From Barnesiella viscericola DSM 18177 (GTDB lineage Bacteria; Bacteroidota; Bacteroidia; Bacteroidales; Barnesiellaceae), in the NCBI RefSeq assembly GCF_000512915.1, contig NZ_CP007034.1:186001-250000 (forward strand): DNA of 64,000 nt, written 5' to 3'. Position 1 is the first letter of the stretch. Each line of letters starts with the position of its first letter. Positions 1 to 64,000 of this stretch are shown here, one piece after another. The notes under the pieces are model-generated. The model did not search any database and was not told the origin of the DNA. It saw only the letters and a program-made list of their open reading frames with translations. The position numbers and the translations under genes are program-made.

Positions 1-2
1 CC

Positions 3-1289
3 CGTAAAACAGGGGAGAGTTGGGACAAAGACAAATACATCAGTCCGGTTATGGATATGTATTTCAGTAAATCGTTCGGCTCCAAACATGAGCTTATTGT
101 GAATCTCGTCGGTACATACTACAAGTCGGATTATGATTATGAGTATCAGGAATTGCTGGAAGCAGAACCCGATTTTGAAACGGCTACGGTAATACATACC
201 GACAAGTATTCGGTTATTGGAGAAGCGTTGTATACCTATAAAATGGAAACGGTGAATCTGCATGCTGGGTCACGATACATGTACAACAACAGCATTCAGA
301 ATAACCTGCCGTCGAACAATAAGATAACGGCCCATGAAATCTACTCCTATCTGGGAATAACCGGCATGTGGGGCGACAGATTCAATTACAGCCTCAGCGC
401 CGGCGTGAACAACCATATATTTACCACTATCGAGAACAAGACCTACAACTTCACCTATTTCCGCCCTCAGGTGAAATTGGGATATTTCATAGACCCAAGC
501 TCCGACCTGATGTTCAATTATGAAATAAATACCGAAAACCCGTCGGTCTCTTCGTTGACTTATAATCCATATTATAAAGATCCCAATTACATCTTTGTCG
601 GGAATCCCCATTTGAGCCCAAGCAACAACCATGATTTTTCATTCTCCTATTTCAAAGGGTTCAAGAAATTTATTATCAATGCAGAAGTGGGGTATTCCTA
701 TACGAAAGATGCCATCGCCCCGATTTTTCAATCGGACCATACAAACATCATCGAAACCTTTGGGAATCTGGATTATGCACAGAACATGAAAGCCAGCCTC
801 TTTTTACAGTGGTATCCATTTTCAAACAATATGCTCAGGTTGAGATTGTACTCCGAAGTGTTCCATCAGATAAATAAATGGGGCACCTCGAAATGGAACC
901 ATACCGGCTATTCCATCATACCCTCGGTATATCTTGCCTGTCATCAATGGGGATTGCAGGTATTCTATCAGACTCAAAAGAAATCCCTTATCGGACAGAC
1001 AACGAAAAACATACCCAGCATGGCATCGGTAGAGTTGTCTTATAAACCGATTAAAAACTTGACCCTCACCGGAGGTATAAGATACCCGTTCTATGACTCC
1101 TGGAAACAGGTTACATCTGTATCTGGGACATCGCTCCTACGACGTACGGAGACCGAAAGAATCATCAACAATGCCAATATGGTATATGTCAATCTCGTTT
1201 ATAATTTCTCATTTGGCCAATCTAAATCGGGTGTAAAATTGAAAATACAGAACCGGGATAAGGATTCCGGAATCTTGAACCGAAATTGA
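3..1289 (+). CDS. Outer-membrane beta-barrel protein, C-terminal part
   Basis: The reading frame is open from the window edge, so the gene begins upstream; about 428 residues are visible. They form repeated amphipathic strands rich in Tyr, Phe and Asn with short turns, as in the barrel of TonB-receptor-like outer-membrane proteins of the OMP_b-brl_3 type common in Bacteroidetes. The plug domain and signal peptide would lie outside the window. An ATG at 51 is in frame, but coding continues upstream of it, so it is not taken as the start. The substrate is unknown. The next gene starts about 120 bases downstream on the same strand. Confidence 0.75.
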   Translation, partial: RKTGESWDKDKYISPVMDMYFSKSFGSKHELIVNLVGTYYKSDYDYEYQELLEAEPDFETATVIHTDKYSVIGEALYTYKMETVNLHAGSRYMYNNSIQNNLPSNNKITAHEIYSYLGITGMWGDRFNYSLSAGVNNHIFTTIENKTYNFTYFRPQVKLGYFIDPSSDLMFNYEINTENPSVSSLTYNPYYKDPNYIFVGNPHLSPSNNHDFSFSYFKGFKKFIINAEVGYSYTKDAIAPIFQSDHTNIIETFGNLDYAQNMKASLFLQWYPFSNNMLRLRLYSEVFHQINKWGTSKWNHTGYSIIPSVYLACHQWGLQVFYQTQKKSLIGQTTKNIPSMASVELSYKPIKNLTLTGGIRYPFYDSWKQVTSVSGTSLLRRTETERIINNANMVYVNLVYNFSFGQSKSGVKLKIQNRDKDSGILNRN

Positions 1290-1408
1290 TACGATTGAAG
1301 CCGATGAAGGTGAGGAGACCTGAGGGCATTGGAGACAACAGATTCTCCCTCGCTTCATTTATGGATAAGATATAATTTCCTATCTTTACGACCAAAGAAT
1401 AGGGTACA

Positions 1409-2746
1409 ATGAAAAAATGTCTTTTTGCTATTGCATTAGTCGGCTTATTTGCAATACAGGTACCAGCAAAAGCTCAGACTACCACAAATGAGCGGATATA
1501 TATCCTTTCTTCTGTATGGAAGGATGTGTGCAAGAATTTTGCCTTCCCTGAACGGTTTAAGGAGGTTGACCCCGATAGTCTGTACAAAGAGTATATCCCC
1601 AAAGTTCTACATGCAGAAAGCGAACAGCATTTTTCTAATCTCATGGCCGAATTCCTTTCGAGTTTTCAAGACGGACATACTAAATTTAATGATAACAACA
1701 TCAAAAGGTACAAAGTGCCTGTTGTCTTTTCTTGGGTCAAAGATCAATTATTTGTGACCAATATCCCCACAGCCCTAAAACAAGAGATACCCCTTGGCAG
1801 TCAGATTGTTGAAGTTGAAGGCGAACCATTGATGGATTACCTGCAAAAACAGGTTTATCCGATTGTCCCGGCTTCCAATGAAAATTGGAGAAAAAGGAAA
1901 GCGTTAGACTTCTTTTTGACAGGAGATAAGGACACTCGTTATAATTGTAGTATTAAGACCCCCAACGGAGAGATGAAAGAGGTTTCTTTAACAACGGGTA
2001 TCATAGGGTATGAGGATATATCAGACTGGCTTATTCAGCGGGACAATCGTATATGTTATGTAAAGAATCTACCCGGTGATATTCTCTATATGAAGTTGAC
2101 CACATTTGCTAAACCTCAATCGGTAAAAGAGGAGTTTGAGAAATATCTGTCGCAATTTATATCATCAAAAGGAGTCATTTTTGATATACGAGGCAACCGA
2201 GGCGGTACAGATGAATCGTGGCATAATCTTATACAATATATAGCAGATTCAGATGTGAATATTCAAGATGGACTTATGCTTACAGGCAGAGTTTCAAATA
2301 CGGCTATCGAGTTGTATGGGAAAAACGTACCTCAATTGGCCGATTATTATAATGGGGTTGCAATGCAGCCGATACAATTAGACCCATTTAAAAGTAAAAT
2401 ACCCGATTCATTGAGAATCAAATCGCCGATCATTTTACTTGTCGATGGATTTACGGCTTCAGCCGCCGAAGATTTTGCCGTGACGATGAAGAATCTGAAA
2501 CTGGCTACCATAGTAGGCACATCGACAGCCGGAGTAGTCAGTTCTCCAAAAGTGAATGACCATGGGCATGGCTATTGGTCTCAGGTTTCGTTTTGTCGAT
2601 TTTCTAACCCTGATGGCTCTGATATCATCTATACCGGAGTTTTGCCGGATACTAATATCGAATATACCTTGAATGATGCGTTAGGTAAAACTGATACCGC
2701 ATTGGACACGGCAATTAACATAATACATATCCACCAAGCTAAGTAG
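1409..2746 (+). CDS. Secreted S41-family (C-terminal-processing-like) peptidase
   Basis: The 445-residue protein starts with a clear Sec signal peptide (MKKCLFAIALVGLFA, cleavage near AKAQ). The S41 fold follows: a strand-loop DIRGNRGG near residue 258, and the nucleophile segment TASAAEDFA near residue 350, where the Ser of SAAE is the likely catalytic residue, then a VGTSTAG strand. No convincing PDZ domain is visible, so it resembles the short S41 peptidases/hydrolases of Bacteroidetes rather than full CtpA. It probably acts in the periplasm or on the surface; the substrate is unknown. It stands alone, with its own upstream gap and no obvious operon partner. Confidence 0.85.
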   Translation: MKKCLFAIALVGLFAIQVPAKAQTTTNERIYILSSVWKDVCKNFAFPERFKEVDPDSLYKEYIPKVLHAESEQHFSNLMAEFLSSFQDGHTKFNDNNIKRYKVPVVFSWVKDQLFVTNIPTALKQEIPLGSQIVEVEGEPLMDYLQKQVYPIVPASNENWRKRKALDFFLTGDKDTRYNCSIKTPNGEMKEVSLTTGIIGYEDISDWLIQRDNRICYVKNLPGDILYMKLTTFAKPQSVKEEFEKYLSQFISSKGVIFDIRGNRGGTDESWHNLIQYIADSDVNIQDGLMLTGRVSNTAIELYGKNVPQLADYYNGVAMQPIQLDPFKSKIPDSLRIKSPIILLVDGFTASAAEDFAVTMKNLKLATIVGTSTAGVVSSPKVNDHGHGYWSQVSFCRFSNPDGSDIIYTGVLPDTNIEYTLNDALGKTDTALDTAINIIHIHQAK

Positions 2747-2943
2747 TACAATAACGGAACAGTAAATTTTTAGGGAAGAACTTCTTGGTTCGATGTTAAC
2801 AGATTCTTCCTCGCATTTGTTTTTAAAGTCGTGGAGCAGGGGAGAAGTCTCCCATTTGATGGGGCAGAGCACATTCCGAGCAATAGGTTGCCGGTTCCCA
2901 CTGGTTTTCTTGCGGGTATTCTTTCCGGCTTCGGGTTTTGTCG

Positions 2944-2951
2944 TATTTTTG
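2944..2951 (+). promoter_or_regulatory. Promoter -7 box TATTTTTG
   Basis: Matches the Bacteroidetes -7 consensus TAnnTTTG. It ends 4 bases before the GTG proposed as the start of the DUF454 gene, so transcription should begin at or next to the start codon. No good -33 TTG is seen at the usual 19-21 base spacing. Confidence 0.5.
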
Positions 2952-2955
2952 CACC

Positions 2956-3315
2956 GTGAAAGTTATCTATATTCTTTTAGGCGGACTCTCTCTCGGCTTG
3001 GGGGTAGCCGGTATCTTCCTGCCGCTGTTGCCTACCACCCCTTTTCTGCTGCTGTCGGCAGCCCTGTGGCTGCGCAGTTCGCCACGGCTCTATCATTGGC
3101 TTTTGAATCACAAGCGGCTGGGTCCCTATATCCGCGACTTTCTCGAACATAAGGCCATACCGCTGCGGGTGAAAATCATCTCGGTATCGCTGGTGTGGAT
3201 TACGCTGCTCTATTGCGCCCTGTTTGTGGCTCGGGTGTGGTGGCTCGCGCTCTTGTTTATCCTGCTGGCCATGGCCCTGTCGTGGCATATCCTCTCGTAC
3301 AAGACCCGCAGATAG
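2956..3315 (+). CDS. DUF454 (YbaN-type) inner-membrane protein
   Basis: A 119-residue hydrophobic protein with an N-terminal membrane segment containing the family's GIFLPLLPTTPFLLL stretch, a short soluble part (RLGPYIRDF) and two further membrane segments near the C terminus. This order is typical of DUF454/YbaN proteins, whose biochemical role is unknown. A TTG at 2938 is in frame, but it lies upstream of the -7 promoter box, so GTG at 2956 (MKVIYILLGG) is preferred. The gene ends six bases from the stop of a convergent gene. Confidence 0.82.
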   Translation: MKVIYILLGGLSLGLGVAGIFLPLLPTTPFLLLSAALWLRSSPRLYHWLLNHKRLGPYIRDFLEHKAIPLRVKIISVSLVWITLLYCALFVARVWWLALLFILLAMALSWHILSYKTRR

Positions 3316-3321
3316 TCGTTG

Positions 3322-3834
3322 TCAGTATCTGAATCCGATGGAGAGGAAGGCGTTCCCACAATTGCTGAGACCCGAGGTGTGCGAATCGATAAATCGATAA
3401 CCCAGCTCGACGACAGGCGAGAATCTATACGACCTGAGGTACCAGGCCAGGGAGATGTCGTAGGACGAGCGGTTCCAAGAGGGGCAGCCCACGCTGCTCA
3501 ATGCCTTTGCCCGTACGTCAAGGGCATGGATACTTTTCACGCCGTCGAGCAGTTTTACACCCAAGCCACCGCCTAAGCTGACCCCATTATAATAAGTTTT
3601 AACCTCCTTGTTTTTGTATAGGGAAATGTTGTCTTCGACCGTAACAAAGAGATAGGCGATAGAAACAAATTCCACCTGGGACTTGAATGAAAAGTCAACG
3701 GGCGTTATTCCTTTGTTTTCCATTCCCGTTCCGGCTGAAAATTCGAAATGTACCCGATCCATGAAGGTTTGCGCATGCGTCTTGACTGTCGCGAGCATGA
3801 GTAAAAGGGCAGCAGCATAAATAAATTTTTTCAT
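3322..3834 (-). CDS. Small predicted outer-membrane beta-barrel protein
   Basis: The 170-residue product has a signal peptide (MKKFIYAAALLLMLA, cleavage after THAQ). The mature part consists of alternating hydrophobic/polar strands and ends in FLSIGFRY, an aromatic last strand of the kind recognised by the BAM machinery. I do not recognise a named family; an 8-stranded outer-membrane barrel is the simplest reading. It is transcribed convergently with the DUF454 gene and alone on its strand; its 3' end lies six bases from that gene. Confidence 0.6.
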   Translation of the reverse strand: MKKFIYAAALLLMLATVKTHAQTFMDRVHFEFSAGTGMENKGITPVDFSFKSQVEFVSIAYLFVTVEDNISLYKNKEVKTYYNGVSLGGGLGVKLLDGVKSIHALDVRAKALSSVGCPSWNRSSYDISLAWYLRSYRFSPVVELGYRFIDSHTSGLSNCGNAFLSIGFRY

Positions 3835-3954
3835 TCTGTTACGTGTTGTGTCGATTAAGGTACCTGTTCTTTCCAGGAATCGTGAGAAACAATTCCTCTA
3901 AATAGTGAGCATAAAGATAATAATTTATTCCTTTTAGACAAAAAATAGTTATAA

Positions 3955-3992
3955 AAAAGCGCGGCCTTCACAGCAGGAGGTCGCGCTTTTGA
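3955..3992 (-). terminator. Rho-independent terminator of carAB
   Basis: GC-rich inverted repeat (AAAAGCGCG / CGCGCTTTT with an extended stem) just beyond the carB stop; on the minus strand it is followed by a run of T. Confidence 0.75.
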
Positions 3993-4013
3993 GGTATGGA
4001 GGGATTTCTCGCT

Positions 4014-7000
4014 TTACTTGTACTCGTCCCAGCTCTTGATTTGAATGTCGTCGATATTCAAGCTGCAAAAAGCCTCGATAAAGGCCGAAGCCAACCGGGC
4101 GTTGGTGATAAGCGGAATGTTGAAGTCGATGGCTGCACGACGTATCTTGTAGCCGTTGTCGAGCTCCTTTTGCGTCAGATTCTTGGGAATGTTCACCACC
4201 AGGTCAATCTGCTTGTTGTGCAGCATCTCCAAGGCCTGAGGTTCGTGATCGCTCTCGCTGGGCCAGTAGACCTTCACGGCCGGGATACCGTTGTCGGTGA
4301 GGAACTGGTGCGTTCCGCCCGTGGCAAATAGGTTGTATCCCTTCTCATGCAGGAGCTGTGCGGCTTCGAGCATATCGGCCTTCTGTTTGGCGGTACCGGT
4401 TGAGAGCAGGATATTCTTTTTGGGAATCTGGTAGCCGACCGAGAGCATGGCTTTCAAGATGGCTTCGCTCGTGTCGAGTCCCAGACAGCCTACCTCGCCG
4501 GTCGAGGCCATGTCGACACCCAGCACAGGGTCGGCCTTCTGCAAGCGGGAGAAGGAGAATTGCGAGGCTTTGATGCCCACATAGTCGAGGTCGAACTCGT
4601 TCTTGCCCGGTTTTTCTACCGGCAGTCCCATCATCACCTTCGTGGCCAGTTCGATGAAGTTGATTTTCAAAACCTTCGATACGAACGGGAAGCTACGCGA
4701 AGCTCGCAGGTTGCACTCGATTACCTTGATGTCGTTGTTCTTGGCCAGGAACTGGATGTTGAAGGGGCCCGATATGTTGAGCGCCTGAGCTATCTGCCCG
4801 GCTACCTTCTTGATGCGTCGCACGGTCTCGACATAGAGCTTTTGCGGCGGGAACTGTATGGTGGCGTCGCCCGAGTGTACACCGGCAAACTCGATGTGCT
4901 CCGATATGGCGTAGATGATGATTTCGCCATTGCGGGCCACAGCGTCCATCTCAATCTCTTTGGCATGTTGGATAAACTCGCTGACAACAACCGGGTGTTT
5001 CTTCGATACGTTGGCGGCCAGTTGCAGGAACTGTTCCAGCTCGGCATTGTTCGAGCAGACGTTCATGGCAGCTCCCGAGAGTACGTAAGAGGGGCGCACC
5101 AGCACGGGATAGCCCACCTCTTTCACGAAGTCGTAGATGTCGGCCAACGAGGTCAGCTCGCGCCAGCGGGGCTGGTCGATACCCAGCGAGTCGAGCATCG
5201 ACGAGAATTTGTGACGGTCTTCGGCGTTGTCGATACTGTCGGCCGTCGTACCCAGTATGCTCACGTGTTGCTCGTCGAGGCGCGTGGCCAGGTTGTTGGG
5301 TATCTGTCCACCGGTCGAGAGGATTACGCCGTGAGGATTTTCGAGTTCGAGAATATCCATCACCCGTTCGAAGGTCAGCTCGTCGAAATAGAGCCGGTCG
5401 CACATGTCGTAGTCGGTTGATACCGTCTCGGGGTTGTAGTTGATCATCACGCTGCGGTAACCCTCTTTGCGAATGGTATTCAAAGCCTGCACGCCGCACC
5501 AGTCGAACTCTACCGAGGAGCCGATGCGGTAGGCTCCCGAGCCCAGTACCACAATCGACTTGCGGTCGCCCAGGTATTTCACGTCGTTGGCGATACCGCT
5601 GTAAGTCAGATACAGATAGTTGGTCTGGGCCGGATATTCGGCAGCCAGCGTGTCGATTTGTTTTACCACGGGGACGATGCCCAGCGATTTGCGGAACTGG
5701 CGCACCCACTGCATGTGGCAGTCTTCCATCTTCTCTTTCCAGATGGCACGGGCGATCTGGAAATCGGAGAAGCCCTGTATCTTGGCCCTACGCATGAGGT
5801 CGTAGTATTTCTCGGGATTCTCGGCGCTGGTAATCGACTCGTCAAGCTCTTCCAAGTCGTGAGCCGTGCGCACGATGTTCATCAGTTTTTGCAGGAACCA
5901 GCAGTCGATTTTGGTCAGTTCGTGAATCTGGTCTACCGTATAACCGGCACGCATGGCCTTACTGATGACAAAGATACGTTTGTCGGTAGGCTCGTGCAGC
6001 GATTTGTCGATGTTGGGAATCACCAGTTCCTTATTCTCTACGAAGCCGTGCATGCCCTGACCAATCATGCGCAGACCTTTCTGGATAGCCTCCTCGAAGG
6101 TGCGGCCGATAGCCATGACCTCGCCGACCGATTTCATGCTCGAACCCAGTTCGCGGTCTACGCCCTGAAACTTACCCAAGTCCCAGCGGGGTATCTTGCA
6201 GACAATGTAGTCGAGTGCCGGCTCGAAGAAGGCGCTGGTCTCTTTGGTTACCGAGTTTTTCAAGTCGAACAGACCGTAACCCAATCCCAGTTTGGCGGCA
6301 ACAAAGGCCAGCGGATAACCCGTGGCTTTCGAGGCGAGGGCCGACGAGCGGCTCAATCGGGCATTCACCTCGATTACCCGGTAGTCTTCCGACTTGGGAT
6401 CGAAGGCATATTGTACGTTGCACTCGCCCACGATACCGATGTGACGAATGATGCGTATGGCCAGTTCGCGCAGTTTGTGATATTCGCTGTTGGTGAGCGT
6501 TTGCGACGGTGCCACCACGATACTTTCGCCCGTGTGGATTCCCAGCGGGTCGAAATTCTCCATGTTACATACCGTGATGCAGTTGTCGTAGCGGTCGCGC
6601 ACCACCTCGTATTCGATCTCTTTCCAGCCTTTGAGCGATTTCTCTACCAGAATTTGGGGCGAGAACGACAGGGCCTTTTCGGCCTTGATGCGCAGCTCCT
6701 CTTCGTTGTCGCAGAAACCACTGCCCAAGCCTCCCAGGGCGTAGGCAGCCCGAATGATGATGGGGTAGCCCAGTTCGGCAGCCGCTTGGGCGGCATCTTC
6801 TATGGAGTTGACGGCCTCGCTCTTGATGGTCTTCACATCGATTTCATCGAGCTTTTTGACAAAGAGTTCGCGGTCCTCGGTGTCCATGATAGCCTGTACT
6901 GGTGTGCCCAGCACCTGCACGTTATACTTTTCGAGCGTGCCGGCCTGATAGAGTTGTACACCGCAGTTAAGAGCCGTCTGTCCGCCGAAGGCTAACAGAA

Positions 7001-7262
7001 TACCGTCGGGTTTCTCCTTTTGGATGACCCGCTCGACAAAGTAGGGGGTTACCGGCAGGAAATAAATCTTGTCGGCTACACCCTCCGACGTCTGCACCGT
7101 AGCGATGTTGGGGTTGATCAAAACCGTCGTGATGCCTTCCTCTTTAAGGGCTTTCAAGGCTTGCGACCCGGAATAGTCAAATTCGCCGGCTTCACCTATT
7201 TTCAAGGCTCCGGAGCCCAACAACAGTACTTTCTTTATTTTTTTGATCTCTTCTTGGTTCAT
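4014..7262 (-). CDS. carB: Carbamoyl-phosphate synthase large subunit
   Basis: The 1082-residue enzyme (E. coli CarB is 1073) makes carbamoyl phosphate from bicarbonate, two ATP and ammonia delivered by CarA, for pyrimidine and arginine synthesis. The two homologous ATP-grasp halves are visible: the first starts at KKVLLLGSGALKIGEAGEFD and the second near residue 555 (SIVVLGSGAYRIGSSVEFDW). An oligomerisation region lies between them, and an MGS-like allosteric domain occupies the last ~140 residues (ILLSTGTAKQKADMLEAA onward). It lies 19 bases downstream of carA in the same operon and is followed by a strong terminator. Confidence 0.97.
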   Translation of the reverse strand: MNQEEIKKIKKVLLLGSGALKIGEAGEFDYSGSQALKALKEEGITTVLINPNIATVQTSEGVADKIYFLPVTPYFVERVIQKEKPDGILLAFGGQTALNCGVQLYQAGTLEKYNVQVLGTPVQAIMDTEDRELFVKKLDEIDVKTIKSEAVNSIEDAAQAAAELGYPIIIRAAYALGGLGSGFCDNEEELRIKAEKALSFSPQILVEKSLKGWKEIEYEVVRDRYDNCITVCNMENFDPLGIHTGESIVVAPSQTLTNSEYHKLRELAIRIIRHIGIVGECNVQYAFDPKSEDYRVIEVNARLSRSSALASKATGYPLAFVAAKLGLGYGLFDLKNSVTKETSAFFEPALDYIVCKIPRWDLGKFQGVDRELGSSMKSVGEVMAIGRTFEEAIQKGLRMIGQGMHGFVENKELVIPNIDKSLHEPTDKRIFVISKAMRAGYTVDQIHELTKIDCWFLQKLMNIVRTAHDLEELDESITSAENPEKYYDLMRRAKIQGFSDFQIARAIWKEKMEDCHMQWVRQFRKSLGIVPVVKQIDTLAAEYPAQTNYLYLTYSGIANDVKYLGDRKSIVVLGSGAYRIGSSVEFDWCGVQALNTIRKEGYRSVMINYNPETVSTDYDMCDRLYFDELTFERVMDILELENPHGVILSTGGQIPNNLATRLDEQHVSILGTTADSIDNAEDRHKFSSMLDSLGIDQPRWRELTSLADIYDFVKEVGYPVLVRPSYVLSGAAMNVCSNNAELEQFLQLAANVSKKHPVVVSEFIQHAKEIEMDAVARNGEIIIYAISEHIEFAGVHSGDATIQFPPQKLYVETVRRIKKVAGQIAQALNISGPFNIQFLAKNNDIKVIECNLRASRSFPFVSKVLKINFIELATKVMMGLPVEKPGKNEFDLDYVGIKASQFSFSRLQKADPVLGVDMASTGEVGCLGLDTSEAILKAMLSVGYQIPKKNILLSTGTAKQKADMLEAAQLLHEKGYNLFATGGTHQFLTDNGIPAVKVYWPSESDHEPQALEMLHNKQIDLVVNIPKNLTQKELDNGYKIRRAAIDFNIPLITNARLASAFIEAFCSLNIDDIQIKSWDEYK

Positions 7263-7281
7263 AGGTCTGATATTTCCGGGT

Positions 7282-8352
7282 TTACAACAGTTTTACAAAT
7301 TCGTCGAATAAGAATTCGGTATCGGTAGGACCACTGGCGGCTTCGGGGTGGAACTGGGCCGAGAAGTAGGGTTTCGATTTGTGACGAATACCCTCGTTGG
7401 TCCCGTCGTTCATATTAATGAAGAGCGGTTCCCAATCGGCACCGAGGGTCGAGTTGTCTACGGCAAAGCCGTGATTCTGCGAGGTGATGAAGCAGCGGTT
7501 CGTGCCCACCTGACGCACCGGCTGGTTGTGACTGCGGTGGCCATATTTGAGCTTGTAGGTACGGGCTCCTCCGGCCTTCGACAGCAACTGGTTCCCCATG
7601 CAGATGCCGAAGATGGGTTTGATTCCGCTCATGGCCTGGCGTATGTGTTCTACGGTAATGCCACACATGTCGGGGTCGCCCGGACCGTTGGAGATAAACA
7701 GCCCGTCGTAGTCGAGCGTGTTGAAATCGTAATCCCAGGGTACGCGAATCACGGTCACATCGCGTTTGAGCAGGCAGCGGATAATGTTGTGCTTGACGCC
7801 ACAATCGACCAGAACAACTTTTTTCTGCCCGTTCCCATATCGGATCACCTCTTTGCAGCTCACTTTGGCCACCAGATTGGAGAGGTTGGGGTCGACAAAC
7901 TCGATGTCTTCGCCACCGTCGATGACGATTTTCCCTTTCATGGAACCATGCTCTCTCAATCGCTTGGTCAACTCGCGGGTGTCGATGTCGTAGATGCCGA
8001 CTACTTGTTCTTCTTTCAACCAGTCGGCCAGACTTTTATCGGCGTTCCAGTGACTGTATTCAAACGAGTAGTCCGATACGACCAACGCTTCGACATGAAT
8101 TTTCTCCGATTCATAGAATCGCGACAATCCATTCACCTTTTCCCGTCGAGGTACTCCGTAGTTTCCGATAAGTGGATAGGTAGTCACTAAGATTTGTCCG
8201 GAGTAGGAGGGGTCGGTCAAACTTTCGGGGTAGCCCGTCATGGCAGTGTTGAAGACGACCTCACCGGCAACAGGTTTTTCGTAGCCAAATGATTTCCCGA
8301 CAAATACGGTACCGTCATCAAGGATTAGAGAAGCCTTTTTTGTTGTTTGCAT
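7282..8352 (-). CDS. carA: Carbamoyl-phosphate synthase small (glutaminase) subunit
   Basis: The 356-residue subunit releases ammonia from glutamine and channels it to CarB. The N-terminal CPSase_sm_chain domain begins at SLILDDGTVFVGKSFGYE. The class I glutamine amidotransferase domain follows, with the nucleophile Cys in GICMGNQ near residue 250 and the His of QFHPEA near residue 335. It is slightly shorter than E. coli CarA (382). It is the first gene of the carA-carB operon; a -7 box lies about 70 bases upstream. It diverges from dapF. Confidence 0.96.
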   Translation of the reverse strand: MQTTKKASLILDDGTVFVGKSFGYEKPVAGEVVFNTAMTGYPESLTDPSYSGQILVTTYPLIGNYGVPRREKVNGLSRFYESEKIHVEALVVSDYSFEYSHWNADKSLADWLKEEQVVGIYDIDTRELTKRLREHGSMKGKIVIDGGEDIEFVDPNLSNLVAKVSCKEVIRYGNGQKKVVLVDCGVKHNIIRCLLKRDVTVIRVPWDYDFNTLDYDGLFISNGPGDPDMCGITVEHIRQAMSGIKPIFGICMGNQLLSKAGGARTYKLKYGHRSHNQPVRQVGTNRCFITSQNHGFAVDNSTLGADWEPLFINMNDGTNEGIRHKSKPYFSAQFHPEAASGPTDTEFLFDEFVKLL

Positions 8353-8423
8353 TACGATAGAATTATATATGTATTAGTAATTAGCTTAGTTGAGTAAGGT
8401 GGATTTCTATCGTGAAAACCATG

Positions 8424-8431
8424 CAAAGATA
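8424..8431 (-). promoter_or_regulatory. carAB promoter -7 box TATCTTTG
   Basis: Minus-strand TAnnTTTG match about 70 bases upstream of the carA ATG. No clear -33 TTG at the expected spacing. I see no recognisable riboswitch or attenuator in the ~65-base leader. Confidence 0.5.
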
Positions 8432-8572
8432 ATGAAAAAATCCCTATTCCACAGGTTTTGCCGACAGATTGTAGAAATAAATTTTTCGACGGGACTGGTA
8501 GACAATCCTATACCGACCTGTTTTATATAACATAAATATATTTATACAATATTTATACTTTCGATTTGTAAC

Positions 8573-8580
8573 TATCTTTG
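8573..8580 (+). promoter_or_regulatory. dapF-dapL promoter -7 box TATCTTTG
   Basis: Plus-strand TAnnTTTG match about 80 bases before the dapF ATG, in an AT-rich stretch between divergent carA and dapF. The -33 element is weak. Confidence 0.45.
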
Positions 8581-8659
8581 TCAAAAAGGCTAATTTTGCG
8601 ACGAAATAATTGCATTTAGTTTTAGAAAACCAAAATGTTGTATCAAAAAGAGTGTTCTT

Positions 8660-9499
8660 ATGAGATTCACAAAAATGCAAGGGGCAGGCAATGATTATAT
8701 TTACCTGAATGGATTTGAAAAATTGCCGGCCGATTTGGGCAGTTTGGCCCGACAAATGAGTGACCGGCATTTTGGAATAGGTTCCGATGGATTGGTAATC
8801 ATCATGCCTTCCGACAGTTGCGATTTTCGCATGCGCATGTTCAACTCCGATGGGTCGGAGGCCGAGATGTGCGGGAATGCCTCACGCTGCGTGGGCAAAT
8901 ATGTATATGACAAGGGTCTGACTACGAAAAAGGAACTGACACTCGAAACTCTGGCCGGGGTAAAACACCTCACACTACATACACAGAACGGTACAGTAGA
9001 ACAGGTGACTGTCGATATGGGAGAGCCCATCTTGTCGGCCCCCGAAATTCCGGTGAATCTTTCCGACAGTCCCGTTATCGCTCACCCGTTGGAGGTCGAG
9101 GGAGAGACGTTTGCCATCACTTGCGTGTCGATGGGCAATCCGCACGCTGTCATTTTTCTCGATGGAATGGACCGTTACGACCTGCATCACATCGGTTCGC
9201 TCATCGAGCATCACGAGCTCTTCCCTCGTCGCACCAACGTGGAGTTTGTCGAGGTACAGTCGCCGCAAGACCTGAGGATGCGGGTTTGGGAACGTGGCGC
9301 CGGTGAGACATTGGCCTGTGGAACCGGGGCTTGCGCTACGCTGGTAGCTGCCGTGCTCAACGGCCGGAGCGACCGTCGGGCTACACTGCATCTGCTGGGA
9401 GGTGACCTCTCCATCGAGTGGCGCGAACAGAACAATCGAATTTACATGACCGGCGGCGCCGTCACCGTCTTTGAAGGGGAATGGCCCGACGTCAAATAA
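8660..9499 (+). CDS. dapF: Diaminopimelate epimerase
   Basis: The 279-residue enzyme converts LL-diaminopimelate to the meso form used in peptidoglycan and lysine synthesis. Both catalytic cysteines are present, Cys71 in EMCGNASRC and Cys220 in LACGTGAC, as is the N-terminal substrate loop GAGNDYIYL. Length is normal for the family. It is followed after 17 bases by dapL, which makes its substrate, so the two form one operon. The ATG at 8660 is the only good start before the conserved N terminus. Confidence 0.97.
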   Translation: MRFTKMQGAGNDYIYLNGFEKLPADLGSLARQMSDRHFGIGSDGLVIIMPSDSCDFRMRMFNSDGSEAEMCGNASRCVGKYVYDKGLTTKKELTLETLAGVKHLTLHTQNGTVEQVTVDMGEPILSAPEIPVNLSDSPVIAHPLEVEGETFAITCVSMGNPHAVIFLDGMDRYDLHHIGSLIEHHELFPRRTNVEFVEVQSPQDLRMRVWERGAGETLACGTGACATLVAAVLNGRSDRRATLHLLGGDLSIEWREQNNRIYMTGGAVTVFEGEWPDVK

Positions 9500-9516
9500 T
9501 AAATAAGTAGAAGTAT

Positions 9517-10752
9517 ATGGTATTGATTAATGAGAATTATCTGAAACTCACCGAGAGCTATCTTTTCTCGGATATAAAAAAGAAGGTAACGGCCTATCAG
9601 GAGCAACACCCCGAGGCCAGAATCATCAGTCTGGGCATTGGCGACGTGACGCGCCCCATCGTTCCGGCCATTATCGAGGCCATGCACAAGGCTGTCGATG
9701 AAATGGGCCATGCCGAAACTTTCCGGGGCTACGGACCTGAACAGGGTTACCGCTTTTTGCAGGACCGCATTATCGAACACGATTACCGTTCGCGGGGTGT
9801 CGAGCTCGATGCCGATGAGATTTTTGTGGGTGACGGAGCCAAGAGCGACTTGGGAAACATCGGCGATATTCTGAGTGTAAAGAATCGGGTAGCCGTGACC
9901 GATCCCGTCTATCCCGTCTATGTCGATACCAACGTCATGGCCGGTCGGGCCGGCGAGTTGGCCGGTGACGGTGAGCATTGGAGCCAGATTGTCTATCTGC
10001 CCTGTACGGCCGAAAACAATTTCGTCCCCGCATTGCCTACCGAACGTCCCGATATTATTTACCTGTGCTATCCCAATAACCCCACCGGCACGGCTCTCTC
10101 GAAAGAGGAGTTGCAGAAGTGGGTCGACTATGCTCTCGAAAACGAGTCGCTTATCCTCTTCGATGCCGCCTACGAGGCCTTTATCCACGACGAGAATATC
10201 CCGCACAGCATCTACGAGATGAAGGGTGCCAAACAGGTTGCCATCGAATTCCGCAGCTTCTCCAAGACAGCCGGCTTTACAGGCTTGCGCTGCGGCTATA
10301 CCGTTGTACCCAAAGAGTTGAAACTCTACAATGCCGCTGGCGAGAAAGTCGGTGTAAACCGCCTGTGGAACCGCCGGCAGACCACCAAGTTCAACGGTAC
10401 CTCCTACATCGTTCAACGGGCTGCCGAGGCTGCATACAGTCAGCTGGGAACACAACAGATAAAAGAGTCTATCGAATACTATATGCGCAACGCTCGACTC
10501 CTGAAAGAGTCGCTCCAACGCATCGGTCTGCAAATTTTCGGTGGAGATAATGCTCCTTATATTTGGGTAAAGACCCCCAATGGATTATCTTCGTGGAAGT
10601 TTTTCGACCGTCTGTTGCACGAGTGCCATATTGTGGGAACCCCCGGTGTCGGGTTCGGTCCTTCGGGCGAAGGCTATTTCCGCTTGACGGCGTTCGGGCG
10701 GTATGAAGATACGGTCGAAGCCATTTCGCGTATTCAGGAGTGGAAGTTGTAA
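9517..10752 (+). CDS. dapL: LL-diaminopimelate aminotransferase
   Basis: A 411-residue PLP-dependent class I aminotransferase of the DapL type. It converts tetrahydrodipicolinate directly to LL-diaminopimelate with glutamate, bypassing the succinylase or acetylase branch. The PLP lysine is Lys250 in [10 protein letters not shown]; the PNNPTGTAL segment and the [12 protein letters not shown]-terminal motif are characteristic. It is directly downstream of dapF, the next enzyme in the pathway. glnN follows 45 bases later and could be partly co-transcribed; I see no terminator between them. Confidence 0.96.
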
Positions 10753-10797
10753 AACAGGAAGAGAAGAAACATATCATTTAACCTAATAGATTCAACT

Positions 10798-12987
10798 ATG
10801 TCAATGCTAAGATTCAAGGTGACGAAAGAGGCTTTTAGTCGAAAGGCTGTCCCTGTGAACTATCCGAATGAGCGACCGTCTGAGTATTACGGACGATATG
10901 TCTTTAACCGGGAGAAGATGTTCAAGTATCTTCCCAAAAAGACTTATGAGGCTGTAATCCAGGCCATCGACAACAGCACTCCGCTGAGTCGCGAGGTAGC
11001 CGACAGCGTCGCTGCCGGTATGCGCAAGTGGGCCCTCGAAATGGGAGCTACACACTACACACACTGGTTCCAGCCGCTCACCGACGGTACGGCTGAAAAG
11101 CACGATGCGTTTATCGAGCACGACGGCAAAGGCGGTGTTGTCGAGGAGTTCTCGGGCAAGTTGCTTATCCAGCAGGAGCCCGATGCGTCGAGCTTCCCCA
11201 ATGGGGGTATCCGCAACACCTTCGAGGCCCGGGGCTATTCGGCCTGGGACATCTCGTCGCCCGCATTTATACTCGACAAGACACTGTGTATTCCCACCGT
11301 TTTCATCTCCTATACGGGCGAGTCGCTTGACTACAAGACACCCTTGCTGAAAGCATTGAACAGCGTGAATAAGGCGGCTACCGCCGTGTGCAAATATTTT
11401 GACAAGAACGTCAACCACGTCTACTCCTATCTGGGTTGGGAACAGGAATATTTCCTGGTCGACGAGAGCCTCTATGCAGCCCGTCCCGACCTGGTGCTCA
11501 CCGGTCGCACCCTCATGGGGCACGAGAGCGCCAAGAACCAACAGCTCGAAGACCACTATTTCGGGGCCATTCCCTCGCGGGTCGAAGCCTTCATGCAAGA
11601 TCTCGAAATCGAATGCCACAAGTTGGGTATCCCGGTAAAGACCTGTCACAACGAGGTAGCTCCCAACCAGTTCGAAGTAGCTCCTATCTTTGAAGAGACC
11701 AACCTGGCCAACGACCACAACCTGTTGCTCATGTCGGTGATGCGCGAGGTCGCTCGTCGTCACAATTTCAGAGTGCTGCTGCACGAGAAACCCTTCAAGG
11801 GTGTAAACGGTTCGGGCAAGCACAACAACTGGTCGCTGGGCACCGATACCGGAGTACTGCTCTTTGCTCCCGGCAAGACACACAAAGAAAACCTGCAATT
11901 CATTACATTCATTGTCAATGTAATGGCTGCCGTCTATAAATACAACGGTCTGTTGAAAGCCAGCATCTCGTCGGCCACCAACGGTCACCGGTTGGGAGCC
12001 AACGAGGCACCTCCCGCCATCATCTCCATCTTCATGGGCAAACAGATTAGCGAGGTATTGGCCAAATTGGCCAAGAGTACTTCGGAAGATGTGTTGAACA
12101 TGAGTGGCAAGGCCGGGCTGAAACTGGACATCGCACAGATTCCCGAAATCCTGATGGACAACACCGACCGTAACCGCACGTCGCCCTTCGCCTTTACCGG
12201 TAACCGCTTCGAGTTCCGGGCCGTAGGTTCGTCGGCCAACTGCGCCAGCGCCATGATTGCCTTGAATGCCGCCGTGGCCTCCCAGTTGCAGGAGTTCAAG
12301 GAGCGGGTCGATGCACTCATCGTCGCAGGCAAGGAGAAGGAGCAGGCTATTCTCACGGTAGTCAAAGAACTGATCAATGAGAGCAAGGACATCTGCTTCG
12401 ACGGTAACGGATACAGCGATGAGTGGAAGGCCGAGGCCGAACGTCGTGGTCTCGATTGCGAGACGAGCGTACCGCTCATCTTTGACAACTATCTGAAAGA
12501 CGACGTGGTGAAGATGTTTGAACGCACACACGTCTTTACGCCCGTAGAGTTGCAGGCCCGCAACGAGGTGAAATGGGAGATATACACCAAGAAGATACAA
12601 ATCGAGGCCCGTGTGCTGGGCGACCTGGCCATCAATCACATTGTGCCGGTAGCCACGCGCTACCAGTCGCTCCTGCTCGACAACGTGTTCAAGATTAAGA
12701 GTCTGTTCCCGGCCGAGAAGAGTGAGCAGATTGCCACGCAAGATATGGAGGTCATCGAGAAGATAGCCCACCACCTGCTCACCATCAAGGAGAAGGTACA
12801 CACCATGGTCGAGGCTCGCAAGGTGGCCAACAAGATAGAGAACGAGCGCGAGAAAGCCATTGCCTATCATGATACGGTGGCTCCGCACCTCGACGAGATT
12901 CGCTATCACATCGACAAGCTCGAACTGATGATCGACAACGAGATGTGGCCGCTGCCCAAGTATAGAGAACTGTTGTTTATCCGTTAA
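10798..12987 (+). CDS. glnN: Glutamine synthetase type III
   Basis: A 729-residue cytoplasmic enzyme forming glutamine from glutamate, ammonia and ATP. The length fits GSIII, which is much longer than GSI or GSII and was first described in Bacteroides fragilis. Visible landmarks are the N-terminal GSIII domain (ATHYTHWFQPLT), the catalytic core (CHNEVAPNQFEVAPIFEE, NGSGKHNNWSLGT) and a long helical C-terminal region ending at MWPLPKYRELLFIR. ATGs at 10798 and 10804 are both possible starts. A strong terminator follows. Confidence 0.97.
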   Translation: MSMLRFKVTKEAFSRKAVPVNYPNERPSEYYGRYVFNREKMFKYLPKKTYEAVIQAIDNSTPLSREVADSVAAGMRKWALEMGATHYTHWFQPLTDGTAEKHDAFIEHDGKGGVVEEFSGKLLIQQEPDASSFPNGGIRNTFEARGYSAWDISSPAFILDKTLCIPTVFISYTGESLDYKTPLLKALNSVNKAATAVCKYFDKNVNHVYSYLGWEQEYFLVDESLYAARPDLVLTGRTLMGHESAKNQQLEDHYFGAIPSRVEAFMQDLEIECHKLGIPVKTCHNEVAPNQFEVAPIFEETNLANDHNLLLMSVMREVARRHNFRVLLHEKPFKGVNGSGKHNNWSLGTDTGVLLFAPGKTHKENLQFITFIVNVMAAVYKYNGLLKASISSATNGHRLGANEAPPAIISIFMGKQISEVLAKLAKSTSEDVLNMSGKAGLKLDIAQIPEILMDNTDRNRTSPFAFTGNRFEFRAVGSSANCASAMIALNAAVASQLQEFKERVDALIVAGKEKEQAILTVVKELINESKDICFDGNGYSDEWKAEAERRGLDCETSVPLIFDNYLKDDVVKMFERTHVFTPVELQARNEVKWEIYTKKIQIEARVLGDLAINHIVPVATRYQSLLLDNVFKIKSLFPAEKSEQIATQDMEVIEKIAHHLLTIKEKVHTMVEARKVANKIENEREKAIAYHDTVAPHLDEIRYHIDKLELMIDNEMWPLPKYRELLFIR

Positions 12988-13032
12988 AGCGAGTTCAGTA
13001 ACCCCATCGAGATAAATGACCTATGAATACCG

Positions 13033-13084
13033 AAACGAGCCATAACAGAGATTTTGAAAATCTTGTTGTGGCTCGTTTTGTTTT
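13033..13084 (+). terminator. Rho-independent terminator after glnN
   Basis: Long inverted repeat with outer arms AAACGAGCCA / TGGCTCGTTT and an inner self-complementary core, followed by a T-rich tract; it lies between glnN and the PurF-like gene. Confidence 0.8.
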
Positions 13085-13121
13085 ATAACAAGAACAATCG
13101 TTTTTGGAGGAATCGATTTAT

Positions 13122-15014
13122 ATGACAGAAGTTATCAAACACGAGTGTGGCATAGCCATGGTACGGCTCTTGAAGCCGCTGGCCTATTATCAACAGAAAT
13201 ACGGCTCTTACATGTATGGGCTGAACAAGCTCTATCTGCTCATGGAGAAACAGCACAACCGGGGGCAGGAGGGGGCCGGTCTGGCCTGTGTGAAACTGCA
13301 TGCGCAACCGGCCGAAGAGTTTATCTATCGCGAACGGGCGATGGGTACCGGTGCCATACAGGCGATTTTTGGCAATGTAAGGAATCAGATACAAAATACT
13401 CCCCACGACCCGACCGATGCCGAATGGGCCGCTCTGCATCTGCCCTTTGCCGGCGAGGTCTATATGGGACACTTGCGTTACAGTACCACCGGCCGTTCGG
13501 GGTTGTCGTATGTGCACCCGTTCCTGCGTCGGGGTAACTGGCGGTCGAGAAATCTGTTGCTGTGCGGCAATTTCAACATGACCAATGTCGACGAAATCTT
13601 TGGGAGCATTGTGGCTCAGGGACAGCACCCCCGCAGCTATGCCGATACGTTTGTCTTGCTGGAACAGCTGGGGCACGCCCTCGACCGGGAAAACCAGCGG
13701 CTGTATGACCGTTACAAGCAGGAGGGGCTTGGCGATATTGAAATTACCGAGGCTATCGAGAATAACCTGAATATTGCCGAGATACTCAAAAAGCCCTCAC
13801 GCATTTGGGACGGCGGGTATGTCATTTGCGGCATGACCGGCAGCGGTGACATGTTTTCCTTCCGCGACCCGAGGGGCATTCGTCCGGCTTTTTATTACGC
13901 CGACGACGAAATTGTGGTTGTTGCATCGGAGCGTCCGGTAATACAGACAGCCATGAACGTGCAGGTCGAGCAGGTGCGCGAATTGCAACCGGGCGAGTGT
14001 CTGGTTGTGAACCGGCGCGGCGAGATGCACATCGAGCAAATCTTACAGCCGTTGAATTACAGCGCCTGTTCGTTTGAGCGTATCTATTTCTCGCGGGGAA
14101 GCGACGTCGACATCTATCGCGAGCGCAAGGAGTTGGGCCGCTATTTGGCTCCCCAGATTTTGAAGAGTATCAACTACGACCTGGAACATACCGTATTTTC
14201 ATTTATTCCCAACACGGCCGAGGTGGCTTGGTATGGCATGCTCGAAGGGCTGGACAGCTATCTGAGCGAGCAGAAACTTGCCCGCATCCGTCAGGCCGGT
14301 GAGCACCTCACCGACGAGGAGTTGCGGCAGATACTCTCGCTGAAAGTCCGTTCCGAGAAAGTGGCCATCAAGGACATCAAGTTGCGTACCTTTATTGCCG
14401 AGGGTGATACCCGCGACGATTTGGCCGCCCACGTCTACGACATCACCTACGGTACCGTGGCTCCGGGTGTCGACAACCTCGTCGTCATCGACGACAGTAT
14501 CGTGCGGGGTACCACCTTGCGACAAAGTATCATCAAGATACTTGACCGGCTTCACCCCAAGAAGATCATTATCGTATCTTCGTCACCCCAGGTACGGTTC
14601 CCCGACTGTTACGGTATCGATATGTCGCGCATGGGTGAATTTATCGCCTTCAAGGCTGCGATGGAGCTGTTGAAAGAGCGGGGCATGCAGTCGGTTATCG
14701 ATGAGGTTTACCGCAAGTCCAAGGCCCAGCAGAATCTCCCCAAGGAAGAGGTGGTCAACTATGTGAAAGAGATTTATGCCCCCTTCACGCAAGAAGAGGT
14801 ATCGCAGAAAATCGCTCAGATGCTTACCTCCGACGACATTACCGCTCAGGTCGAGATTATTTATCAGACACTCGAAGGGTTGCATCAGGCCATTCCCGGT
14901 CACCCCGGCGACTGGTACTTCTCGGGCAATTATCCCACGCCGGGAGGTAATCGGTTGGTAAACAATGCCTTTGTTAATTTCATGGAAGGCGCCGACAGTA
15001 AGCGACAACAATAA
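13122..15014 (+). CDS. purF: Amidophosphoribosyltransferase (long PurF-family glutamine amidotransferase)
   Basis: The protein begins MTEVIKHECGIAM. Cys9 after a short propeptide is the expected N-terminal nucleophile of class II (Ntn) amidotransferases. A phosphoribosyltransferase domain follows, with PRPP-binding motif VVIDDSIVRGTT near residue 452. At 630 residues it is over 100 longer than E. coli PurF (505); the extra length lies within the domains and in a C-terminal extension. It would make phosphoribosylamine from PRPP and glutamine. A TTG at 13104 is in frame, but the GGAGG at 13106-13110 points to ATG 13122; such a clear Shine-Dalgarno is uncommon in Bacteroidetes. A second, standard purF elsewhere in the genome is possible. 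Confidence 0.8.
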   Translation: MTEVIKHECGIAMVRLLKPLAYYQQKYGSYMYGLNKLYLLMEKQHNRGQEGAGLACVKLHAQPAEEFIYRERAMGTGAIQAIFGNVRNQIQNTPHDPTDAEWAALHLPFAGEVYMGHLRYSTTGRSGLSYVHPFLRRGNWRSRNLLLCGNFNMTNVDEIFGSIVAQGQHPRSYADTFVLLEQLGHALDRENQRLYDRYKQEGLGDIEITEAIENNLNIAEILKKPSRIWDGGYVICGMTGSGDMFSFRDPRGIRPAFYYADDEIVVVASERPVIQTAMNVQVEQVRELQPGECLVVNRRGEMHIEQILQPLNYSACSFERIYFSRGSDVDIYRERKELGRYLAPQILKSINYDLEHTVFSFIPNTAEVAWYGMLEGLDSYLSEQKLARIRQAGEHLTDEELRQILSLKVRSEKVAIKDIKLRTFIAEGDTRDDLAAHVYDITYGTVAPGVDNLVVIDDSIVRGTTLRQSIIKILDRLHPKKIIIVSSSPQVRFPDCYGIDMSRMGEFIAFKAAMELLKERGMQSVIDEVYRKSKAQQNLPKEEVVNYVKEIYAPFTQEEVSQKIAQMLTSDDITAQVEIIYQTLEGLHQAIPGHPGDWYFSGNYPTPGGNRLVNNAFVNFMEGADSKRQQ

Positions 15015-15035
15015 AATGCCTTGTTAGACAGATGT

Positions 15036-15076
15036 AAGGCGGGACGATGTGTGCGCATCGGGCCCGCCTTTCTGTT
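15036..15076 (+). terminator. Rho-independent terminator after purF
   Basis: Inverted repeat AAGGCGGG / CCCGCCTT with a further paired ACGATG / CATCG core, followed by TTCTGTTT. Confidence 0.75.
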
Positions 15077-15199
15077 TCAGTGCTGTGAAAATATGTTATT
15101 ATTTATACGGATTATAAATAATATATAGGGGGAATATAGCAATAAATCGGAACATTTTGCGAAATTTGCAGTCTGAAACATAGATAAACAAGATAGAAT

Positions 15200-17605
15200 A
15201 TGCGGTTGTCCGATTTGAAAACAGGCGAAAAAGCGGTTGTTGTAAAGGTATTAGGTCACGGTGCGTTCCGTAAACGGATTATCGAAATGGGGTTTGTGAG
15301 AGGGCAGACTGTCCTCGTCGAGCTGAATGCCCCGTTGAAAGACCCGATTAAATATAAAATCATGGACTACGAAATCTCGTTGCGCCGCAGCGAGGCTTCG
15401 TTGGTCGAGGTGATTACCCCCGAAGAGGCCGAGGCCGTTTTTGCTGATGACCATAAAGGAAGCAGTGAGTCGAAACTGACACCGTCGGAAGAGGACGAAT
15501 GTATACAACGGGCTCTCACGAAGAGTACCAAGACCATCAATATTGCCCTGGTGGGAAATCCCAACTGCGGCAAGACCTCGCTCTTCAACATCGCTTCGGG
15601 AGCTCATGAGCACGTGGGCAATTACAGCGGTGTTACCGTCGATGCCAAGCAAGGATTTTTCGAGTACAACGGCTATCATTTCAATATCTATGATTTGCCC
15701 GGCACCTATTCGCTGTCGGCCTACTCGCCCGAGGAGCTCTATGTGCGCCGCTACCTCAAAGACGAGACACCTGATGTGCTGGTCAACGTGGTCGTAGCTT
15801 CCAATCTGGAACGGAATCTCTATCTCACGACCGAGCTTATCGATATGGACTACCGCATGGTCATCGCGCTGAACATGTTCGACGAGTTGGAACAAAGCGG
15901 TGGTAAGATCGATTATCAGCATCTGGGCAACATGATAGGTGTGCCTATTGTCCCCACGGTCTCCCGCTCGGGCAAAGGGGTAAACCAGTTGTTCGATACC
16001 ATCATCGATGTCTATGAAGGTCGCAACGAGGCCGTGCGCCACGTCCACGTCAATTTGGGTAATGTCATTGAAAACGGCATCACCCCGCTGAAAAACATGT
16101 TGAAGCAGGACCCCACCTGCACGCGGGAATTTTCGCCCCGCTATCTGGCCATCAAACTGCTCGAAGGCGATGCCGAAGTGAAGAAGATTTTGGAGGGAGC
16201 CGATTCCTATCCTGCATTGATGAAACTGCGCGACCAAGAGGTCAAAGAGATTGAGACTACGTTGAACGAGGATATCGAGTCGGCCATAGCCAACGAGAAA
16301 TATGGATTTATCTCGGGCGCTCTGGCCGAGACCTATACGCCGGGCGACAAGGAGGAGACGAAGACAACCCGTCTCATCGACTCGTTTGTCACCAACAAGC
16401 TGTTCGGATTCCCCATTTTCATCTTTCTCATGTGGCTCATGTTCGAAGCTACCTTCTCGCTGGGGGCATACCCCATGTCGTGGATAGAGAGTTTTGTCGC
16501 CTGGTTGTCCGATCTGGTCTCCACCTACATGCCGGCAGGCCCCTTGAAGGATTTGTTAATCGACGGTGTGCTCGGTGGAGTAGGAGGGGTAATCGTCTTC
16601 CTGCCCAACATCTTGATACTCTATCTTTTCATCTCGTTCATGGAGGATTCGGGGTATATGGCCCGAGCCGCTTTCATCATGGACAAGATCATGCACAAGA
16701 TAGGTCTGCACGGAAAATCGTTCATACCGCTGGTCATGGGCTTCGGCTGCAACGTGCCGGCCATCATGGCTACCCGTACCATCGAGAGCCGCAGCAGCCG
16801 GCTGATAACCATACTTATCGACCCGTTTATCTCGTGCAGTGCCCGTATCCCCATCTATATCCTGTTGGTGGGGACCTTCTTCTCCCAGCATGCCAGTCTG
16901 GTTCTGGTGAGCCTCTATCTGTTGGGCATTCTGGTTGCTATCGTTACTGCCAAACTGTTGAGGCGTTTCCTCTTCAAAGTCGACGAGACCCCCTTTGTCA
17001 TGGAGTTGCCTCCCTATCGTATGCCTACTGCCAAAGCTACCTTGCGACACATGTGGAGCAAAGCCGAACAGTATCTGCGCAAGATGGGTGGGATAATCCT
17101 GGTCGCCTCGGTCATCATTTGGGCATTGAGTTATTTTCCGCGGCCCAAGGAAGCCTATGAGCGGGAACTCACCCCGCAGGAGCAGATGGAGCAGCAGAGC
17201 AACTCCTACCTGGGTAGGATAGGGCAGGCCGTGACACCACTTGTCGAGCCACTCGGTTTCAACTGGAAGGTAACAACCTCGCTGCTGTCGGGAACGGCCG
17301 CCAAGGAACTGGTCGTAAGTACGCTCGGGGTATTGTACTCCGAGAGCGATTCGGACGAAGGTGTTTCGCTGTCGCAACGTATCTCACAGCCCAATCCCGA
17401 AACCGGCAAGCCCGATTTCACCCCTTTGATAGCCCTCACGTTTATGGTGTTCGTGTTGCTCTATTTCCCGTGTGTAGCCTCGGTTACCGCTGTCATCAAG
17501 GAGTCGGGCAGTTGGAAATGGGGTCTCTTTACCATCGTCTACAATACTTGTGTGGCTTGGATTGTCGCGTTCCTTGTTTATCAGATAGGTTCATTGTTTA
17601 TATAA
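15200..17605 (+). CDS. feoB: Fused FeoA-FeoB ferrous iron transporter
   Basis: An 801-residue protein. Residues 1-75 form a FeoA (SH3-like) domain. Then come an intracellular G domain with P-loop GNPNCGKTS near residue 118, switch region NYSGVTVDAKQG and G3 motif DLPGTYS, a helical GDI-like spacer, and a polytopic membrane part with two gate regions (e.g. GFGCNVPAIMATRTI) and a second core ending YQIGSLFI. It imports Fe2+ across the inner membrane under anaerobic conditions. Fusion of FeoA to FeoB is normal in Bacteroidetes. It heads an operon with the two small membrane-protein genes downstream. No operator can be named from the leader. Confidence 0.95.
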   Translation: MRLSDLKTGEKAVVVKVLGHGAFRKRIIEMGFVRGQTVLVELNAPLKDPIKYKIMDYEISLRRSEASLVEVITPEEAEAVFADDHKGSSESKLTPSEEDECIQRALTKSTKTINIALVGNPNCGKTSLFNIASGAHEHVGNYSGVTVDAKQGFFEYNGYHFNIYDLPGTYSLSAYSPEELYVRRYLKDETPDVLVNVVVASNLERNLYLTTELIDMDYRMVIALNMFDELEQSGGKIDYQHLGNMIGVPIVPTVSRSGKGVNQLFDTIIDVYEGRNEAVRHVHVNLGNVIENGITPLKNMLKQDPTCTREFSPRYLAIKLLEGDAEVKKILEGADSYPALMKLRDQEVKEIETTLNEDIESAIANEKYGFISGALAETYTPGDKEETKTTRLIDSFVTNKLFGFPIFIFLMWLMFEATFSLGAYPMSWIESFVAWLSDLVSTYMPAGPLKDLLIDGVLGGVGGVIVFLPNILILYLFISFMEDSGYMARAAFIMDKIMHKIGLHGKSFIPLVMGFGCNVPAIMATRTIESRSSRLITILIDPFISCSARIPIYILLVGTFFSQHASLVLVSLYLLGILVAIVTAKLLRRFLFKVDETPFVMELPPYRMPTAKATLRHMWSKAEQYLRKMGGIILVASVIIWALSYFPRPKEAYERELTPQEQMEQQSNSYLGRIGQAVTPLVEPLGFNWKVTTSLLSGTAAKELVVSTLGVLYSESDSDEGVSLSQRISQPNPETGKPDFTPLIALTFMVFVLLYFPCVASVTAVIKESGSWKWGLFTIVYNTCVAWIVAFLVYQIGSLFI

Positions 17606-17628
17606 CGGATTAACAACTCGATAAAGTT

Positions 17629-18267
17629 ATGGATAAAGAGCGCTTTTTGGCCTTCTATGAAGAGGCAGGATACCGGGTTGTCGACTCGTTTGCATACAGC
17701 GACATCAAACTCTTTCTGATGCGGAATCGCCCCAAAATCGCTTGCCGGGTGCTCTACGGGGTTATTATGCTGTTGATACTCTTAGGTATTGGATTGATGA
17801 TAGGGGGCTTGTGGAAACAGGCCGGAGAGGCCGGGCAGTTCTGGCTCGAAACAGGCGGAAGTCTCATTTTTGCCTTGGTCGGTTGCGCCCTCCTTATCCC
17901 GGTACACGAGTTTATACATTGGCTCGTTTATCGGAGCGAAGGGGCTGCCGATGTCCGTTTCGGAGCCATTTGGCACTCTTTTGCCTTCTATGCGGCCGCA
18001 CATAACTTCCTGGCCGATTACAAGACCTTCAAACGCATCGCTCTGGCCCCGCTGTATCTGTTGTCGGCTCTGTTGCTCTTGTTGCTGTTGTTCCCCATGC
18101 CGCTGTGGGGTAAGGTGGCCGTGGCCCTTGTGCTGCTGTTTCACCTCAGTTCCTGCTCGGGAGACCTGATGATGCTTGCGTATATGAGCCGGTACAAGCA
18201 CCGCCGTGTGTTTACGGTCGACGATATGGATAACCAAGTTACCTATTTTCTGGAAAAACAATCATGA
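17629..18267 (+). CDS. DUF3267 putative membrane zinc metallopeptidase in the feo operon
   Basis: A 212-residue protein with two N-terminal membrane segments (about 40-60 and 78-95), an HEFIH motif (His93, Glu94, His97) at the end of the second, and two more hydrophobic segments (about 140-170). HExxH within a membrane helix is typical of zinc peptidases of the DUF3267 family, which are mostly uncharacterised. It starts 23 bases after feoB, and its TGA stop overlaps the ATG of the next gene (ATGA), so translation is probably coupled. Iron import or processing of a membrane partner is an inference from context only. Confidence 0.82.
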   Translation: MDKERFLAFYEEAGYRVVDSFAYSDIKLFLMRNRPKIACRVLYGVIMLLILLGIGLMIGGLWKQAGEAGQFWLETGGSLIFALVGCALLIPVHEFIHWLVYRSEGAADVRFGAIWHSFAFYAAAHNFLADYKTFKRIALAPLYLLSALLLLLLLFPMPLWGKVAVALVLLFHLSSCSGDLMMLAYMSRYKHRRVFTVDDMDNQVTYFLEKQS

Positions 18268-18470
18268 GTGCCGAAATTCAAATCTGGATTGTAGCCATTC
18301 TCCTGTTTGGGGCGTTGGCCTATGTTATTTACAAGATAGTCAATCTGGTGCGTGGGCGCAAGGAGTCGGCTTCGTCTTGCTGCGGTTGCGACATACCTTG
18401 TAAGGCTCGAGATTTAAAAGTGCAAAAGGCGAAAAAAATAGATACGAAGTATTGCAAAATAGAAAAATAG
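18264..18470 (+). CDS. FeoB-associated Cys-rich membrane protein
   Basis: The 68-residue protein has one N-terminal membrane helix (about residues 8-28), a basic linker VRGRKES, then a cysteine cluster SSCCGCDIPCK and one more Cys near the C terminus. This matches the FeoB_associated family found next to feoB in anaerobes; iron handling at the cytoplasmic face of the transporter is suspected but not proven. It overlaps the stop of the DUF3267 gene by four bases and is the last gene of the feo operon. Confidence 0.88.
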   Translation: MSAEIQIWIVAILLFGALAYVIYKIVNLVRGRKESASSCCGCDIPCKARDLKVQKAKKIDTKYCKIEK

Positions 18471-18482
18471 AGCCTATCTTTG
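18452..18482 (+). promoter_or_regulatory. Promoter of tRNA-Cys (TTG-N20-TATCTTTG)
   Basis: TTG at 18452-18454, 20-base spacer, TATCTTTG at 18475-18482: a full match to the Bacteroidetes sigma consensus. It overlaps the end of the preceding gene and lies 25 bases before the mature tRNA, giving the tRNA its own transcription start. Confidence 0.75.
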
Positions 18483-18507
18483 CACCGCAATCACTCAAAA
18501 GAAGCAT

Positions 18508-18578
18508 GGTTCCTTGGCCGAGTGGTTAGGCGCCGGTCTGCAAAACCGTTTACAGCAGTTCGATTCTGCTAGGAACCT
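18508..18578 (+). tRNA. tRNA-Cys (GCA)
   Basis: Cloverleaf of 71 nt: acceptor arms GGTTCCT / AGGAACC, D arm GCC..GGC, anticodon loop CTGCAAA with GCA at 18540-18542, T arm AGCAG-TTCGATT-CTGCT, discriminator T. The first anticodon-stem pair is a mismatch. Confidence 0.95.
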
Positions 18579-18584
18579 CACTCG

Positions 18585-18615
18585 AAAGACTCGCTTTTAC
18601 AGCGGGTCTTTTTTG
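18585..18615 (+). terminator. Terminator after tRNA-Cys
   Basis: Hairpin AAAGACTCGCT / AGCGGGTCTTT followed directly by TTTTTGTTTT. Confidence 0.8.
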
Positions 18616-18722
18616 TTTTAAATCGGTTTGGATTCCCGGTGTAGTGTCAATGAAGAGGACGAGAAGGTGGCGATGTAGAAAGGGACGATGTGACGAGCTT
18701 TTGTCGGGGGACAGGAGGATAC

Positions 18723-18752
18723 AAAAAAGCCATCTTCGTTGGGGAAGATGGC
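18723..18752 (-). terminator. Terminator after tRNA-Gln
   Basis: Perfect 9-bp stem GCCATCTTC / GAAGATGGC with a 6-base loop; on the minus strand it is followed by TTTTTTG. It starts 6 bases beyond the tRNA 3' end. Confidence 0.8.
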
Positions 18753-18758
18753 CTTTTG

Positions 18759-18829
18759 TTGTCCGGGAAGGATTCGAACCCTCACAGGCGGAACCAGAAT
18801 CCGAAGTGCTACCATTACACCACCGGACA
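18759..18829 (-). tRNA. tRNA-Gln (CTG)
   Basis: Minus-strand cloverleaf of 71 nt: acceptor arms TGTCCGG / CCGGACA, short D arm GTG..CAC, anticodon loop TTCTGGT with CTG (plus-strand CAG at 18795-18797), T arm GAGGG-TTCGAAT-CCTTC, discriminator A. It resembles Bacteroides tRNA-Gln sequences, with CTG in place of TTG. Confidence 0.9.
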
Positions 18830-18926
18830 ATCTTTGTTTGTTTTGCGATTGCAAAGTTGCAAATTTATTTTTATATAGCTACTCAATGAGGCGAAAAAAA
18901 ACGGCTGTTTAACGCTTTTTTACATA

Positions 18927-19655
18927 TTACCTTTTTAATGGGAGAGCCGATTCGATAATCTCGTAAGACTGCTTCATCAGTTGGTCCATGTCATGCCCTT
19001 CATTCTCATGAGGATAGATAGGAGGGTGTATGGTCAGGACAATTTTACCGGGTTTGAAGTTGTAGGTCGTGCGGGGCATGACGGAAAAAGCGCCGTCGAT
19101 AGTCAAGGGGACTACCGGGAGCGAAAATTCCACAGCCAGCTGAAAGGCTCCACGTTTGAAGGGACGCATGGCACCGGTCCAGGTGCGGGCACCTTCGGGA
19201 AATACGACGAGCGACATGCCGCCTTTCAAGGTATCTTCGGCCTTTTGCAGGGTCCCTTTCAAGTGTCCGGGGGTGGAGTTGTCGACAAAGATATGTCCGG
19301 CCGCAGCACAGGCGCTTCCTACAAACGGAATGTTGCGCAGGCTCTTTTTCATCATCCACTTGAAATTATGGTTCAGATACCCGTAGATGAGAAATATGTC
19401 GTAGGCTCCCTGGTGGTTGGCTACAAAAACATAGGAGGTGTTCTTGTCGATATTTTCGCGGCCTCGTACCTCGATACGCACGAGAGAGAAGATACATACC
19501 AGCCGCGACCAGATGTGTGCCGGGTAGTAGCCCCATACGTTACCGTTGCCCAACCGGCACCCGATCAGTGTAATGAGAGCCGTAAGTATGGTGAAAACGA
19601 GGAGAATGGGCATGGCAATGAGCCACTGGTATAGGAATGTAAGGATACGTAGCAT
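18927..19655 (-). CDS. plsC: 1-acyl-sn-glycerol-3-phosphate acyltransferase
   Basis: The 242-residue membrane-associated acyltransferase makes phosphatidic acid from lysophosphatidic acid. It has an N-terminal hydrophobic region (residues 5-35), the HX4D catalytic motif at His81-Asp86 (NHQGAYD), and the FPEGART motif near residue 155 that contacts the glycerol phosphate. Length is normal. A TATCTTTG box at 19690-19697 lies 34 bases upstream. It is a single-gene unit between tRNA-Gln and the rprXY pair. Confidence 0.93.
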   Translation of the reverse strand: MLRILTFLYQWLIAMPILLVFTILTALITLIGCRLGNGNVWGYYPAHIWSRLVCIFSLVRIEVRGRENIDKNTSYVFVANHQGAYDIFLIYGYLNHNFKWMMKKSLRNIPFVGSACAAAGHIFVDNSTPGHLKGTLQKAEDTLKGGMSLVVFPEGARTWTGAMRPFKRGAFQLAVEFSLPVVPLTIDGAFSVMPRTTYNFKPGKIVLTIHPPIYPHENEGHDMDQLMKQSYEIIESALPLKR

Positions 19656-19689
19656 GTGTGTCTGTTTTTTGGTTGATATAGTTTGATTG

Positions 19690-19697
19690 CAAAGATA
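19690..19697 (-). promoter_or_regulatory. plsC promoter -7 box TATCTTTG
   Basis: Minus-strand TAnnTTTG match 34 bases upstream of the plsC ATG. Confidence 0.5.
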
Positions 19698-19800
19698 GTG
19701 TTCCCTGAGGGAGAAACAAACTTTGAAGCGATTTCTTTGTGATGGAATCTGTTTTTTGTGGTTCCTGGGAGAGCCGTATTGTGAGTTTGTATGGAGAAAA

Positions 19801-19829
19801 AGAAAGGCGGCCTGTAAAGCCGCCTTTCT
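19801..19829 (-). terminator. Terminator of rprX-rprY
   Basis: Perfect inverted repeat AGAAAGGCGGC / GCCGCCTTTCT, followed on the minus strand by TTTTTCTCC; it starts 16 bases past the rprY stop. Confidence 0.8.
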
Positions 19830-19844
19830 TGGTATAGGTTTGGA

Positions 19845-20561
19845 TTATTTCGTCTTGGCTTCAACATCGGGAGCGATGAGCTTGTAGCCTTTGCCGTGGA
19901 TATTGATGATTTCGATCGAGGGATCATCTTTGAGGTGTTTACGCAGTTTGGTAATGTAAACGTCCATGCTGCGGGCATTGAAATAGTTGTCGTCGATCCA
20001 GATGGTTTTGAGGGCGAAGTTCCGTTCGAGAATCTCGTTGACGTGAGCGCAAAGGAGGCTGAGCAACTCCGACTCCTTCGTGGTGAGCTTGGTGCTCTTG
20101 TCGTCGATGGCGAGAACCTGTTTCTGGGTATCGAAAGTGAAGCGGCCAATCTTGTACATGGTCACCTCTTTGCCCTTCTTGCCTTTTACACGACGCAAGA
20201 TGGCTTCGATACGGAACACGAGCTCTTCCATGCTGAACGGCTTGGTGATATAGTCGTCGGCACCGATTTTGAAACCTTCGAGAATATCTTCTTTCAGCGA
20301 TTTGGCAGTCAAGAATATGATGGGGACTTCACCGTTTACGGTACGAATCTCTTGTGCCAGCGTGAAGCCGTCTTTTTTGGGCATCATCACGTCGAGTACG
20401 CACAAGTCGTATTTGCCTTTGAGAAATGCCTTGTATCCGCTCTCTCCGTCTGAGAAGAGGTCGGCGGCATAGCCCTTAGCTTGCAAATACTCTCTCAACA
20501 GCATGCCAAGATTTTCATCATCTTCGCATAGTAGAATACGCAATCTTTCTTCCATAATCAT
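19845..20561 (-). CDS. rprY: OmpR-family response regulator RprY
   Basis: A 238-residue regulator: receiver domain with phospho-acceptor Asp57 (YDLCVLDVMMP), the acidic pair CEDDE, and Lys in ITKPF, then a winged-helix DNA-binding domain ending with KLRKHLKDD and INIHGKGYKLI. Sequence and pairing match the RprX/RprY system first described in Bacteroides fragilis. The ATG overlaps the rprX stop by four bases; an in-frame ATG six bases in (MEERLRILL) is an alternative start. It acts as a cytoplasmic transcription factor; its regulon is not visible here. Confidence 0.9.
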   Translation of the reverse strand: MIMEERLRILLCEDDENLGMLLREYLQAKGYAADLFSDGESGYKAFLKGKYDLCVLDVMMPKKDGFTLAQEIRTVNGEVPIIFLTAKSLKEDILEGFKIGADDYITKPFSMEELVFRIEAILRRVKGKKGKEVTMYKIGRFTFDTQKQVLAIDDKSTKLTTKESELLSLLCAHVNEILERNFALKTIWIDDNYFNARSMDVYITKLRKHLKDDPSIEIINIHGKGYKLIAPDVEAKTK

Positions 20562-22099
20562 TTGTTTTTTATTAGTGGTAGTGTTATTATAAATGTCGAA
20601 CCTTGATTCAATTCGCTCTCTACGCGAATGTCGCCTTTGAGGTCGGTGATGATTTTGTGGACGTAGGCCAAACCCAGTCCGAATCCTTTCACGTCGTGGC
20701 GATTGCCCGTAGATACACGATAGAACTTATCAAATATTTTTTTCAAGTCTTCCCGTTTGATGCCGATACCGTTGTCGCGAATCGATATTTCCACCTTGTC
20801 GCCGATGGTGCGGGTGCGGATAAAGAGCGACAGCGGTACTTCCTCACGGCGGTATTTCACCGCGTTGTCAAGCAGGTTGAAAATGACGTTGGTAAAGTGC
20901 ATCTCGTCGACCGATACGATAGCGTCCTCGGCTTCGAGGTCGGCATCGATGACACCGCCATATTTCTCGACTTTGAGTTTGAAGGTGCTCATCACGCTGG
21001 TTACGATGTCGTTCACGTCGACGTTGTGCAACTTCATGAGGGTCTTCTGTCGGTCGAACATCGACATTTGGAGCACCTTCTCGACCTGGAACCGCAACCG
21101 CTTGGTCTCGTCGTTGATGACTCCCGATATGTGCTGGAACAGCGCCGGACTCTTGGCCACCGAGGGGTCGTTGAGCATCTGTGCCGCCAGCGAGATGGTC
21201 GAGATGGGGGTCTTGAACTCGTGCGTCATGTTGTTGATGAAATCGTTTTTCATCTCGGTGAGCTTCTTTTGACGGAAGGCCACGATGATGGTAAACAGGA
21301 AGGTGACCAACAAGATGAAGGTAAAGGCAAACGAGGGTATCATGAATTTGACCGAACTCGATATGTAGTTACGCTTCGTGGGGAAGTAGACCTTCAAGTA
21401 GTTGATACGAGCCGGAGGATCGTTGGGGAAGATGGCTTGTGTAAAGAGATTCCCCTCGATTTTCGGGTCGTACTGGTTGGAACTATACAGGATTTTGTCG
21501 TTCTTGTTATAGATGGCAAACTGGAAGGGGAGGTTGAGCCCGTTGTTCTCAAACTCCGATTTCAGATAGGTTTCCAGTTTCTTGATGTCGATACGCTCCA
21601 TCACGGGTCGGGTGCTGGCCTTGCTTAGCATATTGAGAATCACCTCGTTAAGCAATCCCTTTTGATAAAGGTATTGTCCTTTGCGGGCCTCCTGCATGTT
21701 GCGGTAGGTGCTGATGAGCGTATTGTGGTCTTTGGGACGAGGCGCGGCCGGCGTGATGATGGTGCTGGTCTGCTCTCTGAACGAGAAACTGGCCACACTT
21801 CCGTCGGGCGACACGATCGAAAACTGGTGATGGGTAGAGATATCCTGCTGGTCGTTTCGCTGTTCATACGACGCGAGCATCTTTTTCTCCTCCTCTTCCA
21901 GGTATTCGTCCAGATAACGTTGGGTTTCGTCGAGTTCGAGGCTGGTCGATACCGCATACAGGCTGCGCTTGACGGCCTCGGTAAATTGCTCGTTTCTCAT
22001 CTTGATCATGTTCTCCATATACATGATTTGTATATAGAGCAACCCGATAAAGGTGAGTGCCATGATTACGGCCAGTAACCAAATCGTCGACTTTTTCAT
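20558..22099 (-). CDS. rprX: Sensor histidine kinase RprX
   Basis: A 513-residue inner-membrane kinase: first membrane helix at residues 6-28, a long periplasmic sensor region to about residue 255, second helix (FMIPSFAFTFILLVTFLF), then HisKA with phospho-acceptor His in NMTHEFKTPIS, and an HATPase_c domain with N box (NLLDNAVKYR), DNGIGI and GFGLGLAYVHKI. It transfers phosphate to RprY, encoded immediately downstream with a 4-base overlap. A TAAATTTG box lies about 63 bases upstream of the ATG. Confidence 0.9.
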   Translation of the reverse strand: MKKSTIWLLAVIMALTFIGLLYIQIMYMENMIKMRNEQFTEAVKRSLYAVSTSLELDETQRYLDEYLEEEEKKMLASYEQRNDQQDISTHHQFSIVSPDGSVASFSFREQTSTIITPAAPRPKDHNTLISTYRNMQEARKGQYLYQKGLLNEVILNMLSKASTRPVMERIDIKKLETYLKSEFENNGLNLPFQFAIYNKNDKILYSSNQYDPKIEGNLFTQAIFPNDPPARINYLKVYFPTKRNYISSSVKFMIPSFAFTFILLVTFLFTIIVAFRQKKLTEMKNDFINNMTHEFKTPISTISLAAQMLNDPSVAKSPALFQHISGVINDETKRLRFQVEKVLQMSMFDRQKTLMKLHNVDVNDIVTSVMSTFKLKVEKYGGVIDADLEAEDAIVSVDEMHFTNVIFNLLDNAVKYRREEVPLSLFIRTRTIGDKVEISIRDNGIGIKREDLKKIFDKFYRVSTGNRHDVKGFGLGLAYVHKIITDLKGDIRVESELNQGSTFIITLPLIKNK

Positions 22100-22161
22100 T
22101 TTGTTTGCCTCTCTGTCTTTTGTCCAAAACTTCGGTAGAGTGTTTATTTACATCATTTGTG

Positions 22162-22169
22162 CAAATTTA
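22162..22169 (-). promoter_or_regulatory. rprXY promoter -7 box TAAATTTG
   Basis: Minus-strand TAnnTTTG match about 63 bases upstream of the rprX ATG in an AT-rich gap. Confidence 0.45.
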
Positions 22170-22275
22170 TTACATAAACACCGATTCCGACGTTTTTGTT
22201 TTATTTTATGAAAACCTAAAAAATGAGTGTCGTTTAACACTTAACCGCAAATTTAACAAACAAATGTTTATATGC

Positions 22276-22308
22276 AAAAAAGCCGCTGGGAAAAACCAGC
22301 GGCTTTTT
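22276..22308 (-). terminator. Terminator of the EF-G paralogue gene
   Basis: Perfect 13-bp stem AAAAAGCCGCTGG / CCAGCGGCTTTTT with a short A-rich loop, 24 bases beyond the stop codon at 22332. Confidence 0.85.
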
Positions 22309-22331
22309 AATTATTTAACAAAACAAGACCG

Positions 22332-24491
22332 TTATTCGTCGGTTTGTTCGGCTTCGTAGGCTTTGAGCAGTTTCTCCTGTACGTCGGAGGGTACCAGTTC
22401 GTACGAGGCAAACTTCATCGAGAACGAAGAGCGTCCGCCGGTAATCGAACTGAGGGCGGTCGAGTAGGACGACATCTCTTTCAAGGGAACCTTGGCCGTA
22501 ATCTTCTCGAATCCCTTTTCGCTCGACATACCCATGATGATGGCACGGCGCCCTTGCAGGTCGCTCATCACATCACCCATGACGTCCGAGGGAGTAAGCA
22601 CTTCTACATCATATACCGGTTCGAGAATCTTGGGACCGGCGTTGCGGAAGGCTTCGCTGAATGCGTTTCGTCCGGCCAGACGGAAGGAGATTTCATTCGA
22701 ATCTACCGGGTGCATCTTACCGTCGTAGATACATACCCGCACATCACGGGCGTATGAACCGGTGAGGGGACCTTGCTCCATACGGTCCATCAAACCCTTG
22801 ACGATAGCCGGGATAAAGCGGGCATCGATGGCTCCACCCACGATACAGTTGCACACCACCAGTTTGCCACCCCATTCGAGGTCGATGGTCTGGGTATCGC
22901 GCACGTTCATGCGGTACTCCTGATTGTTGAAGCGATATACATCGGGAGCCGGCATACCTTCGTAATAAGGCTCTACAATGAGGTGAACCTCGCCAAACTG
23001 TCCGGCGCCACCCGATTGTTTCTTGTGACGGTAGTCGGCACGAGCCGCCTTGGTGATGGTTTCGCGGTAGGGAATACGGGGTTCGATAAACTCAACGGGG
23101 AGTTTGTCGTTGTTTTCGATACGCCATTTGAGCGTGCGCAGGTGGAACTCGCCCTGTCCCGAAACAATTGTCTGTTTCAACTCCTTGGATTGCTCAACCA
23201 GCCAGGTGGGATCCTCCTCGTGCATGCGGGTGAGAATCTCGCTCAGTTTCTCGGCGTCCGATTCGTTCACCGGCTTGATGGCTCGCTGGTATTTGGGTGC
23301 CGGGTATTTGATGAAGTCAAAATGGTATTCGCAACCTTTGGCGTTAAGAGTATTGCCGGTGCGCACATCTTTGAGTTTTACCGATGCGCCTATGTCGCCA
23401 GCCACGAGTTCATCGACCGGAGTCCGTATCTGGCCACACACGCAGAAGAGTTGAGCCAATCGCTCGCGTCCGTCGCCACGGTCTACATTGATCAAGTCGT
23501 CACCCTGGTGTACGGTACCCGACATCACTTTGAAATAGGATACCTCGCCGATGTGCGGCTCGACCGTCGTCTTGAAGCAGAAGAGGCTCGTGGGGCCGTT
23601 GGCATCGGGAGCCACCTCTTCGCCGGCCGTATTCACGGGCTTGGGCATCTCCGATACGAAGGGAACCACGTTGCCGAGGAACTCCATCATACGGCGCACT
23701 CCCATGTCGCGCAGAGCGCTCACGCAGAACACCGGGTAGATGCTGCGGGTAATCAACCCCTTGCGGATACCTTCGCGCATCTCGTCCTCGGTCAGAGAGC
23801 CTTGCTCAAAGAATTTTTCCATCAGCGTCTCGTCGTTTTCAGCAGCGGCTTCGACCAGTTTTTGATTCAACTCCCGGGCTTTTTCCATTTCGCTCTCGGG
23901 AATGTCCGATATAGTGGGCTTGCCACCCTCGGGTGACCAGCTATACATTTTCATCAGGAGAACGTCGATCATGGAGTTGAACGACGGCCCGCAACTGAGC
24001 GGGTATTGTACTTGCACGATTCGATTACCGAATGTCTCGCGCATTTGGTGGATTACGTTTTCGTAATCGGCCTTTTCGCCGTCGAGTTGGTTCATGGCGA
24101 AAAGAATGGGTTTGTTCAGGTTCTCGGCAGTACGGAAGATGTTTTGGGTCCCCACCTCGACTCCATATTGCGAGTCGATAACGATGACTCCCGTATCCGT
24201 TACGTTGAGGGCGGTTATGGCGCTACCCACGAAGTCGTCGGCTCCCGGGCAGTCGATCACGTTGAGCTTCTTTCCTAAAAATTCGGCATAAAAAACTGTG
24301 GAAAATACCGAGTAGCCATACTCTTTTTCCACAGGGAAATAGTCCGATACGGTGTTTTTACCTTCGACGGTCCCGCGGCGTTTTATGACACCACACTCGT
24401 AGAGCATAGCTTCTGCGAGGGTGGTCTTACCCGAGCCTTTGCTGCCCAACAGGGCAATGTTTTTGATTTCGTGAGATTGGTAAACTTTCAT
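22332..24491 (-). CDS. fusA2: Elongation factor G paralogue (EF-G2 type) lacking the catalytic histidine
   Basis: A 719-residue protein with all five EF-G domains: G domain with P-loop GSKGSGKT (16-23) and guanine motif NQLD, domain II, and domains III-V (e.g. YRHKKQSGGAGQFGEV, GGAIDARFIPAIVKG). The switch II motif, DTPGHVDF in canonical EF-G, reads DCPGADDF, so Ala84 replaces the GTPase catalytic histidine. It matches the Bacteroides EF-G2 described as translocating without GTP hydrolysis and needed under carbon limitation and in the gut. An in-frame start at 24539 is rejected; ATG 24491 (MKVYQSHEIKN) gives the family length. The main fusA is presumably elsewhere. Confidence 0.9.
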   Translation of the reverse strand: MKVYQSHEIKNIALLGSKGSGKTTLAEAMLYECGVIKRRGTVEGKNTVSDYFPVEKEYGYSVFSTVFYAEFLGKKLNVIDCPGADDFVGSAITALNVTDTGVIVIDSQYGVEVGTQNIFRTAENLNKPILFAMNQLDGEKADYENVIHQMRETFGNRIVQVQYPLSCGPSFNSMIDVLLMKMYSWSPEGGKPTISDIPESEMEKARELNQKLVEAAAENDETLMEKFFEQGSLTEDEMREGIRKGLITRSIYPVFCVSALRDMGVRRMMEFLGNVVPFVSEMPKPVNTAGEEVAPDANGPTSLFCFKTTVEPHIGEVSYFKVMSGTVHQGDDLINVDRGDGRERLAQLFCVCGQIRTPVDELVAGDIGASVKLKDVRTGNTLNAKGCEYHFDFIKYPAPKYQRAIKPVNESDAEKLSEILTRMHEEDPTWLVEQSKELKQTIVSGQGEFHLRTLKWRIENNDKLPVEFIEPRIPYRETITKAARADYRHKKQSGGAGQFGEVHLIVEPYYEGMPAPDVYRFNNQEYRMNVRDTQTIDLEWGGKLVVCNCIVGGAIDARFIPAIVKGLMDRMEQGPLTGSYARDVRVCIYDGKMHPVDSNEISFRLAGRNAFSEAFRNAGPKILEPVYDVEVLTPSDVMGDVMSDLQGRRAIIMGMSSEKGFEKITAKVPLKEMSSYSTALSSITGGRSSFSMKFASYELVPSDVQEKLLKAYEAEQTDE

Positions 24492-24802
24492 GATATTAAA
24501 GTTTTTAATAAGACAAGTACGCTTACGCGTTTTAAACAAAGCGTTCGCAAATTATGAATTATATTTCGAAAAAGCAACGGTGAGTATTATGTTACAAAAC
24601 ATTGTTTGAAAATCGGCTGACAGCTTTTGTTGCGAGCCGATGCCTCTCGTAAACGGGTCTCCAATATGAGGTTGTTCCCAAGGCCAAAGGAGCCTGTATG
24701 CCGTCGGTCGCCGCGTCCATGTTTTTCGAGGGTGGGGAACAGTAAGGACAGTCTCGATAAAAAAAACTCGGGCGAGAGACCTGTTTTGCCTGCGACTTTC
24801 AC

Positions 24803-24810
24803 TACTTTTG
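24803..24810 (+). promoter_or_regulatory. hemW promoter -7 box TACTTTTG
   Basis: TAnnTTTG match ending 7 bases before the hemW ATG, which would leave at most a base or two of 5' leader. Confidence 0.5.
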
Positions 24811-24817
24811 CAGCACG

Positions 24818-25948
24818 ATGGCAGGAGTTTATATTCACATTCCGTTTTGCGCAAGCCGCTGCATCTATTGCGACTTTTTTTCGTCGACCGATTCGTCGTG
24901 GCGGGGACGCTATGTCGATGCCGTCTGTCGGGAGTGGACGATGCGCCGCCATGAATTGGAGGGCGAGCCGGTCGAGACGCTCTATTTCGGAGGAGGTACA
25001 CCCTCTACACTTATGCCTGCCGAGCGTGAACAGCTGTTCCAAGCACTTGCGGAGGGTATTGATTGGAAGGCTTGTCGCGAGGTGACCTACGAAGCCAACC
25101 CCGACGATGTGACCCCCGAGTTTATCGCTTCGTTGAAAGATACACCGGTCAATCGGTTGAGCATGGGGGTGCAGAGTTTCTCCGATGCCGACTTGTCCTT
25201 CCTGCATCGGCGCCATACGTCCCGTGCGGCGGTCGAGGCGGTGGAACGTTGTTTTGCAGCCGGATACGACAACCTCAGCATCGACCTCATTTATGGCCTG
25301 CCTGGCCAGACAATCGAGGGGTGGCGAGCCAATTTGCGACAGGCTCTGGCCTTGGGTGTGCCGCATATCTCGGCCTACAATCTCATTTACGAGGAGGGCA
25401 CGGCCTTGTGGAGCATGCGCGAACGAGGGCTGGTGAAGGAGTGTGACGAAGAGCTGTCGTTGCAGATGTTCGACGAATTGATTGACCGCCTGGCTGCCGC
25501 CGGGTATGAACATTACGAGACTTCCAATTTTGCCCGCGACGGACGGTATGCTCGTCACAATACCTCCTATTGGAAGGGTACACCTTACCTAGGACTAGGG
25601 GCTGCGGCTCATAGCTATGACGGGCGGACACGTCGTTTTAATCCGGCGTCATTATCCGAATATATCGGTGCGATACAGACTGGACGTGTGGCCTATGCCG
25701 AAGAACGGGAATCGGCCGACAGCCTTTACAACGAACGTATTCTCACCTCGCTGCGCACCTGCTGGGGACTCGACTTGTCGCGATTGAGGGCCGATTTCGG
25801 CGAAGCTCGGGCGCAATATTGCCTCGAACAGGCTCAGCCTCATATCCGTGCCGGCCGCTTGGCTCTCGACGATGGCATATTGCGCATTACGCGAGCAGGG
25901 CTCTTTACCTCCGACGATGTGATGAGTGATCTTTTTTGGGTCGATTAG
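24818..25948 (+). CDS. hemW: Radical SAM heme chaperone HemW-type protein
   Basis: A 376-residue radical SAM protein with the 4Fe-4S cluster motif CASRCIYC (Cys11, Cys15, Cys18) in the context HIPFCxxxCxYCDF, then the LYFGGGTPSTL SAM-binding segment, and a HemN-type C-terminal domain. Proteins of this type were long annotated as oxygen-independent coproporphyrinogen oxidase; those with this N-terminal form are now mostly assigned to heme insertion (HemW). It is a single-gene unit. The -7 promoter box ends seven bases before the ATG, and no upstream in-frame start is seen. Confidence 0.9.
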   Translation: MAGVYIHIPFCASRCIYCDFFSSTDSSWRGRYVDAVCREWTMRRHELEGEPVETLYFGGGTPSTLMPAEREQLFQALAEGIDWKACREVTYEANPDDVTPEFIASLKDTPVNRLSMGVQSFSDADLSFLHRRHTSRAAVEAVERCFAAGYDNLSIDLIYGLPGQTIEGWRANLRQALALGVPHISAYNLIYEEGTALWSMRERGLVKECDEELSLQMFDELIDRLAAAGYEHYETSNFARDGRYARHNTSYWKGTPYLGLGAAAHSYDGRTRRFNPASLSEYIGAIQTGRVAYAEERESADSLYNERILTSLRTCWGLDLSRLRADFGEARAQYCLEQAQPHIRAGRLALDDGILRITRAGLFTSDDVMSDLFWVD

Positions 25949-25991
25949 AGAGCATTGCTTTCTTTCTAGTAACTCTTATCCACACCTCTTT

Positions 25992-26663
25992 TTACAGTTT
26001 CAATTTATATCCCAGCGAGAAAAGGGTATTGAGTTGTTGGGGTGCTTTGCTCATGAGATGCTCTTCCCGCACCTTGCATTCGATAGAGTTCTTTCTATCG
26101 ATGCGGTATTCGACGCCAGCATCGTACCACACGCGATCCATTTGGCCGCTTTGGCTGCCGTTGAGCAGGAGAAAGAGGTCGGCATGGAAGAAAGGCGTCC
26201 ACCGGCTGTTGGGAATAGCATAACTGAACATGAACTTGTTTCGCCACTTGTTCAGCGGGTGTTTGTCACCTATGGTGTAGGTCGATTCAAATCGAGAACT
26301 CAGTGACAGCGACCAGTGACTCACGGGGTAAGAGAAGGTGGCTCCCAGGTGATAGCGGTGCCGGTTCTTATAGGTGCCCGGCGGTGTCTGCTGGTTCATA
26401 TAGTAGTAAAGTACATTCAATTTCAAATGCTTGGGAATCACCGTGTAAGATACCGTAAAGATGGGCATATACCGTTCGTAGTATTTACCCAGGGTCCACA
26501 CGTTTTGTTGCAGTTGCAGATTCACCCGGTCAATCTGTTTCGACAGGGTGAATCCCCACATGGTCCCCACTTCGCTGCTGTATTCCCGGGCGATGGCCGT
26601 CGAGGAGAATCCGGAGATAAGGAAAAGAGCGATGAGAGATGATTTTTTGAAAAATCGTTTCAT
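25992..26663 (-). CDS. DUF2490 predicted outer-membrane protein
   Basis: The 223-residue product has an N-terminal signal peptide (MKRFFKKSSLIALFLISGF, cleavage near AIAR). Regular amphipathic strands with many Trp and Tyr follow, ending in LGYKLKL. Motifs WTLGKYYERYMPIF and YHLGATFSYP fit the DUF2490 family, thought to form outer-membrane barrels of unknown function. It starts two bases after the rlmH stop and is probably co-transcribed with it, though the two have no obvious functional link. Confidence 0.75.
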   Translation of the reverse strand: MKRFFKKSSLIALFLISGFSSTAIAREYSSEVGTMWGFTLSKQIDRVNLQLQQNVWTLGKYYERYMPIFTVSYTVIPKHLKLNVLYYYMNQQTPPGTYKNRHRYHLGATFSYPVSHWSLSLSSRFESTYTIGDKHPLNKWRNKFMFSYAIPNSRWTPFFHADLFLLLNGSQSGQMDRVWYDAGVEYRIDRKNSIECKVREEHLMSKAPQQLNTLFSLGYKLKL

Positions 26664-26665
26664 AT

Positions 26666-27139
26666 CTATTCGTGATGATAAGGTTCGTTATTCAGAATGG
26701 TCATGGCCCGGTAAAGTTGCTCGGTGAAAATAAGCCGAATCATTTGGTGGGAGTAGGTCATCTTGGAGAGCGAAATTTTTTCCTGCGCCGCTTGGTACGC
26801 TCGATTTGAGAATCCGTAGGGCCCCCCCACGACGAAAATCAGCCGCTTGGCTATGTTGGCCATCTTTTTTTCGAGGTACGAGGCAAATTGCAGCGACGTA
26901 AATTCCCGGCCGTGCTCGTCGAGCAGCACCACGTAGTCGCCGGGTTGCAGCGCCTTCAAGATGAGGTCGGCTTCACGCTCCTTCTGCTGGTCGGCGCTGA
27001 GGCTTTTGGTGTTGCGCAATTCGGGAATAACGGTCAACTCAAACGGTACATAATGGGCAAGCCGCTTGCTGTATTCGTCGATACCTTGAACAAAATAAGA
27101 TTCGGTCGTTTTCCCTACGACCAGTAGCACTATTTTCAT
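26666..27139 (-). CDS. rlmH: 23S rRNA (pseudouridine1915-N3)-methyltransferase
   Basis: A 157-residue SPOUT methyltransferase that methylates pseudouridine 1915 in helix 69 of 23S rRNA. The SAM-binding knot is visible as DYVVLLDEHGREFTS, IFVVGGPYGFS and the C-terminal MTYSHQMIRLIFTEQLYRA. Length matches E. coli RlmH (155). A TACCTTTG box ends five bases before the ATG, suggesting a leaderless or nearly leaderless mRNA. DUF2490 follows directly. Confidence 0.95.
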   Translation of the reverse strand: MKIVLLVVGKTTESYFVQGIDEYSKRLAHYVPFELTVIPELRNTKSLSADQQKEREADLILKALQPGDYVVLLDEHGREFTSLQFASYLEKKMANIAKRLIFVVGGPYGFSNRAYQAAQEKISLSKMTYSHQMIRLIFTEQLYRAMTILNNEPYHHE

Positions 27140-27144
27140 AGTGG

Positions 27145-27152
27145 CAAAGGTA
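27145..27152 (-). promoter_or_regulatory. rlmH promoter -7 box TACCTTTG
   Basis: Minus-strand TAnnTTTG match ending five bases before the rlmH ATG; the -33 element is not clear. Confidence 0.5.
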
Positions 27153-27281
27153 CACCTTTTTATGCGGTATTGATAATAATCCGTATAAAAAGAAAATATT
27201 CGAGGTGCGTTGCTCTTGTTGTTGTCACTATTTCATTCCAACAGGGCTGTCTCCATGAACTTTTATAGGCAGAAAAAACAA

Positions 27282-27315
27282 AAGGGAGAGAAGGGTAGTA
27301 ACCCTTTTCTCCCTT
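27282..27315 (-). terminator. Terminator of the type IX cargo operon
   Basis: Near-perfect 15-bp stem (AAGGGAGA.AAGGGT / ACCCTT.TCTCCCTT) with a short AGTA loop; on the minus strand followed by TTGTTTTTT. It lies 26 bases past the stop at 27341. Confidence 0.85.
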
Positions 27316-27340
27316 GTTGGGATATGTACGGCGGTAACAG

Positions 27341-29695
27341 CTATCGCTTGATACCTTTTACCACCGTAGCCTCATGTTCTCGCACTACACGCACGAAATA
27401 GGTTCCCGTAGCCCAGGCCGAGGCGTCGATGACCGCTTGTCGTTCGGTCTTATCCAGCTCCCGGCGATACATGGTCCGGCCACTTTCGTCCGATACGATG
27501 ACGGTCTGTGCTCCCTCGGGAAATTCTACCGTCACCTCCTGGTCAAATACAGTCGGATAGAGCGTTACTTGTGGAGCAACCACCTGTTCTACGGCACTGA
27601 CACCATTTACACTTTGAGTAACCTTGATGTCATAGGTCGAGATGCTGTCGTTCAGGGTAAGTGTTGCCACCCGTTCTTCGATACCGTCGGGCAGACGGTC
27701 ATACGAAATCAGTAGCGTATCAAGAGTGAGACCATTCGGTTTGCCTACGACCCGACACCAGTCGGCATCGCTCTGGACAGGAGTTTCATAACCATATATC
27801 GAGAAGAAAGGATACTCGACCGTACCAGCCTCTTTCCCCACTACCAGTGGTTCACGGTCGGTCGGGATAGGCGACATGACCGAGTGTATGATCGAAGGCA
27901 TGATCATGTAGGAGGTGTGGTTGGCCCCTGCCGGGAAATAGGTACTTACGTCAATCCACTCCTTGTCTTTATACATGTAGGCCGTGTTCCCGTGGTCGCG
28001 GAACCGAGCCATGGCAAAGGAGACATCGACACTGTCGTTCTTCTCGGGGATACCGTCGACTACGATAAAGAATTCGTCATCGATGACCTTGGGGTTAAAT
28101 TCAAATGCCGTACCAATCATCGTATTGCCCGATGGGGTATCCAGCTCGAATACTCGCCACCAGGTTGAGTCGAGTTTCTTGCCCGGCAATCCGTTTTCGC
28201 TGGTATAGAGATGTACTCCCACATCGGCAATCTGGTCGAGCAGATCTACGGCCGAAGCGGTGACGAAATAGACATAGGCTCCAAATACCAGGATAGGACG
28301 CGAGGGTTTGGAGAACTTTTCGGCATAGGCGGTGATACCCATGCTGTTGGTGCCGGGGAAAGTTCCGTAGCCTTCCAAATCGAACGTAGTCGCCTGGTCT
28401 CCAGGCTCGAAGTTGGTAATCAATCCGCTGTATTCTACCGATACATCTACTGCATCGTCCGATTCGCCATGTTCGTTAGCTACATGCAAACCCACGGAAT
28501 GCTGGTGGAGGAAGTTGTAGGCTACAACCGGATTCTCCTCGGTCGAGGTTACCTGGGTATAAGGCTCGGGGCTCACTCCGTCGAAGGTCCATTCCCACGA
28601 AGTGGGGTAACCCGTCGAGTTGTCTTGGTACTGTACCCCGACCAACGGAGCCACCATGGGCAGACGAGTCTCGCTGAATCGGAATGTGGCCGGGGGCAAT
28701 ATGTGGGCTGTTGGAGCGGTGCCGGTTACCTTGACAAAAGCGGTGCGGGTCTTCGTGTCGCTACCCTCGGCATTGCTGACGGTCAGGGTTACATCGTAGA
28801 GCCCGTCACGGGTGTAGTATACCCGGGGATTCTGCTCGGTCGAGGTCGCCGGCGTTCCGCCGGGGAAAGACCATTGCCAGGCCGTGGGATTCCCGGTCGA
28901 CATATCGGCAAAGGCAATCTCTTCGCCCGTATTTACCGCTACTTGTTCGATGGTTGATACACCGGTCAATTTCAATCCGTCGATGGCAAAGTCTCCAAAA
29001 TAACCTCCCGAATTAAAGAAGTCGTCTTTACCCGAGGTATAGGTGAACCGTATCTGTACCTGTTGCCCGGCATACTTTTCGAGCGATACCGAAAATTCGT
29101 GCCAGCGCCAAGGCTTCTCTCCGTTTTCATCGGCACTGTTCCACAGCAATTCCGATGTGGCAAAAGCATCGGTCGATACCGCGATGTGCAGTCGGCAGAA
29201 ATCGTCCATGTTCTGGCTGAATCCAACATATCCTTTTAGCATGGCATTGGCCGGTACATCGAGTTGGGGACTGGTAGCCGTGGCTATGCCTCGTTCGGCA
29301 TATGAATATGGGCCTTCGATATATAAGGATTGTACATCGTCTGAGTCGTAGGTAGAGAATGCTCTCTCCGGTGTTTTCGAGTTAACATACTGCATCAGCT
29401 GCCAGGATATGCCTTCGGCGTTGACTAACGTCCAGCCCTCTGTTCCGTCATCAAAGTCTTCTTCCCACATGGTCACCTCACTGCCTGCACTTTGGCAGCT
29501 GAAATCGGCCGTGATGCCGGCAGCTGTCGAGCGGAACAGGTGAGGGGCCGATTGTTTGCCGGCAAATGAGATGCGTGGCGCTTCGGTCGGGGCAGTCCGT
29601 TTGTGTACGCGCTCTTGTACCAGTTGCTGAGCTCCTGTCGGGAGTGCAGCACAAAGCGCCATAGTCAGGATTAGGTTTACAAATACATTTTTCAT
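27341..29695 (-). CDS. Secreted PKD-domain protein with type IX sorting tail
   Basis: The 784-residue exported protein starts with a signal peptide (MKNVFVNLILTMALCAAL, cleavage near TGAQ). A choice-of-anchor J domain begins at WEEDFDDGTEGW (about 80-235), then two PKD domains (e.g. WQWSFPGGTPATS near 275 and WEWTFDGVSPEP near 365), a region with no recognised domain, an Ig-like segment, and a C-terminal Por secretion tail (GTYFVRVVREHEATVVKGIKR-type). The tail implies export by the type IX secretion system and anchoring to the cell surface; no catalytic domain is evident. It follows a related but interrupted gene after 18 bases. Confidence 0.85.
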   Translation of the reverse strand: MKNVFVNLILTMALCAALPTGAQQLVQERVHKRTAPTEAPRISFAGKQSAPHLFRSTAAGITADFSCQSAGSEVTMWEEDFDDGTEGWTLVNAEGISWQLMQYVNSKTPERAFSTYDSDDVQSLYIEGPYSYAERGIATATSPQLDVPANAMLKGYVGFSQNMDDFCRLHIAVSTDAFATSELLWNSADENGEKPWRWHEFSVSLEKYAGQQVQIRFTYTSGKDDFFNSGGYFGDFAIDGLKLTGVSTIEQVAVNTGEEIAFADMSTGNPTAWQWSFPGGTPATSTEQNPRVYYTRDGLYDVTLTVSNAEGSDTKTRTAFVKVTGTAPTAHILPPATFRFSETRLPMVAPLVGVQYQDNSTGYPTSWEWTFDGVSPEPYTQVTSTEENPVVAYNFLHQHSVGLHVANEHGESDDAVDVSVEYSGLITNFEPGDQATTFDLEGYGTFPGTNSMGITAYAEKFSKPSRPILVFGAYVYFVTASAVDLLDQIADVGVHLYTSENGLPGKKLDSTWWRVFELDTPSGNTMIGTAFEFNPKVIDDEFFIVVDGIPEKNDSVDVSFAMARFRDHGNTAYMYKDKEWIDVSTYFPAGANHTSYMIMPSIIHSVMSPIPTDREPLVVGKEAGTVEYPFFSIYGYETPVQSDADWCRVVGKPNGLTLDTLLISYDRLPDGIEERVATLTLNDSISTYDIKVTQSVNGVSAVEQVVAPQVTLYPTVFDQEVTVEFPEGAQTVIVSDESGRTMYRRELDKTERQAVIDASAWATGTYFVRVVREHEATVVKGIKR

Positions 29696-29713
29696 ACAAT
29701 CTCTCCGTTAAAG

Positions 29714-31333
29714 TTATTTGATAAATTTGATCTGTTCCGATTTTTCGCCTTCGGCAGTCCAGCGGGCAATGTAAAGGCCCGTCGGGAGTTGCGACACGTC
29801 GAGTGTTCCACCCTCTACCTGGCAAGAGATTACCGTTGCTCCACGCACGTCAACGACGTCGAGATGACCGGTCGATTTCAAGACAAGCGATTGAGATTCT
29901 CGTTGGTAATAGATACCTGCGGTTTGCAACGTCTCGTCGATAGCCGAAGCAACATTGCTCTTGATTGAGCAATAGCTGAGGTAGAGTCCCCATGGATCTG
30001 GCGAAGTGATGTGGAAGCCGAGATACCAGTCGCCTTCTTCGGGGACATCAAAGTCAACTGAGTAAAGTTCAGGCAGGGTCGACCTGATTTCGGGATAAGA
30101 GGCGATAACTTGTTGGCTTTCGCCCGGTACGACATCTTTGCTCAGTGTAATCTCCATCGATTCGGGATAACGATATGAATAGGCACTGGCTCGGAAATCA
30201 AGCGTATGAGAGCCCTTCCCGGCTTTGAAGGGTGGGGTAAACAGCCAGTCATCGGCTGCCGAGTAGGCGGTGTATTCCATATCATCATCGTCATCGTTAT
30301 AGACCCAGCTCTTGCCGTCGTTGTTGCCGTCGACAATGGTCCACAGGGCAGTTTCGTCGGCCGTAGCCATTTCGGTTTCATAGGGCAAGGCCAATGCTCC
30401 TCCGAATACCAACGCATTCGAGGTGGCCGGCTCGCTCTCGGTATCGCCCAACAAGGCCGTTACCTCATAGCTGTACAGAGCCAGGGCAAGATCGTCGGTA
30501 TCGATATAGGTCGTGTCGGTCAACTGTTCGGTCAGCAGTTCATTCCCGGGGTTGCGCACGATGCGATAGATAATCGACTCCCGGTCAATGTAGCCTCCAT
30601 TTGCTCCACCGGCAGGTGTTCTGAACGAGAGGTGAGGCGTTCCATCAACATTACTCAGCGTCAGCTCGGTTACAGGCATGGGGATATCGACACCGATCCA
30701 TGCCGATTCGGTGGTTGTGGCTTCACCGGCATTCTCGTCTACATATCCCACTACTTTGTAAAGATAGCTTCCCGGTGCGGGGACAGTCTCGTCGACAAAC
30801 TGTTGGGCTGTTCCCATTTCGGGTTCGAGTTGCGTATCGATGAGCGTCTCGTTGCGATACAGCTCCATTTTTGTCAGATGTGACAACGGAGTCCCAGCGG
30901 CCGAAAGTGAAGGATTGGTCCACTGGATAGTAGCCGACAATGCTCCATTTTCACCGGGTGTAACGGTCAAATCGGATACTGCTGCCGGGACTTCGACGGT
31001 TTCGTCAATAGCCAGGTCGTCGACAAAGATGGCATAATAACTGGTGGATCCCAAGCAGTGGAATCCTATATAATACCCGCCCGATTCGGTGACGGTGAAG
31101 AGAACCTCTTTTTCTTCCATCAAGGCCGACTCGATGGTTTCATGGAACAGCTGTCGCGATTGCGATTCGGCCGTAGCCTGGCTTCCTATTGTGACATATA
31201 GATCTTTATAGTCGGAAGATGATGCGCGTTCGAGACCAGTCTTGAAAACCAGCTTGTAGTTCTTGCCCGCTTGCAGGCTCAGTTGAGGGGTGATAAGCCA
31301 CTCGTCGGCATCATATCCACCATAAAATTGCAT
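29714..31333 (-). CDS. 3' segment of the split type IX cargo gene
   Basis: 539 codons starting at an internal ATG (MQFYGGYDADEWL) that lies inside an anchor J domain, so this is not a natural start and has no signal peptide. It holds the rest of that domain, two Fn3-like domains (AAVSDLTVTPGENG onward), a third anchor J domain (IVDGNNDGKSWVYND) and a Por secretion tail (GLYIARWTAEGEKSEQIKFIK-type). It is followed after 18 bases by the intact PKD cargo gene. A functional product would need readthrough of the upstream TGA. Confidence 0.6.
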   Translation of the reverse strand: MQFYGGYDADEWLITPQLSLQAGKNYKLVFKTGLERASSSDYKDLYVTIGSQATAESQSRQLFHETIESALMEEKEVLFTVTESGGYYIGFHCLGSTSYYAIFVDDLAIDETVEVPAAVSDLTVTPGENGALSATIQWTNPSLSAAGTPLSHLTKMELYRNETLIDTQLEPEMGTAQQFVDETVPAPGSYLYKVVGYVDENAGEATTTESAWIGVDIPMPVTELTLSNVDGTPHLSFRTPAGGANGGYIDRESIIYRIVRNPGNELLTEQLTDTTYIDTDDLALALYSYEVTALLGDTESEPATSNALVFGGALALPYETEMATADETALWTIVDGNNDGKSWVYNDDDDDMEYTAYSAADDWLFTPPFKAGKGSHTLDFRASAYSYRYPESMEITLSKDVVPGESQQVIASYPEIRSTLPELYSVDFDVPEEGDWYLGFHITSPDPWGLYLSYCSIKSNVASAIDETLQTAGIYYQRESQSLVLKSTGHLDVVDVRGATVISCQVEGGTLDVSQLPTGLYIARWTAEGEKSEQIKFIK

Positions 31334-31357
31334 GAGTTGTTTCGAACTATAATAGCG

Positions 31358-32572
31358 TCAACTCTTACTATCGTTATTCCCGTCGATGATGGTAAACAGG
31401 TCGAGAGCCGACTCGGTATCGAAACTCTCGCTGTATGGCAACTCTTTCATGCCTCCGGCAACGACTCGGTTCGAGGTGACCGGGGCGCTCGATTTCCCAT
31501 CGAAGGTCGCTGTGACCGTATAGGTATAACTGCCCAGTTCGGGTACTACGTCCACATAGGGCAAGGGCCCAGAAAAATCTTCGGTCAATACGCCACCCGG
31601 TGTGCGGCTTATCTGGTATGTGAGAGCCGCCGGATCGATATATCCTCCATTTTTCCCGGCAGTGGGCGGAGTGAACGAGAGCGTTACTGTCTCGTTTTCG
31701 GCGGTGGCGGTCAGTTGGGTTACCGCTTCGGGGGTATCGTACCCTATCCACGGCGAGGAAACCGAAATGGCATTACCTTGGGCATCGCCAAAACTGTTGT
31801 AGGCCACAACCTCGTAGTCATAACTTCCGGCTCGCTCGATAGTTTGGTCGGTCCATTCGGTAGCTTGACCTATGGTGGCTTCTTCGATAGTCGTTATCAG
31901 GTCGCCGTCGCGGTATATTTTCGCTCCCGACAAGAGGGTAAGCGGGTTCCCATACTGGTCGGTCGATGGCCAGGTCCACGACAGATGAGCCGACAGCTCT
32001 CCGGCTTCTCCGGCCTCGACCGTCAGGTCTGAAACCTGAGCCGGATAGATAGGAGCCTCTTCGACAACTATCTTTTGCAGATAGAGGTCACCATTAAAAG
32101 AGTCACTGTAACAGTGAAGACCGATGTAGTAGGTTCCACTTTCGTCGGGTGAGAAGGTGCCCGATTTTTCAACGAAGAATTGGCTTTTGAAAGATTCGTC
32201 CGAAAACAATCGGGTTGTCAATCCGTCGACGGTAGCTTCGCGACCTATCTTCAATTCGATTTTTTGGCAATCATAAAAAAAGGAAGATTCATGTTTCACA
32301 TAGGCCGATACGTTGTAGGTTTTACCGGCATCGAGCGTGACGGCAGGGGCAATGATCCAGTCGTCGGCATCACTTGATTCCTGTTCATACCAAGCGCCGT
32401 CTTCGCTGTAAACCCAAGTGTTTGGGCTCACTGCTTGGTTGTTGTCGATAACAGTCCATTGAGTGGAAAATGTTTCGGCATCTACAATTTCAAATGTACA
32501 CGGTGGAACATTCTGTGCCCGGGTTGGCAACAAGCAACCCAGTAAAAGGAATACAGATGTAAGTTTTTTCAT
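31358..32572 (-). CDS. 5' segment of the split type IX cargo gene
   Basis: 404 codons before the premature TGA. Signal peptide MKKLTSVFLLLGCLLP with cleavage near TRAQ, then an anchor J (jelly-roll) domain at about 25-190, two fibronectin-III-like domains (starting near YPAQVSDLTVEAGE and near PEAVTQLTA), and the first strand of a second anchor J domain, which is cut by the stop. If translated as is, the product would be exported to the periplasm but would lack the sorting tail needed for surface delivery. A TATCTTTG box at 32798-32805 on this strand could drive it. Confidence 0.6.
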   Translation of the reverse strand: MKKLTSVFLLLGCLLPTRAQNVPPCTFEIVDAETFSTQWTVIDNNQAVSPNTWVYSEDGAWYEQESSDADDWIIAPAVTLDAGKTYNVSAYVKHESSFFYDCQKIELKIGREATVDGLTTRLFSDESFKSQFFVEKSGTFSPDESGTYYIGLHCYSDSFNGDLYLQKIVVEEAPIYPAQVSDLTVEAGEAGELSAHLSWTWPSTDQYGNPLTLLSGAKIYRDGDLITTIEEATIGQATEWTDQTIERAGSYDYEVVAYNSFGDAQGNAISVSSPWIGYDTPEAVTQLTATAENETVTLSFTPPTAGKNGGYIDPAALTYQISRTPGGVLTEDFSGPLPYVDVVPELGSYTYTVTATFDGKSSAPVTSNRVVAGGMKELPYSESFDTESALDLFTIIDGNNDSKS

Positions 32573-33011
32573 AACTATTCTATAATATGATGAATATACT
32601 CGTCAAGTCAATACAGATTGTCTGTATTGTTTTTATATCATCTTCCGCATGTTGCGTGACCTTGTATATTTCGGAGGGAGAATGTTGCTTCAGCGGCGAG
32701 AATATTGGGGTTCACAGCTTCGGTTGCATGTTTCTGACTACTATAAATACCAATTGTGTTTTTTACCTTTTTGGGGTATGATGGTCTGTCGTCTCTACAA
32801 AGATATATAAAATTTACAATTTGAAAATATTTTTATTGAAAAAAGTAGAAATATTATTTGGGTTTGGTTCTTTTGTGAAAATATGATATGGCTCTAATCG
32901 GGATTATGACATTTTGTAGAGTTGTTCCTGTTAAATCCTTCTCACCAGGGAAAAACCTTGGAACTGACCCTCTCTTTTTATTATCTTTGTCTTTACAAAA
33001 AGACGAGATGC
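32573..33011. other. Divergent AT-rich intergenic region
   Basis: 439 bases between the cargo operon (minus) and the ATP-grasp-like gene (plus). It holds a minus-strand TATCTTTG (32798-32805) and a full plus-strand promoter (32958-32989). An ORF at 32587-32781 has no recognisable features and is probably not a gene. Confidence 0.6.
32958..32989 (+). promoter_or_regulatory. Promoter TTG-N21-TATCTTTG
   Basis: TTG at 32958-32960 and TATCTTTG at 32982-32989 with a 21-base spacer, ending 22 bases before the GTG start at 33012. Its position argues against the in-frame upstream TTG at 32922 as a start. Confidence 0.7.
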
Positions 33012-34196
33012 GTGAACCTCTATCTGTTTAATCCTGAGAATGATTTGGCCATAGCCTTTGGCGGCGTGAACTATACTCCGCCTCCGGCCGCCCAACTTAT
33101 TGGTCGCGAGTTATCGCTACTCCCGCTGTGGTATGCCGATGAAGGCACACCGACTGTTATCGCTCCGCCCGACGCGGTCCCCGACGATTTTCGCCGGTCG
33201 CTGGAACCTTTGGGGGTATCGGTCTCGACCGTGACCTGGCCACAACTGGCCGAGTGTCGGGTTGATCAGGTAAACGTGTGGGGGTGGAATCACGATCTGT
33301 CCAGGCGATTGAGCCAGGCGGGTGTAGATGCCAGCCTGCTACCGACTCCCGCTCAGTGTGACCGGATTCGGGAGCTTTCTCACCGACGGTTGGCCACCGA
33401 GGTGGGGCAATATCTCTCCGAGCATATCGACTATCCCTTTCCCGAGTTGCCGGTCGAACTGCACACGCCCGACGAGGTTAGAGTCTTTACCGAACAGCCC
33501 GAACGCCGGGTGCTCAAAGCTCCCTGGTCGGGTAGTGGTCGGGGGCTTTATTGGAATCTCTACGGCTATGACCGTTCGCTGGCCCAATGGAGCAACGGGG
33601 TGTTGCAAAAACAGGGAGCTCTCATGGGCGAACCGTTTTACGACAAGGTGAGCGACTGGGCCATGGAGTTTCACAGCGATGGCCAAAGAGTGACATTTGC
33701 AGGATATTCATCGTTCCTTACCGACGGACATGGGGCTTACAAGAGCAATCGGCTGGCCCCCGACGACTCTTTGAAGCGGGAGTTGTGCGCAGTTGTAGGA
33801 GACGAGTTTATGGAGAAGGTGAAAATATCGCTCATCGACTTCTTTACTTCCCGCATAGCTCCTTGTTATCGGGGATGTTTCGGCGTCGACATGATGCTCT
33901 ATCGAGCCTCCGACGGGACTGTTCGTCTGCACCCCTTTGTCGAGGTAAACCTTCGCATGAATATGGGTATGGTAGCCCGTCGCATCGCCGACCGTTTTGT
34001 GGCCGAGGGGTGCGAAGGGGTCTATCGGGTAGACTATTCCCCCCGAGCCGGCGAACTTTATCGCGACCATCTCGAGCGTCAGCACGAGAATCCGGCAGTT
34101 ATTCGTCAAGGGAAATTGGTGAAGGGCTATTTCGCACTTACCCCGGTGTGGACACATAGCCGTTATCGGGCGAGTATCGAAGTATTCCCGTCGTAA
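33012..34196 (+). CDS. Conserved hypothetical protein with ATP-grasp-like features
   Basis: A 394-residue soluble protein starting at GTG (VNLYLFNPENDLAIAFGG). I do not recognise a named family. A central VLKAPWSGSGRGLYW (about residue 166) looks like the ATP-grasp lysine strand plus glycine loop. A late HPFVEVNLRMNMG (about 309) looks like the Glu-x-Asn metal-binding strand of that fold, and MEFHSDGQRVTFAG between them fits the middle domain. If so, it would ligate a carboxylate to an amine or thiol using ATP; the substrate cannot be inferred. The next gene, tspO, starts 65 bases downstream. Confidence 0.6.
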   Translation: MNLYLFNPENDLAIAFGGVNYTPPPAAQLIGRELSLLPLWYADEGTPTVIAPPDAVPDDFRRSLEPLGVSVSTVTWPQLAECRVDQVNVWGWNHDLSRRLSQAGVDASLLPTPAQCDRIRELSHRRLATEVGQYLSEHIDYPFPELPVELHTPDEVRVFTEQPERRVLKAPWSGSGRGLYWNLYGYDRSLAQWSNGVLQKQGALMGEPFYDKVSDWAMEFHSDGQRVTFAGYSSFLTDGHGAYKSNRLAPDDSLKRELCAVVGDEFMEKVKISLIDFFTSRIAPCYRGCFGVDMMLYRASDGTVRLHPFVEVNLRMNMGMVARRIADRFVAEGCEGVYRVDYSPRAGELYRDHLERQHENPAVIRQGKLVKGYFALTPVWTHSRYRASIEVFPS

Positions 34197-34261
34197 CGAT
34201 TGCAAAACTTTATGCCTGCCGGATTGTTAAGAAGGGGAGAACCCTTAAAGAACTTGACAAG

Positions 34262-34720
34262 ATGAAAGGTATCGTTTATTATCTTCTGCCCATTCTCCTT
34301 TGTCTGGGAGTGGGTTTTGCAGGCAGTCTGTTTCAAGCCCGGTCGATGATCGAGTGGTATCCGTTGCTCGACAAGTCTATCCTCACACCTCCCGGCATCG
34401 CATTCCCCATTGCATGGAGCGTGATTTACATCTGCATGGGTATCTCGTTGGGACGCCTGATTCATCACAGCCGCGACCGCATGCTCTTTTGGATTTGGGG
34501 CATTCAACTGGTACTCAATTTCCTGTGGAGTCTCTTCTTTTTTACCTTCCGATACCCGTTATTGGGATTGGTCGATGTGTTGGTACTTGATGTGCTGGTT
34601 TTTGTTTACATAACAAGCGCCTACCGGCGGGATAAAGCGGCCGCCTGGCTATTCGTTCCCTATTTTTTGTGGCTTCTGTTTGCAACCTATCTCAACGGTT
34701 ATATATATTTGTATAACTAA
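34262..34720 (+). CDS. tspO: TspO/MBR family membrane protein
   Basis: A 152-residue protein with five predicted membrane helices and the family motifs TPPGIAFPIAWSVIYICMG in helix 2 and WSLFFFTFRYPLLGLVD in helices 3-4. TspO proteins bind tetrapyrroles and sterol-like ligands; their role in anaerobes is unclear. It is 12 bases from the downstream GNAT gene, so the two probably share a transcript. The length is close to other bacterial TspOs (about 155-160). Confidence 0.92.
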   Translation: MKGIVYYLLPILLCLGVGFAGSLFQARSMIEWYPLLDKSILTPPGIAFPIAWSVIYICMGISLGRLIHHSRDRMLFWIWGIQLVLNFLWSLFFFTFRYPLLGLVDVLVLDVLVFVYITSAYRRDKAAAWLFVPYFLWLLFATYLNGYIYLYN

Positions 34721-34732
34721 AAACGGTTTGTT

Positions 34733-34996
34733 ATGGAAATTACACACGATGCGGCCAGATGCCTTTTTCAAACGGAGGTCAACGGTACGAGAGCTTACGT
34801 CTCTTATGTGATAAACAATGGGTGTCTCGATATCGAGCACACCATCGTTCCCCCGGAGATAGGCGGTCGGGGAATTGCCGCCGCTCTGGTGAAAGCTACC
34901 TACGACTATGCCTTGTCGCAGAACCTGTCGCCCCGGGCTTCGTGCGAATATGCGGCAGTCTGGCTGAAACGGAACCCTTCGTACAAGCGCGATTGA
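34733..34996 (+). CDS. Small GNAT-like acetyltransferase (YjdJ type)
   Basis: The 87-residue protein keeps only the core of the GNAT fold: a central strand IEHTIVPPEIGGRGIAAALV containing the acetyl-CoA pyrophosphate loop (IGGRGIA), a following helix, and CEYAAVWLKRNP near the end. This minimal form matches the Gcn5-related YjdJ-type family (about 90 residues), whose substrate is unknown. It lies 12 bases after tspO in the same direction. Confidence 0.85.
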   Translation: MEITHDAARCLFQTEVNGTRAYVSYVINNGCLDIEHTIVPPEIGGRGIAAALVKATYDYALSQNLSPRASCEYAAVWLKRNPSYKRD

Positions 34997-35035
34997 CTCG
35001 ATTTTGGCTCTGTTTCCTACCGGGAAAATAAAATT

Positions 35036-35058
35036 GAGCGGCGTAGCTATTGCCGCTC
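35036..35058. terminator. Hairpin after the tspO-GNAT unit
   Basis: GAGCGGC / GCCGCTC stem with a 9-base loop, followed on the plus strand by TTCATTT. It is a modest terminator candidate between the GNAT and YhcH genes. Confidence 0.45.
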
Positions 35059-35155
35059 GATTCATTTATGCTTACATTTGACCGAGAGTTTTTCGGTGCT
35101 CATCTTCTGTTGAGTGTCGGGAACTTTAAAGCCCAATCTAAACGGAACACCAATT

Positions 35156-35605
35156 ATGATTGTTACCAACTTGCAGCATACCGCCCGCATCGAGTCGCTT
35201 CACCCGCGCTTCAAAGAGTTGTTCGACTATGTAAGGAGTCACGACATCTTGCACATGCCTTGCGGACGCATTGAAATCGATGGCGACGCCCTTTTCATCA
35301 GCAACGACAATCCCGAATGCCTCCCGGCCGAGAAGCAGGTTTTAGAGGTACACCGCAAATATATCGACGTGCAGATTCTCTTGGAGGGCCGTGAGACCAT
35401 GGGGTGGAAGGCTCTCGACGATCTTACCGACGAAGTGAAGCCTTATGATCCGCAACGCGACTGCGCTTTTTATGCCGACCGTCCCACCTCGTGGCTTCAT
35501 CTGGTGCCCGGCCAGTTGGCTGTCTTCTTCCCCGAAGATGCTCACGCTCCGATAATCGGTGAGGGAAAGATTCGCAAGATGATAGGGAAAGTACGAATCG
35601 ACTGA
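35156..35605 (+). CDS. YhcH/YjgK/YiaL family protein
   Basis: A 149-residue cupin-like protein of the DUF386 family. Relatives are linked to sugar acid or sialic acid catabolism (YhcH), possibly as an anomerase or isomerase. Conserved pieces are EVHRKYIDVQILLEG with the metal-site His/Asp pattern, and AVFFPEDAHAPII near the C terminus. ATG 35156 (MIVTNLQHTARIES) is chosen over an in-frame upstream start at 35114 because it matches the family N terminus. No sugar-catabolism neighbours are present, so the substrate is open. Confidence 0.88.
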   Translation: MIVTNLQHTARIESLHPRFKELFDYVRSHDILHMPCGRIEIDGDALFISNDNPECLPAEKQVLEVHRKYIDVQILLEGRETMGWKALDDLTDEVKPYDPQRDCAFYADRPTSWLHLVPGQLAVFFPEDAHAPIIGEGKIRKMIGKVRID

Positions 35606-35659
35606 TGTCACATCAGTTGTTTTGCAACGTGGAATATCCCATATAAGTAAGATTTTTAC

Positions 35660-35705
35660 ATACAGGAATCCCCCATGAGAAAATACTCATGGGGGATTCC
35701 TGTAT
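35660..35705. terminator. Exceptionally long perfect hairpin between convergent genes
   Basis: A 20-bp perfect inverted repeat (35660-35679 and 35686-35705) with the 6-base loop AAAATA, between the YhcH gene (plus) and the lipoprotein gene (minus). A bidirectional terminator is the simplest role, although the flanking T-runs are weak: ATCAATTACTTTC on plus and GTAAAAATC on minus. Confidence 0.6.
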
Positions 35706-35727
35706 CAATTACTTTCGAGAAAAACGA

Positions 35728-36432
35728 TTAGAAAACCTCGGTAACGATGCGAATGTCGCTGCGGTCGGCAAATTGCAGGGTGAACCAGATTTTACCCTCT
35801 GAGTTCACTTTTTCGATTGTCACAGCGGTGCAGGTTTCGTATTGGATAGGCTCGTTTCTGTTTTCACGGGTTGCGATAACTCCATTGTTCAACGAGCCCT
35901 TTTGGGTAAAATCACCCTGAGCCGAGAAGCGCAGCAGTTTCCCCGTCTCGGTATAGATAAAGGTATAGGTGCGAGTCGACGAGTCGGCCGATGCACCGGT
36001 GATGTCTACCCCGGGTTCACAACTCACTTGCAATCCGGCGGTCTGTTCGGTCTTCAAACTCGACCCTACCCACGACTCTACTCGGGGGGTGGAGATGATA
36101 GTGAAGCCTATTTGCGAAGCGTTGGCTGTAACCGTGAAGGTATAACTGCGGCTTTCGCCCGAGTCGAGCATGACGGTGAGAGTTGTCTTGCCCTCCTTGA
36201 TGGCAGTCACGTCGAGCCGGCTGCCCGATTGAACGTAATCGATGATGGGGTTATCGGCTGTCAAGGTATAAGCATTTGACTGGGGGAGTTTGATGGATAC
36301 CGATTCGTCGACCCGTAGGGTAAACTCGGTAATCTGGGTCTCTTCTTGCTCTTCCCGGCAACCGCAAAGCAGCAGGAGTGCAATCAACGGGGTTACAATA
36401 TAACGAAGATATTTTGTTGCATTCATAATCAT
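35728..36432 (-). CDS. Lipoprotein with an Ig-like (Big) repeat region
   Basis: The 234-residue product has a lipoprotein signal peptide with lipobox LLLCGC and an acidic stretch (REEQEE) right after the Cys, which in Bacteroidetes often marks surface-exposed lipoproteins. The region to about residue 105 has the IIDYVQSGSRLDVTAIKEGKTTLTV-type pattern of bacterial Ig-like (Big_2) domains; the rest is unrecognised. ATGs at 36432 and 36426 are both possible. It starts 15 bases after the endonuclease gene and is its likely operon partner. Confidence 0.7.
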   Translation of the reverse strand: MIMNATKYLRYIVTPLIALLLLCGCREEQEETQITEFTLRVDESVSIKLPQSNAYTLTADNPIIDYVQSGSRLDVTAIKEGKTTLTVMLDSGESRSYTFTVTANASQIGFTIISTPRVESWVGSSLKTEQTAGLQVSCEPGVDITGASADSSTRTYTFIYTETGKLLRFSAQGDFTQKGSLNNGVIATRENRNEPIQYETCTAVTIEKVNSEGKIWFTLQFADRSDIRIVTEVF

Positions 36433-36447
36433 GACGTATTAAAACGG

Positions 36448-37854
36448 TTATTCGACAATTTGTACACGCATCTTTCCGCTCCCGACCGAGGTCGTAAACT
36501 TGACGGTGTGCATGCCCGGCGAGAGATTGGCCGGTGTGAAGTGGGTGGCTGTCACCCCGTCGACCGTCCATTTCACAGCTACGTCGCTGTTCAAGCGCAG
36601 TAACACGGGGCTGTCGCTTTTTTTGTAGGAGGGTTTCAAATCCAATATTTCGAGATAGGTAATCTGCGATGGAAGTACCGTGGCCGACAAGGGAATGTCG
36701 GTCGACGATTCAAGATTGTCGCCCGAAAACCGTAGCGTTACATGTCGCTCGCCAGTTGTTGCCTCTGGCGAGAAAATAACGACCAGATTAATTCCTGTTC
36801 TGTTGAGTACATCGGCCGAGAGGGTAGAGGGCGATACTGTAAATTCGCCTGAATTGTCGTTCAGAATTTGTATGTTAACAGGATCTGTGAGGTTGCGCCC
36901 TTTGAGATAGAGCAGTCTGCTTTTCGAGGTGCCTTCGCCGGTGGATCCAAAGTCGATGTGATCATCATTGCACGAGATAGCGGGAATAGATTGTCCTCCT
37001 CCCGAAAAATAGAATCCGTAATCAATCGAGTCGCCCCAGATGTATTCGACCATATTGGGGTAGTCGATATAGGGGTTGCGGTTCCCCTGGAAGCTGTAAA
37101 CCGCATTGTTGCGGTTAATCTCCTTCTCGCTCACGGGGTCTTGCCGGTGCCATTTCAGCAGCAGGGAGAGTCCGTAGGCGTTAAGCGTGGGGTAGGTGTT
37201 CTGGGCAAACATGGTGGTTGCCGATGATTTCCAGGAGTAGTCCTGGTAGCAGGTGACAAAATAGAGATACATGCGGGCGAAATCACCTTTGTATTCGTCG
37301 GCCGGTTCAAAAAGGTTGGTCGCCTTACCGTTGGCATAGCCGGTACCCACTTTGCTCACCCCGTTGTCAAACGAAGGGGTTACCACTTCGCCCAGCGGAT
37401 AGTTGCTTTTGGCCTGATTGGCATTTGCGTCGGCTGGTGTAAGATGATGCAAATCATACGACCCGTCGTATTGAAAACGTGTAAGGGGAGTCGTCCCGTC
37501 ATAATCGGCGGCATCGCCCCACCAGCTTTTGGGCACGCTGTGCTCGATATTCATACCCTTGGCAGCTCCATATTGCGGGAAACTGTATGAGTAGTTGGAG
37601 TACATGTCCCACACCTGGTCGTTGGAACGTCTGTCACTCTCCCTGAATACCGTCCAGGTGCAGGCTCCGTCGTAGTTGCTCGAACCGTAGGCGATACGCC
37701 TGTGATCTTTGAGCAGGTTGTGCAGGCCTGTCTTTAACTCGGCTCCACTTGTCCCTTCGAGTGTGTTGGGATAGTAATCACGTGGCATGTCGGCCAACAG
37801 GGAGAACCACATACCGCATAGTGCGGTGATAATCATTGTATATCGCTTGTTCAT
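36448..37854 (-). CDS. Secreted endonuclease I (EndA/NucM family) with C-terminal Ig-like region
   Basis: A 468-residue exported nuclease. Signal peptide MNKRYTMIITALCGMWFSLLA; catalytic region with the family signatures MNIEHSVPKSWWG (His near residue 100) and DLHHLTPADANANQAKSNYP, and the conserved GDFARMYLYFVTCY. From about residue 295 a C-terminal Ig-like part (DHIDFGSTGEG onward) and a short beta-rich tail extend it well beyond the ~235 residues of E. coli EndA. It would degrade DNA outside the cytoplasm. The start at 37854 is preferred to 37878, which lies on the promoter. Confidence 0.88.
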   Translation of the reverse strand: MNKRYTMIITALCGMWFSLLADMPRDYYPNTLEGTSGAELKTGLHNLLKDHRRIAYGSSNYDGACTWTVFRESDRRSNDQVWDMYSNYSYSFPQYGAAKGMNIEHSVPKSWWGDAADYDGTTPLTRFQYDGSYDLHHLTPADANANQAKSNYPLGEVVTPSFDNGVSKVGTGYANGKATNLFEPADEYKGDFARMYLYFVTCYQDYSWKSSATTMFAQNTYPTLNAYGLSLLLKWHRQDPVSEKEINRNNAVYSFQGNRNPYIDYPNMVEYIWGDSIDYGFYFSGGGQSIPAISCNDDHIDFGSTGEGTSKSRLLYLKGRNLTDPVNIQILNDNSGEFTVSPSTLSADVLNRTGINLVVIFSPEATTGERHVTLRFSGDNLESSTDIPLSATVLPSQITYLEILDLKPSYKKSDSPVLLRLNSDVAVKWTVDGVTATHFTPANLSPGMHTVKFTTSVGSGKMRVQIVE

Positions 37855-37875
37855 ACTGTCTGTGTAAAGGGGTGG

Positions 37876-37883
37876 CAAAGGTA
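37876..37883 (-). promoter_or_regulatory. Endonuclease operon promoter -7 box TACCTTTG
   Basis: Minus-strand TAnnTTTG match 21 bases upstream of the ATG at 37854. Confidence 0.55.
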
Positions 37884-38021
37884 ATGAGAAAGCCCCGATT
37901 TGTCAAGTCTTTTCCCGGTTTTAGAATTTCTTTATGATTCAAGGGCCGGTCATCTTGGCTTATTTTGAAAGCCATAGAATGATTTTTGGCTTTGTCGCAA
38001 CGAATATTACCGCAAAAATGG

Positions 38022-38029
38022 TACCTTTG
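38022..38029 (+). promoter_or_regulatory. Promoter -7 box TACCTTTG for the DUF4199-glycosyltransferase unit
   Basis: Plus-strand TAnnTTTG match 35 bases before the ATG at 38065; a TTTG lies upstream, but at 27 bases, longer than usual. Confidence 0.5.
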
Positions 38030-38064
38030 TACCATATTAGGCTCAATAGCAAATAGAATTTCTG

Positions 38065-38616
38065 ATGGAGAAAAACGTAGAAACAAAGAGTATTGTGCAG
38101 TTTGCCATGGAGTGGGGGGTATATATGGGTCTCTACTTTGTGGTAAAGTTTATCTTTGAGGTATGGAGTATGGACTCCTTTTTCTGTAACGCCGTCTCTT
38201 TGTGCATGCTGTTGTGTATCCCGGTTTTCGTCTATTTCGTGATGCGCAAGTATGATGTGTTGAACGGGTTGAAATGCTATTTCTCCCAGTTATGGATGAT
38301 GGGCATACTACTCTTTTTCTTCACTTCGCTCATCAGTAGCCTGGCCCAGTATATCTACTATGTATATATCAATCCCGAATACATCAAGTTGCAGTTTCAA
38401 TCGGCCGTCGAGTTGATGGAGGCGTGGAATGTGATGGCCAACGATCCTTCGCTGCTCGAAGCCATGAAGGCGGGCCTCGACAAGGGGAATGTACCTTCGC
38501 CGATGTCGGTCGTGGTGGAACGTATGTGGGTCAATCTGTTTTTCGGGTCGTTACTGTCGGCTGCGATAGCCTGGCTTGTGAAACTGCGTGCTAAGTCAAA
38601 TTTTACAAAACAATAG
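38065..38616 (+). CDS. DUF4199 membrane protein
   Basis: A 183-residue protein with four predicted membrane helices (about 15-33, 40-58, 72-96, 150-172) and a soluble loop between the last two, as in DUF4199 proteins of Bacteroidetes. No function is known. The following glycosyltransferase starts four bases after its stop; this pairing suggests a shared role at the inner membrane, perhaps handling a lipid-linked sugar, which is inference from context. Confidence 0.82.
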   Translation: MEKNVETKSIVQFAMEWGVYMGLYFVVKFIFEVWSMDSFFCNAVSLCMLLCIPVFVYFVMRKYDVLNGLKCYFSQLWMMGILLFFFTSLISSLAQYIYYVYINPEYIKLQFQSAVELMEAWNVMANDPSLLEAMKAGLDKGNVPSPMSVVVERMWVNLFFGSLLSAAIAWLVKLRAKSNFTKQ

Positions 38617-38620
38617 AGAT

Positions 38621-39574
38621 ATGGATATTTCGGTAATCGTACCTTTGTATAACGAGGCCGAATCGCTGCCCGAGTTGGCGGCGTGGATCGAGCGGGTAAT
38701 GGCCACCAACAACTTCTCCTACGAGATATGGTTTATTAACGACGGGAGTACCGACAACTCGTGGCAAGTCATCGAGTCGTTGCGTGCGAAGAATCCTTGC
38801 ATCAAGGGGGTGAAGTTCCGCCGCAACTATGGCAAGTCGCCGGCCTTGTACACCGGGTTTCTGCGTGCCGAAGGTGATGTGGTGATTACGATGGATGCCG
38901 ATTTGCAGGATAGTCCCGACGAGATACCTGCACTCTACCGCATGATTACGGTCGATGGGTATGATCTGGTATCGGGTTGGAAGAAGAAACGTTACGACCC
39001 GCTTTCCAAAACAATACCCACCAAGCTCTTCAATGCCACGGCCCGCAAGGTGTCGGGCATCAAGAATCTGCACGATTTCAACTGCGGATTGAAAGCCTAT
39101 AAAAAAGAGGTCGTGAAAAATATCGAGGTTTATGGCGACATGCACCGCTACATTCCCTATCTGGCCAAGAATGCCGGCTATAACAAGATAGGGGAGAAGG
39201 CTGTTCACCATCAGGCTCGTAAATATGGCAAGACCAAATTCGGGTTGGACCGTTTTGTAAACGGTTATCTCGACTTGATTACGCTGTGGTTCTTTTCCCG
39301 TTTCGGGGTAAAGCCCATGCACTTTTTCGGTCTGCTGGGCAGCCTGATGTTTGTACTGGGCTTTATCGCCGTGATTGTGGTTGGAGCCAACAAGCTCTAT
39401 TGCCTTTACAACGGATTGCCCTATCGGTTGGTAACCGATTCGCCCTATTTCTATTTGGCTCTCACGGCCATGATTTTGGGTACGCAGTTGTTCCTGGCAG
39501 GCTTTGTAGGCGAACTTATCTCGCGCAATTCGAGTGAACGCAACAACTACCAAATCGAGTCTGAGTTGAAATGA
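38621..39574 (+). CDS. Family 2 glycosyltransferase, polyisoprenyl-phosphate type
   Basis: The 317-residue enzyme starts MDISVIVPLYNEAESLPEL. The GT2 nucleotide-sugar site is shown by INDGSTDNSW and the metal-binding MDADLQDSP; two membrane helices (about 235-260 and 275-300) end the protein. This layout is that of DPM1/ArnC-like transferases that load a sugar onto polyprenyl phosphate on the cytoplasmic face. ATG 38621 is preferred to the in-frame start at 38588, which overlaps the previous gene. The sugar is unknown. Confidence 0.9.
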   Translation: MDISVIVPLYNEAESLPELAAWIERVMATNNFSYEIWFINDGSTDNSWQVIESLRAKNPCIKGVKFRRNYGKSPALYTGFLRAEGDVVITMDADLQDSPDEIPALYRMITVDGYDLVSGWKKKRYDPLSKTIPTKLFNATARKVSGIKNLHDFNCGLKAYKKEVVKNIEVYGDMHRYIPYLAKNAGYNKIGEKAVHHQARKYGKTKFGLDRFVNGYLDLITLWFFSRFGVKPMHFFGLLGSLMFVLGFIAVIVVGANKLYCLYNGLPYRLVTDSPYFYLALTAMILGTQLFLAGFVGELISRNSSERNNYQIESELK

Positions 39575-39601
39575 AATTAAATTAAAGAAAGGTTGACAGA
39601 T

Positions 39602-40144
39602 ATGAATGCGATGAACCATGTTAAATATCCCGATTTGCTGGTGTTGGTCAAGGCCCGCAAATCGGTCCGTGCTTTTACTTCTGCCCAGGTAGAGCGGGAT
39701 AAACTCGAATACATGCTCGAAGTAGCCCGTCTGGCCCCGTCGGCAGTCAATTTCCAGCCGTGGTGTTTTGTCGTAGTGCGGGACCCCGAACAGTTGAAGG
39801 CTCTCCACGAGTGCTACCCGCGGGAATGGTTTGCATCGGCTCCAGCCTGCATTGTCGTCTGTGGAAACCACGAGACTTCGTGGAAACGGGCTGCCGACGG
39901 TAAGGACTTCTGCGATGTCGACGTAGCCATCGCTACCGAGCACTTGGCTCTGGCTGCCGTCGAACAGGGACTGGGAGCCTGCTGGGTATGTAATTTCGAT
40001 GTGCCACGCTGCCGCGAGGTATTGAATCTGCCCCCGTCGTGGGAGCCGGTCGTTCTTATGCCGGTGGGCTATCCGGCCGACCCTGCTGAGACTGAGCGGA
40101 AGCGCAAACCTCTTAACGATGTCGTGAAATGGGAGCGGTTCTGA
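39602..40144 (+). CDS. Nitroreductase-family flavoprotein
   Basis: A 180-residue FMN-binding oxidoreductase with the family N terminus KARKSVRAFTSAQV, the FMN contact region LAPSAVNFQPWCFVVV, and the C-terminal GACWVCNFD plus PVGYPAD strand. Many relatives reduce quinones, flavins or nitro compounds with NAD(P)H; the real substrate is not predictable. ATG 39602 is chosen (in-frame TTG at 39593 rejected). Its 3' end overlaps the next gene by 16 bases. Confidence 0.9.
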   Translation: MNAMNHVKYPDLLVLVKARKSVRAFTSAQVERDKLEYMLEVARLAPSAVNFQPWCFVVVRDPEQLKALHECYPREWFASAPACIVVCGNHETSWKRAADGKDFCDVDVAIATEHLALAAVEQGLGACWVCNFDVPRCREVLNLPPSWEPVVLMPVGYPADPAETERKRKPLNDVVKWERF

Positions 40145-40662
40145 GGCAAGTGCGTGTGGCAGGCATAATGGCCCTGTGTGCCATAACGCTCTTGTTGGGC
40201 GGTTGCGGCAGTGATGGCTGTGTAGAGAATCGCAACAGCATACCCCGGGCACAATTCTACGCTTATGGAGCGCAGGATCTGGCCCTGTCGGTCGATTCGA
40301 TTTCAATATACGGTATTGGGCAGCCCACCGATTCGATATTACTCGATTCGGCTGTCGCTGTCACCCAGGTCTATCTGCCGTTGCGCTTTACTCAGGATAC
40401 CACGCAATATGTCATTCAGTATTTGCAACACTCCCTCTCCTCGGTTCGATACAACGATACGCTTACTTTCGTTTATCAGGCCTATCCCTATTTTGCCTCG
40501 ATCGATTGTGGAGCCATGTATAATTTCAACATCGATACCTGTCGATACACCCGTCATGTGCTCGATTCGGTTTCGGTCATTGTTCCCGAGATTACGAATC
40601 ATGACGTAGAGAATATTCGCCTTTTTTATACCGTTCAAACCGCTGTGCCCGATGAGGAGTAA
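40129..40662 (+). CDS. DUF6452 family lipoprotein
   Basis: A 177-residue protein with a lipoprotein signal peptide (basic MGAVLRQVRVAG, hydrophobic core, lipobox LLGGC). The mature part is beta-rich with conserved Cys residues (CGSDGCVENRN, IDCGAMYNFNIDTC). It looks like the DUF6452 lipoproteins of Bacteroidales, which usually sit next to a DUF6048 protein as here. Function unknown. The gene overlaps the nitroreductase by 16 bases and the DUF6048 gene by 11 bases, pointing to translational coupling. Confidence 0.72.
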   Translation: MGAVLRQVRVAGIMALCAITLLLGGCGSDGCVENRNSIPRAQFYAYGAQDLALSVDSISIYGIGQPTDSILLDSAVAVTQVYLPLRFTQDTTQYVIQYLQHSLSSVRYNDTLTFVYQAYPYFASIDCGAMYNFNIDTCRYTRHVLDSVSVIVPEITNHDVENIRLFYTVQTAVPDEE

Positions 40663-41440
40663 ACTTTTCATATTGTTTCTGTTGATAACCCTCTCGTCGA
40701 TGGCTCAACGACGGATTACGCCGGTCGATCCCACGGTCAATCCCGATACGGTAGTCATACAGACCGACAGTACAGAGATGCAGCAACCCGAAAAACCTAA
40801 AATCAAAGGTTACCTGTATCCGCTTCTGAACGGGCTTACCTTGAATGTGAATATACTCGACGGGGTTACCAAGATATTTGGTCAGACATACGGCAATTAC
40901 GAAATCGCGGCCGAACTTGACTTGCACAACCGCTTTTTCCCCGTTTGGGAGGTGGGTGTCGGTTATGCCGACAATACGCCCGAGGGATTGAACTTTACCT
41001 ATCGCACACACCCTTCGCTATACAATCGGGTGGGCATGAATTACAATTTCGGCTATAATAAAGATGCGATGAGTTTCTTCTACATAGGCTTGCGATATGG
41101 ATTCTCGATATTCTCCTACGACATCGACAACATCGCCATGGAGTCGTCGTATTGGGACGAGTCAGAAACGTTGCAAATGAAAAATCAGCATTCGTGGGCC
41201 CACTGGGGTGAATTGTTGGGTGGACTGCGTGTGCAGGTCTATAAAAATTTTTACATGGGGTGGACAGCCCGGTATCGCATGGTATTCGGATATAAGAAGA
41301 ACGCAGCTTCCGAGCCTTGGTTTATCCCCGGATTAGGGCCCAAGAGTTCACCTTTTGGGTTTACCTATACGGTGGGCTATCGCTTCTCGTTTGGCAAGAA
41401 AAGAGAGTTGACAAAAGAAGAACTGTCGGCCATCGAATAA
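40652..41440 (+). CDS. DUF6048 family predicted outer-membrane protein
   Basis: The 262-residue product has signal peptide MRSKLFILFLLITLSSMAQ, a short Pro/Thr-rich linker (RRITPVDPTVNPDTVV) and a barrel-like domain of amphipathic strands ending GYRFSFGKKREL. It fits the DUF6048 family. Overlapping reading frames tie it to the preceding DUF6452 lipoprotein, and the two may form an outer-membrane barrel-lipoprotein pair (inference). The mechanosensitive channel gene starts 12 bases downstream. Confidence 0.72.
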   Translation: MRSKLFILFLLITLSSMAQRRITPVDPTVNPDTVVIQTDSTEMQQPEKPKIKGYLYPLLNGLTLNVNILDGVTKIFGQTYGNYEIAAELDLHNRFFPVWEVGVGYADNTPEGLNFTYRTHPSLYNRVGMNYNFGYNKDAMSFFYIGLRYGFSIFSYDIDNIAMESSYWDESETLQMKNQHSWAHWGELLGGLRVQVYKNFYMGWTARYRMVFGYKKNAASEPWFIPGLGPKSSPFGFTYTVGYRFSFGKKRELTKEELSAIE

Positions 41441-41452
41441 CAAGTATTGAAG

Positions 41453-42700
41453 ATGTTGAAGTCAATAGAAAATTCGTTTCATCAAATTGCCGGCCTGTTC
41501 TTCCCGGGGACGGAGGTATGGCATACGATTGTGTATGTCGTGTTGATTATACTGGTAGCAATCGTTTGTGACTTGGTATGCAAACTATTGATAAACAAGT
41601 TGCTGCTTCCGGTTATTCGTCGCACCCGGTTTGAATGGGACGACCATCTGTACGACAAACAGGTCGTGGCTCGACTGGCAGCCCTGGCTCCGGCCTTTAT
41701 CCTCTATGCCTTTTTACCCTCGGCCTTTGATGTGGATAACAGTTGGTCCGTGTTGATAGAACGCATCTGCAAAGTCTATATCATAGCCTTGATTCTTCGT
41801 TTCCTGAACGGTATGCTGAATGCCATTCACGATATTTTAAGTGAGAAGGAAGAGTTGCGCTATTACCCGGTAAAAGGAGGAATACAGACCTTGCAGGTGA
41901 TACTCTTCTCCATCGGTTTTATCAGCATCATAGGTACGATTATCGATGAATCGCCGGCACGTCTGTTTGCCGGGTTGGGTGCTTCGGCAGCCGTGTTGAT
42001 GTTGATTTTCAAAGATACGATACTGGGGTTCGTGGCCGGTATACAACTGTCGGCCAACAACATGTTGCACAAAGGCGACTGGATTACGGCTCCGGCTCAT
42101 AACGCCAACGGTATCGTGCAAGACGTTACGCTCAATACGGTGAAGGTATTGAATTTCGACAATACCATTACGACTATCCCTCCTTATGCACTGGTGTCGG
42201 GCTCGTTTACCAACTGGCGCAGTATGTTTGAGGGTGGGGGGCGACGCATCATGCGGCAGATTTTGCTCGACGTCAACAGTATCGAATTTCTGGACAAGGA
42301 GCGGCTTCGAGGCTTTGAGCATAACCATCTGATTGGCGAGTTTGTTTCCCAGCGGTTGCAGGCAATTTCAGCGGCTCGCGCTGCCGATAACCTGTTTCAG
42401 GTCGAGGAGTTGCGGGTTACCAACAGCCTGTTGTTTCGAGTCTATCTCGAAAACTATATCCGACAAATGGGAAAATCAAACCCTGACATGCTTTACATGG
42501 TTCGTTACTTGCCGATGGCCGAAAAAGGCCTACCGGTAGAGCTCTATCTCTTCTCGACCGAAAAGACCTGGAAGGCTTACGAAGGGGTTGCAGCCGATTT
42601 GATGGACCACACGCTGGGGATAATAAAAGAGTTTGGACTGAGACTCTATCAAGCTCCCGGGAGCTATGATTTTCAATTGTTTAAAGAGCGATTCTCATAA
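41453..42700 (+). CDS. MscS-family mechanosensitive ion channel
   Basis: A 415-residue inner-membrane protein: about five N-terminal membrane helices (first near VYVVLIILVAIVCDLV, last pore-lining segment FAGLGASAAVLMLIFKDTI near residue 180), the MscS beta domain (DWITA, GIVQDVTLNTVKVLNFDN, IPPYALVSGSFTNW) and a long cytoplasmic C-terminal domain. It would release solutes on osmotic downshift. An in-frame TTG at 41447 is a possible alternative start. It closes the nitroreductase, DUF6452, DUF6048, MscS run. Confidence 0.92.
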   Translation: MLKSIENSFHQIAGLFFPGTEVWHTIVYVVLIILVAIVCDLVCKLLINKLLLPVIRRTRFEWDDHLYDKQVVARLAALAPAFILYAFLPSAFDVDNSWSVLIERICKVYIIALILRFLNGMLNAIHDILSEKEELRYYPVKGGIQTLQVILFSIGFISIIGTIIDESPARLFAGLGASAAVLMLIFKDTILGFVAGIQLSANNMLHKGDWITAPAHNANGIVQDVTLNTVKVLNFDNTITTIPPYALVSGSFTNWRSMFEGGGRRIMRQILLDVNSIEFLDKERLRGFEHNHLIGEFVSQRLQAISAARAADNLFQVEELRVTNSLLFRVYLENYIRQMGKSNPDMLYMVRYLPMAEKGLPVELYLFSTEKTWKAYEGVAADLMDHTLGIIKEFGLRLYQAPGSYDFQLFKERFS

Positions 42701-42982
42701 GACCAGGAAAGGAGTCGAACAGATTCCGATAGGGGACTGCATATTCCCGGTTGGCCTAAGACATCTATTGAGATGGAGGCTTGAAAAGAGAGATTTGCCC
42801 CGAGTCAATATAAAAGGAGGCTTTTTATATTTTTTAGCGGTTTTGAGGTATAAAATATGTCTTTTAATGTGTCTATGTGTTAATTTGAAAAAAAATTCTA
42901 ATGATAATTAGGGCGTATGCCCTGTTCCTGCTTATATTTATCCAAGGATTTAAAGTGCTTGTGTCTTTATTTTAGTAGTGCT

Positions 42983-43351
42983 ATGATTTCTAAACCGGTA
43001 ATAGCAGCATTGTATAAGAAATATTCAAGTCCCCCCGAAGATGTATCCTGTTTGGGGCTTGATGAGTTCGTATCTCTATGCGGCGATTTATACAGTATAG
43101 AGCTCGACAACGATTCTATTACCTTCGGACAAATGAGTGACGACAACCCATTCCGCAGAATTTTACTACGCAACATTTATGGTATTGAGTTTTTTGCCTA
43201 TCATATAGCGTTGGTTTCATCATCATACATTCTGTTTTTCAATCGTGACCGTGTAGATGTAACCGTGCATTTCAAGACCGACAAGACCTTTTGGTTAACT
43301 CGGGTTTACTGTTGGATACGGTATCGATTGTTTCATCGCGGAAATCATTAA
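42983..43351 (+). CDS. Hypothetical protein
   Basis: 122 residues, starting at ATG 42983 (MISKPVIAALYKKY); an in-frame upstream start at 42917 lies in low-complexity noncoding-like sequence and is rejected. The product is acidic in its first half (DDNPF, LDNDS) and has one weak hydrophobic stretch (IALVSSSYILFF), then a basic C terminus. I do not recognise it. The ~280 bases upstream are AT-rich with no clear promoter. Codon use is less biased than that of its neighbours, so it could be a lineage-specific gene. Confidence 0.5.
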   Translation: MISKPVIAALYKKYSSPPEDVSCLGLDEFVSLCGDLYSIELDNDSITFGQMSDDNPFRRILLRNIYGIEFFAYHIALVSSSYILFFNRDRVDVTVHFKTDKTFWLTRVYCWIRYRLFHRGNH

Positions 43352-43463
43352 CTCCGACGCTCCTCTTTCCCCTCTCTTTTTGCCTTCACGTAAAGATTTT
43401 TCTGCTATTCTGATAGTCTTTTAGCCCTTCCGATACCGACGGTTTTTTGAGTCAGCCCTTGTC

Positions 43464-43494
43464 TTGTCGATATGTATCTCTCTTGTTATCTTTG
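43464..43494 (+). promoter_or_regulatory. Promoter of the YjbQ gene (TTG-N20-TATCTTTG)
   Basis: TTG at 43464-43466 and TATCTTTG at 43487-43494 with a 20-base spacer: a full consensus match ending 21 bases before the ATG. Confidence 0.75.
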
Positions 43495-43515
43495 TAACAG
43501 ATAAAGATTAAAGTC

Positions 43516-43926
43516 ATGATTCGAACCATAGAGATACAATTACCCCATCACGAGCGGGGATACCATTTGGTAACCGCCGAAATTTTCAACCGTCTTCCTC
43601 AATTACCCGAGGTCGGTTTATTACACCTCTTTATCAAACACACCTCGGCGGCCTTAACCATCAATGAGAATGCCGACCCCGATGTCCGCAACGATTTTGC
43701 CTCGTTTTTCGACCGGATTGTTCCCGACGGAGCACCGTATTTCCGTCATGTCTACGAAGGTGACGACGACATGTCGGCCCACATCAAGGCATCGCTTCTG
43801 GGTGCTTCACTGACCATTCCCATCAAGGGCGGGCGTCCCAACCTGGGTACCTGGCAGGGTATCTATCTGTGTGAGTTCCGCAACGACGGAGGCTCACGAC
43901 GCATTACGGCGACCATTGTCGGATAA
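43516..43926 (+). CDS. YjbQ family protein (UPF0047)
   Basis: A 136-residue protein of the UPF0047/YjbQ family, some members of which have weak thiamine-phosphate synthase activity. Family marks are LLHLFIKHTSAALTINENAD with the metal-site His, YEGDDDMSAHIKASLLG, and GTWQGIYLCEFRNDGGSRR. Length is normal (about 135-140). It is a single-gene unit with its own promoter, and a hairpin lies downstream between it and a convergent gene. Confidence 0.92.
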   Translation: MIRTIEIQLPHHERGYHLVTAEIFNRLPQLPEVGLLHLFIKHTSAALTINENADPDVRNDFASFFDRIVPDGAPYFRHVYEGDDDMSAHIKASLLGASLTIPIKGGRPNLGTWQGIYLCEFRNDGGSRRITATIVG

Positions 43927-43985
43927 GATTCATTCATCGGGCGGTATGTCGGCAGTTCGGTCAATCGATTCTAGAATAAACAAAC

Positions 43986-44014
43986 AAAGCCACTCCTTCA
44001 TGGGAGTGGCCTTG
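43986..44014. terminator. Bidirectional terminator between YjbQ and pRiA4b ORF-3-like genes
   Basis: GCCACTCC / GGAGTGGC stem flanked by AAG/CTT; on the minus strand followed by TTTGTTTGTTT. Confidence 0.7.
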
Positions 44015-44037
44015 CCAAAATCTATTTCGTAAAAAAA

Positions 44038-44592
44038 TTACAGGGTATAATCGTCGTCCATCATATTAAGGTCGGCAAATCCCTCTTCGTCAAGTTCCGA
44101 GGGGTCGTAGGTTTCATCGCCATAGAAATCTTCGTCGAGGTCCGATGAGCTGTTGGCTGCGTTCTTCTTCTCCAACTCTTCGAAATCCATGGTCTGTTGA
44201 GGCGGATTCCCTTCTTTGCGAGTGCAAATAGGAGCGTCCAAGTCTTTCCCTGTCTCAATCTCCTTCAATTCCATGAAGAACATGCGGTCGGTCATGTAGT
44301 CAAACACGAAAACCAGCCGTTGCCCCTCGTCTTCGATGAGCTCGCTCAGGCGGGTCGATGACATGATCCACGTGTCTTCGTCGGAATCCTTACCCATATC
44401 CACGAGAGTAATCTCTGTCTTTTTCTCCCAATCGTCGTCACAAATGAAAAACGAGGTCATTTGGTCTTTGGTAAAGCCCACCGAGTCGAGTATGGCATCG
44501 TGCAAATCGAGAAAGGTGGCATCGGAGTCTATGCAGATTTCCCGTCTGAAATTGTCAACTTCGTCCGAAACAATTCTGAATTTATAGATCAT
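44038..44592 (-). CDS. Plasmid pRiA4b ORF-3-like protein
   Basis: A 184-residue protein with the IYKFRIVSDE start and DATFLDLHDAILDSVGF segment of the pRiA4b ORF-3 / IS1096 TnpR-like family. The family is named after plasmid and transposon genes, but chromosomal copies such as this one are common in Bacteroidetes and no transposon ends are seen. The last 50 residues are strongly acidic (SSSDLDEDFYGDETYDPSE and onward). Function unknown. It stands alone between two hairpins. Confidence 0.8.
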   Translation of the reverse strand: MIYKFRIVSDEVDNFRREICIDSDATFLDLHDAILDSVGFTKDQMTSFFICDDDWEKKTEITLVDMGKDSDEDTWIMSSTRLSELIEDEGQRLVFVFDYMTDRMFFMELKEIETGKDLDAPICTRKEGNPPQQTMDFEELEKKNAANSSSDLDEDFYGDETYDPSELDEEGFADLNMMDDDYTL

Positions 44593-44763
44593 GATGTTCT
44601 GTTATTAGGTTCTTTTTTTGGATACGTAAAAGTAGTAAAAAACTTTCGCTTGCCAAACAATGCCTGTAAAAAATAGAGTACAGAATCACTTTTTACAATC
44701 GGGTAGGGAAGGTGGGTAGAGTCCGATGGAAAGGGCTTGGATCGACATGACTTAAAAAAACAA

Positions 44764-44790
44764 CAAGGCATATCGCCATGATATGCCTTG
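44764..44790 (-). terminator. Terminator of the frameshifted barrel gene
   Basis: Perfect 11-bp stem CAAGGCATATC / GATATGCCTTG with a 5-base loop; on the minus strand followed by TTGTTTTTTTAAG. Confidence 0.8.
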
Positions 44791-44819
44791 CAGTTGTGAT
44801 ATAGAGTCGTATCTGTTTA

Positions 44820-45482
44820 TCAGAAGCACCAGCCTACGCGCAGCGACGGGGTAGCGTGGAATCCGAATGCGCTTTCCAAAGTGGCTTGATTCCCCTTGTT
44901 TTCGTTTGTGGTCGAACCACTTACTATTGTAGTAGTACCTCTTTGGGTATTCATGGATTCATATCCCAAGCCCAACTCAAATCCTAAATAGAGGCCCTTG
45001 CACAGATAAACATCGACACCGGTAAAGACATTGACGCCAAATCCCAGGCCCGGACGCTTCGTTTCGGTTCTGTCGTCACTTTCCGAATTGTCTTGTTTTC
45101 CCTTCTGCATTCTCGTGAGCAGACCGATTTCACCACCTACATAAGGAGATATTCTTTCATATTTGGTAAAGTGGTATTCAAAACCGGGCATAATTGAGAA
45201 GGTTGTTTGGCTCGTGCGATCGTAACTCTCTATTTTGGTATCCCCATTCTCGGTGAAGGTGGTTGTTTTGGTAGAGTTTGTGTTCAATCCCAATTTCAAA
45301 CGTACAGCCATGTTCTCGTTCAGATGTAAACGGACTTTTGCTCCATACTCGGGTAATGTGAAACCTCCGTCACTGGCACCGCCGGGAGAGTAATTCAATT
45401 CAGTCGAAACCGTCATTGCTTCGGGTTTGTACTTTTCTTGTGCATTCACGTTAGTCAGTACGAAGGCTGCCAAAGCTGCCAC
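44820..45482 (-). CDS. Outer-membrane beta-barrel protein with a disrupted start
   Basis: About 220 residues of porin-like barrel (YGAKVRLHLNENMAVRLKLG, closing PSLRVGWCF). As read, it starts at GTG with AALAAFVLTNVNAQ, only the back half of a signal peptide. An ATG lies 17 bases upstream, but it is one base out of frame: ATG is followed by five A and then GTTTTCTTA. With six A it would read MKKVFLVAALAAFVLTNVNAQ, a perfect signal peptide. In the present frame ATG runs into TAG after five codons, and the barrel frame meets TAA just upstream. The gene is therefore probably frameshifted at 45491-45499, or the base is a sequencing error. Confidence 0.7.
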   Translation of the reverse strand: MAALAAFVLTNVNAQEKYKPEAMTVSTELNYSPGGASDGGFTLPEYGAKVRLHLNENMAVRLKLGLNTNSTKTTTFTENGDTKIESYDRTSQTTFSIMPGFEYHFTKYERISPYVGGEIGLLTRMQKGKQDNSESDDRTETKRPGLGFGVNVFTGVDVYLCKGLYLGFELGLGYESMNTQRGTTTIVSGSTTNENKGNQATLESAFGFHATPSLRVGWCF

Positions 45483-45675
45483 TAAGAAAACTTTTTCATG
45501 ATGTGATTTTTTTTATTGTTCCTACTCTATTCAATGGTTTTCGGAGTCTCCATGGTATTGTTTATGTGTACAAATATATTTAAAAGTTTTTGAATTAAAA
45601 ATATTTTAACTGAAATATTCTCTTTGCCAATTTATTATCCGACACAAGCAGGAGATAGCCTGATACAAAAGAAAA

Positions 45676-45710
45676 AGGCAGCAGTCTCACTTTCGTGCTA
45701 CTGGCCGCCT
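45676..45710 (-). terminator. Terminator of the lpx operon
   Basis: Imperfect inverted repeat (AGGC.GCAGT / ACTG..CGCCT) followed on the minus strand by TTTTCTTTTG, 35 bases past the lpxA stop. Confidence 0.6.
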
Positions 45711-45744
45711 CTTTCAAGTCCGTTTATAGTGTGGTTGCTCTTGT

Positions 45745-46521
45745 TTAGAGATACCCTTTGATAATACCACGCTTGGAATTGCGTACAAACAGGACTACCT
45801 CGTCACGCTCTTTGGTAGCCGGCAACTCGGCTTCGATACGTTCGAGAGCCTCGGTATGGTTCATGGCCGACTGATAAAGATACCGGTAGATTTCCTGTAT
45901 GTTGCAGATGGTTTCGTTGCTGAAATTGCGGCGGCGCAACCCGATGGAGTTGATACCGGCATAGGAGATGGGATTACGTCCTACCTTGATGTAGGGAGGA
46001 ATATCCTTGTTAACAAGCGAACCGCCCTGTATCATCACATGTGCGCCGATGTGGCTGAACTGGTGAATGAGGGTGCCGCCACCGATAACGGCATAGTTGT
46101 CGATATCTACTTCGCCGGCCACTTGCGTGGCGTTTGAGATGATGACATGGTCACCCACTACACAATCGTGAGCGATATGCGAATAGGCCATAATCAGGCA
46201 GTTGCTACCCACCACGGTTTTCCCCTTGGCGGCAGTTCCTCGATTGACGGTTACACATTCGCGCAGCGTGGTATTGTCGCCAATCTCTACGGTGGTCTCT
46301 TCGCCCTGGAATTTCAAATCCTGCGGAATGGCCGAAATGACTGCACCCGGGAAAATCCGGCAATTCTTTCCGATGCGGGCCCCTTCCAAGATAGTCACAT
46401 TCGAACCTATGTGAGTACCCTCGCCGATAACTACATTTTTATCGATTGTAACAAACGGCTCGATTACCACATTGTTGGCAATCTTTGCATCGGGGTGTAC
46501 GTATGCTAACGGTTGTTTCAT
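45745..46521 (-). CDS. lpxA: UDP-N-acetylglucosamine O-acyltransferase
   Basis: A 258-residue left-handed beta-helix acyltransferase catalysing the first step of lipid A synthesis, transfer of a 3-hydroxyacyl chain from ACP to UDP-GlcNAc. Hexapeptide repeats run from about residue 10 to 185 (e.g. IGEGTHIGSNVTILEGARIG); the catalytic His is in MAYSHIAHDCVVG. The C-terminal helical domain (MNHTEALERIEAEL) is present. It is the last gene of the lpxD, lpxC-fabZ, lpxA operon, 26 bases after the fusion gene. Confidence 0.96.
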   Translation of the reverse strand: MKQPLAYVHPDAKIANNVVIEPFVTIDKNVVIGEGTHIGSNVTILEGARIGKNCRIFPGAVISAIPQDLKFQGEETTVEIGDNTTLRECVTVNRGTAAKGKTVVGSNCLIMAYSHIAHDCVVGDHVIISNATQVAGEVDIDNYAVIGGGTLIHQFSHIGAHVMIQGGSLVNKDIPPYIKVGRNPISYAGINSIGLRRRNFSNETICNIQEIYRYLYQSAMNHTEALERIEAELPATKERDEVVLFVRNSKRGIIKGYL

Positions 46522-46547
46522 TTCTTACTTGTTTTAGTATGTAGTAT

Positions 46548-47930
46548 TTATTTGTTTTTAATAATCTGTGCCATAAACTCGGCTTCGGTCACGATACGCT
46601 CACCCACAAAAGCATAGCCTTTCATGTAGGCACAGCCCCGACGAACCTCCGATATGAGAGAGAGGTAGAAGATTACGGTATCGCCCGGTACGACTTTCTG
46701 ACGGAATTTCACATTGTCAATCTTCATGAAATAGGTCGAGTAGCGCTCGGGATCCTCTACGGTATTCAGTACCAGCAGACCACCCGTTTGCGCCATGGCT
46801 TCAACCAGCAATACACCCGGCATGATGGGCTCGGCAGGGAAGTGTCCCTGGAAGAAGGGTTCGTTGCCCGAAACATTCTTTACTCCGACGATATGGCGTG
46901 TTCCCATCTCGATAATCTTGTCGACCAACAGGAAGGGATAACGATGAGGAAGCAACTGGCGAATGCGGTTGATGTCCATAATCGGTGCCTTGTTGGGATT
47001 GTAGACAGGGCACTGAATATCCTGGCGGCGCACCTCCTTGCGAATGAGGCGGGCAAACTGGTTGTTGATTTTGTGTCCTGGACGCGTGGCAATGATGCGA
47101 CCTTTGATGGGTTTGCCTACCAATGCAATATCGCCCAGGATATCGAGCAGTTTGTGGCGGGCAGGTTCATTGTCGAATTCGAGCGGCTTGTTGTTGATGT
47201 AGCCCAGGTCGTCGACATGTTTGTGGGGAACACCCAGCAGATCGGCCAGACGGTCGAGCTCGGTTTGTGAAGTCTTTTGGTCATAGATGACGATGGCATT
47301 GTCGAGGTCGCCTCCTTTGATCAGGCCGTTTTTTACCAACGGTTCTACCTCTCTTACAAAGACAAAGGTGCGGGCGCTCGCAATCTCTTTTTTGAAGTCG
47401 TGCAAGTCGTCCAGGCTGGCAAACTGATTGCTCAGAATGGGCGAATCGAACGAAATGAGCGTGTTGATGCTGAACTCATCGTCGGGCAAAACAACAATTG
47501 ACGAACCGGTAGCCTCGTCGTGCAACTCGATTTTCGATTTGATGAGATAATACTCCCGTTCAGCATTCTGTTCCACCAGTCCGCAACGCTCAATCTCTTC
47601 GGCATAGACGGCGGCACTGCCGTCGAGTATGGGTAATTCGGGCGCATTGACCTGAATCAGACAGTTGTCTATCTCGGCAGCATAGAGTGCGGCCATGGCA
47701 TGTTCGATGGTGCTCACTTTGGCATCGCCTTCGGCAATGACTGTACCCCGACTGGTTTCCACTACGTTTTCGGCCAACGCGTCGATGATGGGTTGACCTT
47801 CGAGATCGATACGTTGTATCTTGTATCCATGATGTTCGGGAGCAGGGAGGAAGGTTGCCGTGATGTCCAATCCGGTGTGCAATCCTTTCCCGCTAACCGA
47901 GAAACTGCTTTTTAAGGTTTTCTGTTTCAT
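46548..47930 (-). CDS. lpxC-fabZ: Bifunctional UDP-3-O-acyl-GlcNAc deacetylase / 3-hydroxyacyl-ACP dehydratase
   Basis: The 460-residue fusion has two parts. LpxC (about 1-300) has zinc ligands in STIEHAMAAL and in PARHKLLDILGD and carries out the committed step of lipid A synthesis. FabZ (about 315-460), with His in HRYPFLLVDKI and Glu in EPIMPGVLLVEAMAQTGG, dehydrates 3-hydroxyacyl-ACP in fatty acid synthesis. The fusion is standard in Bacteroidetes and links two enzymes that compete for the same acyl-ACP pool. It lies 12 bases after lpxD. Confidence 0.97.
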   Translation of the reverse strand: MKQKTLKSSFSVSGKGLHTGLDITATFLPAPEHHGYKIQRIDLEGQPIIDALAENVVETSRGTVIAEGDAKVSTIEHAMAALYAAEIDNCLIQVNAPELPILDGSAAVYAEEIERCGLVEQNAEREYYLIKSKIELHDEATGSSIVVLPDDEFSINTLISFDSPILSNQFASLDDLHDFKKEIASARTFVFVREVEPLVKNGLIKGGDLDNAIVIYDQKTSQTELDRLADLLGVPHKHVDDLGYINNKPLEFDNEPARHKLLDILGDIALVGKPIKGRIIATRPGHKINNQFARLIRKEVRRQDIQCPVYNPNKAPIMDINRIRQLLPHRYPFLLVDKIIEMGTRHIVGVKNVSGNEPFFQGHFPAEPIMPGVLLVEAMAQTGGLLVLNTVEDPERYSTYFMKIDNVKFRQKVVPGDTVIFYLSLISEVRRGCAYMKGYAFVGERIVTEAEFMAQIIKNK

Positions 47931-47942
47931 CGATATATGGTT

Positions 47943-48989
47943 TTATTTGTTTTTCAGTTGTTCTTTCAGTGATTCCACTTCTTTCGCGAGTTCCTTTACC
48001 GTGCGGGTAAGGTCGGGCAGCCGTTTGATGTAAACGACCTGGCGGGCAAACTCCTTGGAGGGTACTGCCGGGTAGCCCATGATGATGGCGTCGTCGTCGA
48101 CATGATTGGGGATTCCCGATTGGGCACCGACCTGAATTCGGTCGCCCAACTTGATGTGACCGGCTACACCCACCTGTCCGCCAATCATCGAGTGGCTGCC
48201 TACTTTGGCCGAACCTGCGATGCCGGCCTGAGCGGCAATGACGGTGTGTTCGCCCACCTCGACGTTGTGGGCTATCTGTATGAGATTGTCGAGTTTTACT
48301 CCCTTGTGGATAACCGTAGAGCCCATGGTGGCGCGGTCGATAGTGGTATTGGCTCCTATCTCGACATTGTCTTCGAGAACCACATTGCCTATCTGGGCTA
48401 TCTTGGCATATTCGCCGTTGGCTTGCGGAGCGAATCCGAATCCGTCGCCACCGATTACGACACCGGCATGGAGCGTACAATTATTTCCAATGACACAACT
48501 GTGGTAGATTTTCACACCGGGATAGAGGGTCACGTTATCACCGAGTACCACATCGTTACCCACATACACCTGGGGATATATCTTTACATTCTTCCCGATT
48601 TTCACTCGTTCGCCAATATAGGCAAAAGCTCCCAGATAAATATCGTCGGGCAGGGTTACCGACTGGGCTACATAATGAGGCTCTTCAATACCTTTCTTGG
48701 CCGTGAGAGCTTCGTTTACCAGGTTGAGCAACAGGGCCAGGCAAGCATACGGGTCATCAACTTTGATGAGAGTTGCCTCGACAGGGTGTTCGGGTTCAAA
48801 CTCTTTATGGACCAACACGATGCTGGCTTTTGTCTGATAAATGTAGTGTGTGTATTTAGGATTGGCCAGAAAGGTAAGGGTGCCGGGAGTCCCTTCTTCG
48901 ATTTTAGACAGGTTGCTTACTTCGACCGAAGCATTACCTACCACCTCTCCATGCAGGAAATCGGCTATTTGTTGCGCTGAGAATTTCAT
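47943..48989 (-). CDS. lpxD: UDP-3-O-acylglucosamine N-acyltransferase
   Basis: The 348-residue enzyme adds the second acyl chain (amide-linked) in lipid A synthesis. It has an N-terminal uridine-binding domain ([16 protein letters not shown]), a long hexapeptide-repeat helix (about 110-300) with the catalytic His in [15 protein letters not shown], and a C-terminal helix ([15 protein letters not shown]). First gene of the lpx operon. It diverges from spt across a 369-base gap. Confidence 0.96.
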
Positions 48990-49358
48990 GTTTGTTCTCT
49001 GTCATTAGGTTATACAATCGGCAAATTTCGCAATTTTTTTCAAATTCTTGGCCATTGCAGGTAGATTTTATTACAAAACAATTACGAATGCAATTCTTTG
49101 GGGAATATATGGTTTTGATTATTAGTTATATAATTCTTCTGTCGATTATATAGCCGATGGATTTGAACTCAGGCGGCCTTTTGTGAGAACAAGCATAAAG
49201 GTCTCATTTTTTTTGAGTAAATAGGTGATTTTTTAAGTGAAAGATGATTTTATTTCCGATAATTATGTTACCTTTGCACCCTGTATTTTTAAGGTGCTTA
49301 TGAATAGAAGACCTTGATATGCAAATAGTTTATAACAAAATACATACAGCAATAAACT
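48990..49358. other. Divergent gap between lpxD and spt
   Basis: 369 AT-rich bases with no credible ORF. TACCTTTG at 49269-49276 is the likely spt -7 box. The minus-strand lpxD promoter is not clear; a GAAATTTG near 49030 differs by one base from consensus. Confidence 0.5.
49269..49276 (+). promoter_or_regulatory. spt promoter -7 box TACCTTTG
   Basis: TAnnTTTG match giving a leader of roughly 75-80 bases before the spt ATG. Confidence 0.5.
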
Positions 49359-50546
49359 ATGAAATTGATGCAAGAAAAGCTGGCGAAGTATGATGCTCCG
49401 CAGAAAGCCAAGGCTTTGGGTGTATATCCTTATTTCCGCAAAATTGAAAGCGATCAGGATACCGAAGTCTTAATCAATGGCAAAAAAGTTTTGATGTTCG
49501 GGTCGAACAGTTATTTAGGCCTTACCAATCACCCTAAAATCAAAGAAGCCGCTATTGCTGCCATTCGCAAGTATGGTACGGGTTGTGCCGGTTCTCGATT
49601 CCTGAATGGGACACTCGACATTCACGAAGAGTTGGAGCACCGATTGGCCAAGTTTGTAGGGAAAGAGGAGGCTATCATCTATTCGACCGGATTCCAAGTC
49701 AACCTGGGTGTCGTATCCTGTGTAACCGGGCGTGGTGACTATATCCTGTGGGACGAGCTCGACCATGCTTCGATTATCGAGGGTCGTCGTTTGTCCTTCT
49801 CTACACCTTTGAAATATCACCACAACGACATGCAGTCGCTCGAAGAGCAATTGCGCCACTGCGAGCCCGACAAGGTGAAACTGATTGTAACCGACGGTGT
49901 ATTCTCGATGGAAGGCGATGTGGCCAATTTGCCCGAAATTGTACGGTTAGCCAAGAAGTATAATGCTGCCGTAATGGTCGACGAAGCTCACGGTATTGGT
50001 GTATTTGGCCGCGATGGTCGAGGTACGTGCGACCACTTTGGGGTTTCCGACGATGTAGACCTCATTATGGGTACATTCAGTAAATCGCTGGCTTCGCTGG
50101 GAGGATTTATCGCTACCGATAAGGTGACAGCCAACTATCTGCGACACAATTCCCGCTCATATATTTTCAGTGCAAGTATCACACCGGCCTCGACGGCTGC
50201 CGTGGGTGCCGCCTTGGATATCATGGAGAGCGAGCCCGAGCGTATCGCTCACTTGTGGGACGTAACCAACTACGCTCTTGAAGGATTCCGTCGTATCGGT
50301 TGTGAAATAGGTAATACCTGTACGCCCATTATCCCGCTGTTTATCCGCGATAACGAGAAGACCTTCCGGGTAACCCGCGACCTGTTCGACGAGGGTATCT
50401 TTGTCAATCCTGTGGTGGCTCCGGCCGTAGCTCCCAAAGACACGCTGATTCGTTTCTCGCTGATGGCTACACACACCTTCAAGCAGGTGGATATCGCTCT
50501 TGAAAAGATTGAGAAATGCTTCAAACGCTTGGAGATTATTAAATAG
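49359..50546 (+). CDS. spt: Serine palmitoyltransferase
   Basis: A 395-residue PLP-dependent alpha-oxoamine synthase condensing serine with an acyl-CoA or acyl-ACP to 3-ketosphinganine, the first step of sphingolipid synthesis. Marks are KYGTGCAGSRFLNGTLDIHE, VDEAHGIGVFG and the PLP lysine Lys242 in GTFSKSLASLGG. Sequence and length closely resemble the Bacteroides enzyme; related glycine C-acetyltransferases (Kbl) are less similar. Single-gene unit with its own terminator. It lies back to back with the lipid A operon. Confidence 0.9.
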   Translation: MKLMQEKLAKYDAPQKAKALGVYPYFRKIESDQDTEVLINGKKVLMFGSNSYLGLTNHPKIKEAAIAAIRKYGTGCAGSRFLNGTLDIHEELEHRLAKFVGKEEAIIYSTGFQVNLGVVSCVTGRGDYILWDELDHASIIEGRRLSFSTPLKYHHNDMQSLEEQLRHCEPDKVKLIVTDGVFSMEGDVANLPEIVRLAKKYNAAVMVDEAHGIGVFGRDGRGTCDHFGVSDDVDLIMGTFSKSLASLGGFIATDKVTANYLRHNSRSYIFSASITPASTAAVGAALDIMESEPERIAHLWDVTNYALEGFRRIGCEIGNTCTPIIPLFIRDNEKTFRVTRDLFDEGIFVNPVVAPAVAPKDTLIRFSLMATHTFKQVDIALEKIEKCFKRLEIIK

Positions 50547-50571
50547 TATCATCTATAAATAGATTTGTTTT

Positions 50572-50607
50572 GCCGTTGGAGAGAATCCCTTCTCCAACGG
50601 CATTTTT
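50572..50607 (+). terminator. Terminator after spt
   Basis: Perfect 10-11 bp stem (GCCGTTGGAGA / TCTCCAACGGC) followed by ATTTTTTAT. Confidence 0.85.
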
Positions 50608-50636
50608 TATGCTTGCAGAAGTCGGGATAAATAAAT

Positions 50637-50667
50637 AGCCCGTTCCGGCACGAAGCGGGAACGGGCT
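50637..50667 (-). terminator. Terminator after the PepSY-like gene
   Basis: Stem AGCCCGTTCC / GGAACGGGCT with a small inner pair; on the minus strand followed by ATTTATTTATCCC. Confidence 0.75.
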
Positions 50668-50690
50668 CGTAACCCGGCAGGGTTGGAAAA

Positions 50691-51131
50691 TCAGTCGTCG
50701 ATGTCGATCAGGTTGAATTGCTTGTCAAAGGTCAACTCCAAGCCATTGGTAATCTTCACCTCGTAGTCGCGTTTGTCCCGGTCGATTTTCACGATTTGCG
50801 TGTCGGGATAGTTTTGCGATACATACTGAGCGATTTGAGCCGGAATCACAGCCGAGGGAACGGTCGAATATTTGCAGTCGATTTCTTTCCATTCGCCATC
50901 TTTCCAGAACTCTATTTTGGAGCTGTTGGTGAATACCACTTCATAACGCGTTTCCAGGAATTCCCGTTCGAGTTTGGCAAAAGCAACCTTCTCCTTGGAG
51001 AAGTGTGTCTTGATGAATTGTTGAGCCTTGGCCGGCAGCTGGGTTACCGTGATAGGCTTGTCGTTATCGGCGCAAGCGGTTGTAATACCAAAGATCATCA
51101 AGATAGCTGAGAGAATCATTAACTTTTTCAT
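50691..51131 (-). CDS. PepSY-like periplasmic protein
   Basis: The 146-residue protein starts MKKLMILSAILMIFG (ATG 51131; the in-frame start 24 bases upstream is rejected) with a signal peptide ending near TACA. Two PepSY-like repeats follow, LPAKAQQFIKTHF with KIEFWKDGEW, and VIPAQIAQYVSQNYPD with GLELTFDKQFNLIDID. Such proteins are small periplasmic factors of uncertain role, often encoded beside two-component systems. It lies downstream of the histidine kinase gene with a 123-base gap, so it may be a target or modulator of that system. Confidence 0.82.
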   Translation of the reverse strand: MKKLMILSAILMIFGITTACADNDKPITVTQLPAKAQQFIKTHFSKEKVAFAKLEREFLETRYEVVFTNSSKIEFWKDGEWKEIDCKYSTVPSAVIPAQIAQYVSQNYPDTQIVKIDRDKRDYEVKITNGLELTFDKQFNLIDIDD

Positions 51132-51254
51132 AACATTCAAAATTTTATTAGTCATACATTGTTTTAATTTGATGGTACAAAGATTGAGTACGATTTTGAA
51201 ACGAATTTGAAATTTTGAGGAAAATCACGAAAAAAATCATTTTTTCCTCCTTTT

Positions 51255-52526
51255 TTATGGCCATGTAACGGAAAAACAATGTTTACCGTCGGTGTAGCGA
51301 TATGCTATATCGCAATTATAGTAGTGGCATACGGCCTTGACCAAAGCCAGCCCCAATCCGGTAGAGCCCTCCTTTTTATTGCCTTGATAGAACCGGTCGA
51401 AGATATGCTCGGCATCGAGCGGAGCATCGCCGTCGTTGGCAATCGTCAGTGTGCGGCCATGTAATACAACGTCGATAGTCTGGTTGGGGTTCGTATGAAC
51501 ATAGGCATTTTTGAGCAGATTGGTGACCAGTGTAGAGGCCAGCGAGTCGTTCATCGATACGACAAAGTGGTCGGGGAGATCAATGTGGCAGGCAATGTGC
51601 CGCGACTCATATATTTCGTTATAGAGCGGAGCCTGTTCGCGAATGAGATCGGCTATGTCTACATCTTCACTCTCGGGGAACTGTCCGTTTTCGATTTTGG
51701 TCAAAAGCAGCAACGTTTTATTGAGCCGTACAATGTGGTTGAGCGACCGTTGCATTTTAAACAACTCCTCGACCTGCTTTTCATTCGGTTCGGTATTGTC
51801 GAGCAGCCATTCAATGCGATTGCCTAGGATAGCCAGCGGAGTCTGCAATTCGTGCGAAGCGTTACCAATGAATTGTTTTTGGCGTTCAAAAAGCTCTTCC
51901 GAACGATGGGCGGCCTCTTGTGCCGCTACGTTGAGACGGTGGAATTCGGTGATATTCGTATTGTCGGGGACCGGACTGTTGTGCTTACCCGGAGTATAGC
52001 TGTCGAGCCACTGCAACAAGGCATACAAGGGCTTCATGCTGTGGTGAAAAATCCAAGTCGTCAAGCCGATGAGTGTGAAGAGCAAAATCAAATAGAGCAG
52101 GATAATCCAGAACAGGATAGTCCTTACCAGATCATTTTTCTCAAACGTGGGCATGGCCACCTTCAACTCATAGTAGTTATCGTCGTTGTCACGGAAGATG
52201 GTCGATAGGATACGAGCCGGCTCGGTCTCCTCCTTCTCGGGAATATAAACCTCGGCATCGTAATATATAATGTGTGATTTCGATTCGGCATATTCCCTGT
52301 CGATGGGGGTAATCGAGTAGCTGTTGTTCGAGCCGCTGTTCAAGGGCGGCAACTCACGACCGGCCAGCATGCGAATGATAATCAATTCGGAGTAATCGGC
52401 CAGAGCATCGTCGGCCTCGTCGTTGATTTCGTCGACTGTCATAAAATAAAACAACGTGGCCCACAAAGCCATGAGCGGAATCAATACGGCCGAGAGACGA
52501 AGTGCTATGCGATAAATCAGTTTCAT
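51255..52526 (-). CDS. Two-component sensor histidine kinase
   Basis: A 423-residue inner-membrane kinase: helices at about residues 5-28 and 138-160 flank a short periplasmic sensor. Next comes HisKA with phospho-acceptor His in NASHELQTPLAILGNR (about residue 224), then an HATPase_c domain with NLLKNAYVHTNPNQ and GSTGLGLALVKAV; the DxGxG box is reduced to ANDGDAP. It follows its response regulator after 14 bases. The signal is unknown. Confidence 0.9.
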   Translation of the reverse strand: MKLIYRIALRLSAVLIPLMALWATLFYFMTVDEINDEADDALADYSELIIIRMLAGRELPPLNSGSNNSYSITPIDREYAESKSHIIYYDAEVYIPEKEETEPARILSTIFRDNDDNYYELKVAMPTFEKNDLVRTILFWIILLYLILLFTLIGLTTWIFHHSMKPLYALLQWLDSYTPGKHNSPVPDNTNITEFHRLNVAAQEAAHRSEELFERQKQFIGNASHELQTPLAILGNRIEWLLDNTEPNEKQVEELFKMQRSLNHIVRLNKTLLLLTKIENGQFPESEDVDIADLIREQAPLYNEIYESRHIACHIDLPDHFVVSMNDSLASTLVTNLLKNAYVHTNPNQTIDVVLHGRTLTIANDGDAPLDAEHIFDRFYQGNKKEGSTGLGLALVKAVCHYYNCDIAYRYTDGKHCFSVTWP

Positions 52527-52540
52527 GCAGGAACGGGCAA

Positions 52541-53224
52541 TTATTCGACAGGGGGAATCAGTTTATATCCGAAGCCGTAAATCGATTTGATTTCAATGTC
52601 AGCACCCGCATCGGTAAGTTTGCGACGCAGATTTTTCATTTGAGCATATACAAAATGGAAATTGTCGGCCTGGTCGGCGTGGTCGCCCCATACCGCTTCG
52701 GCCAGGACCGATTTGTCGACCAGGTGATTGGGGCGTTGCATGAAGTAGAGCAGAATATCAAACTCTTTTTTCAAGAGAGTCAGTTCTTGACCACCTACCA
52801 ATACCCGTGAACTTTCGGGTTCAAGTTCCACATTTCCCAGGCGCAGAGCCATCTCACCGCCACTCTTTCCCCGACGCAGCACACTTTTGATACGAGCCAG
52901 CAATTCGGCCGTATGGAAGGGCTTGGGCAAGTAGTCGTCGGCCCCCATGTCGAGACCTCGAATTTTGTCGTCGAGCGAATCACGTGCCGAAATGATAATC
53001 ACATTGTCGCGCTTGCGCTGTTGTTTGAGATGTTCGAGCAGATGCAACCCGTTTCCATCAGGCAGCATAATATCGAGCAGAATGCAATCATAGGTATATG
53101 CAGCCAACTTGGCATCGGCTTCGGCATAGGTGGTCGCTGTCTCAACCACGTAGTGCTCCTGTTCCAATGCCCGTTGCATAATCTCCCGCAGAGAGGGTTC
53201 GTCTTCGATAATCAATATTTTCAT
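52541..53224 (-). CDS. OmpR-family response regulator
   Basis: A 227-residue regulator with phospho-acceptor Asp51 (YDCILLDIMLPDGNG), the acidic pair IIEDEPS and Lys in LPKPF, then a winged-helix DNA-binding domain (KNLRRKLTDAG, SIYGFGYKLI). First gene of the pair with the downstream histidine kinase. A TAAATTTG promoter box ends four bases before its ATG, so its mRNA may be leaderless. The DNA target is not known; the PepSY-like gene is a candidate. Confidence 0.92.
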   Translation of the reverse strand: MKILIIEDEPSLREIMQRALEQEHYVVETATTYAEADAKLAAYTYDCILLDIMLPDGNGLHLLEHLKQQRKRDNVIIISARDSLDDKIRGLDMGADDYLPKPFHTAELLARIKSVLRRGKSGGEMALRLGNVELEPESSRVLVGGQELTLLKKEFDILLYFMQRPNHLVDKSVLAEAVWGDHADQADNFHFVYAQMKNLRRKLTDAGADIEIKSIYGFGYKLIPPVE

Positions 53225-53228
53225 GTCT

Positions 53229-53236
53229 CAAATTTA
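53229..53236 (-). promoter_or_regulatory. Response-regulator promoter -7 box TAAATTTG
   Basis: Minus-strand TAnnTTTG match separated from the ATG at 53224 by only four bases (AGAC). Confidence 0.5.
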
Positions 53237-53296
53237 GCCATTTGATTTTGTAGAGAATCTGAAATCGTTGTTTTTTTGTGCCAATACCATAAAAAA

Positions 53297-53329
53297 AGAA
53301 TCCGCATCGCAGGAAGCGATGCAGATTCT
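53297..53329 (-). terminator. Terminator after rubredoxin
   Basis: 14-bp stem with one mismatch (AGAATC.GCATCGC / GCGATGC.GATTCT), 5-base loop; on the minus strand followed by TTTTTTATGG. Confidence 0.85.
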
Positions 53330-53356
53330 CTATATATGAGCCGAGTGTGGTGAAGG

Positions 53357-53521
53357 TTACTCGCTCACCTCCTCGAATGCGTCTTTGCCAAGTCCGCAAA
53401 CCGGGCATACCCAATCTTCCGGAAGATCTTCAAAGGGAGTGCCGGGTGCGATTCCACCGTCGGGATCACCTACTGCCGGGTCGTAAACCCATTCACAAGC
53501 TGTGCAAATGTACTTTTTCAT
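53357..53521 (-). CDS. Rubredoxin
   Basis: A 54-residue protein: [20 protein letters not shown] at the start and [17 protein letters not shown] at the end. The two CxxC pairs (Cys6/Cys9 and Cys39/Cys42) bind the single iron, and the spacing and aromatic positions are those of a standard rubredoxin. It is a cytoplasmic one-electron carrier, in anaerobes often serving peroxide or superoxide reduction. Single-gene unit with its own terminator, upstream of the response regulator gene on the same strand. Confidence 0.96.
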
Positions 53522-53718
53522 ACCGATAATTTTTTTGATAATACGTATTAATGTTTTACTATTCTAAAATTGATATGATTCCATATCGGTTGTAAAAATA
53601 CACATTCCGACAATAGATTCCAAATTGTCAACGAGCTTTATGCCGCTCATTTTAATATTCTAACAAAGTATAGTAATTTTTGGTTATACGAGTTTCTGGT
53701 CGTGTAAGGCTCTATAAA

Positions 53719-53750
53719 TTTGGTACTCCACCCAGTTTGTACTATTTTTG
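53719..53750 (+). promoter_or_regulatory. nadC promoter (TTTG-N20-TATTTTTG)
   Basis: TTTG at 53719-53722, 20-base spacer, TATTTTTG at 53743-53750; ends 27 bases before the nadC ATG. Full consensus match. Confidence 0.75.
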
Positions 53751-53777
53751 CAGGCAGAATAAAAAAACTGTTGGATT

Positions 53778-54626
53778 ATGAAAACAAAAGAACAATTAAT
53801 AGACGAGTTGATCGACTTGGCTTTTGCCGAAGATATAGGTGACGGCGACCACACAACCTTGTGTTGTATCCCCGCCACGGCCATGGGAAAATCGAAGCTG
53901 CTGATTAAGGAGCCGGGGGTACTGGCCGGTGTCGAGGTGGCCCGCAAGATTTTCCATCGCTTCGATCCCGAGTTGAAGATGACGGTCTATATCGAAGACG
54001 GTGCCGAGGTGAAACCTGGCGATGTACCCTTCGTGGTCGAGGGCCGTGTGCAATCGTTGTTGCAAACCGAGCGCCTCATGCTCAACGTGATGCAGCGCAT
54101 GAGCGGTATTGCCACGATGACCCGTCGCTATGTGAAGCGGTTGGAGGGGCTGCACACCCGCGTGCTCGATACACGCAAGACGACACCGGGCATGCGTATG
54201 CTCGAAAAAGAGGCGGTTAAGATTGGCGGAGGTGTAAACCACCGCATCGGCCTGTTCGATATGATTCTGTTGAAAGACAACCACGTCGACTTTGCCGGTG
54301 GCATTGAGAATGCCATTACCCGTTGTCATGAGTATTTGAAGGCGAAAGGCAAGGACTTGAAAATCGAAATCGAGGTGCGCAATCTCGACGAACTGCGCGA
54401 AGTAATGCGCGTGGGAGGCGTGGACCGCATCATGCTCGACAACTTTACCCCCGAGCTTACTCGCGAGGCCGTGAAGATTGTCGGTGGAAAATATGAGACC
54501 GAATCGTCGGGTGGCATTACCTTCGACACGATTCGCGACTATGCCGAGTGTGGTGTCGACTTCATTTCGGTGGGTGCTCTCACTCACTCGGTGAAAGGAC
54601 TCGACATGAGTTTTAAGGCTTGTTAA
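53778..54626 (+). CDS. nadC: Nicotinate-nucleotide pyrophosphorylase (carboxylating)
   Basis: The 282-residue quinolinate phosphoribosyltransferase makes nicotinate mononucleotide from quinolinate and PRPP in de novo NAD synthesis. Typical segments are EDIGDGDHTT near the N terminus, MLNVMQRMSGIAT, the active-site VLDTRKTTPGMR, GGGVNHRIGLFDMILLKDNH and the late SGGI and ISVGALTHS. Length is normal. It is a single-gene unit; nadA and nadB are not in the window. Confidence 0.96.
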   Translation: MKTKEQLIDELIDLAFAEDIGDGDHTTLCCIPATAMGKSKLLIKEPGVLAGVEVARKIFHRFDPELKMTVYIEDGAEVKPGDVPFVVEGRVQSLLQTERLMLNVMQRMSGIATMTRRYVKRLEGLHTRVLDTRKTTPGMRMLEKEAVKIGGGVNHRIGLFDMILLKDNHVDFAGGIENAITRCHEYLKAKGKDLKIEIEVRNLDELREVMRVGGVDRIMLDNFTPELTREAVKIVGGKYETESSGGITFDTIRDYAECGVDFISVGALTHSVKGLDMSFKAC

Positions 54627-54647
54627 TTGATATAACCCATAATAGAA

Positions 54648-54676
54648 GCGGAGCAGACCATAGAGGACTGTTCCGT
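54648..54676 (+). terminator. Terminator after nadC
   Basis: Imperfect stem (AGCGGA.CAG / CTG.TCCGTT) followed by TTTTTTGTC. Confidence 0.6.
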
Positions 54677-54712
54677 TTTTTGTCATCTTACACCGATTCC
54701 TTCAAAATGCAC

Positions 54713-54747
54713 CCGAGGCTGCACTCGGCAAGCGGGTACAGCCTCGG
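54713..54747. terminator. Second hairpin between nadC and the lipoprotein gene
   Basis: CCGAGGCTG / CAGCCTCGG stem with additional inner pairing; on the plus strand followed by ATTTTTATTTG, so best read as a plus-strand terminator, possibly also used by the minus-strand gene. Confidence 0.6.
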
Positions 54748-54773
54748 ATTTTTATTTGTCTGTTTACAGGATT

Positions 54774-55238
54774 TTAGTTGTTGAGTATCACCCTGAATAC
54801 CATATCCTCGGGTTGTTGCTGGGCAAAATCGTTGTATTGTACATAGAAAGCGATACTTCCCGGCATATAGTCGTAGGTATAAGTTTCGGTCCATAACATC
54901 TCTTTATCGTTTTCGTCGGTACCACCCCGGTGTATGGTGTAGGGCAGGGGAGTTATCACCTCATTCTCGGCTCCCGGAGATTACACCAGATAACCCAGCA
55001 CATAACCGTTGAGATAGAGGTCGTCGGTAATATCCTCATTCTGGAATTCATACCAGTAGTAGGTATTGAGCCCGTCTTCCGTAGTGGCGAGTTTCCAGTC
55101 CTGTGATTTGACGGTATAGGTGTAATACTTCCAAAACATACCTTCGCCGGGGACTCCTTGCGGGCCTTGCGGTCCCATGGGCCCTTCGCAGGAGAAGAGT
55201 GCTAAACTTGCGATAACCAGCAATAAAAGTTTTTTCAT
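54774..55238 (-). pseudogene. Collagen-like lipoprotein gene interrupted by an in-frame TAA
   Basis: The first segment (54981-55238, 85 codons) has a lipoprotein signal peptide with lipobox LALFSC, a short collagen-like GPMGPQGPQGVPGEG run, and a beta-rich start. TAA at 54981-54983 ends it. The same frame then continues for 68 codons through SPGAENEVITPLPYT to AFYVQYNDFAQ and VFRVILNN. That second part is what follows in intact Bacteroidales lipoproteins of this kind, so the gene is one unit of about 153 residues broken by a nonsense codon. A sequencing error is possible. The truncated product, if made, lacks the C-terminal half of the domain. Confidence 0.75.
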
Positions 55239-55661
55239 CTGCCTTTCAATTATTTGTTCTTAAAAATAGGAGAACCCACACGAGAGGCCCGCCTGCCCGC
55301 ACTTGGCTGGCCGAGCCGACCTGTCGGCTGGTTCTTTTTACAAATATAACAAGGAGTTGTAAAAAACAGTTCTGTTTTCGGATAATTTAATTTTTTTAAT
55401 GAACCGATGCGGCTCGTCTTCGGCTGTCTGGACAAAGGATTCCCCGGGTGTTTGGAAAGAGGTTCCGATTTTTATTCACACGTGCGACAAATACACTTTT
55501 TATTAAAAATACCGATTTGTTATAAAATGCTTATGTCCTTACTACGAGAACCGAATAATTTGTACCTTTGTCGCGGAGAGACAAAGATAGAACGGGCCCG
55601 AAACCGGGCTTTGCTCGTCGAGTTCTGTTTTTGTTGAAATCATTGCGAAATACAAAGAGCT
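55239..55661. other. Intergenic region upstream of the MATE gene
   Basis: 423 bases. It contains a GC-rich patch with a small AGCCGA / TCGGCT hairpin followed by a T-run (about 55310-55340), and TACCTTTG at 55563-55570, the likely -7 box of the MATE-mgsA unit with a leader of roughly 90 bases. An ORF at 55407-55637 has no support. Confidence 0.5.
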
Positions 55662-57029
55662 ATGACAACAAATCGTACTTCCCCATTGATTCTCGGTTCC
55701 GAGCCTATCAGCAAATTGTTGGTGCAATATTCGGTGCCTGCCATCATTGCGATGACCGTCACATCGCTTTACAACATCATCGACAGTATCTTTATCGGGC
55801 ACGGTGTGGGCGCACTGGCCATCGCGGGCTTGGCCATCACATTCCCGCTGATGAACCTGGTGATAGCCTTCTGTACATTGGTGGGTATCGGTGGAGCTAC
55901 CATCAGTTCCATCTTTTTGGGGCAGGGCGATAAGGTCAGGGCCACCGAGGTAGTACACAACGTGCTGTTCATGTGTATTGTCAATGCCATCTGTTTCGGC
56001 GGTTTGACATTCTTGTTTCTCGATCCCATATTGCTTTTCTTCGGGGCCAGCCCCGACACCCTGCCATATGCTCGGGATTTCATGCAGGTCATTCTTTTGG
56101 GATCACCCATAGCTTATGTCTTTATCGGATTGAATAACGTGATGCGGGCTACCGGCTATCCGCGCAAGGCCATGCTCTCGTCGTTGCTTACGGTAGGTTG
56201 CAACATCATATTGGCTCCCATCTTTATCTTTTCGTTGGGGTGGGGTATTCGGGGTGCCGCCCTGGCTACGGTTGCTTCGCAGCTGGTCGCCATGGTGTGG
56301 GTGCTTATCCACTTTGCCAATAAGAACAGCTTCGTACACTTTGACCGCCGTTATGCCCGGCTGAAAGCTCGTGTGGTAGGCAAGATATTTTCGATAGGCA
56401 TGTCGCCTTTCCTCATGAATATATGCGCCTGTGTCGTGGTAATCTTTATTAACAACGCGCTGCAACGCACCGGCGGCGACCTGGCTATCGGGGCCTATGG
56501 TATCGTAAACCGCACGCTCATGCTCTTTGTCATGATTGTGATGGGTATTACCCAGGGTATGCAGCCCATTGTAGGATATAATTTTGGTGCCAAACAGTAT
56601 GAACGGGTGCGTAAGACGCTGCGCTATGCCATTACGGCCGGTGTATTGGTCATGACCGTGGGGTTCATATTGAGCGAAATCTTCCCGCACGCCATTGTGG
56701 CCCTCTTTACCACCAGCGAAGAGTTGGTCGGCCTGTCGGTTGTGGGGTTGCGTATTAGTTGTGCCATGTTCCCCTTTGTGGGTTGCCAAATCGTCATCTC
56801 CAACTTCTTCCAGTCAATAGGCCGGGCCCCGGTCTCGATATTCCTTTCGTTGTCGAGGCAGTTGCTGTTCCTGTTGCCGCTGTTGCTGATATTGCCCAAT
56901 TACTGGTCTACGAATGGGGTGTGGTGGAGTATGCCTATCTCCGACTTTGTAGCCTTTGTGATAGCCGTGGTTGCCTTGATGATTCATCAGCGGTCTATCC
57001 ATAAGAAATACTCTAATGTTCAATCCTAA
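55662..57029 (+). CDS. MATE family efflux transporter
   Basis: A 455-residue inner-membrane exporter with twelve predicted helices in two homologous halves; the first half starts VPAIIAMTVTSLYNIIDSIFIG and the second near ISKFFSIGMSPFL-type sequence at about residue 240 (IFSIGMSPFLMNICACVVVI). MATE proteins export cationic drugs or metabolites using Na+ or H+ gradients; this one's substrate is unknown. It is followed after 12 bases by mgsA, probably in one operon. Confidence 0.93.
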   Translation: MTTNRTSPLILGSEPISKLLVQYSVPAIIAMTVTSLYNIIDSIFIGHGVGALAIAGLAITFPLMNLVIAFCTLVGIGGATISSIFLGQGDKVRATEVVHNVLFMCIVNAICFGGLTFLFLDPILLFFGASPDTLPYARDFMQVILLGSPIAYVFIGLNNVMRATGYPRKAMLSSLLTVGCNIILAPIFIFSLGWGIRGAALATVASQLVAMVWVLIHFANKNSFVHFDRRYARLKARVVGKIFSIGMSPFLMNICACVVVIFINNALQRTGGDLAIGAYGIVNRTLMLFVMIVMGITQGMQPIVGYNFGAKQYERVRKTLRYAITAGVLVMTVGFILSEIFPHAIVALFTTSEELVGLSVVGLRISCAMFPFVGCQIVISNFFQSIGRAPVSIFLSLSRQLLFLLPLLLILPNYWSTNGVWWSMPISDFVAFVIAVVALMIHQRSIHKKYSNVQS

Positions 57030-57041
57030 AATAATAGAGTT

Positions 57042-57485
57042 ATGAAAAAGAGATTAACCATTGCGCTGGTTGCGCACGATAACCGCAAAGCCGATATGGT
57101 AGAGTGGGTAAAACATAATGCCGAGTTGTTGTCGCATCATCACTTGGTATGTACGGGCACGACAGGCCGACTGGTCAAAGAGGCTTTCGAGGAGTTGCAT
57201 ATCCCGGCCGATGTGACTTGTATGAACTCGGGACCCTTGGGCGGTGATGCCGAGATTGCCGCATTGGTTGTGCGTCATCAAATCGATTTGGCCATATTCC
57301 TGATTGACGACCTGAATCCGCAACCGCATGAGGCCGATATTCAGATGTTGCTGCGTCAGTGCCGGGTACACAATGTGCCTATCGCCTGCAACCGATATAG
57401 TGCCGATTTGATGATTACCAGCACGCTGTGGGACGACGACAGCTATGTGTCCAGCGAGCCCAAGTATATCTATTTCAAACGATAA
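57042..57485 (+). CDS. mgsA: Methylglyoxal synthase
   Basis: The 147-residue enzyme converts dihydroxyacetone phosphate to methylglyoxal and phosphate, a bypass relieving phosphosugar stress. It has the phosphate-binding TGTTGRLVKE, the SGPLGGDAEIA motif and the catalytic Asp in FLIDDLNPQPHEADI; length equals the family norm (about 150). It is co-oriented with the MATE gene 12 bases upstream, a pairing whose meaning is unclear. Confidence 0.95.
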   Translation: MKKRLTIALVAHDNRKADMVEWVKHNAELLSHHHLVCTGTTGRLVKEAFEELHIPADVTCMNSGPLGGDAEIAALVVRHQIDLAIFLIDDLNPQPHEADIQMLLRQCRVHNVPIACNRYSADLMITSTLWDDDSYVSSEPKYIYFKR

Positions 57486-57529
57486 GGGCTATTGTTACTA
57501 AACAGGATTTTGTACATATATAAGATGAA

Positions 57530-57569
57530 GAGAGCGGTTTATATTTGCATAAACCGCTCTCCCTTTTTT
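57530..57569. terminator. Bidirectional terminator between mgsA and the ABC-F gene
   Basis: Perfect 13-bp stem GAGAGCGGTTTAT / ATAAACCGCTCTC followed on the plus strand by CCTTTTTT; it runs into the last codon of the convergent ABC-F gene. Confidence 0.8.
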
Positions 57570-59457
57570 ATCCTTCTATTTCGCTCAATTCGAGCCAGCG
57601 GAGTGTTTTTTCGTCAAGCAAATCGTTCACCTCGGGCAGACGTTTTGATTTTTCGGTGAGCTCGGCTACATCGAGGGAGCCGCTGCACAGCAGGGTCTCG
57701 ATGGTTTTCTTTTCCTCTTCGAGTGCGGCAATCTCGGTTTCGAGTTGCTCCATCTCCTTGCGCTCTTTGAAGGAGAGTCGACGTTTGCCATTCTCGGCGG
57801 GGTTCCTTTTCTCGGTAGAGGATTTCTTTATCTCTTGACGTGATTTCTCGGCCTGTTCGTTTCGCTCCTTCTGTTCCTGAGCCTCGCGCCATTCTCGGTA
57901 ATCGGTGTAGTTGCCTGGGAAATCCTTGATTACACCGTTCCCACGGAATACCAGCAGGTGGTCGACCACCTTGTCCATGAAATAGCGGTCGTGCGAGATA
58001 ACAATCACGCACCCCTTGAAATTACGCAGATAGTCTTCGAGCACATTGAGCGTTACGATGTCGAGGTCGTTGGTAGGTTCGTCGAGCACCAGGAAATTGG
58101 GGTTGCTGATGAGTACCGTACACAGGTAGAGCCGACGGCGCTCGCCTCCGCTCAACTTGTAAATATAGTTGTGCTGGGTCTCGGGGGTGAAAAGGAAATG
58201 CTGCAAGAACTGTGAGGCCGACAACTTGCGACCGTCGCCCAACGAAATCTCCTCGGCTATGTCGCGCACGGCATCGATAACTTTCATCTGGTCGTTAAAC
58301 TGCATGCCCTCCTGGCTGTAATAACCGAACTTGACCGTCTCGCCAATGTCGAAATGACCACGGTCGGGCTTCACCTCGCCGATGAGCATCTTGATAAAAG
58401 TCGATTTTCCGGTACCGTTGTTCCCCACGATGCCCATCTTTTCATAGCGGGTGAAGGTGTAGTCGAAATTCTCGATAATCTTCAAATCGCCGAAACTCTT
58501 GGTGATGCCTTTGGCTTCGAAAATCTTTGAGCCGATATACGACGATTTCACTTCAAGCCGCACCTGTCCGGCGGCCTTTTCGCGGCGGGCCTTCTCCTGC
58601 AACTCGGCAAACGCGTCGATGCGATATTTGGCTTTGGTACCCCGCGCCTGCGGCTGTCGCCTGATCCACTCCAACTCGGTGCGCATGAGGTTGCGGGCCC
58701 GGTCTATTTCGGCATTGTGAATTTCGATACGTTCCTCGCGCTTTTCGAGGTAATAGCTGTAATTCCCTTTATAACTATATAAGGTGCGGTCGTCGATTTC
58801 GACAATCTGGTTGCACACCCGGTCGAGAAAATAGCGGTCGTGCGTCACCATGAGCAGCGTGATGTTGGAACGTCGCAGAAACTCTTCGAGCCACTCGGTC
58901 ATGTCAATATCGAGGTGGTTGGTAGGCTCGTCGAGAATCAATAAATCGGGCTCGGTAATCAGCACGTTGGCCAGGGCCAACCGCTTCAATTGGCCGCCCG
59001 AGAGTTCCTTGACCGGCTGGTCGAAATTGTTGATTTTAAGTTGCGAAAGAATTTGCTTGGCCCGTTGTTCATAATCCCAGGCCTTGGCATGCTCCATGCG
59101 GTCAAGTAAATCTTGCAGCCGGTCGGGGTCATTGGCCCGAAGGGCTTGCTCATACTCGGCAATGAGACGAACCGTATCGTTGTCGGACTGGAAACACGCC
59201 TCGATAACCGAAAGCTCGGGCGGGTAGGAGGGCGATTGTTCCAGATAGCCCACCCGCAACCCGTTGCGATAGGTAATTCGTCCGCTGTCGTAATCCTCCT
59301 TATCGGCCAGGATATTGAGCAGAGTCGTTTTCCCGGCTCCGTTTTTGGCAATAAGTCCCACACGGTCGCCTTCGCCTATTCCCAAGGAAATGTTTTCAAA
59401 CAAGATGCGGTCACCAAACGATTTGGTAAGATTCTCTATCTGTAAATAACTAACCAT
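57568..59457 (-). CDS. ABC-F family ATPase (Uup-like)
   Basis: A 629-residue soluble protein with two ABC nucleotide-binding domains (Walker A AKNGAGKTT near 42 and GNNGTGKST near 350; signatures LSGGQ and LSGGE; LDEPTNHLDI and LDEPTNDLDI), an ABC-tran linker rich in Arg/Glu between them, and a C-terminal charged coiled coil (about 545-625) typical of Uup. No membrane domain is present. ABC-F proteins act on ribosomes. A TACTTTTG (59490-59497) and a TAAATTTG (59479-59486) on this strand are tandem -7 candidates upstream. Confidence 0.93.
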   Translation of the reverse strand: MVSYLQIENLTKSFGDRILFENISLGIGEGDRVGLIAKNGAGKTTLLNILADKEDYDSGRITYRNGLRVGYLEQSPSYPPELSVIEACFQSDNDTVRLIAEYEQALRANDPDRLQDLLDRMEHAKAWDYEQRAKQILSQLKINNFDQPVKELSGGQLKRLALANVLITEPDLLILDEPTNHLDIDMTEWLEEFLRRSNITLLMVTHDRYFLDRVCNQIVEIDDRTLYSYKGNYSYYLEKREERIEIHNAEIDRARNLMRTELEWIRRQPQARGTKAKYRIDAFAELQEKARREKAAGQVRLEVKSSYIGSKIFEAKGITKSFGDLKIIENFDYTFTRYEKMGIVGNNGTGKSTFIKMLIGEVKPDRGHFDIGETVKFGYYSQEGMQFNDQMKVIDAVRDIAEEISLGDGRKLSASQFLQHFLFTPETQHNYIYKLSGGERRRLYLCTVLISNPNFLVLDEPTNDLDIVTLNVLEDYLRNFKGCVIVISHDRYFMDKVVDHLLVFRGNGVIKDFPGNYTDYREWREAQEQKERNEQAEKSRQEIKKSSTEKRNPAENGKRRLSFKERKEMEQLETEIAALEEEKKTIETLLCSGSLDVAELTEKSKRLPEVNDLLDEKTLRWLELSEIEG

Positions 59458-60133
59458 AGTCTCGTGTTAACTAGCCATCAAATTTACGACAAAAGTACCG
59501 ATTGGGCAAATCACGAGTTTGCGAAGAGATGGATAGTCGAGTACGGAATGTGGAATATCAAAATAGAGATGTTTATCTGCCGAGGAAACAATCAAATCAA
59601 GGAAAAAATCTCTTCCGTGTAAAAAATAATCCTCAAAAACGTTTGCGATTAAGAATAAAGTCCTATATTTGCAAAGTTTGATTGAACTCGATGATGTAAC
59701 AATCACGAGTTTCACCAATCTTGTTATCCTATCTATCTACCTGAAACACAAAAAACACACAACGCCGACATTATCCGTTATTGCAAGACCGTTAAGCATT
59801 TGGTCGGGAATGCAGAGTCTTGCGGGAGAAACAGCTCCTCCGTTCTCCTCCTTCTCTATCTTACATTTTCCTCAGAAGCAGATTCTACTGTTTCTTTTTC
59901 GAGTGAACCGGATTGGCTTTGAAGCTATTTGTCTACCTTTTTGCATATCACGAAGTCTCGAAACAAATTTCTACTGTTCGGGGAAATTAATTACATAAAC
60001 ACATTTCATCTCAAATGGATTGGAGATATAAACTATTTTCACGTTAATTATAATCAGCCCCCGGGGAGTTAACAACCATTAGCCAACTGAACAGTAGGGA
60101 AATATCCCGAGAAATTGCATTTGAATAAACGGC
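59458..60133. other. Long intergenic region without a recognisable gene
   Basis: About 680 AT-rich bases. A plus-strand TATATTTG (59663-59670) with an upstream TTTG at about 18 bases looks like a promoter facing into the gap. A short motif CTACTGTT recurs (near 59885 and 59969) and its complement GAACAGTAG appears near 60088. The ORF 59669-59998 starts at TTG, resembles nothing known and has poor composition. A small RNA or a decayed gene is possible; I cannot identify either. Confidence 0.5.
59479..59497 (-). promoter_or_regulatory. Tandem -7 boxes upstream of the ABC-F gene
   Basis: TACTTTTG (59497-59490) and TAAATTTG (59486-59479) on the minus strand, 21 and 32 bases upstream of the ATG. 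Which one is used cannot be decided. Confidence 0.4.
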
Positions 60134-60169
60134 AAAAGGCTGTTGCCTATCGCGAGGCAACAGCCTTTT
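60134..60169. terminator. Terminator after bioB
   Basis: Perfect 15-bp stem AAAAGGCTGTTGCCT / AGGCAACAGCCTTTT with a 6-base loop, about 50 bases past the bioB stop. Confidence 0.8.
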
Positions 60170-60221
60170 CTATGCGGGTCGGGTAGTGGGTATCCCGGTT
60201 GTAATGCCCGCTCACAAAAGG

Positions 60222-61181
60222 TTACAGCGGGTTGTAACCGGCCTCGGCAATCAAATCCTTGTCGTCGTTTACCCCGGATCCCAGCGTGGTGAGCATGTCG
60301 CCCATGAGCAATCCGTTCAGTCCGGCCAGCAAAGCCTGTTTCTGTGTCGCGCGCGAGAGTCGTGCCCGACCTCCGGCAAAGCGGATAAAGGCATGAGGCA
60401 ACACCAGACGGAAGATGGCAATCGTCACCAATATATCTTCGTCGCCGATAGGGGCAGTGTGCTCCAACGGTGTGCCCGGAATCGGGCTTAATATATTCAC
60501 GGGTACGGAACAAACGCCCAGTTCTCGCAACTCAAAAGCCAACTCGACGCGTTGCTGCATCGTCTCACCCATACCGATAATGCCACCGGAGCAGATTTCC
60601 AGCCCTACCTCTTGGGCCATACGGATCGTCTCCTTCTTTTGTTCCGAAGTGTGAGTTGTACATAACTCCGGGAAGTAGGACGACGCCGTTTCGAGATTGC
60701 AGTGATAGCGTTTCACTCCCGCCTCTTTCAACTTTTGCAGTTCCTCCCGTTTGAGCAATCCCATCGAGGCACATAATTTCAGATGCGTCTCCCGCCCCAT
60801 ATGGCGGTACAGGTTGCAGAAATAGTCCAGATCGTCGCCCCGTACGCTGCGACCGCTGGTTACGAGCGATAGTCGTTTGATTCCCTGCGACTCATGAAGC
60901 CTGGCCATCGCCATTGCCTCCTCCTCGGGAATAGCATCGTATGTTTCAATGTGTGTATTGTAGTGGGCCGATTGGGCACACCACTTGCAATTCTCGGGAC
61001 AATGTCCCGAACGGGCGTTGATGATGGAGCAGCTGTCGAGGGTACGGTCGCAGAATTTGCGGCGAATCTCATCGGCCGCGGCATATAACTCCGGGCGGTT
61101 GGCATGCAAAGCCAAGTCGATTGCCTCGTCGGGGGTAATCTCACCGCCGTTCAATATACGGTTTTTGATTTCTTGCAGCAT
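60222..61181 (-). CDS. bioB: Biotin synthase
   Basis: A 319-residue radical SAM enzyme converting dethiobiotin to biotin. Cluster motif CPENCKWC (Cys61, Cys65, Cys68) within ARSGHCPENCKWCAQSAHY binds the 4Fe-4S; later Cys residues (e.g. in YHCNLETA, ICSGGIIGMGET) and the Arg in FIRFAGGRA serve the 2Fe-2S site. The ATG at 61181 (MLQEIKNRIL) is preferred to an in-frame GTG at 61205. No other bio genes are adjacent. A TACTTTTG box lies upstream; no BirA-type operator is evident. Confidence 0.96.
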   Translation of the reverse strand: MLQEIKNRILNGGEITPDEAIDLALHANRPELYAAADEIRRKFCDRTLDSCSIINARSGHCPENCKWCAQSAHYNTHIETYDAIPEEEAMAMARLHESQGIKRLSLVTSGRSVRGDDLDYFCNLYRHMGRETHLKLCASMGLLKREELQKLKEAGVKRYHCNLETASSYFPELCTTHTSEQKKETIRMAQEVGLEICSGGIIGMGETMQQRVELAFELRELGVCSVPVNILSPIPGTPLEHTAPIGDEDILVTIAIFRLVLPHAFIRFAGGRARLSRATQKQALLAGLNGLLMGDMLTTLGSGVNDDKDLIAEAGYNPL

Positions 61182-61224
61182 AGTTTTTCGTTTTAGGTCA
61201 AACACCTGTCGTGTCTTGCAGATG

Positions 61225-61232
61225 CAAAAGTA
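61225..61232 (-). promoter_or_regulatory. bioB promoter -7 box TACTTTTG
   Basis: Minus-strand TAnnTTTG match 43 bases upstream of the bioB ATG. Confidence 0.5.
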
Positions 61233-61365
61233 GATTTTTTAGCGAACAATCGGGGAATAAAAACCGATAAAATTGGACAGGGAGAAAATGTTTTGCCTCT
61301 CTGTTTTATAAATATTTCGTACTTAGGAAGATAAGAAAAATTGATATTTTTTTTGCACAAAGTTA

Positions 61366-61395
61366 TTGCTATCTACAAAAAAATATCTACTTTTG
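61366..61395 (+). promoter_or_regulatory. Promoter of SRP RNA and tRNA-Thr (TTG-N19-TACTTTTG)
   Basis: TTG at 61366-61368, 19-base spacer, TACTTTTG at 61388-61395. The predicted RNA starts about six bases further on, giving a scale for start-site distance in this genome. Confidence 0.75.
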
Positions 61396-61399
61396 TGCC

Positions 61400-61497
61400 C
61401 GGGTAAGTCCTATACGGCCAGCTCCTTGTGAATCCCCCAGGGCTTGACCGCAGCAAGGGTAGCCGGTTGTAGCGGCGCGATGTAGATAGCTTACCCA
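61400..61497 (+). ncRNA. ffs: Small SRP RNA (4.5S type)
   Basis: About 98 nt forming one long hairpin: outer arms GGGTAAG / CTTACCC, apical part with CCCCCAGGGCTTGACCGCAG and AGCAAGGGTAG matching the SRP54-binding loop region, and GATGTAGATAGC near the 3' side as in bacterial 4.5S RNAs. The RNA scaffolds Ffh for co-translational targeting of membrane proteins. The tRNA-Thr gene follows after four bases, so the two are probably cut from one transcript. Confidence 0.85.
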
Positions 61498-61500
61498 CCT

Positions 61501-61574
61501 GCCTCTTTAGCTCAGTTGGCCAGAGCACGTGATTTGTAATCTCGGGGTCGTTGGTTCGAATCCGACAAGAGGCT
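61501..61574 (+). tRNA. tRNA-Thr (TGT)
   Basis: 74-nt cloverleaf: acceptor arms GCCTCTT / AAGAGGC, D arm GCTC..GAGC, anticodon loop TTTGTAA with TGT at 61535-61537, T arm GTTGG-TTCGAAT-CCGAC, discriminator T. The anticodon stem has one central T-T mismatch. Confidence 0.95.
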
Positions 61575-61576
61575 CA

Positions 61577-61610
61577 AAAAAAGGCGACACTTTCGTGTGT
61601 CGCCTTTTTT
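61577..61610. terminator. Terminator after SRP RNA-tRNA-Thr
   Basis: Perfect stem AAAAAAGGCGACAC / GTGTCGCCTTTTTT with loop TTTCGT; usable in both directions, also for the convergent HsdR_N gene. Confidence 0.85.
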
Positions 61611-61630
61611 ATTCTTACCTTTATCCACCT

Positions 61631-62080
61631 TCACAAATCGGAATAAGCGGGAATGTCGGGCAAAAAAGTATAGCTGTTGGTCGCGTAGTCGATGCGACAG
61701 CAGTAATGGGAGAGCCCGTTGGAGACAAACAGGTAGTCGACTTGCAATACCCGGTTGTAACGCACAATCTGATCGAAGGTCTTTTGCGTAATCTCTATGT
61801 GTGGAGCCTTGTATTCGGCGATACACAGCGGGTTCCCGTTGCGGTCGTAGACCACCGTATCGCATCGACGGTTGCATTTGTTGAGCGTAAGCGATATTTC
61901 ATTTCCCATCAATCCCCGGGGGAATCCCTTTTGATTCACGAGATAGGCCACGAAATGTTGCCGCACCCACTCTTCGGGCGTAAGCGTCACGTAACGTCGT
62001 CGCAAGTCGTCGAAGATAAGGAGTTTATCTTTTCCCTGTTTCAACTTGTAGGGATAAGAGGGTAGATTCAGTTCAATCAT
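61631..62080 (-). CDS. Solitary HsdR N-terminal-domain protein
   Basis: A 149-residue protein made only of the type I restriction enzyme R-subunit N-terminal nuclease-like domain (HSDR_N_2). The PD-(D/E)xK pattern is visible as RRCDTVVYDRNGNPLCIAEYKAP, with Asp and the Glu-x-Lys pair about 15 residues apart. No helicase, specificity or methylase genes are nearby, so it is not a restriction system as such. A housekeeping role next to AMP nucleosidase and holA is possible. It diverges from amn across 63 bases. Confidence 0.82.
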   Translation of the reverse strand: MIELNLPSYPYKLKQGKDKLLIFDDLRRRYVTLTPEEWVRQHFVAYLVNQKGFPRGLMGNEISLTLNKCNRRCDTVVYDRNGNPLCIAEYKAPHIEITQKTFDQIVRYNRVLQVDYLFVSNGLSHYCCRIDYATNSYTFLPDIPAYSDL

Positions 62081-62143
62081 CTTGGAAATGAAAATTTGCG
62101 CTTTCTAATTATTTCTGTAAATTTACTCCAAAATTACCTATTT

Positions 62144-62923
62144 ATGAAAACAAAGCAAGAGATTGTCGAAAATTGGTTACCCCGATACACCCAACGGCCG
62201 GTCGAGGAGTTTACGAAGCATATCCTGCTGACCAATTTTACCAAATATGTCGAGATATTTGCCTCTCATTTTCACGTCCCCATCGTGGGTGAGGACAGCA
62301 ATATGCCCAGCGCTTCGGCCGAAGGTATTACAATCATCAACTTTGGTATGGGCAGTGCCAATGCCGCCACCATCATGGACTTGCTGAGTGCCGTAAAACC
62401 CGAAGCCGTTCTGTTTTTGGGAAAATGCGGCGGCATCAAGAAGGTAAACAAGTTGGGCGACTACATATTGCCTATCGCGGCAATTCGCGGCGAGGGTACC
62501 TCGAACGACTATTTCCCGCCCGAAGTGCCGGCGCTGCCGGCCTTCATGTTGCAGCGAGCCGTCTCCACGGCCGTGAGGAATCATCATCGCGACTACTGGA
62601 CCGGGACCGTCTACACGACCAATCGTCGGGTATGGGAGTTCGACGACAATTTCAAGGAGTATTTGCGCCGCATTCGTTGCATGGCGGTCGATATGGAGAC
62701 GGCCACCCTCTTCTCGGTGGGCTTTGCCAACCAGATTCCGGTAGGAGCCCTGCTGCTGATTTCGGACCAGCCCATGATTTCGAGCGGTGTCAAGACGGCC
62801 GAGAGCGACAAGAAAATCACCCGCGACTTTGTCGACGAACATGTACTCATCGGGGTAGAGGCGTTGAAACTGATTATTGATAAACGAACGACGGTGAAGC
62901 ATCTGCGATTTGACGAGGATTAA
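62144..62923 (+). CDS. amn: AMP nucleosidase
   Basis: A 259-residue enzyme of the nucleoside phosphorylase fold; short Bacteroidetes AMP nucleosidases split AMP into adenine and ribose 5-phosphate. Marks are INFGMGSANAATIMDLL, LGKCGGIKK, the late AVDMETATLFSVGF and ISDQPM. ATG 62144 (MKTKQEIVENW) is chosen over an in-frame start at 62096. The much longer E. coli Amn (484) has an extra N-terminal domain absent here. holA follows after three bases. Confidence 0.9.
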   Translation: MKTKQEIVENWLPRYTQRPVEEFTKHILLTNFTKYVEIFASHFHVPIVGEDSNMPSASAEGITIINFGMGSANAATIMDLLSAVKPEAVLFLGKCGGIKKVNKLGDYILPIAAIRGEGTSNDYFPPEVPALPAFMLQRAVSTAVRNHHRDYWTGTVYTTNRRVWEFDDNFKEYLRRIRCMAVDMETATLFSVGFANQIPVGALLLISDQPMISSGVKTAESDKKITRDFVDEHVLIGVEALKLIIDKRTTVKHLRFDED

Positions 62924-62926
62924 ACC

Positions 62927-63967
62927 ATGGCCAAGAAAGAGACCAACCAGCATATTGCCATCTTGCAGGATATTCGCAACCGAATATTCAAACCTGTTTA
63001 TCTGCTCATGGGCGATGAATCGTACTATATCGACCTGATATGCGATGCCATTATCGAAAATGCCTTGAACGAAAACGAGCGGGATTTCAATCAGACCATT
63101 CTCTATGGGGCCGATGTCGACGATTTTGCCATCGTAGTCAATGCCGCCAAGCGATTTCCCATGATGGCCGAGCATCAGCTAATTGTAGTCAAGGAGGCTC
63201 AAAATATCCGGGGCATAGATAACTTGTCCTACTACCTGCAAAAGCCGTTGATGAGCACAATCCTGGTAATCTGCTACAAAAACGGTACGCTGAAAAACAA
63301 AAAGATACTGGCTGGTATCGAGAAGATTGGGTTGGTGTATGAATCGAAAAAACTGTACGAGAGCCAGTTACCCGCATTCATCAATACCTATGTTGTTGCC
63401 AAGAAACTGGCCATAGACCCGAAAGCGGTATCGATGTTAGCCGACTTTGTGGGGAATGATTTAAGTCGTCTAAGCGGAGAACTTGACAAACTGGCCATAT
63501 CGCTGCCCGAAGGGAGCATGCGCATCACCCCCGAGTCGGTAGAGCGCAATGTAGGTATCAGCAAAGACTTCAACAACTATGAACTGCTCAACGCCATCGT
63601 TACAAGAAACATATCGAAGGCAGCCCAAATCGTACAATATTTCGAGCAGAACCCCAAGAATAATCCGCTGGTGGTGACCATCAGTGTCCTGTTCAATTTC
63701 TTTTCCAATCTGTTGTTGTGTTTCTTTGCCACCGACCGGTCGGAGAACGGCCTGGCCAAGGAGCTGAATCTGCGCTCGGTCTATCAGGCCCGCGATTACA
63801 CGACGGCCATGCGCAATTACAACGCGTTCAAGTGCATCGATATTATCGACTTGATTCGCCGATATGATGCCCGATCGAAAGGAATAGGCTCGGGGGCTTC
63901 GAGCAACGACGGCGATCTGTTGAAAGAGTTGGTATTCAAGATTCTTTACAGCCCGTATCAGAAGTGA
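62927..63967 (+). CDS. holA: DNA polymerase III subunit delta
   Basis: The 346-residue clamp-loader subunit opens the beta clamp during replication. It has an AAA+-like N-terminal domain (FKPVYLLMGDESYYIDLICD; Phe/Leu residues near 70 contact the clamp), a lid domain (LADFVGNDLSRLSGELDKL) and a helical collar domain to the C terminus. Length is normal (E. coli 343). It is co-transcribed with amn, three bases apart. Its 3' end overlaps the apparent end of a minus-strand gene. Confidence 0.93.
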   Translation: MAKKETNQHIAILQDIRNRIFKPVYLLMGDESYYIDLICDAIIENALNENERDFNQTILYGADVDDFAIVVNAAKRFPMMAEHQLIVVKEAQNIRGIDNLSYYLQKPLMSTILVICYKNGTLKNKKILAGIEKIGLVYESKKLYESQLPAFINTYVVAKKLAIDPKAVSMLADFVGNDLSRLSGELDKLAISLPEGSMRITPESVERNVGISKDFNNYELLNAIVTRNISKAAQIVQYFEQNPKNNPLVVTISVLFNFFSNLLLCFFATDRSENGLAKELNLRSVYQARDYTTAMRNYNAFKCIDIIDLIRRYDARSKGIGSGASSNDGDLLKELVFKILYSPYQK

Positions 63968-64000
63968 TACAAGTACCCCAGCGAGATGGTGATGATTTGG
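63958..64000 (-). CDS. Possible C-terminal end of an outer-membrane protein (partial)
   Basis: On the minus strand the last 13 codons visible before a TGA at 63958-63960 read QIITISLGYLYHF: alternating hydrophobic residues ending in Phe, the typical last strand of an outer-membrane barrel. The gene would continue past the window edge and overlap the holA stop by 10 bases. So short a segment is weak evidence. Confidence 0.35.
   Translation of the reverse strand, partial: QIITISLGYLYHF

Follow-up and report, generated by a model that had tools for sequence, protein, structure and literature searches.

A type IX secretion cargo gene of Barnesiella viscericola interrupted at a conserved tryptophan codon, probably by a recent nonsense substitution

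Nonsense pseudogenes of surface and secreted proteins are a well-known kind of bacterial locus, and the one described here resembles recent examples in that one in-frame stop interrupts an otherwise conserved gene whose counterparts in relatives are intact. It also resembles the type A cargo of the type IX secretion system (T9SS) with choice-of-anchor J domains (NF038128, TIGR04183), with which it shares a signal peptide, a sorting domain that scores over the cut-off and, in the intact homolog L004, three J domains. A third point of comparison is the readthrough of UGA by a near-cognate tRNA-Trp, which likewise involves a UGA at a Trp position (PMC13092985).

The DNA analyzed is a stretch of 64,000 nucleotides of B. 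viscericola DSM 18177 (contig NZ_CP007034.1, positions 186,001 to 250,000), hereafter the window; coordinates without a prefix are those of the window, and the genome it comes from is G000. Judging from sequence comparison, we consider that a nonsense substitution in a conserved Trp codon recently inactivated the focal gene, with a probability of about 0.77.

The interrupted frame and its domains

The focal frame lies on the minus strand at 29714-32572 and, by translation, has 952 codons before a terminal TAA. Its sole internal stop is a TGA at 31360-31358, codon 405, which is followed by a C; the 547 codons on its 3' side contain no further stop and no frameshift. The first-pass annotation had described two open segments in one frame, separated by this TGA, with eight sense codons before the next ATG, and translation agrees (the codons read RYYSSKQL, and the ATG is at 31333-31331). 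It had placed a signal peptide in the first segment and a sorting tail in the second, and both assignments stand, the former by eye and the latter by a TIGR04183 match. The repeat DGNNDGKSW, to which it had compared the interrupted site, is indeed present later in the same frame (about 30305-30331), within the third choice-of-anchor J domain. The features are as follows, from the start of the gene onwards.

31361..32572, minus strand: N-terminal open segment with the signal peptide, 404 aa by translation
About 32516-32572, minus strand: signal peptide MKKLTSVFLLLGCLLPTRA, followed by Q; cleavage between A and Q judged by eye
32090..32494, minus strand: choice-of-anchor J domain 1, 21.6 bits, below the family cut-off of 30
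31010..31435, minus strand: choice-of-anchor J domain 2, cut by the TGA; approximate limits, carried over from residues 381-523 of the intact L004
31358..31360, minus strand: in-frame TGA, codon 405, at a Trp column in the four orthologs found
29714..31357, minus strand: C-terminal open segment, 547 codons and the TAA stop; first ATG at 31331-31333
29993..30349, minus strand: choice-of-anchor J domain 3, profile match
29717..29878, minus strand: T9SS type A C-terminal sorting domain, TIGR04183, 23.3 bits against a cut-off of 23
27341..29695, minus strand: neighbouring intact cargo-type gene with a PKD domain; its sorting tail and J domain score below cut-off

The Q directly after the signal peptide agrees with the Bacteroidetes Q-rule (PMC10653852). 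The signal peptide of the N-terminal segment was judged by eye, the scripted check being applied to tail-bearing ORFs; in the C-terminal segment, this hydrophobicity script found no signal-like start under its strict or its relaxed rule. The Pfam tail model PF18962 gives 19.7 bits on the C-terminal segment, under its cut-off of 27. In L004, three choice-of-anchor J stretches are recognized (NCBIfam, NF038128), the best of them covering residues 381-523, and since residue 406 of L004 is the Trp aligned to the focal stop, the latter cuts J domain 2 near the start of the domain. For a fold model of L004 (mean pLDDT 74.3, pTM 0.31), the 50 PDB matches listed have TM-scores of at most 0.34, and most are multi-domain chains of receptors, fibronectin and the like; beyond a string of beta domains, such modelled matches tell little about the protein. 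Searching solved structures by sequence turned up a single weak match. The neighbouring cargo-type gene lies 18 bases downstream of the focal gene and adjoins it in the four relatives too.

Orthologs and the age of the stop

A DNA search of nine genomes of the genus matched the focal gene in five, the window's genome included, and a protein search of the same nine returned full-length matches only in those five, the remaining rows being partial. Three of the four orthologs, L004, L005 and L006 (genomes G008, G003 and G006), each consist of one uninterrupted ORF, of 952, 954 and 952 aa respectively. In the alignment, all four have Trp at the column of the focal stop, and none has a stop there. 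Because the two segments correspond to one continuous ortholog in three relatives, the split frame is, on these alignments, more than a chance juxtaposition. The arrangement that the first-pass annotation had set against its own reading, namely two complete separate genes in close relatives, each with its own signals, was seen in none of the five gene-bearing genomes checked.

The fourth ortholog (L008) belongs to the closest relative, G001, at 87-88% DNA identity; G001 is taken to be the metagenome-assembled Ca. Barnesiella excrementavium, the first 200 bases of its locus L003 recurring in L008. L008 keeps the Trp at the focal column, and its frame is continuous across the focal site. It is broken by an in-frame TAA of its own (positions 2917-2919 of L008, codon 129), which falls in the first J domain and beyond which the rest of the frame is kept; the window copy has K at this codon, and the other orthologs Q, Q and S. 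The two closest genomes thus carry one stop each in the same gene, at different sites. As the sister's stop differs from that of the window copy, the sister seems from these sequences to have lost the gene independently, and loss looks recurrent. Altogether, four rows of the protein search had an internal stop: the focal gene (TGA), the sister copy (TAA) and, in the window genome, two partial matches (TAG and TAA), which led to loci L050 and L051.

The omega between the window copy and its sister is 0.18 before the focal stop and 0.13 after it. Private changes were scored at the columns invariant in L004, L005 and L006, the focal stop itself being left uncounted. The window copy has them at 6 of 222 columns before the stop and 5 of 301 after it (p = 0.54), and since they are not raised after the stop, the focal lesion looks young. 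Relaxed constraint is thus not seen in the window copy, which fits a recent event or readthrough: as far as substitutions can tell, either the lesion arose late compared with the separation of the two species, or the cell still makes the protein. This counts to some extent against inactivation, purifying selection after the stop being equally expected under readthrough. In the sister, 8 private changes precede the focal stop site and 16 follow it, a total of 24 against 11 in the window copy (p = 0.04), which is what would be expected if the gene had been lost there earlier. The neighbouring gene shows 7 and 6 private changes, respectively, in 527 columns, and the contrast between lineages (24/11 against 7/6, p = 0.50) is not clearly specific to the focal gene.

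From the stop, the Trp of the relatives and the continuous frame, we infer that codon 405 is most likely where ribosomes stop. Sec would export the 404-aa product, which, without a sorting tail, would be expected to stay in the periplasm and probably be degraded there, and not to reach the surface. The second half, having no signal peptide, would be untranslated, or cell-bound even if started at the internal ATG. These export and retention steps are drawn from knowledge of the family. The T9SS component SprA, which we take to be a core part of the system, is intact in the window genome (2878.5 bits; an open frame of 2503 aa, with no stops), so that the secretion system is not obviously lost.

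Alternative readings of the stop

The first-pass annotation had left three readings side by side: a fresh nonsense mutation, a sequencing error, and programmed or leaky readthrough. The first has gained, with Trp in 4/4 orthologs and an intact ORF in 3/4. Programmed readthrough has lost ground, as the stop occurs in none of the relatives, the one in the sister differs in both type and position, and no decoding machinery was found in the searches reported below.

The main rival, which we nevertheless regard as unlikely, is a base-call or assembly error: the gene of the strain would be intact, and the TGA an artefact of the deposited sequence. A single substitution with the frame conserved on both sides is what such an error would leave, and several of the other lesions in cargo ORFs of G000 are frame changes, a type that errors also produce. 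Against it, the genome is a single contig (3,076,856 bases, 99.87% complete), and the sister copy is interrupted too, by a separate stop. A local control points the same way. We compared the 23 main ORFs of the window (51-34720), picked by eye, with contig C50 of G001. Two ORFs without a match in G001 were excluded, as was 2793-3152 (119 aa), a possible non-gene whose frame is not kept in G001. Across about 28 kb of coding DNA, 19 of the 20 assessable genes are intact, free of stops and frameshifts, in both genomes; only the focal gene is broken, once in each. The local error rate therefore looks low. The ORF 32922-34196 looked misframed relative to G001, though its counterpart there is an intact ORF of 443 aa; the misframing appeared to come from a listed start upstream of the gene. 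For the 19 genes that remain without this ORF, two single lesions would hit the same one with a chance of 0.07 by length and 0.16 when weighted by dN, so the two lesions could be a coincidence.

Leaky readthrough is improbable. A near-cognate tRNA-Trp would read the UGA at a low rate and yield a little full-length protein, the gene being turned down and not off. UGA followed by C is a weak termination context in bacteria, and at a Trp site it is a stop that a normal tRNA-Trp could misread with the correct residue. Conservation of the frame persists beyond the stop, but a recent origin accounts for this equally well. In E. coli, UGA can be read by the tRNAs for Trp and Cys, with an influence of the fourth base (PMC5373646), and UGA-C is described as a weak context for eukaryotic reporters (PMC9841425). 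A tRNA-Trp with a 4-bp anticodon stem is a known route to UGA reading (PMC13092985); the one tRNA-Trp in the genomic stretch examined has a CCA anticodon and a canonical 5-bp anticodon stem, so that this route is inapplicable here. Also against readthrough, the focal stop is found in none of the four relatives, and that of the sister is a TAA, at another site.

The release factor RF2 is present in the window genome (447.7 bits, cut-off 370). Its gene prfB (L154) has an in-frame TGA-C near its start, deduced from three frames, and presumably placed where the usual autoregulatory RF2 programmed frameshift site sits. The genome thus holds another in-frame TGA-C, which may be counted on the side of leaky readthrough.

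More speculative, and a shade more doubtful again, is the idea that a Bacteroidales lineage keeps some large type IX cargo genes at a leaky, low level through misreading of UGA-C as Trp, the sister's stop being a convergent down-tuning. If this were true, a surface antigen would be made in few molecules or few cells, and purifying selection would persist behind the stop.

Fission into two functional genes, a periplasmic N-terminal part and a C-terminal part made from an internal start, is very improbable. An ATG does lie eight codons past the stop, but the cut is inside a J domain and the second part has no signal-like start. Moreover, the split form occurs in no relative: three of the four orthologs are undivided, unbroken genes, and in the fourth the break lies at another place.

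As to a change in the meaning of UGA, the first-pass annotation had judged general recoding unlikely, citing TGA as the terminator of ordinary genes, for example at 18265-18267 and 35603-35605. TGA does end the ORFs 17629-18267 and 35114-35605, and these ORFs, RF2 and the canonical tRNA-Trp uphold that judgement. Among the 23 main ORFs of the window (51-34720), the stops are TAA in 15, TGA in 4 and TAG in 4. No SelB match over the cut-off was obtained in any of the five genomes searched. With the tRNA-Sec model, the sole match over the cut-off in the window genome and the next best, below it, are both tRNA-Ser genes; this assessment covers the two best of ten matches, all but the first of which are below the cut-off. 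Selenocysteine insertion or wholesale UGA-to-Trp recoding, for which only the in-frame TGA at a Trp column could be invoked, has a negligible chance and was rejected, given the SelB and tRNA-Sec results, the presence of RF2 and the ordinary genes that end in TGA.

Broken cargo genes in the genus and comparison with known systems

Two observations go beyond the first-pass annotation: the independent stop of the sister, and the other broken cargo ORFs of the window genome. In G000, 60 TIGR04183 tails were found at E up to 0.01, some of them below the curated cut-off. Of these 60 tail ORFs, 53 have a signal-like start according to the hydrophobicity script, and 54 with the relaxed rule, the added one being agreed by eye. 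Six of the 60, the focal gene included, seem broken upstream, by lesions of various kinds; the other five were read from their frames without homologs, and errors may be among them. In a second Barnesiella, G003, 3 of 97 tail ORFs seem broken upstream. The cases other than the focal gene are these.

L076 (G000): sorting-tail ORF, one frame change
L063 (G000): sorting-tail ORF, one frame change
L062 (G000): sulfatase-like gene, named by eye, several frame changes
L085/L050 (G000:C1:2309000-2317000): cargo-type ORF without a signal peptide, in-frame TAG and TAA
L084 (G000): sorting-tail ORF, signal peptide without a start codon
L120 (G003:C2:72372-76303): cargo-type ORF, in-frame TAG after the signal-peptide part, then open to the sorting tail
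L107 and L119 (G003): sorting-tail ORFs, frame changes

The difference between the two genomes is suggestive only, an excess in G000 over G003 not being established (6/60 against 3/97, p = 0.086). SusC-type genes served as a control: none of the 13 matches over the cut-off in G000 has an internal stop, and the excess of broken cargo ORFs over this control is not significant (6/60 against 0/13, p = 0.58). In G003, 28 SusC-type matches exceed the cut-off, among them the two pieces of a single broken gene at G003:C2:499671-502827, one of which contains a TGA.

One simple pattern was considered for these lesions and rejected. Recurrence of one type of stop codon does not describe them, the lesions being TGA in the focal gene, TAA in its sister, TAG and TAA in L050, TAG in L120, and frame changes in L062, L063, L076, L107 and L119. 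Ordinary mutation appears to be removing members from the cargo repertoire to which the focal gene belongs.

The comparative value of the locus is modest: two sister Barnesiella with a different single stop each in the same secreted-protein gene. With about a tenth of the sorting-tail ORFs of G000 looking broken upstream, it becomes possible to measure how type IX cargo turns over in gut commensals. A word of caution concerns annotation, which may list a tail fragment as a protein despite its absent signal peptide.

Set beside the known systems, the locus differs from each in one respect or more. Compared with T9SS type A cargo of the choice-of-anchor J kind, the focal frame is interrupted in J domain 2. 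Compared with the readthrough that relies on a tRNA-Trp with a 4-bp stem (PMC13092985), the stem here is of 5 bp and UGA is a normal terminator. Compared with recent nonsense pseudogenes of surface and secreted proteins, the locus is distinguished by the other stop that its counterpart in the closest sister carries. On the sequences compared, it is most likely a nonsense pseudogene of ordinary kind and recent date, within a set of secreted proteins that is prone to turnover.
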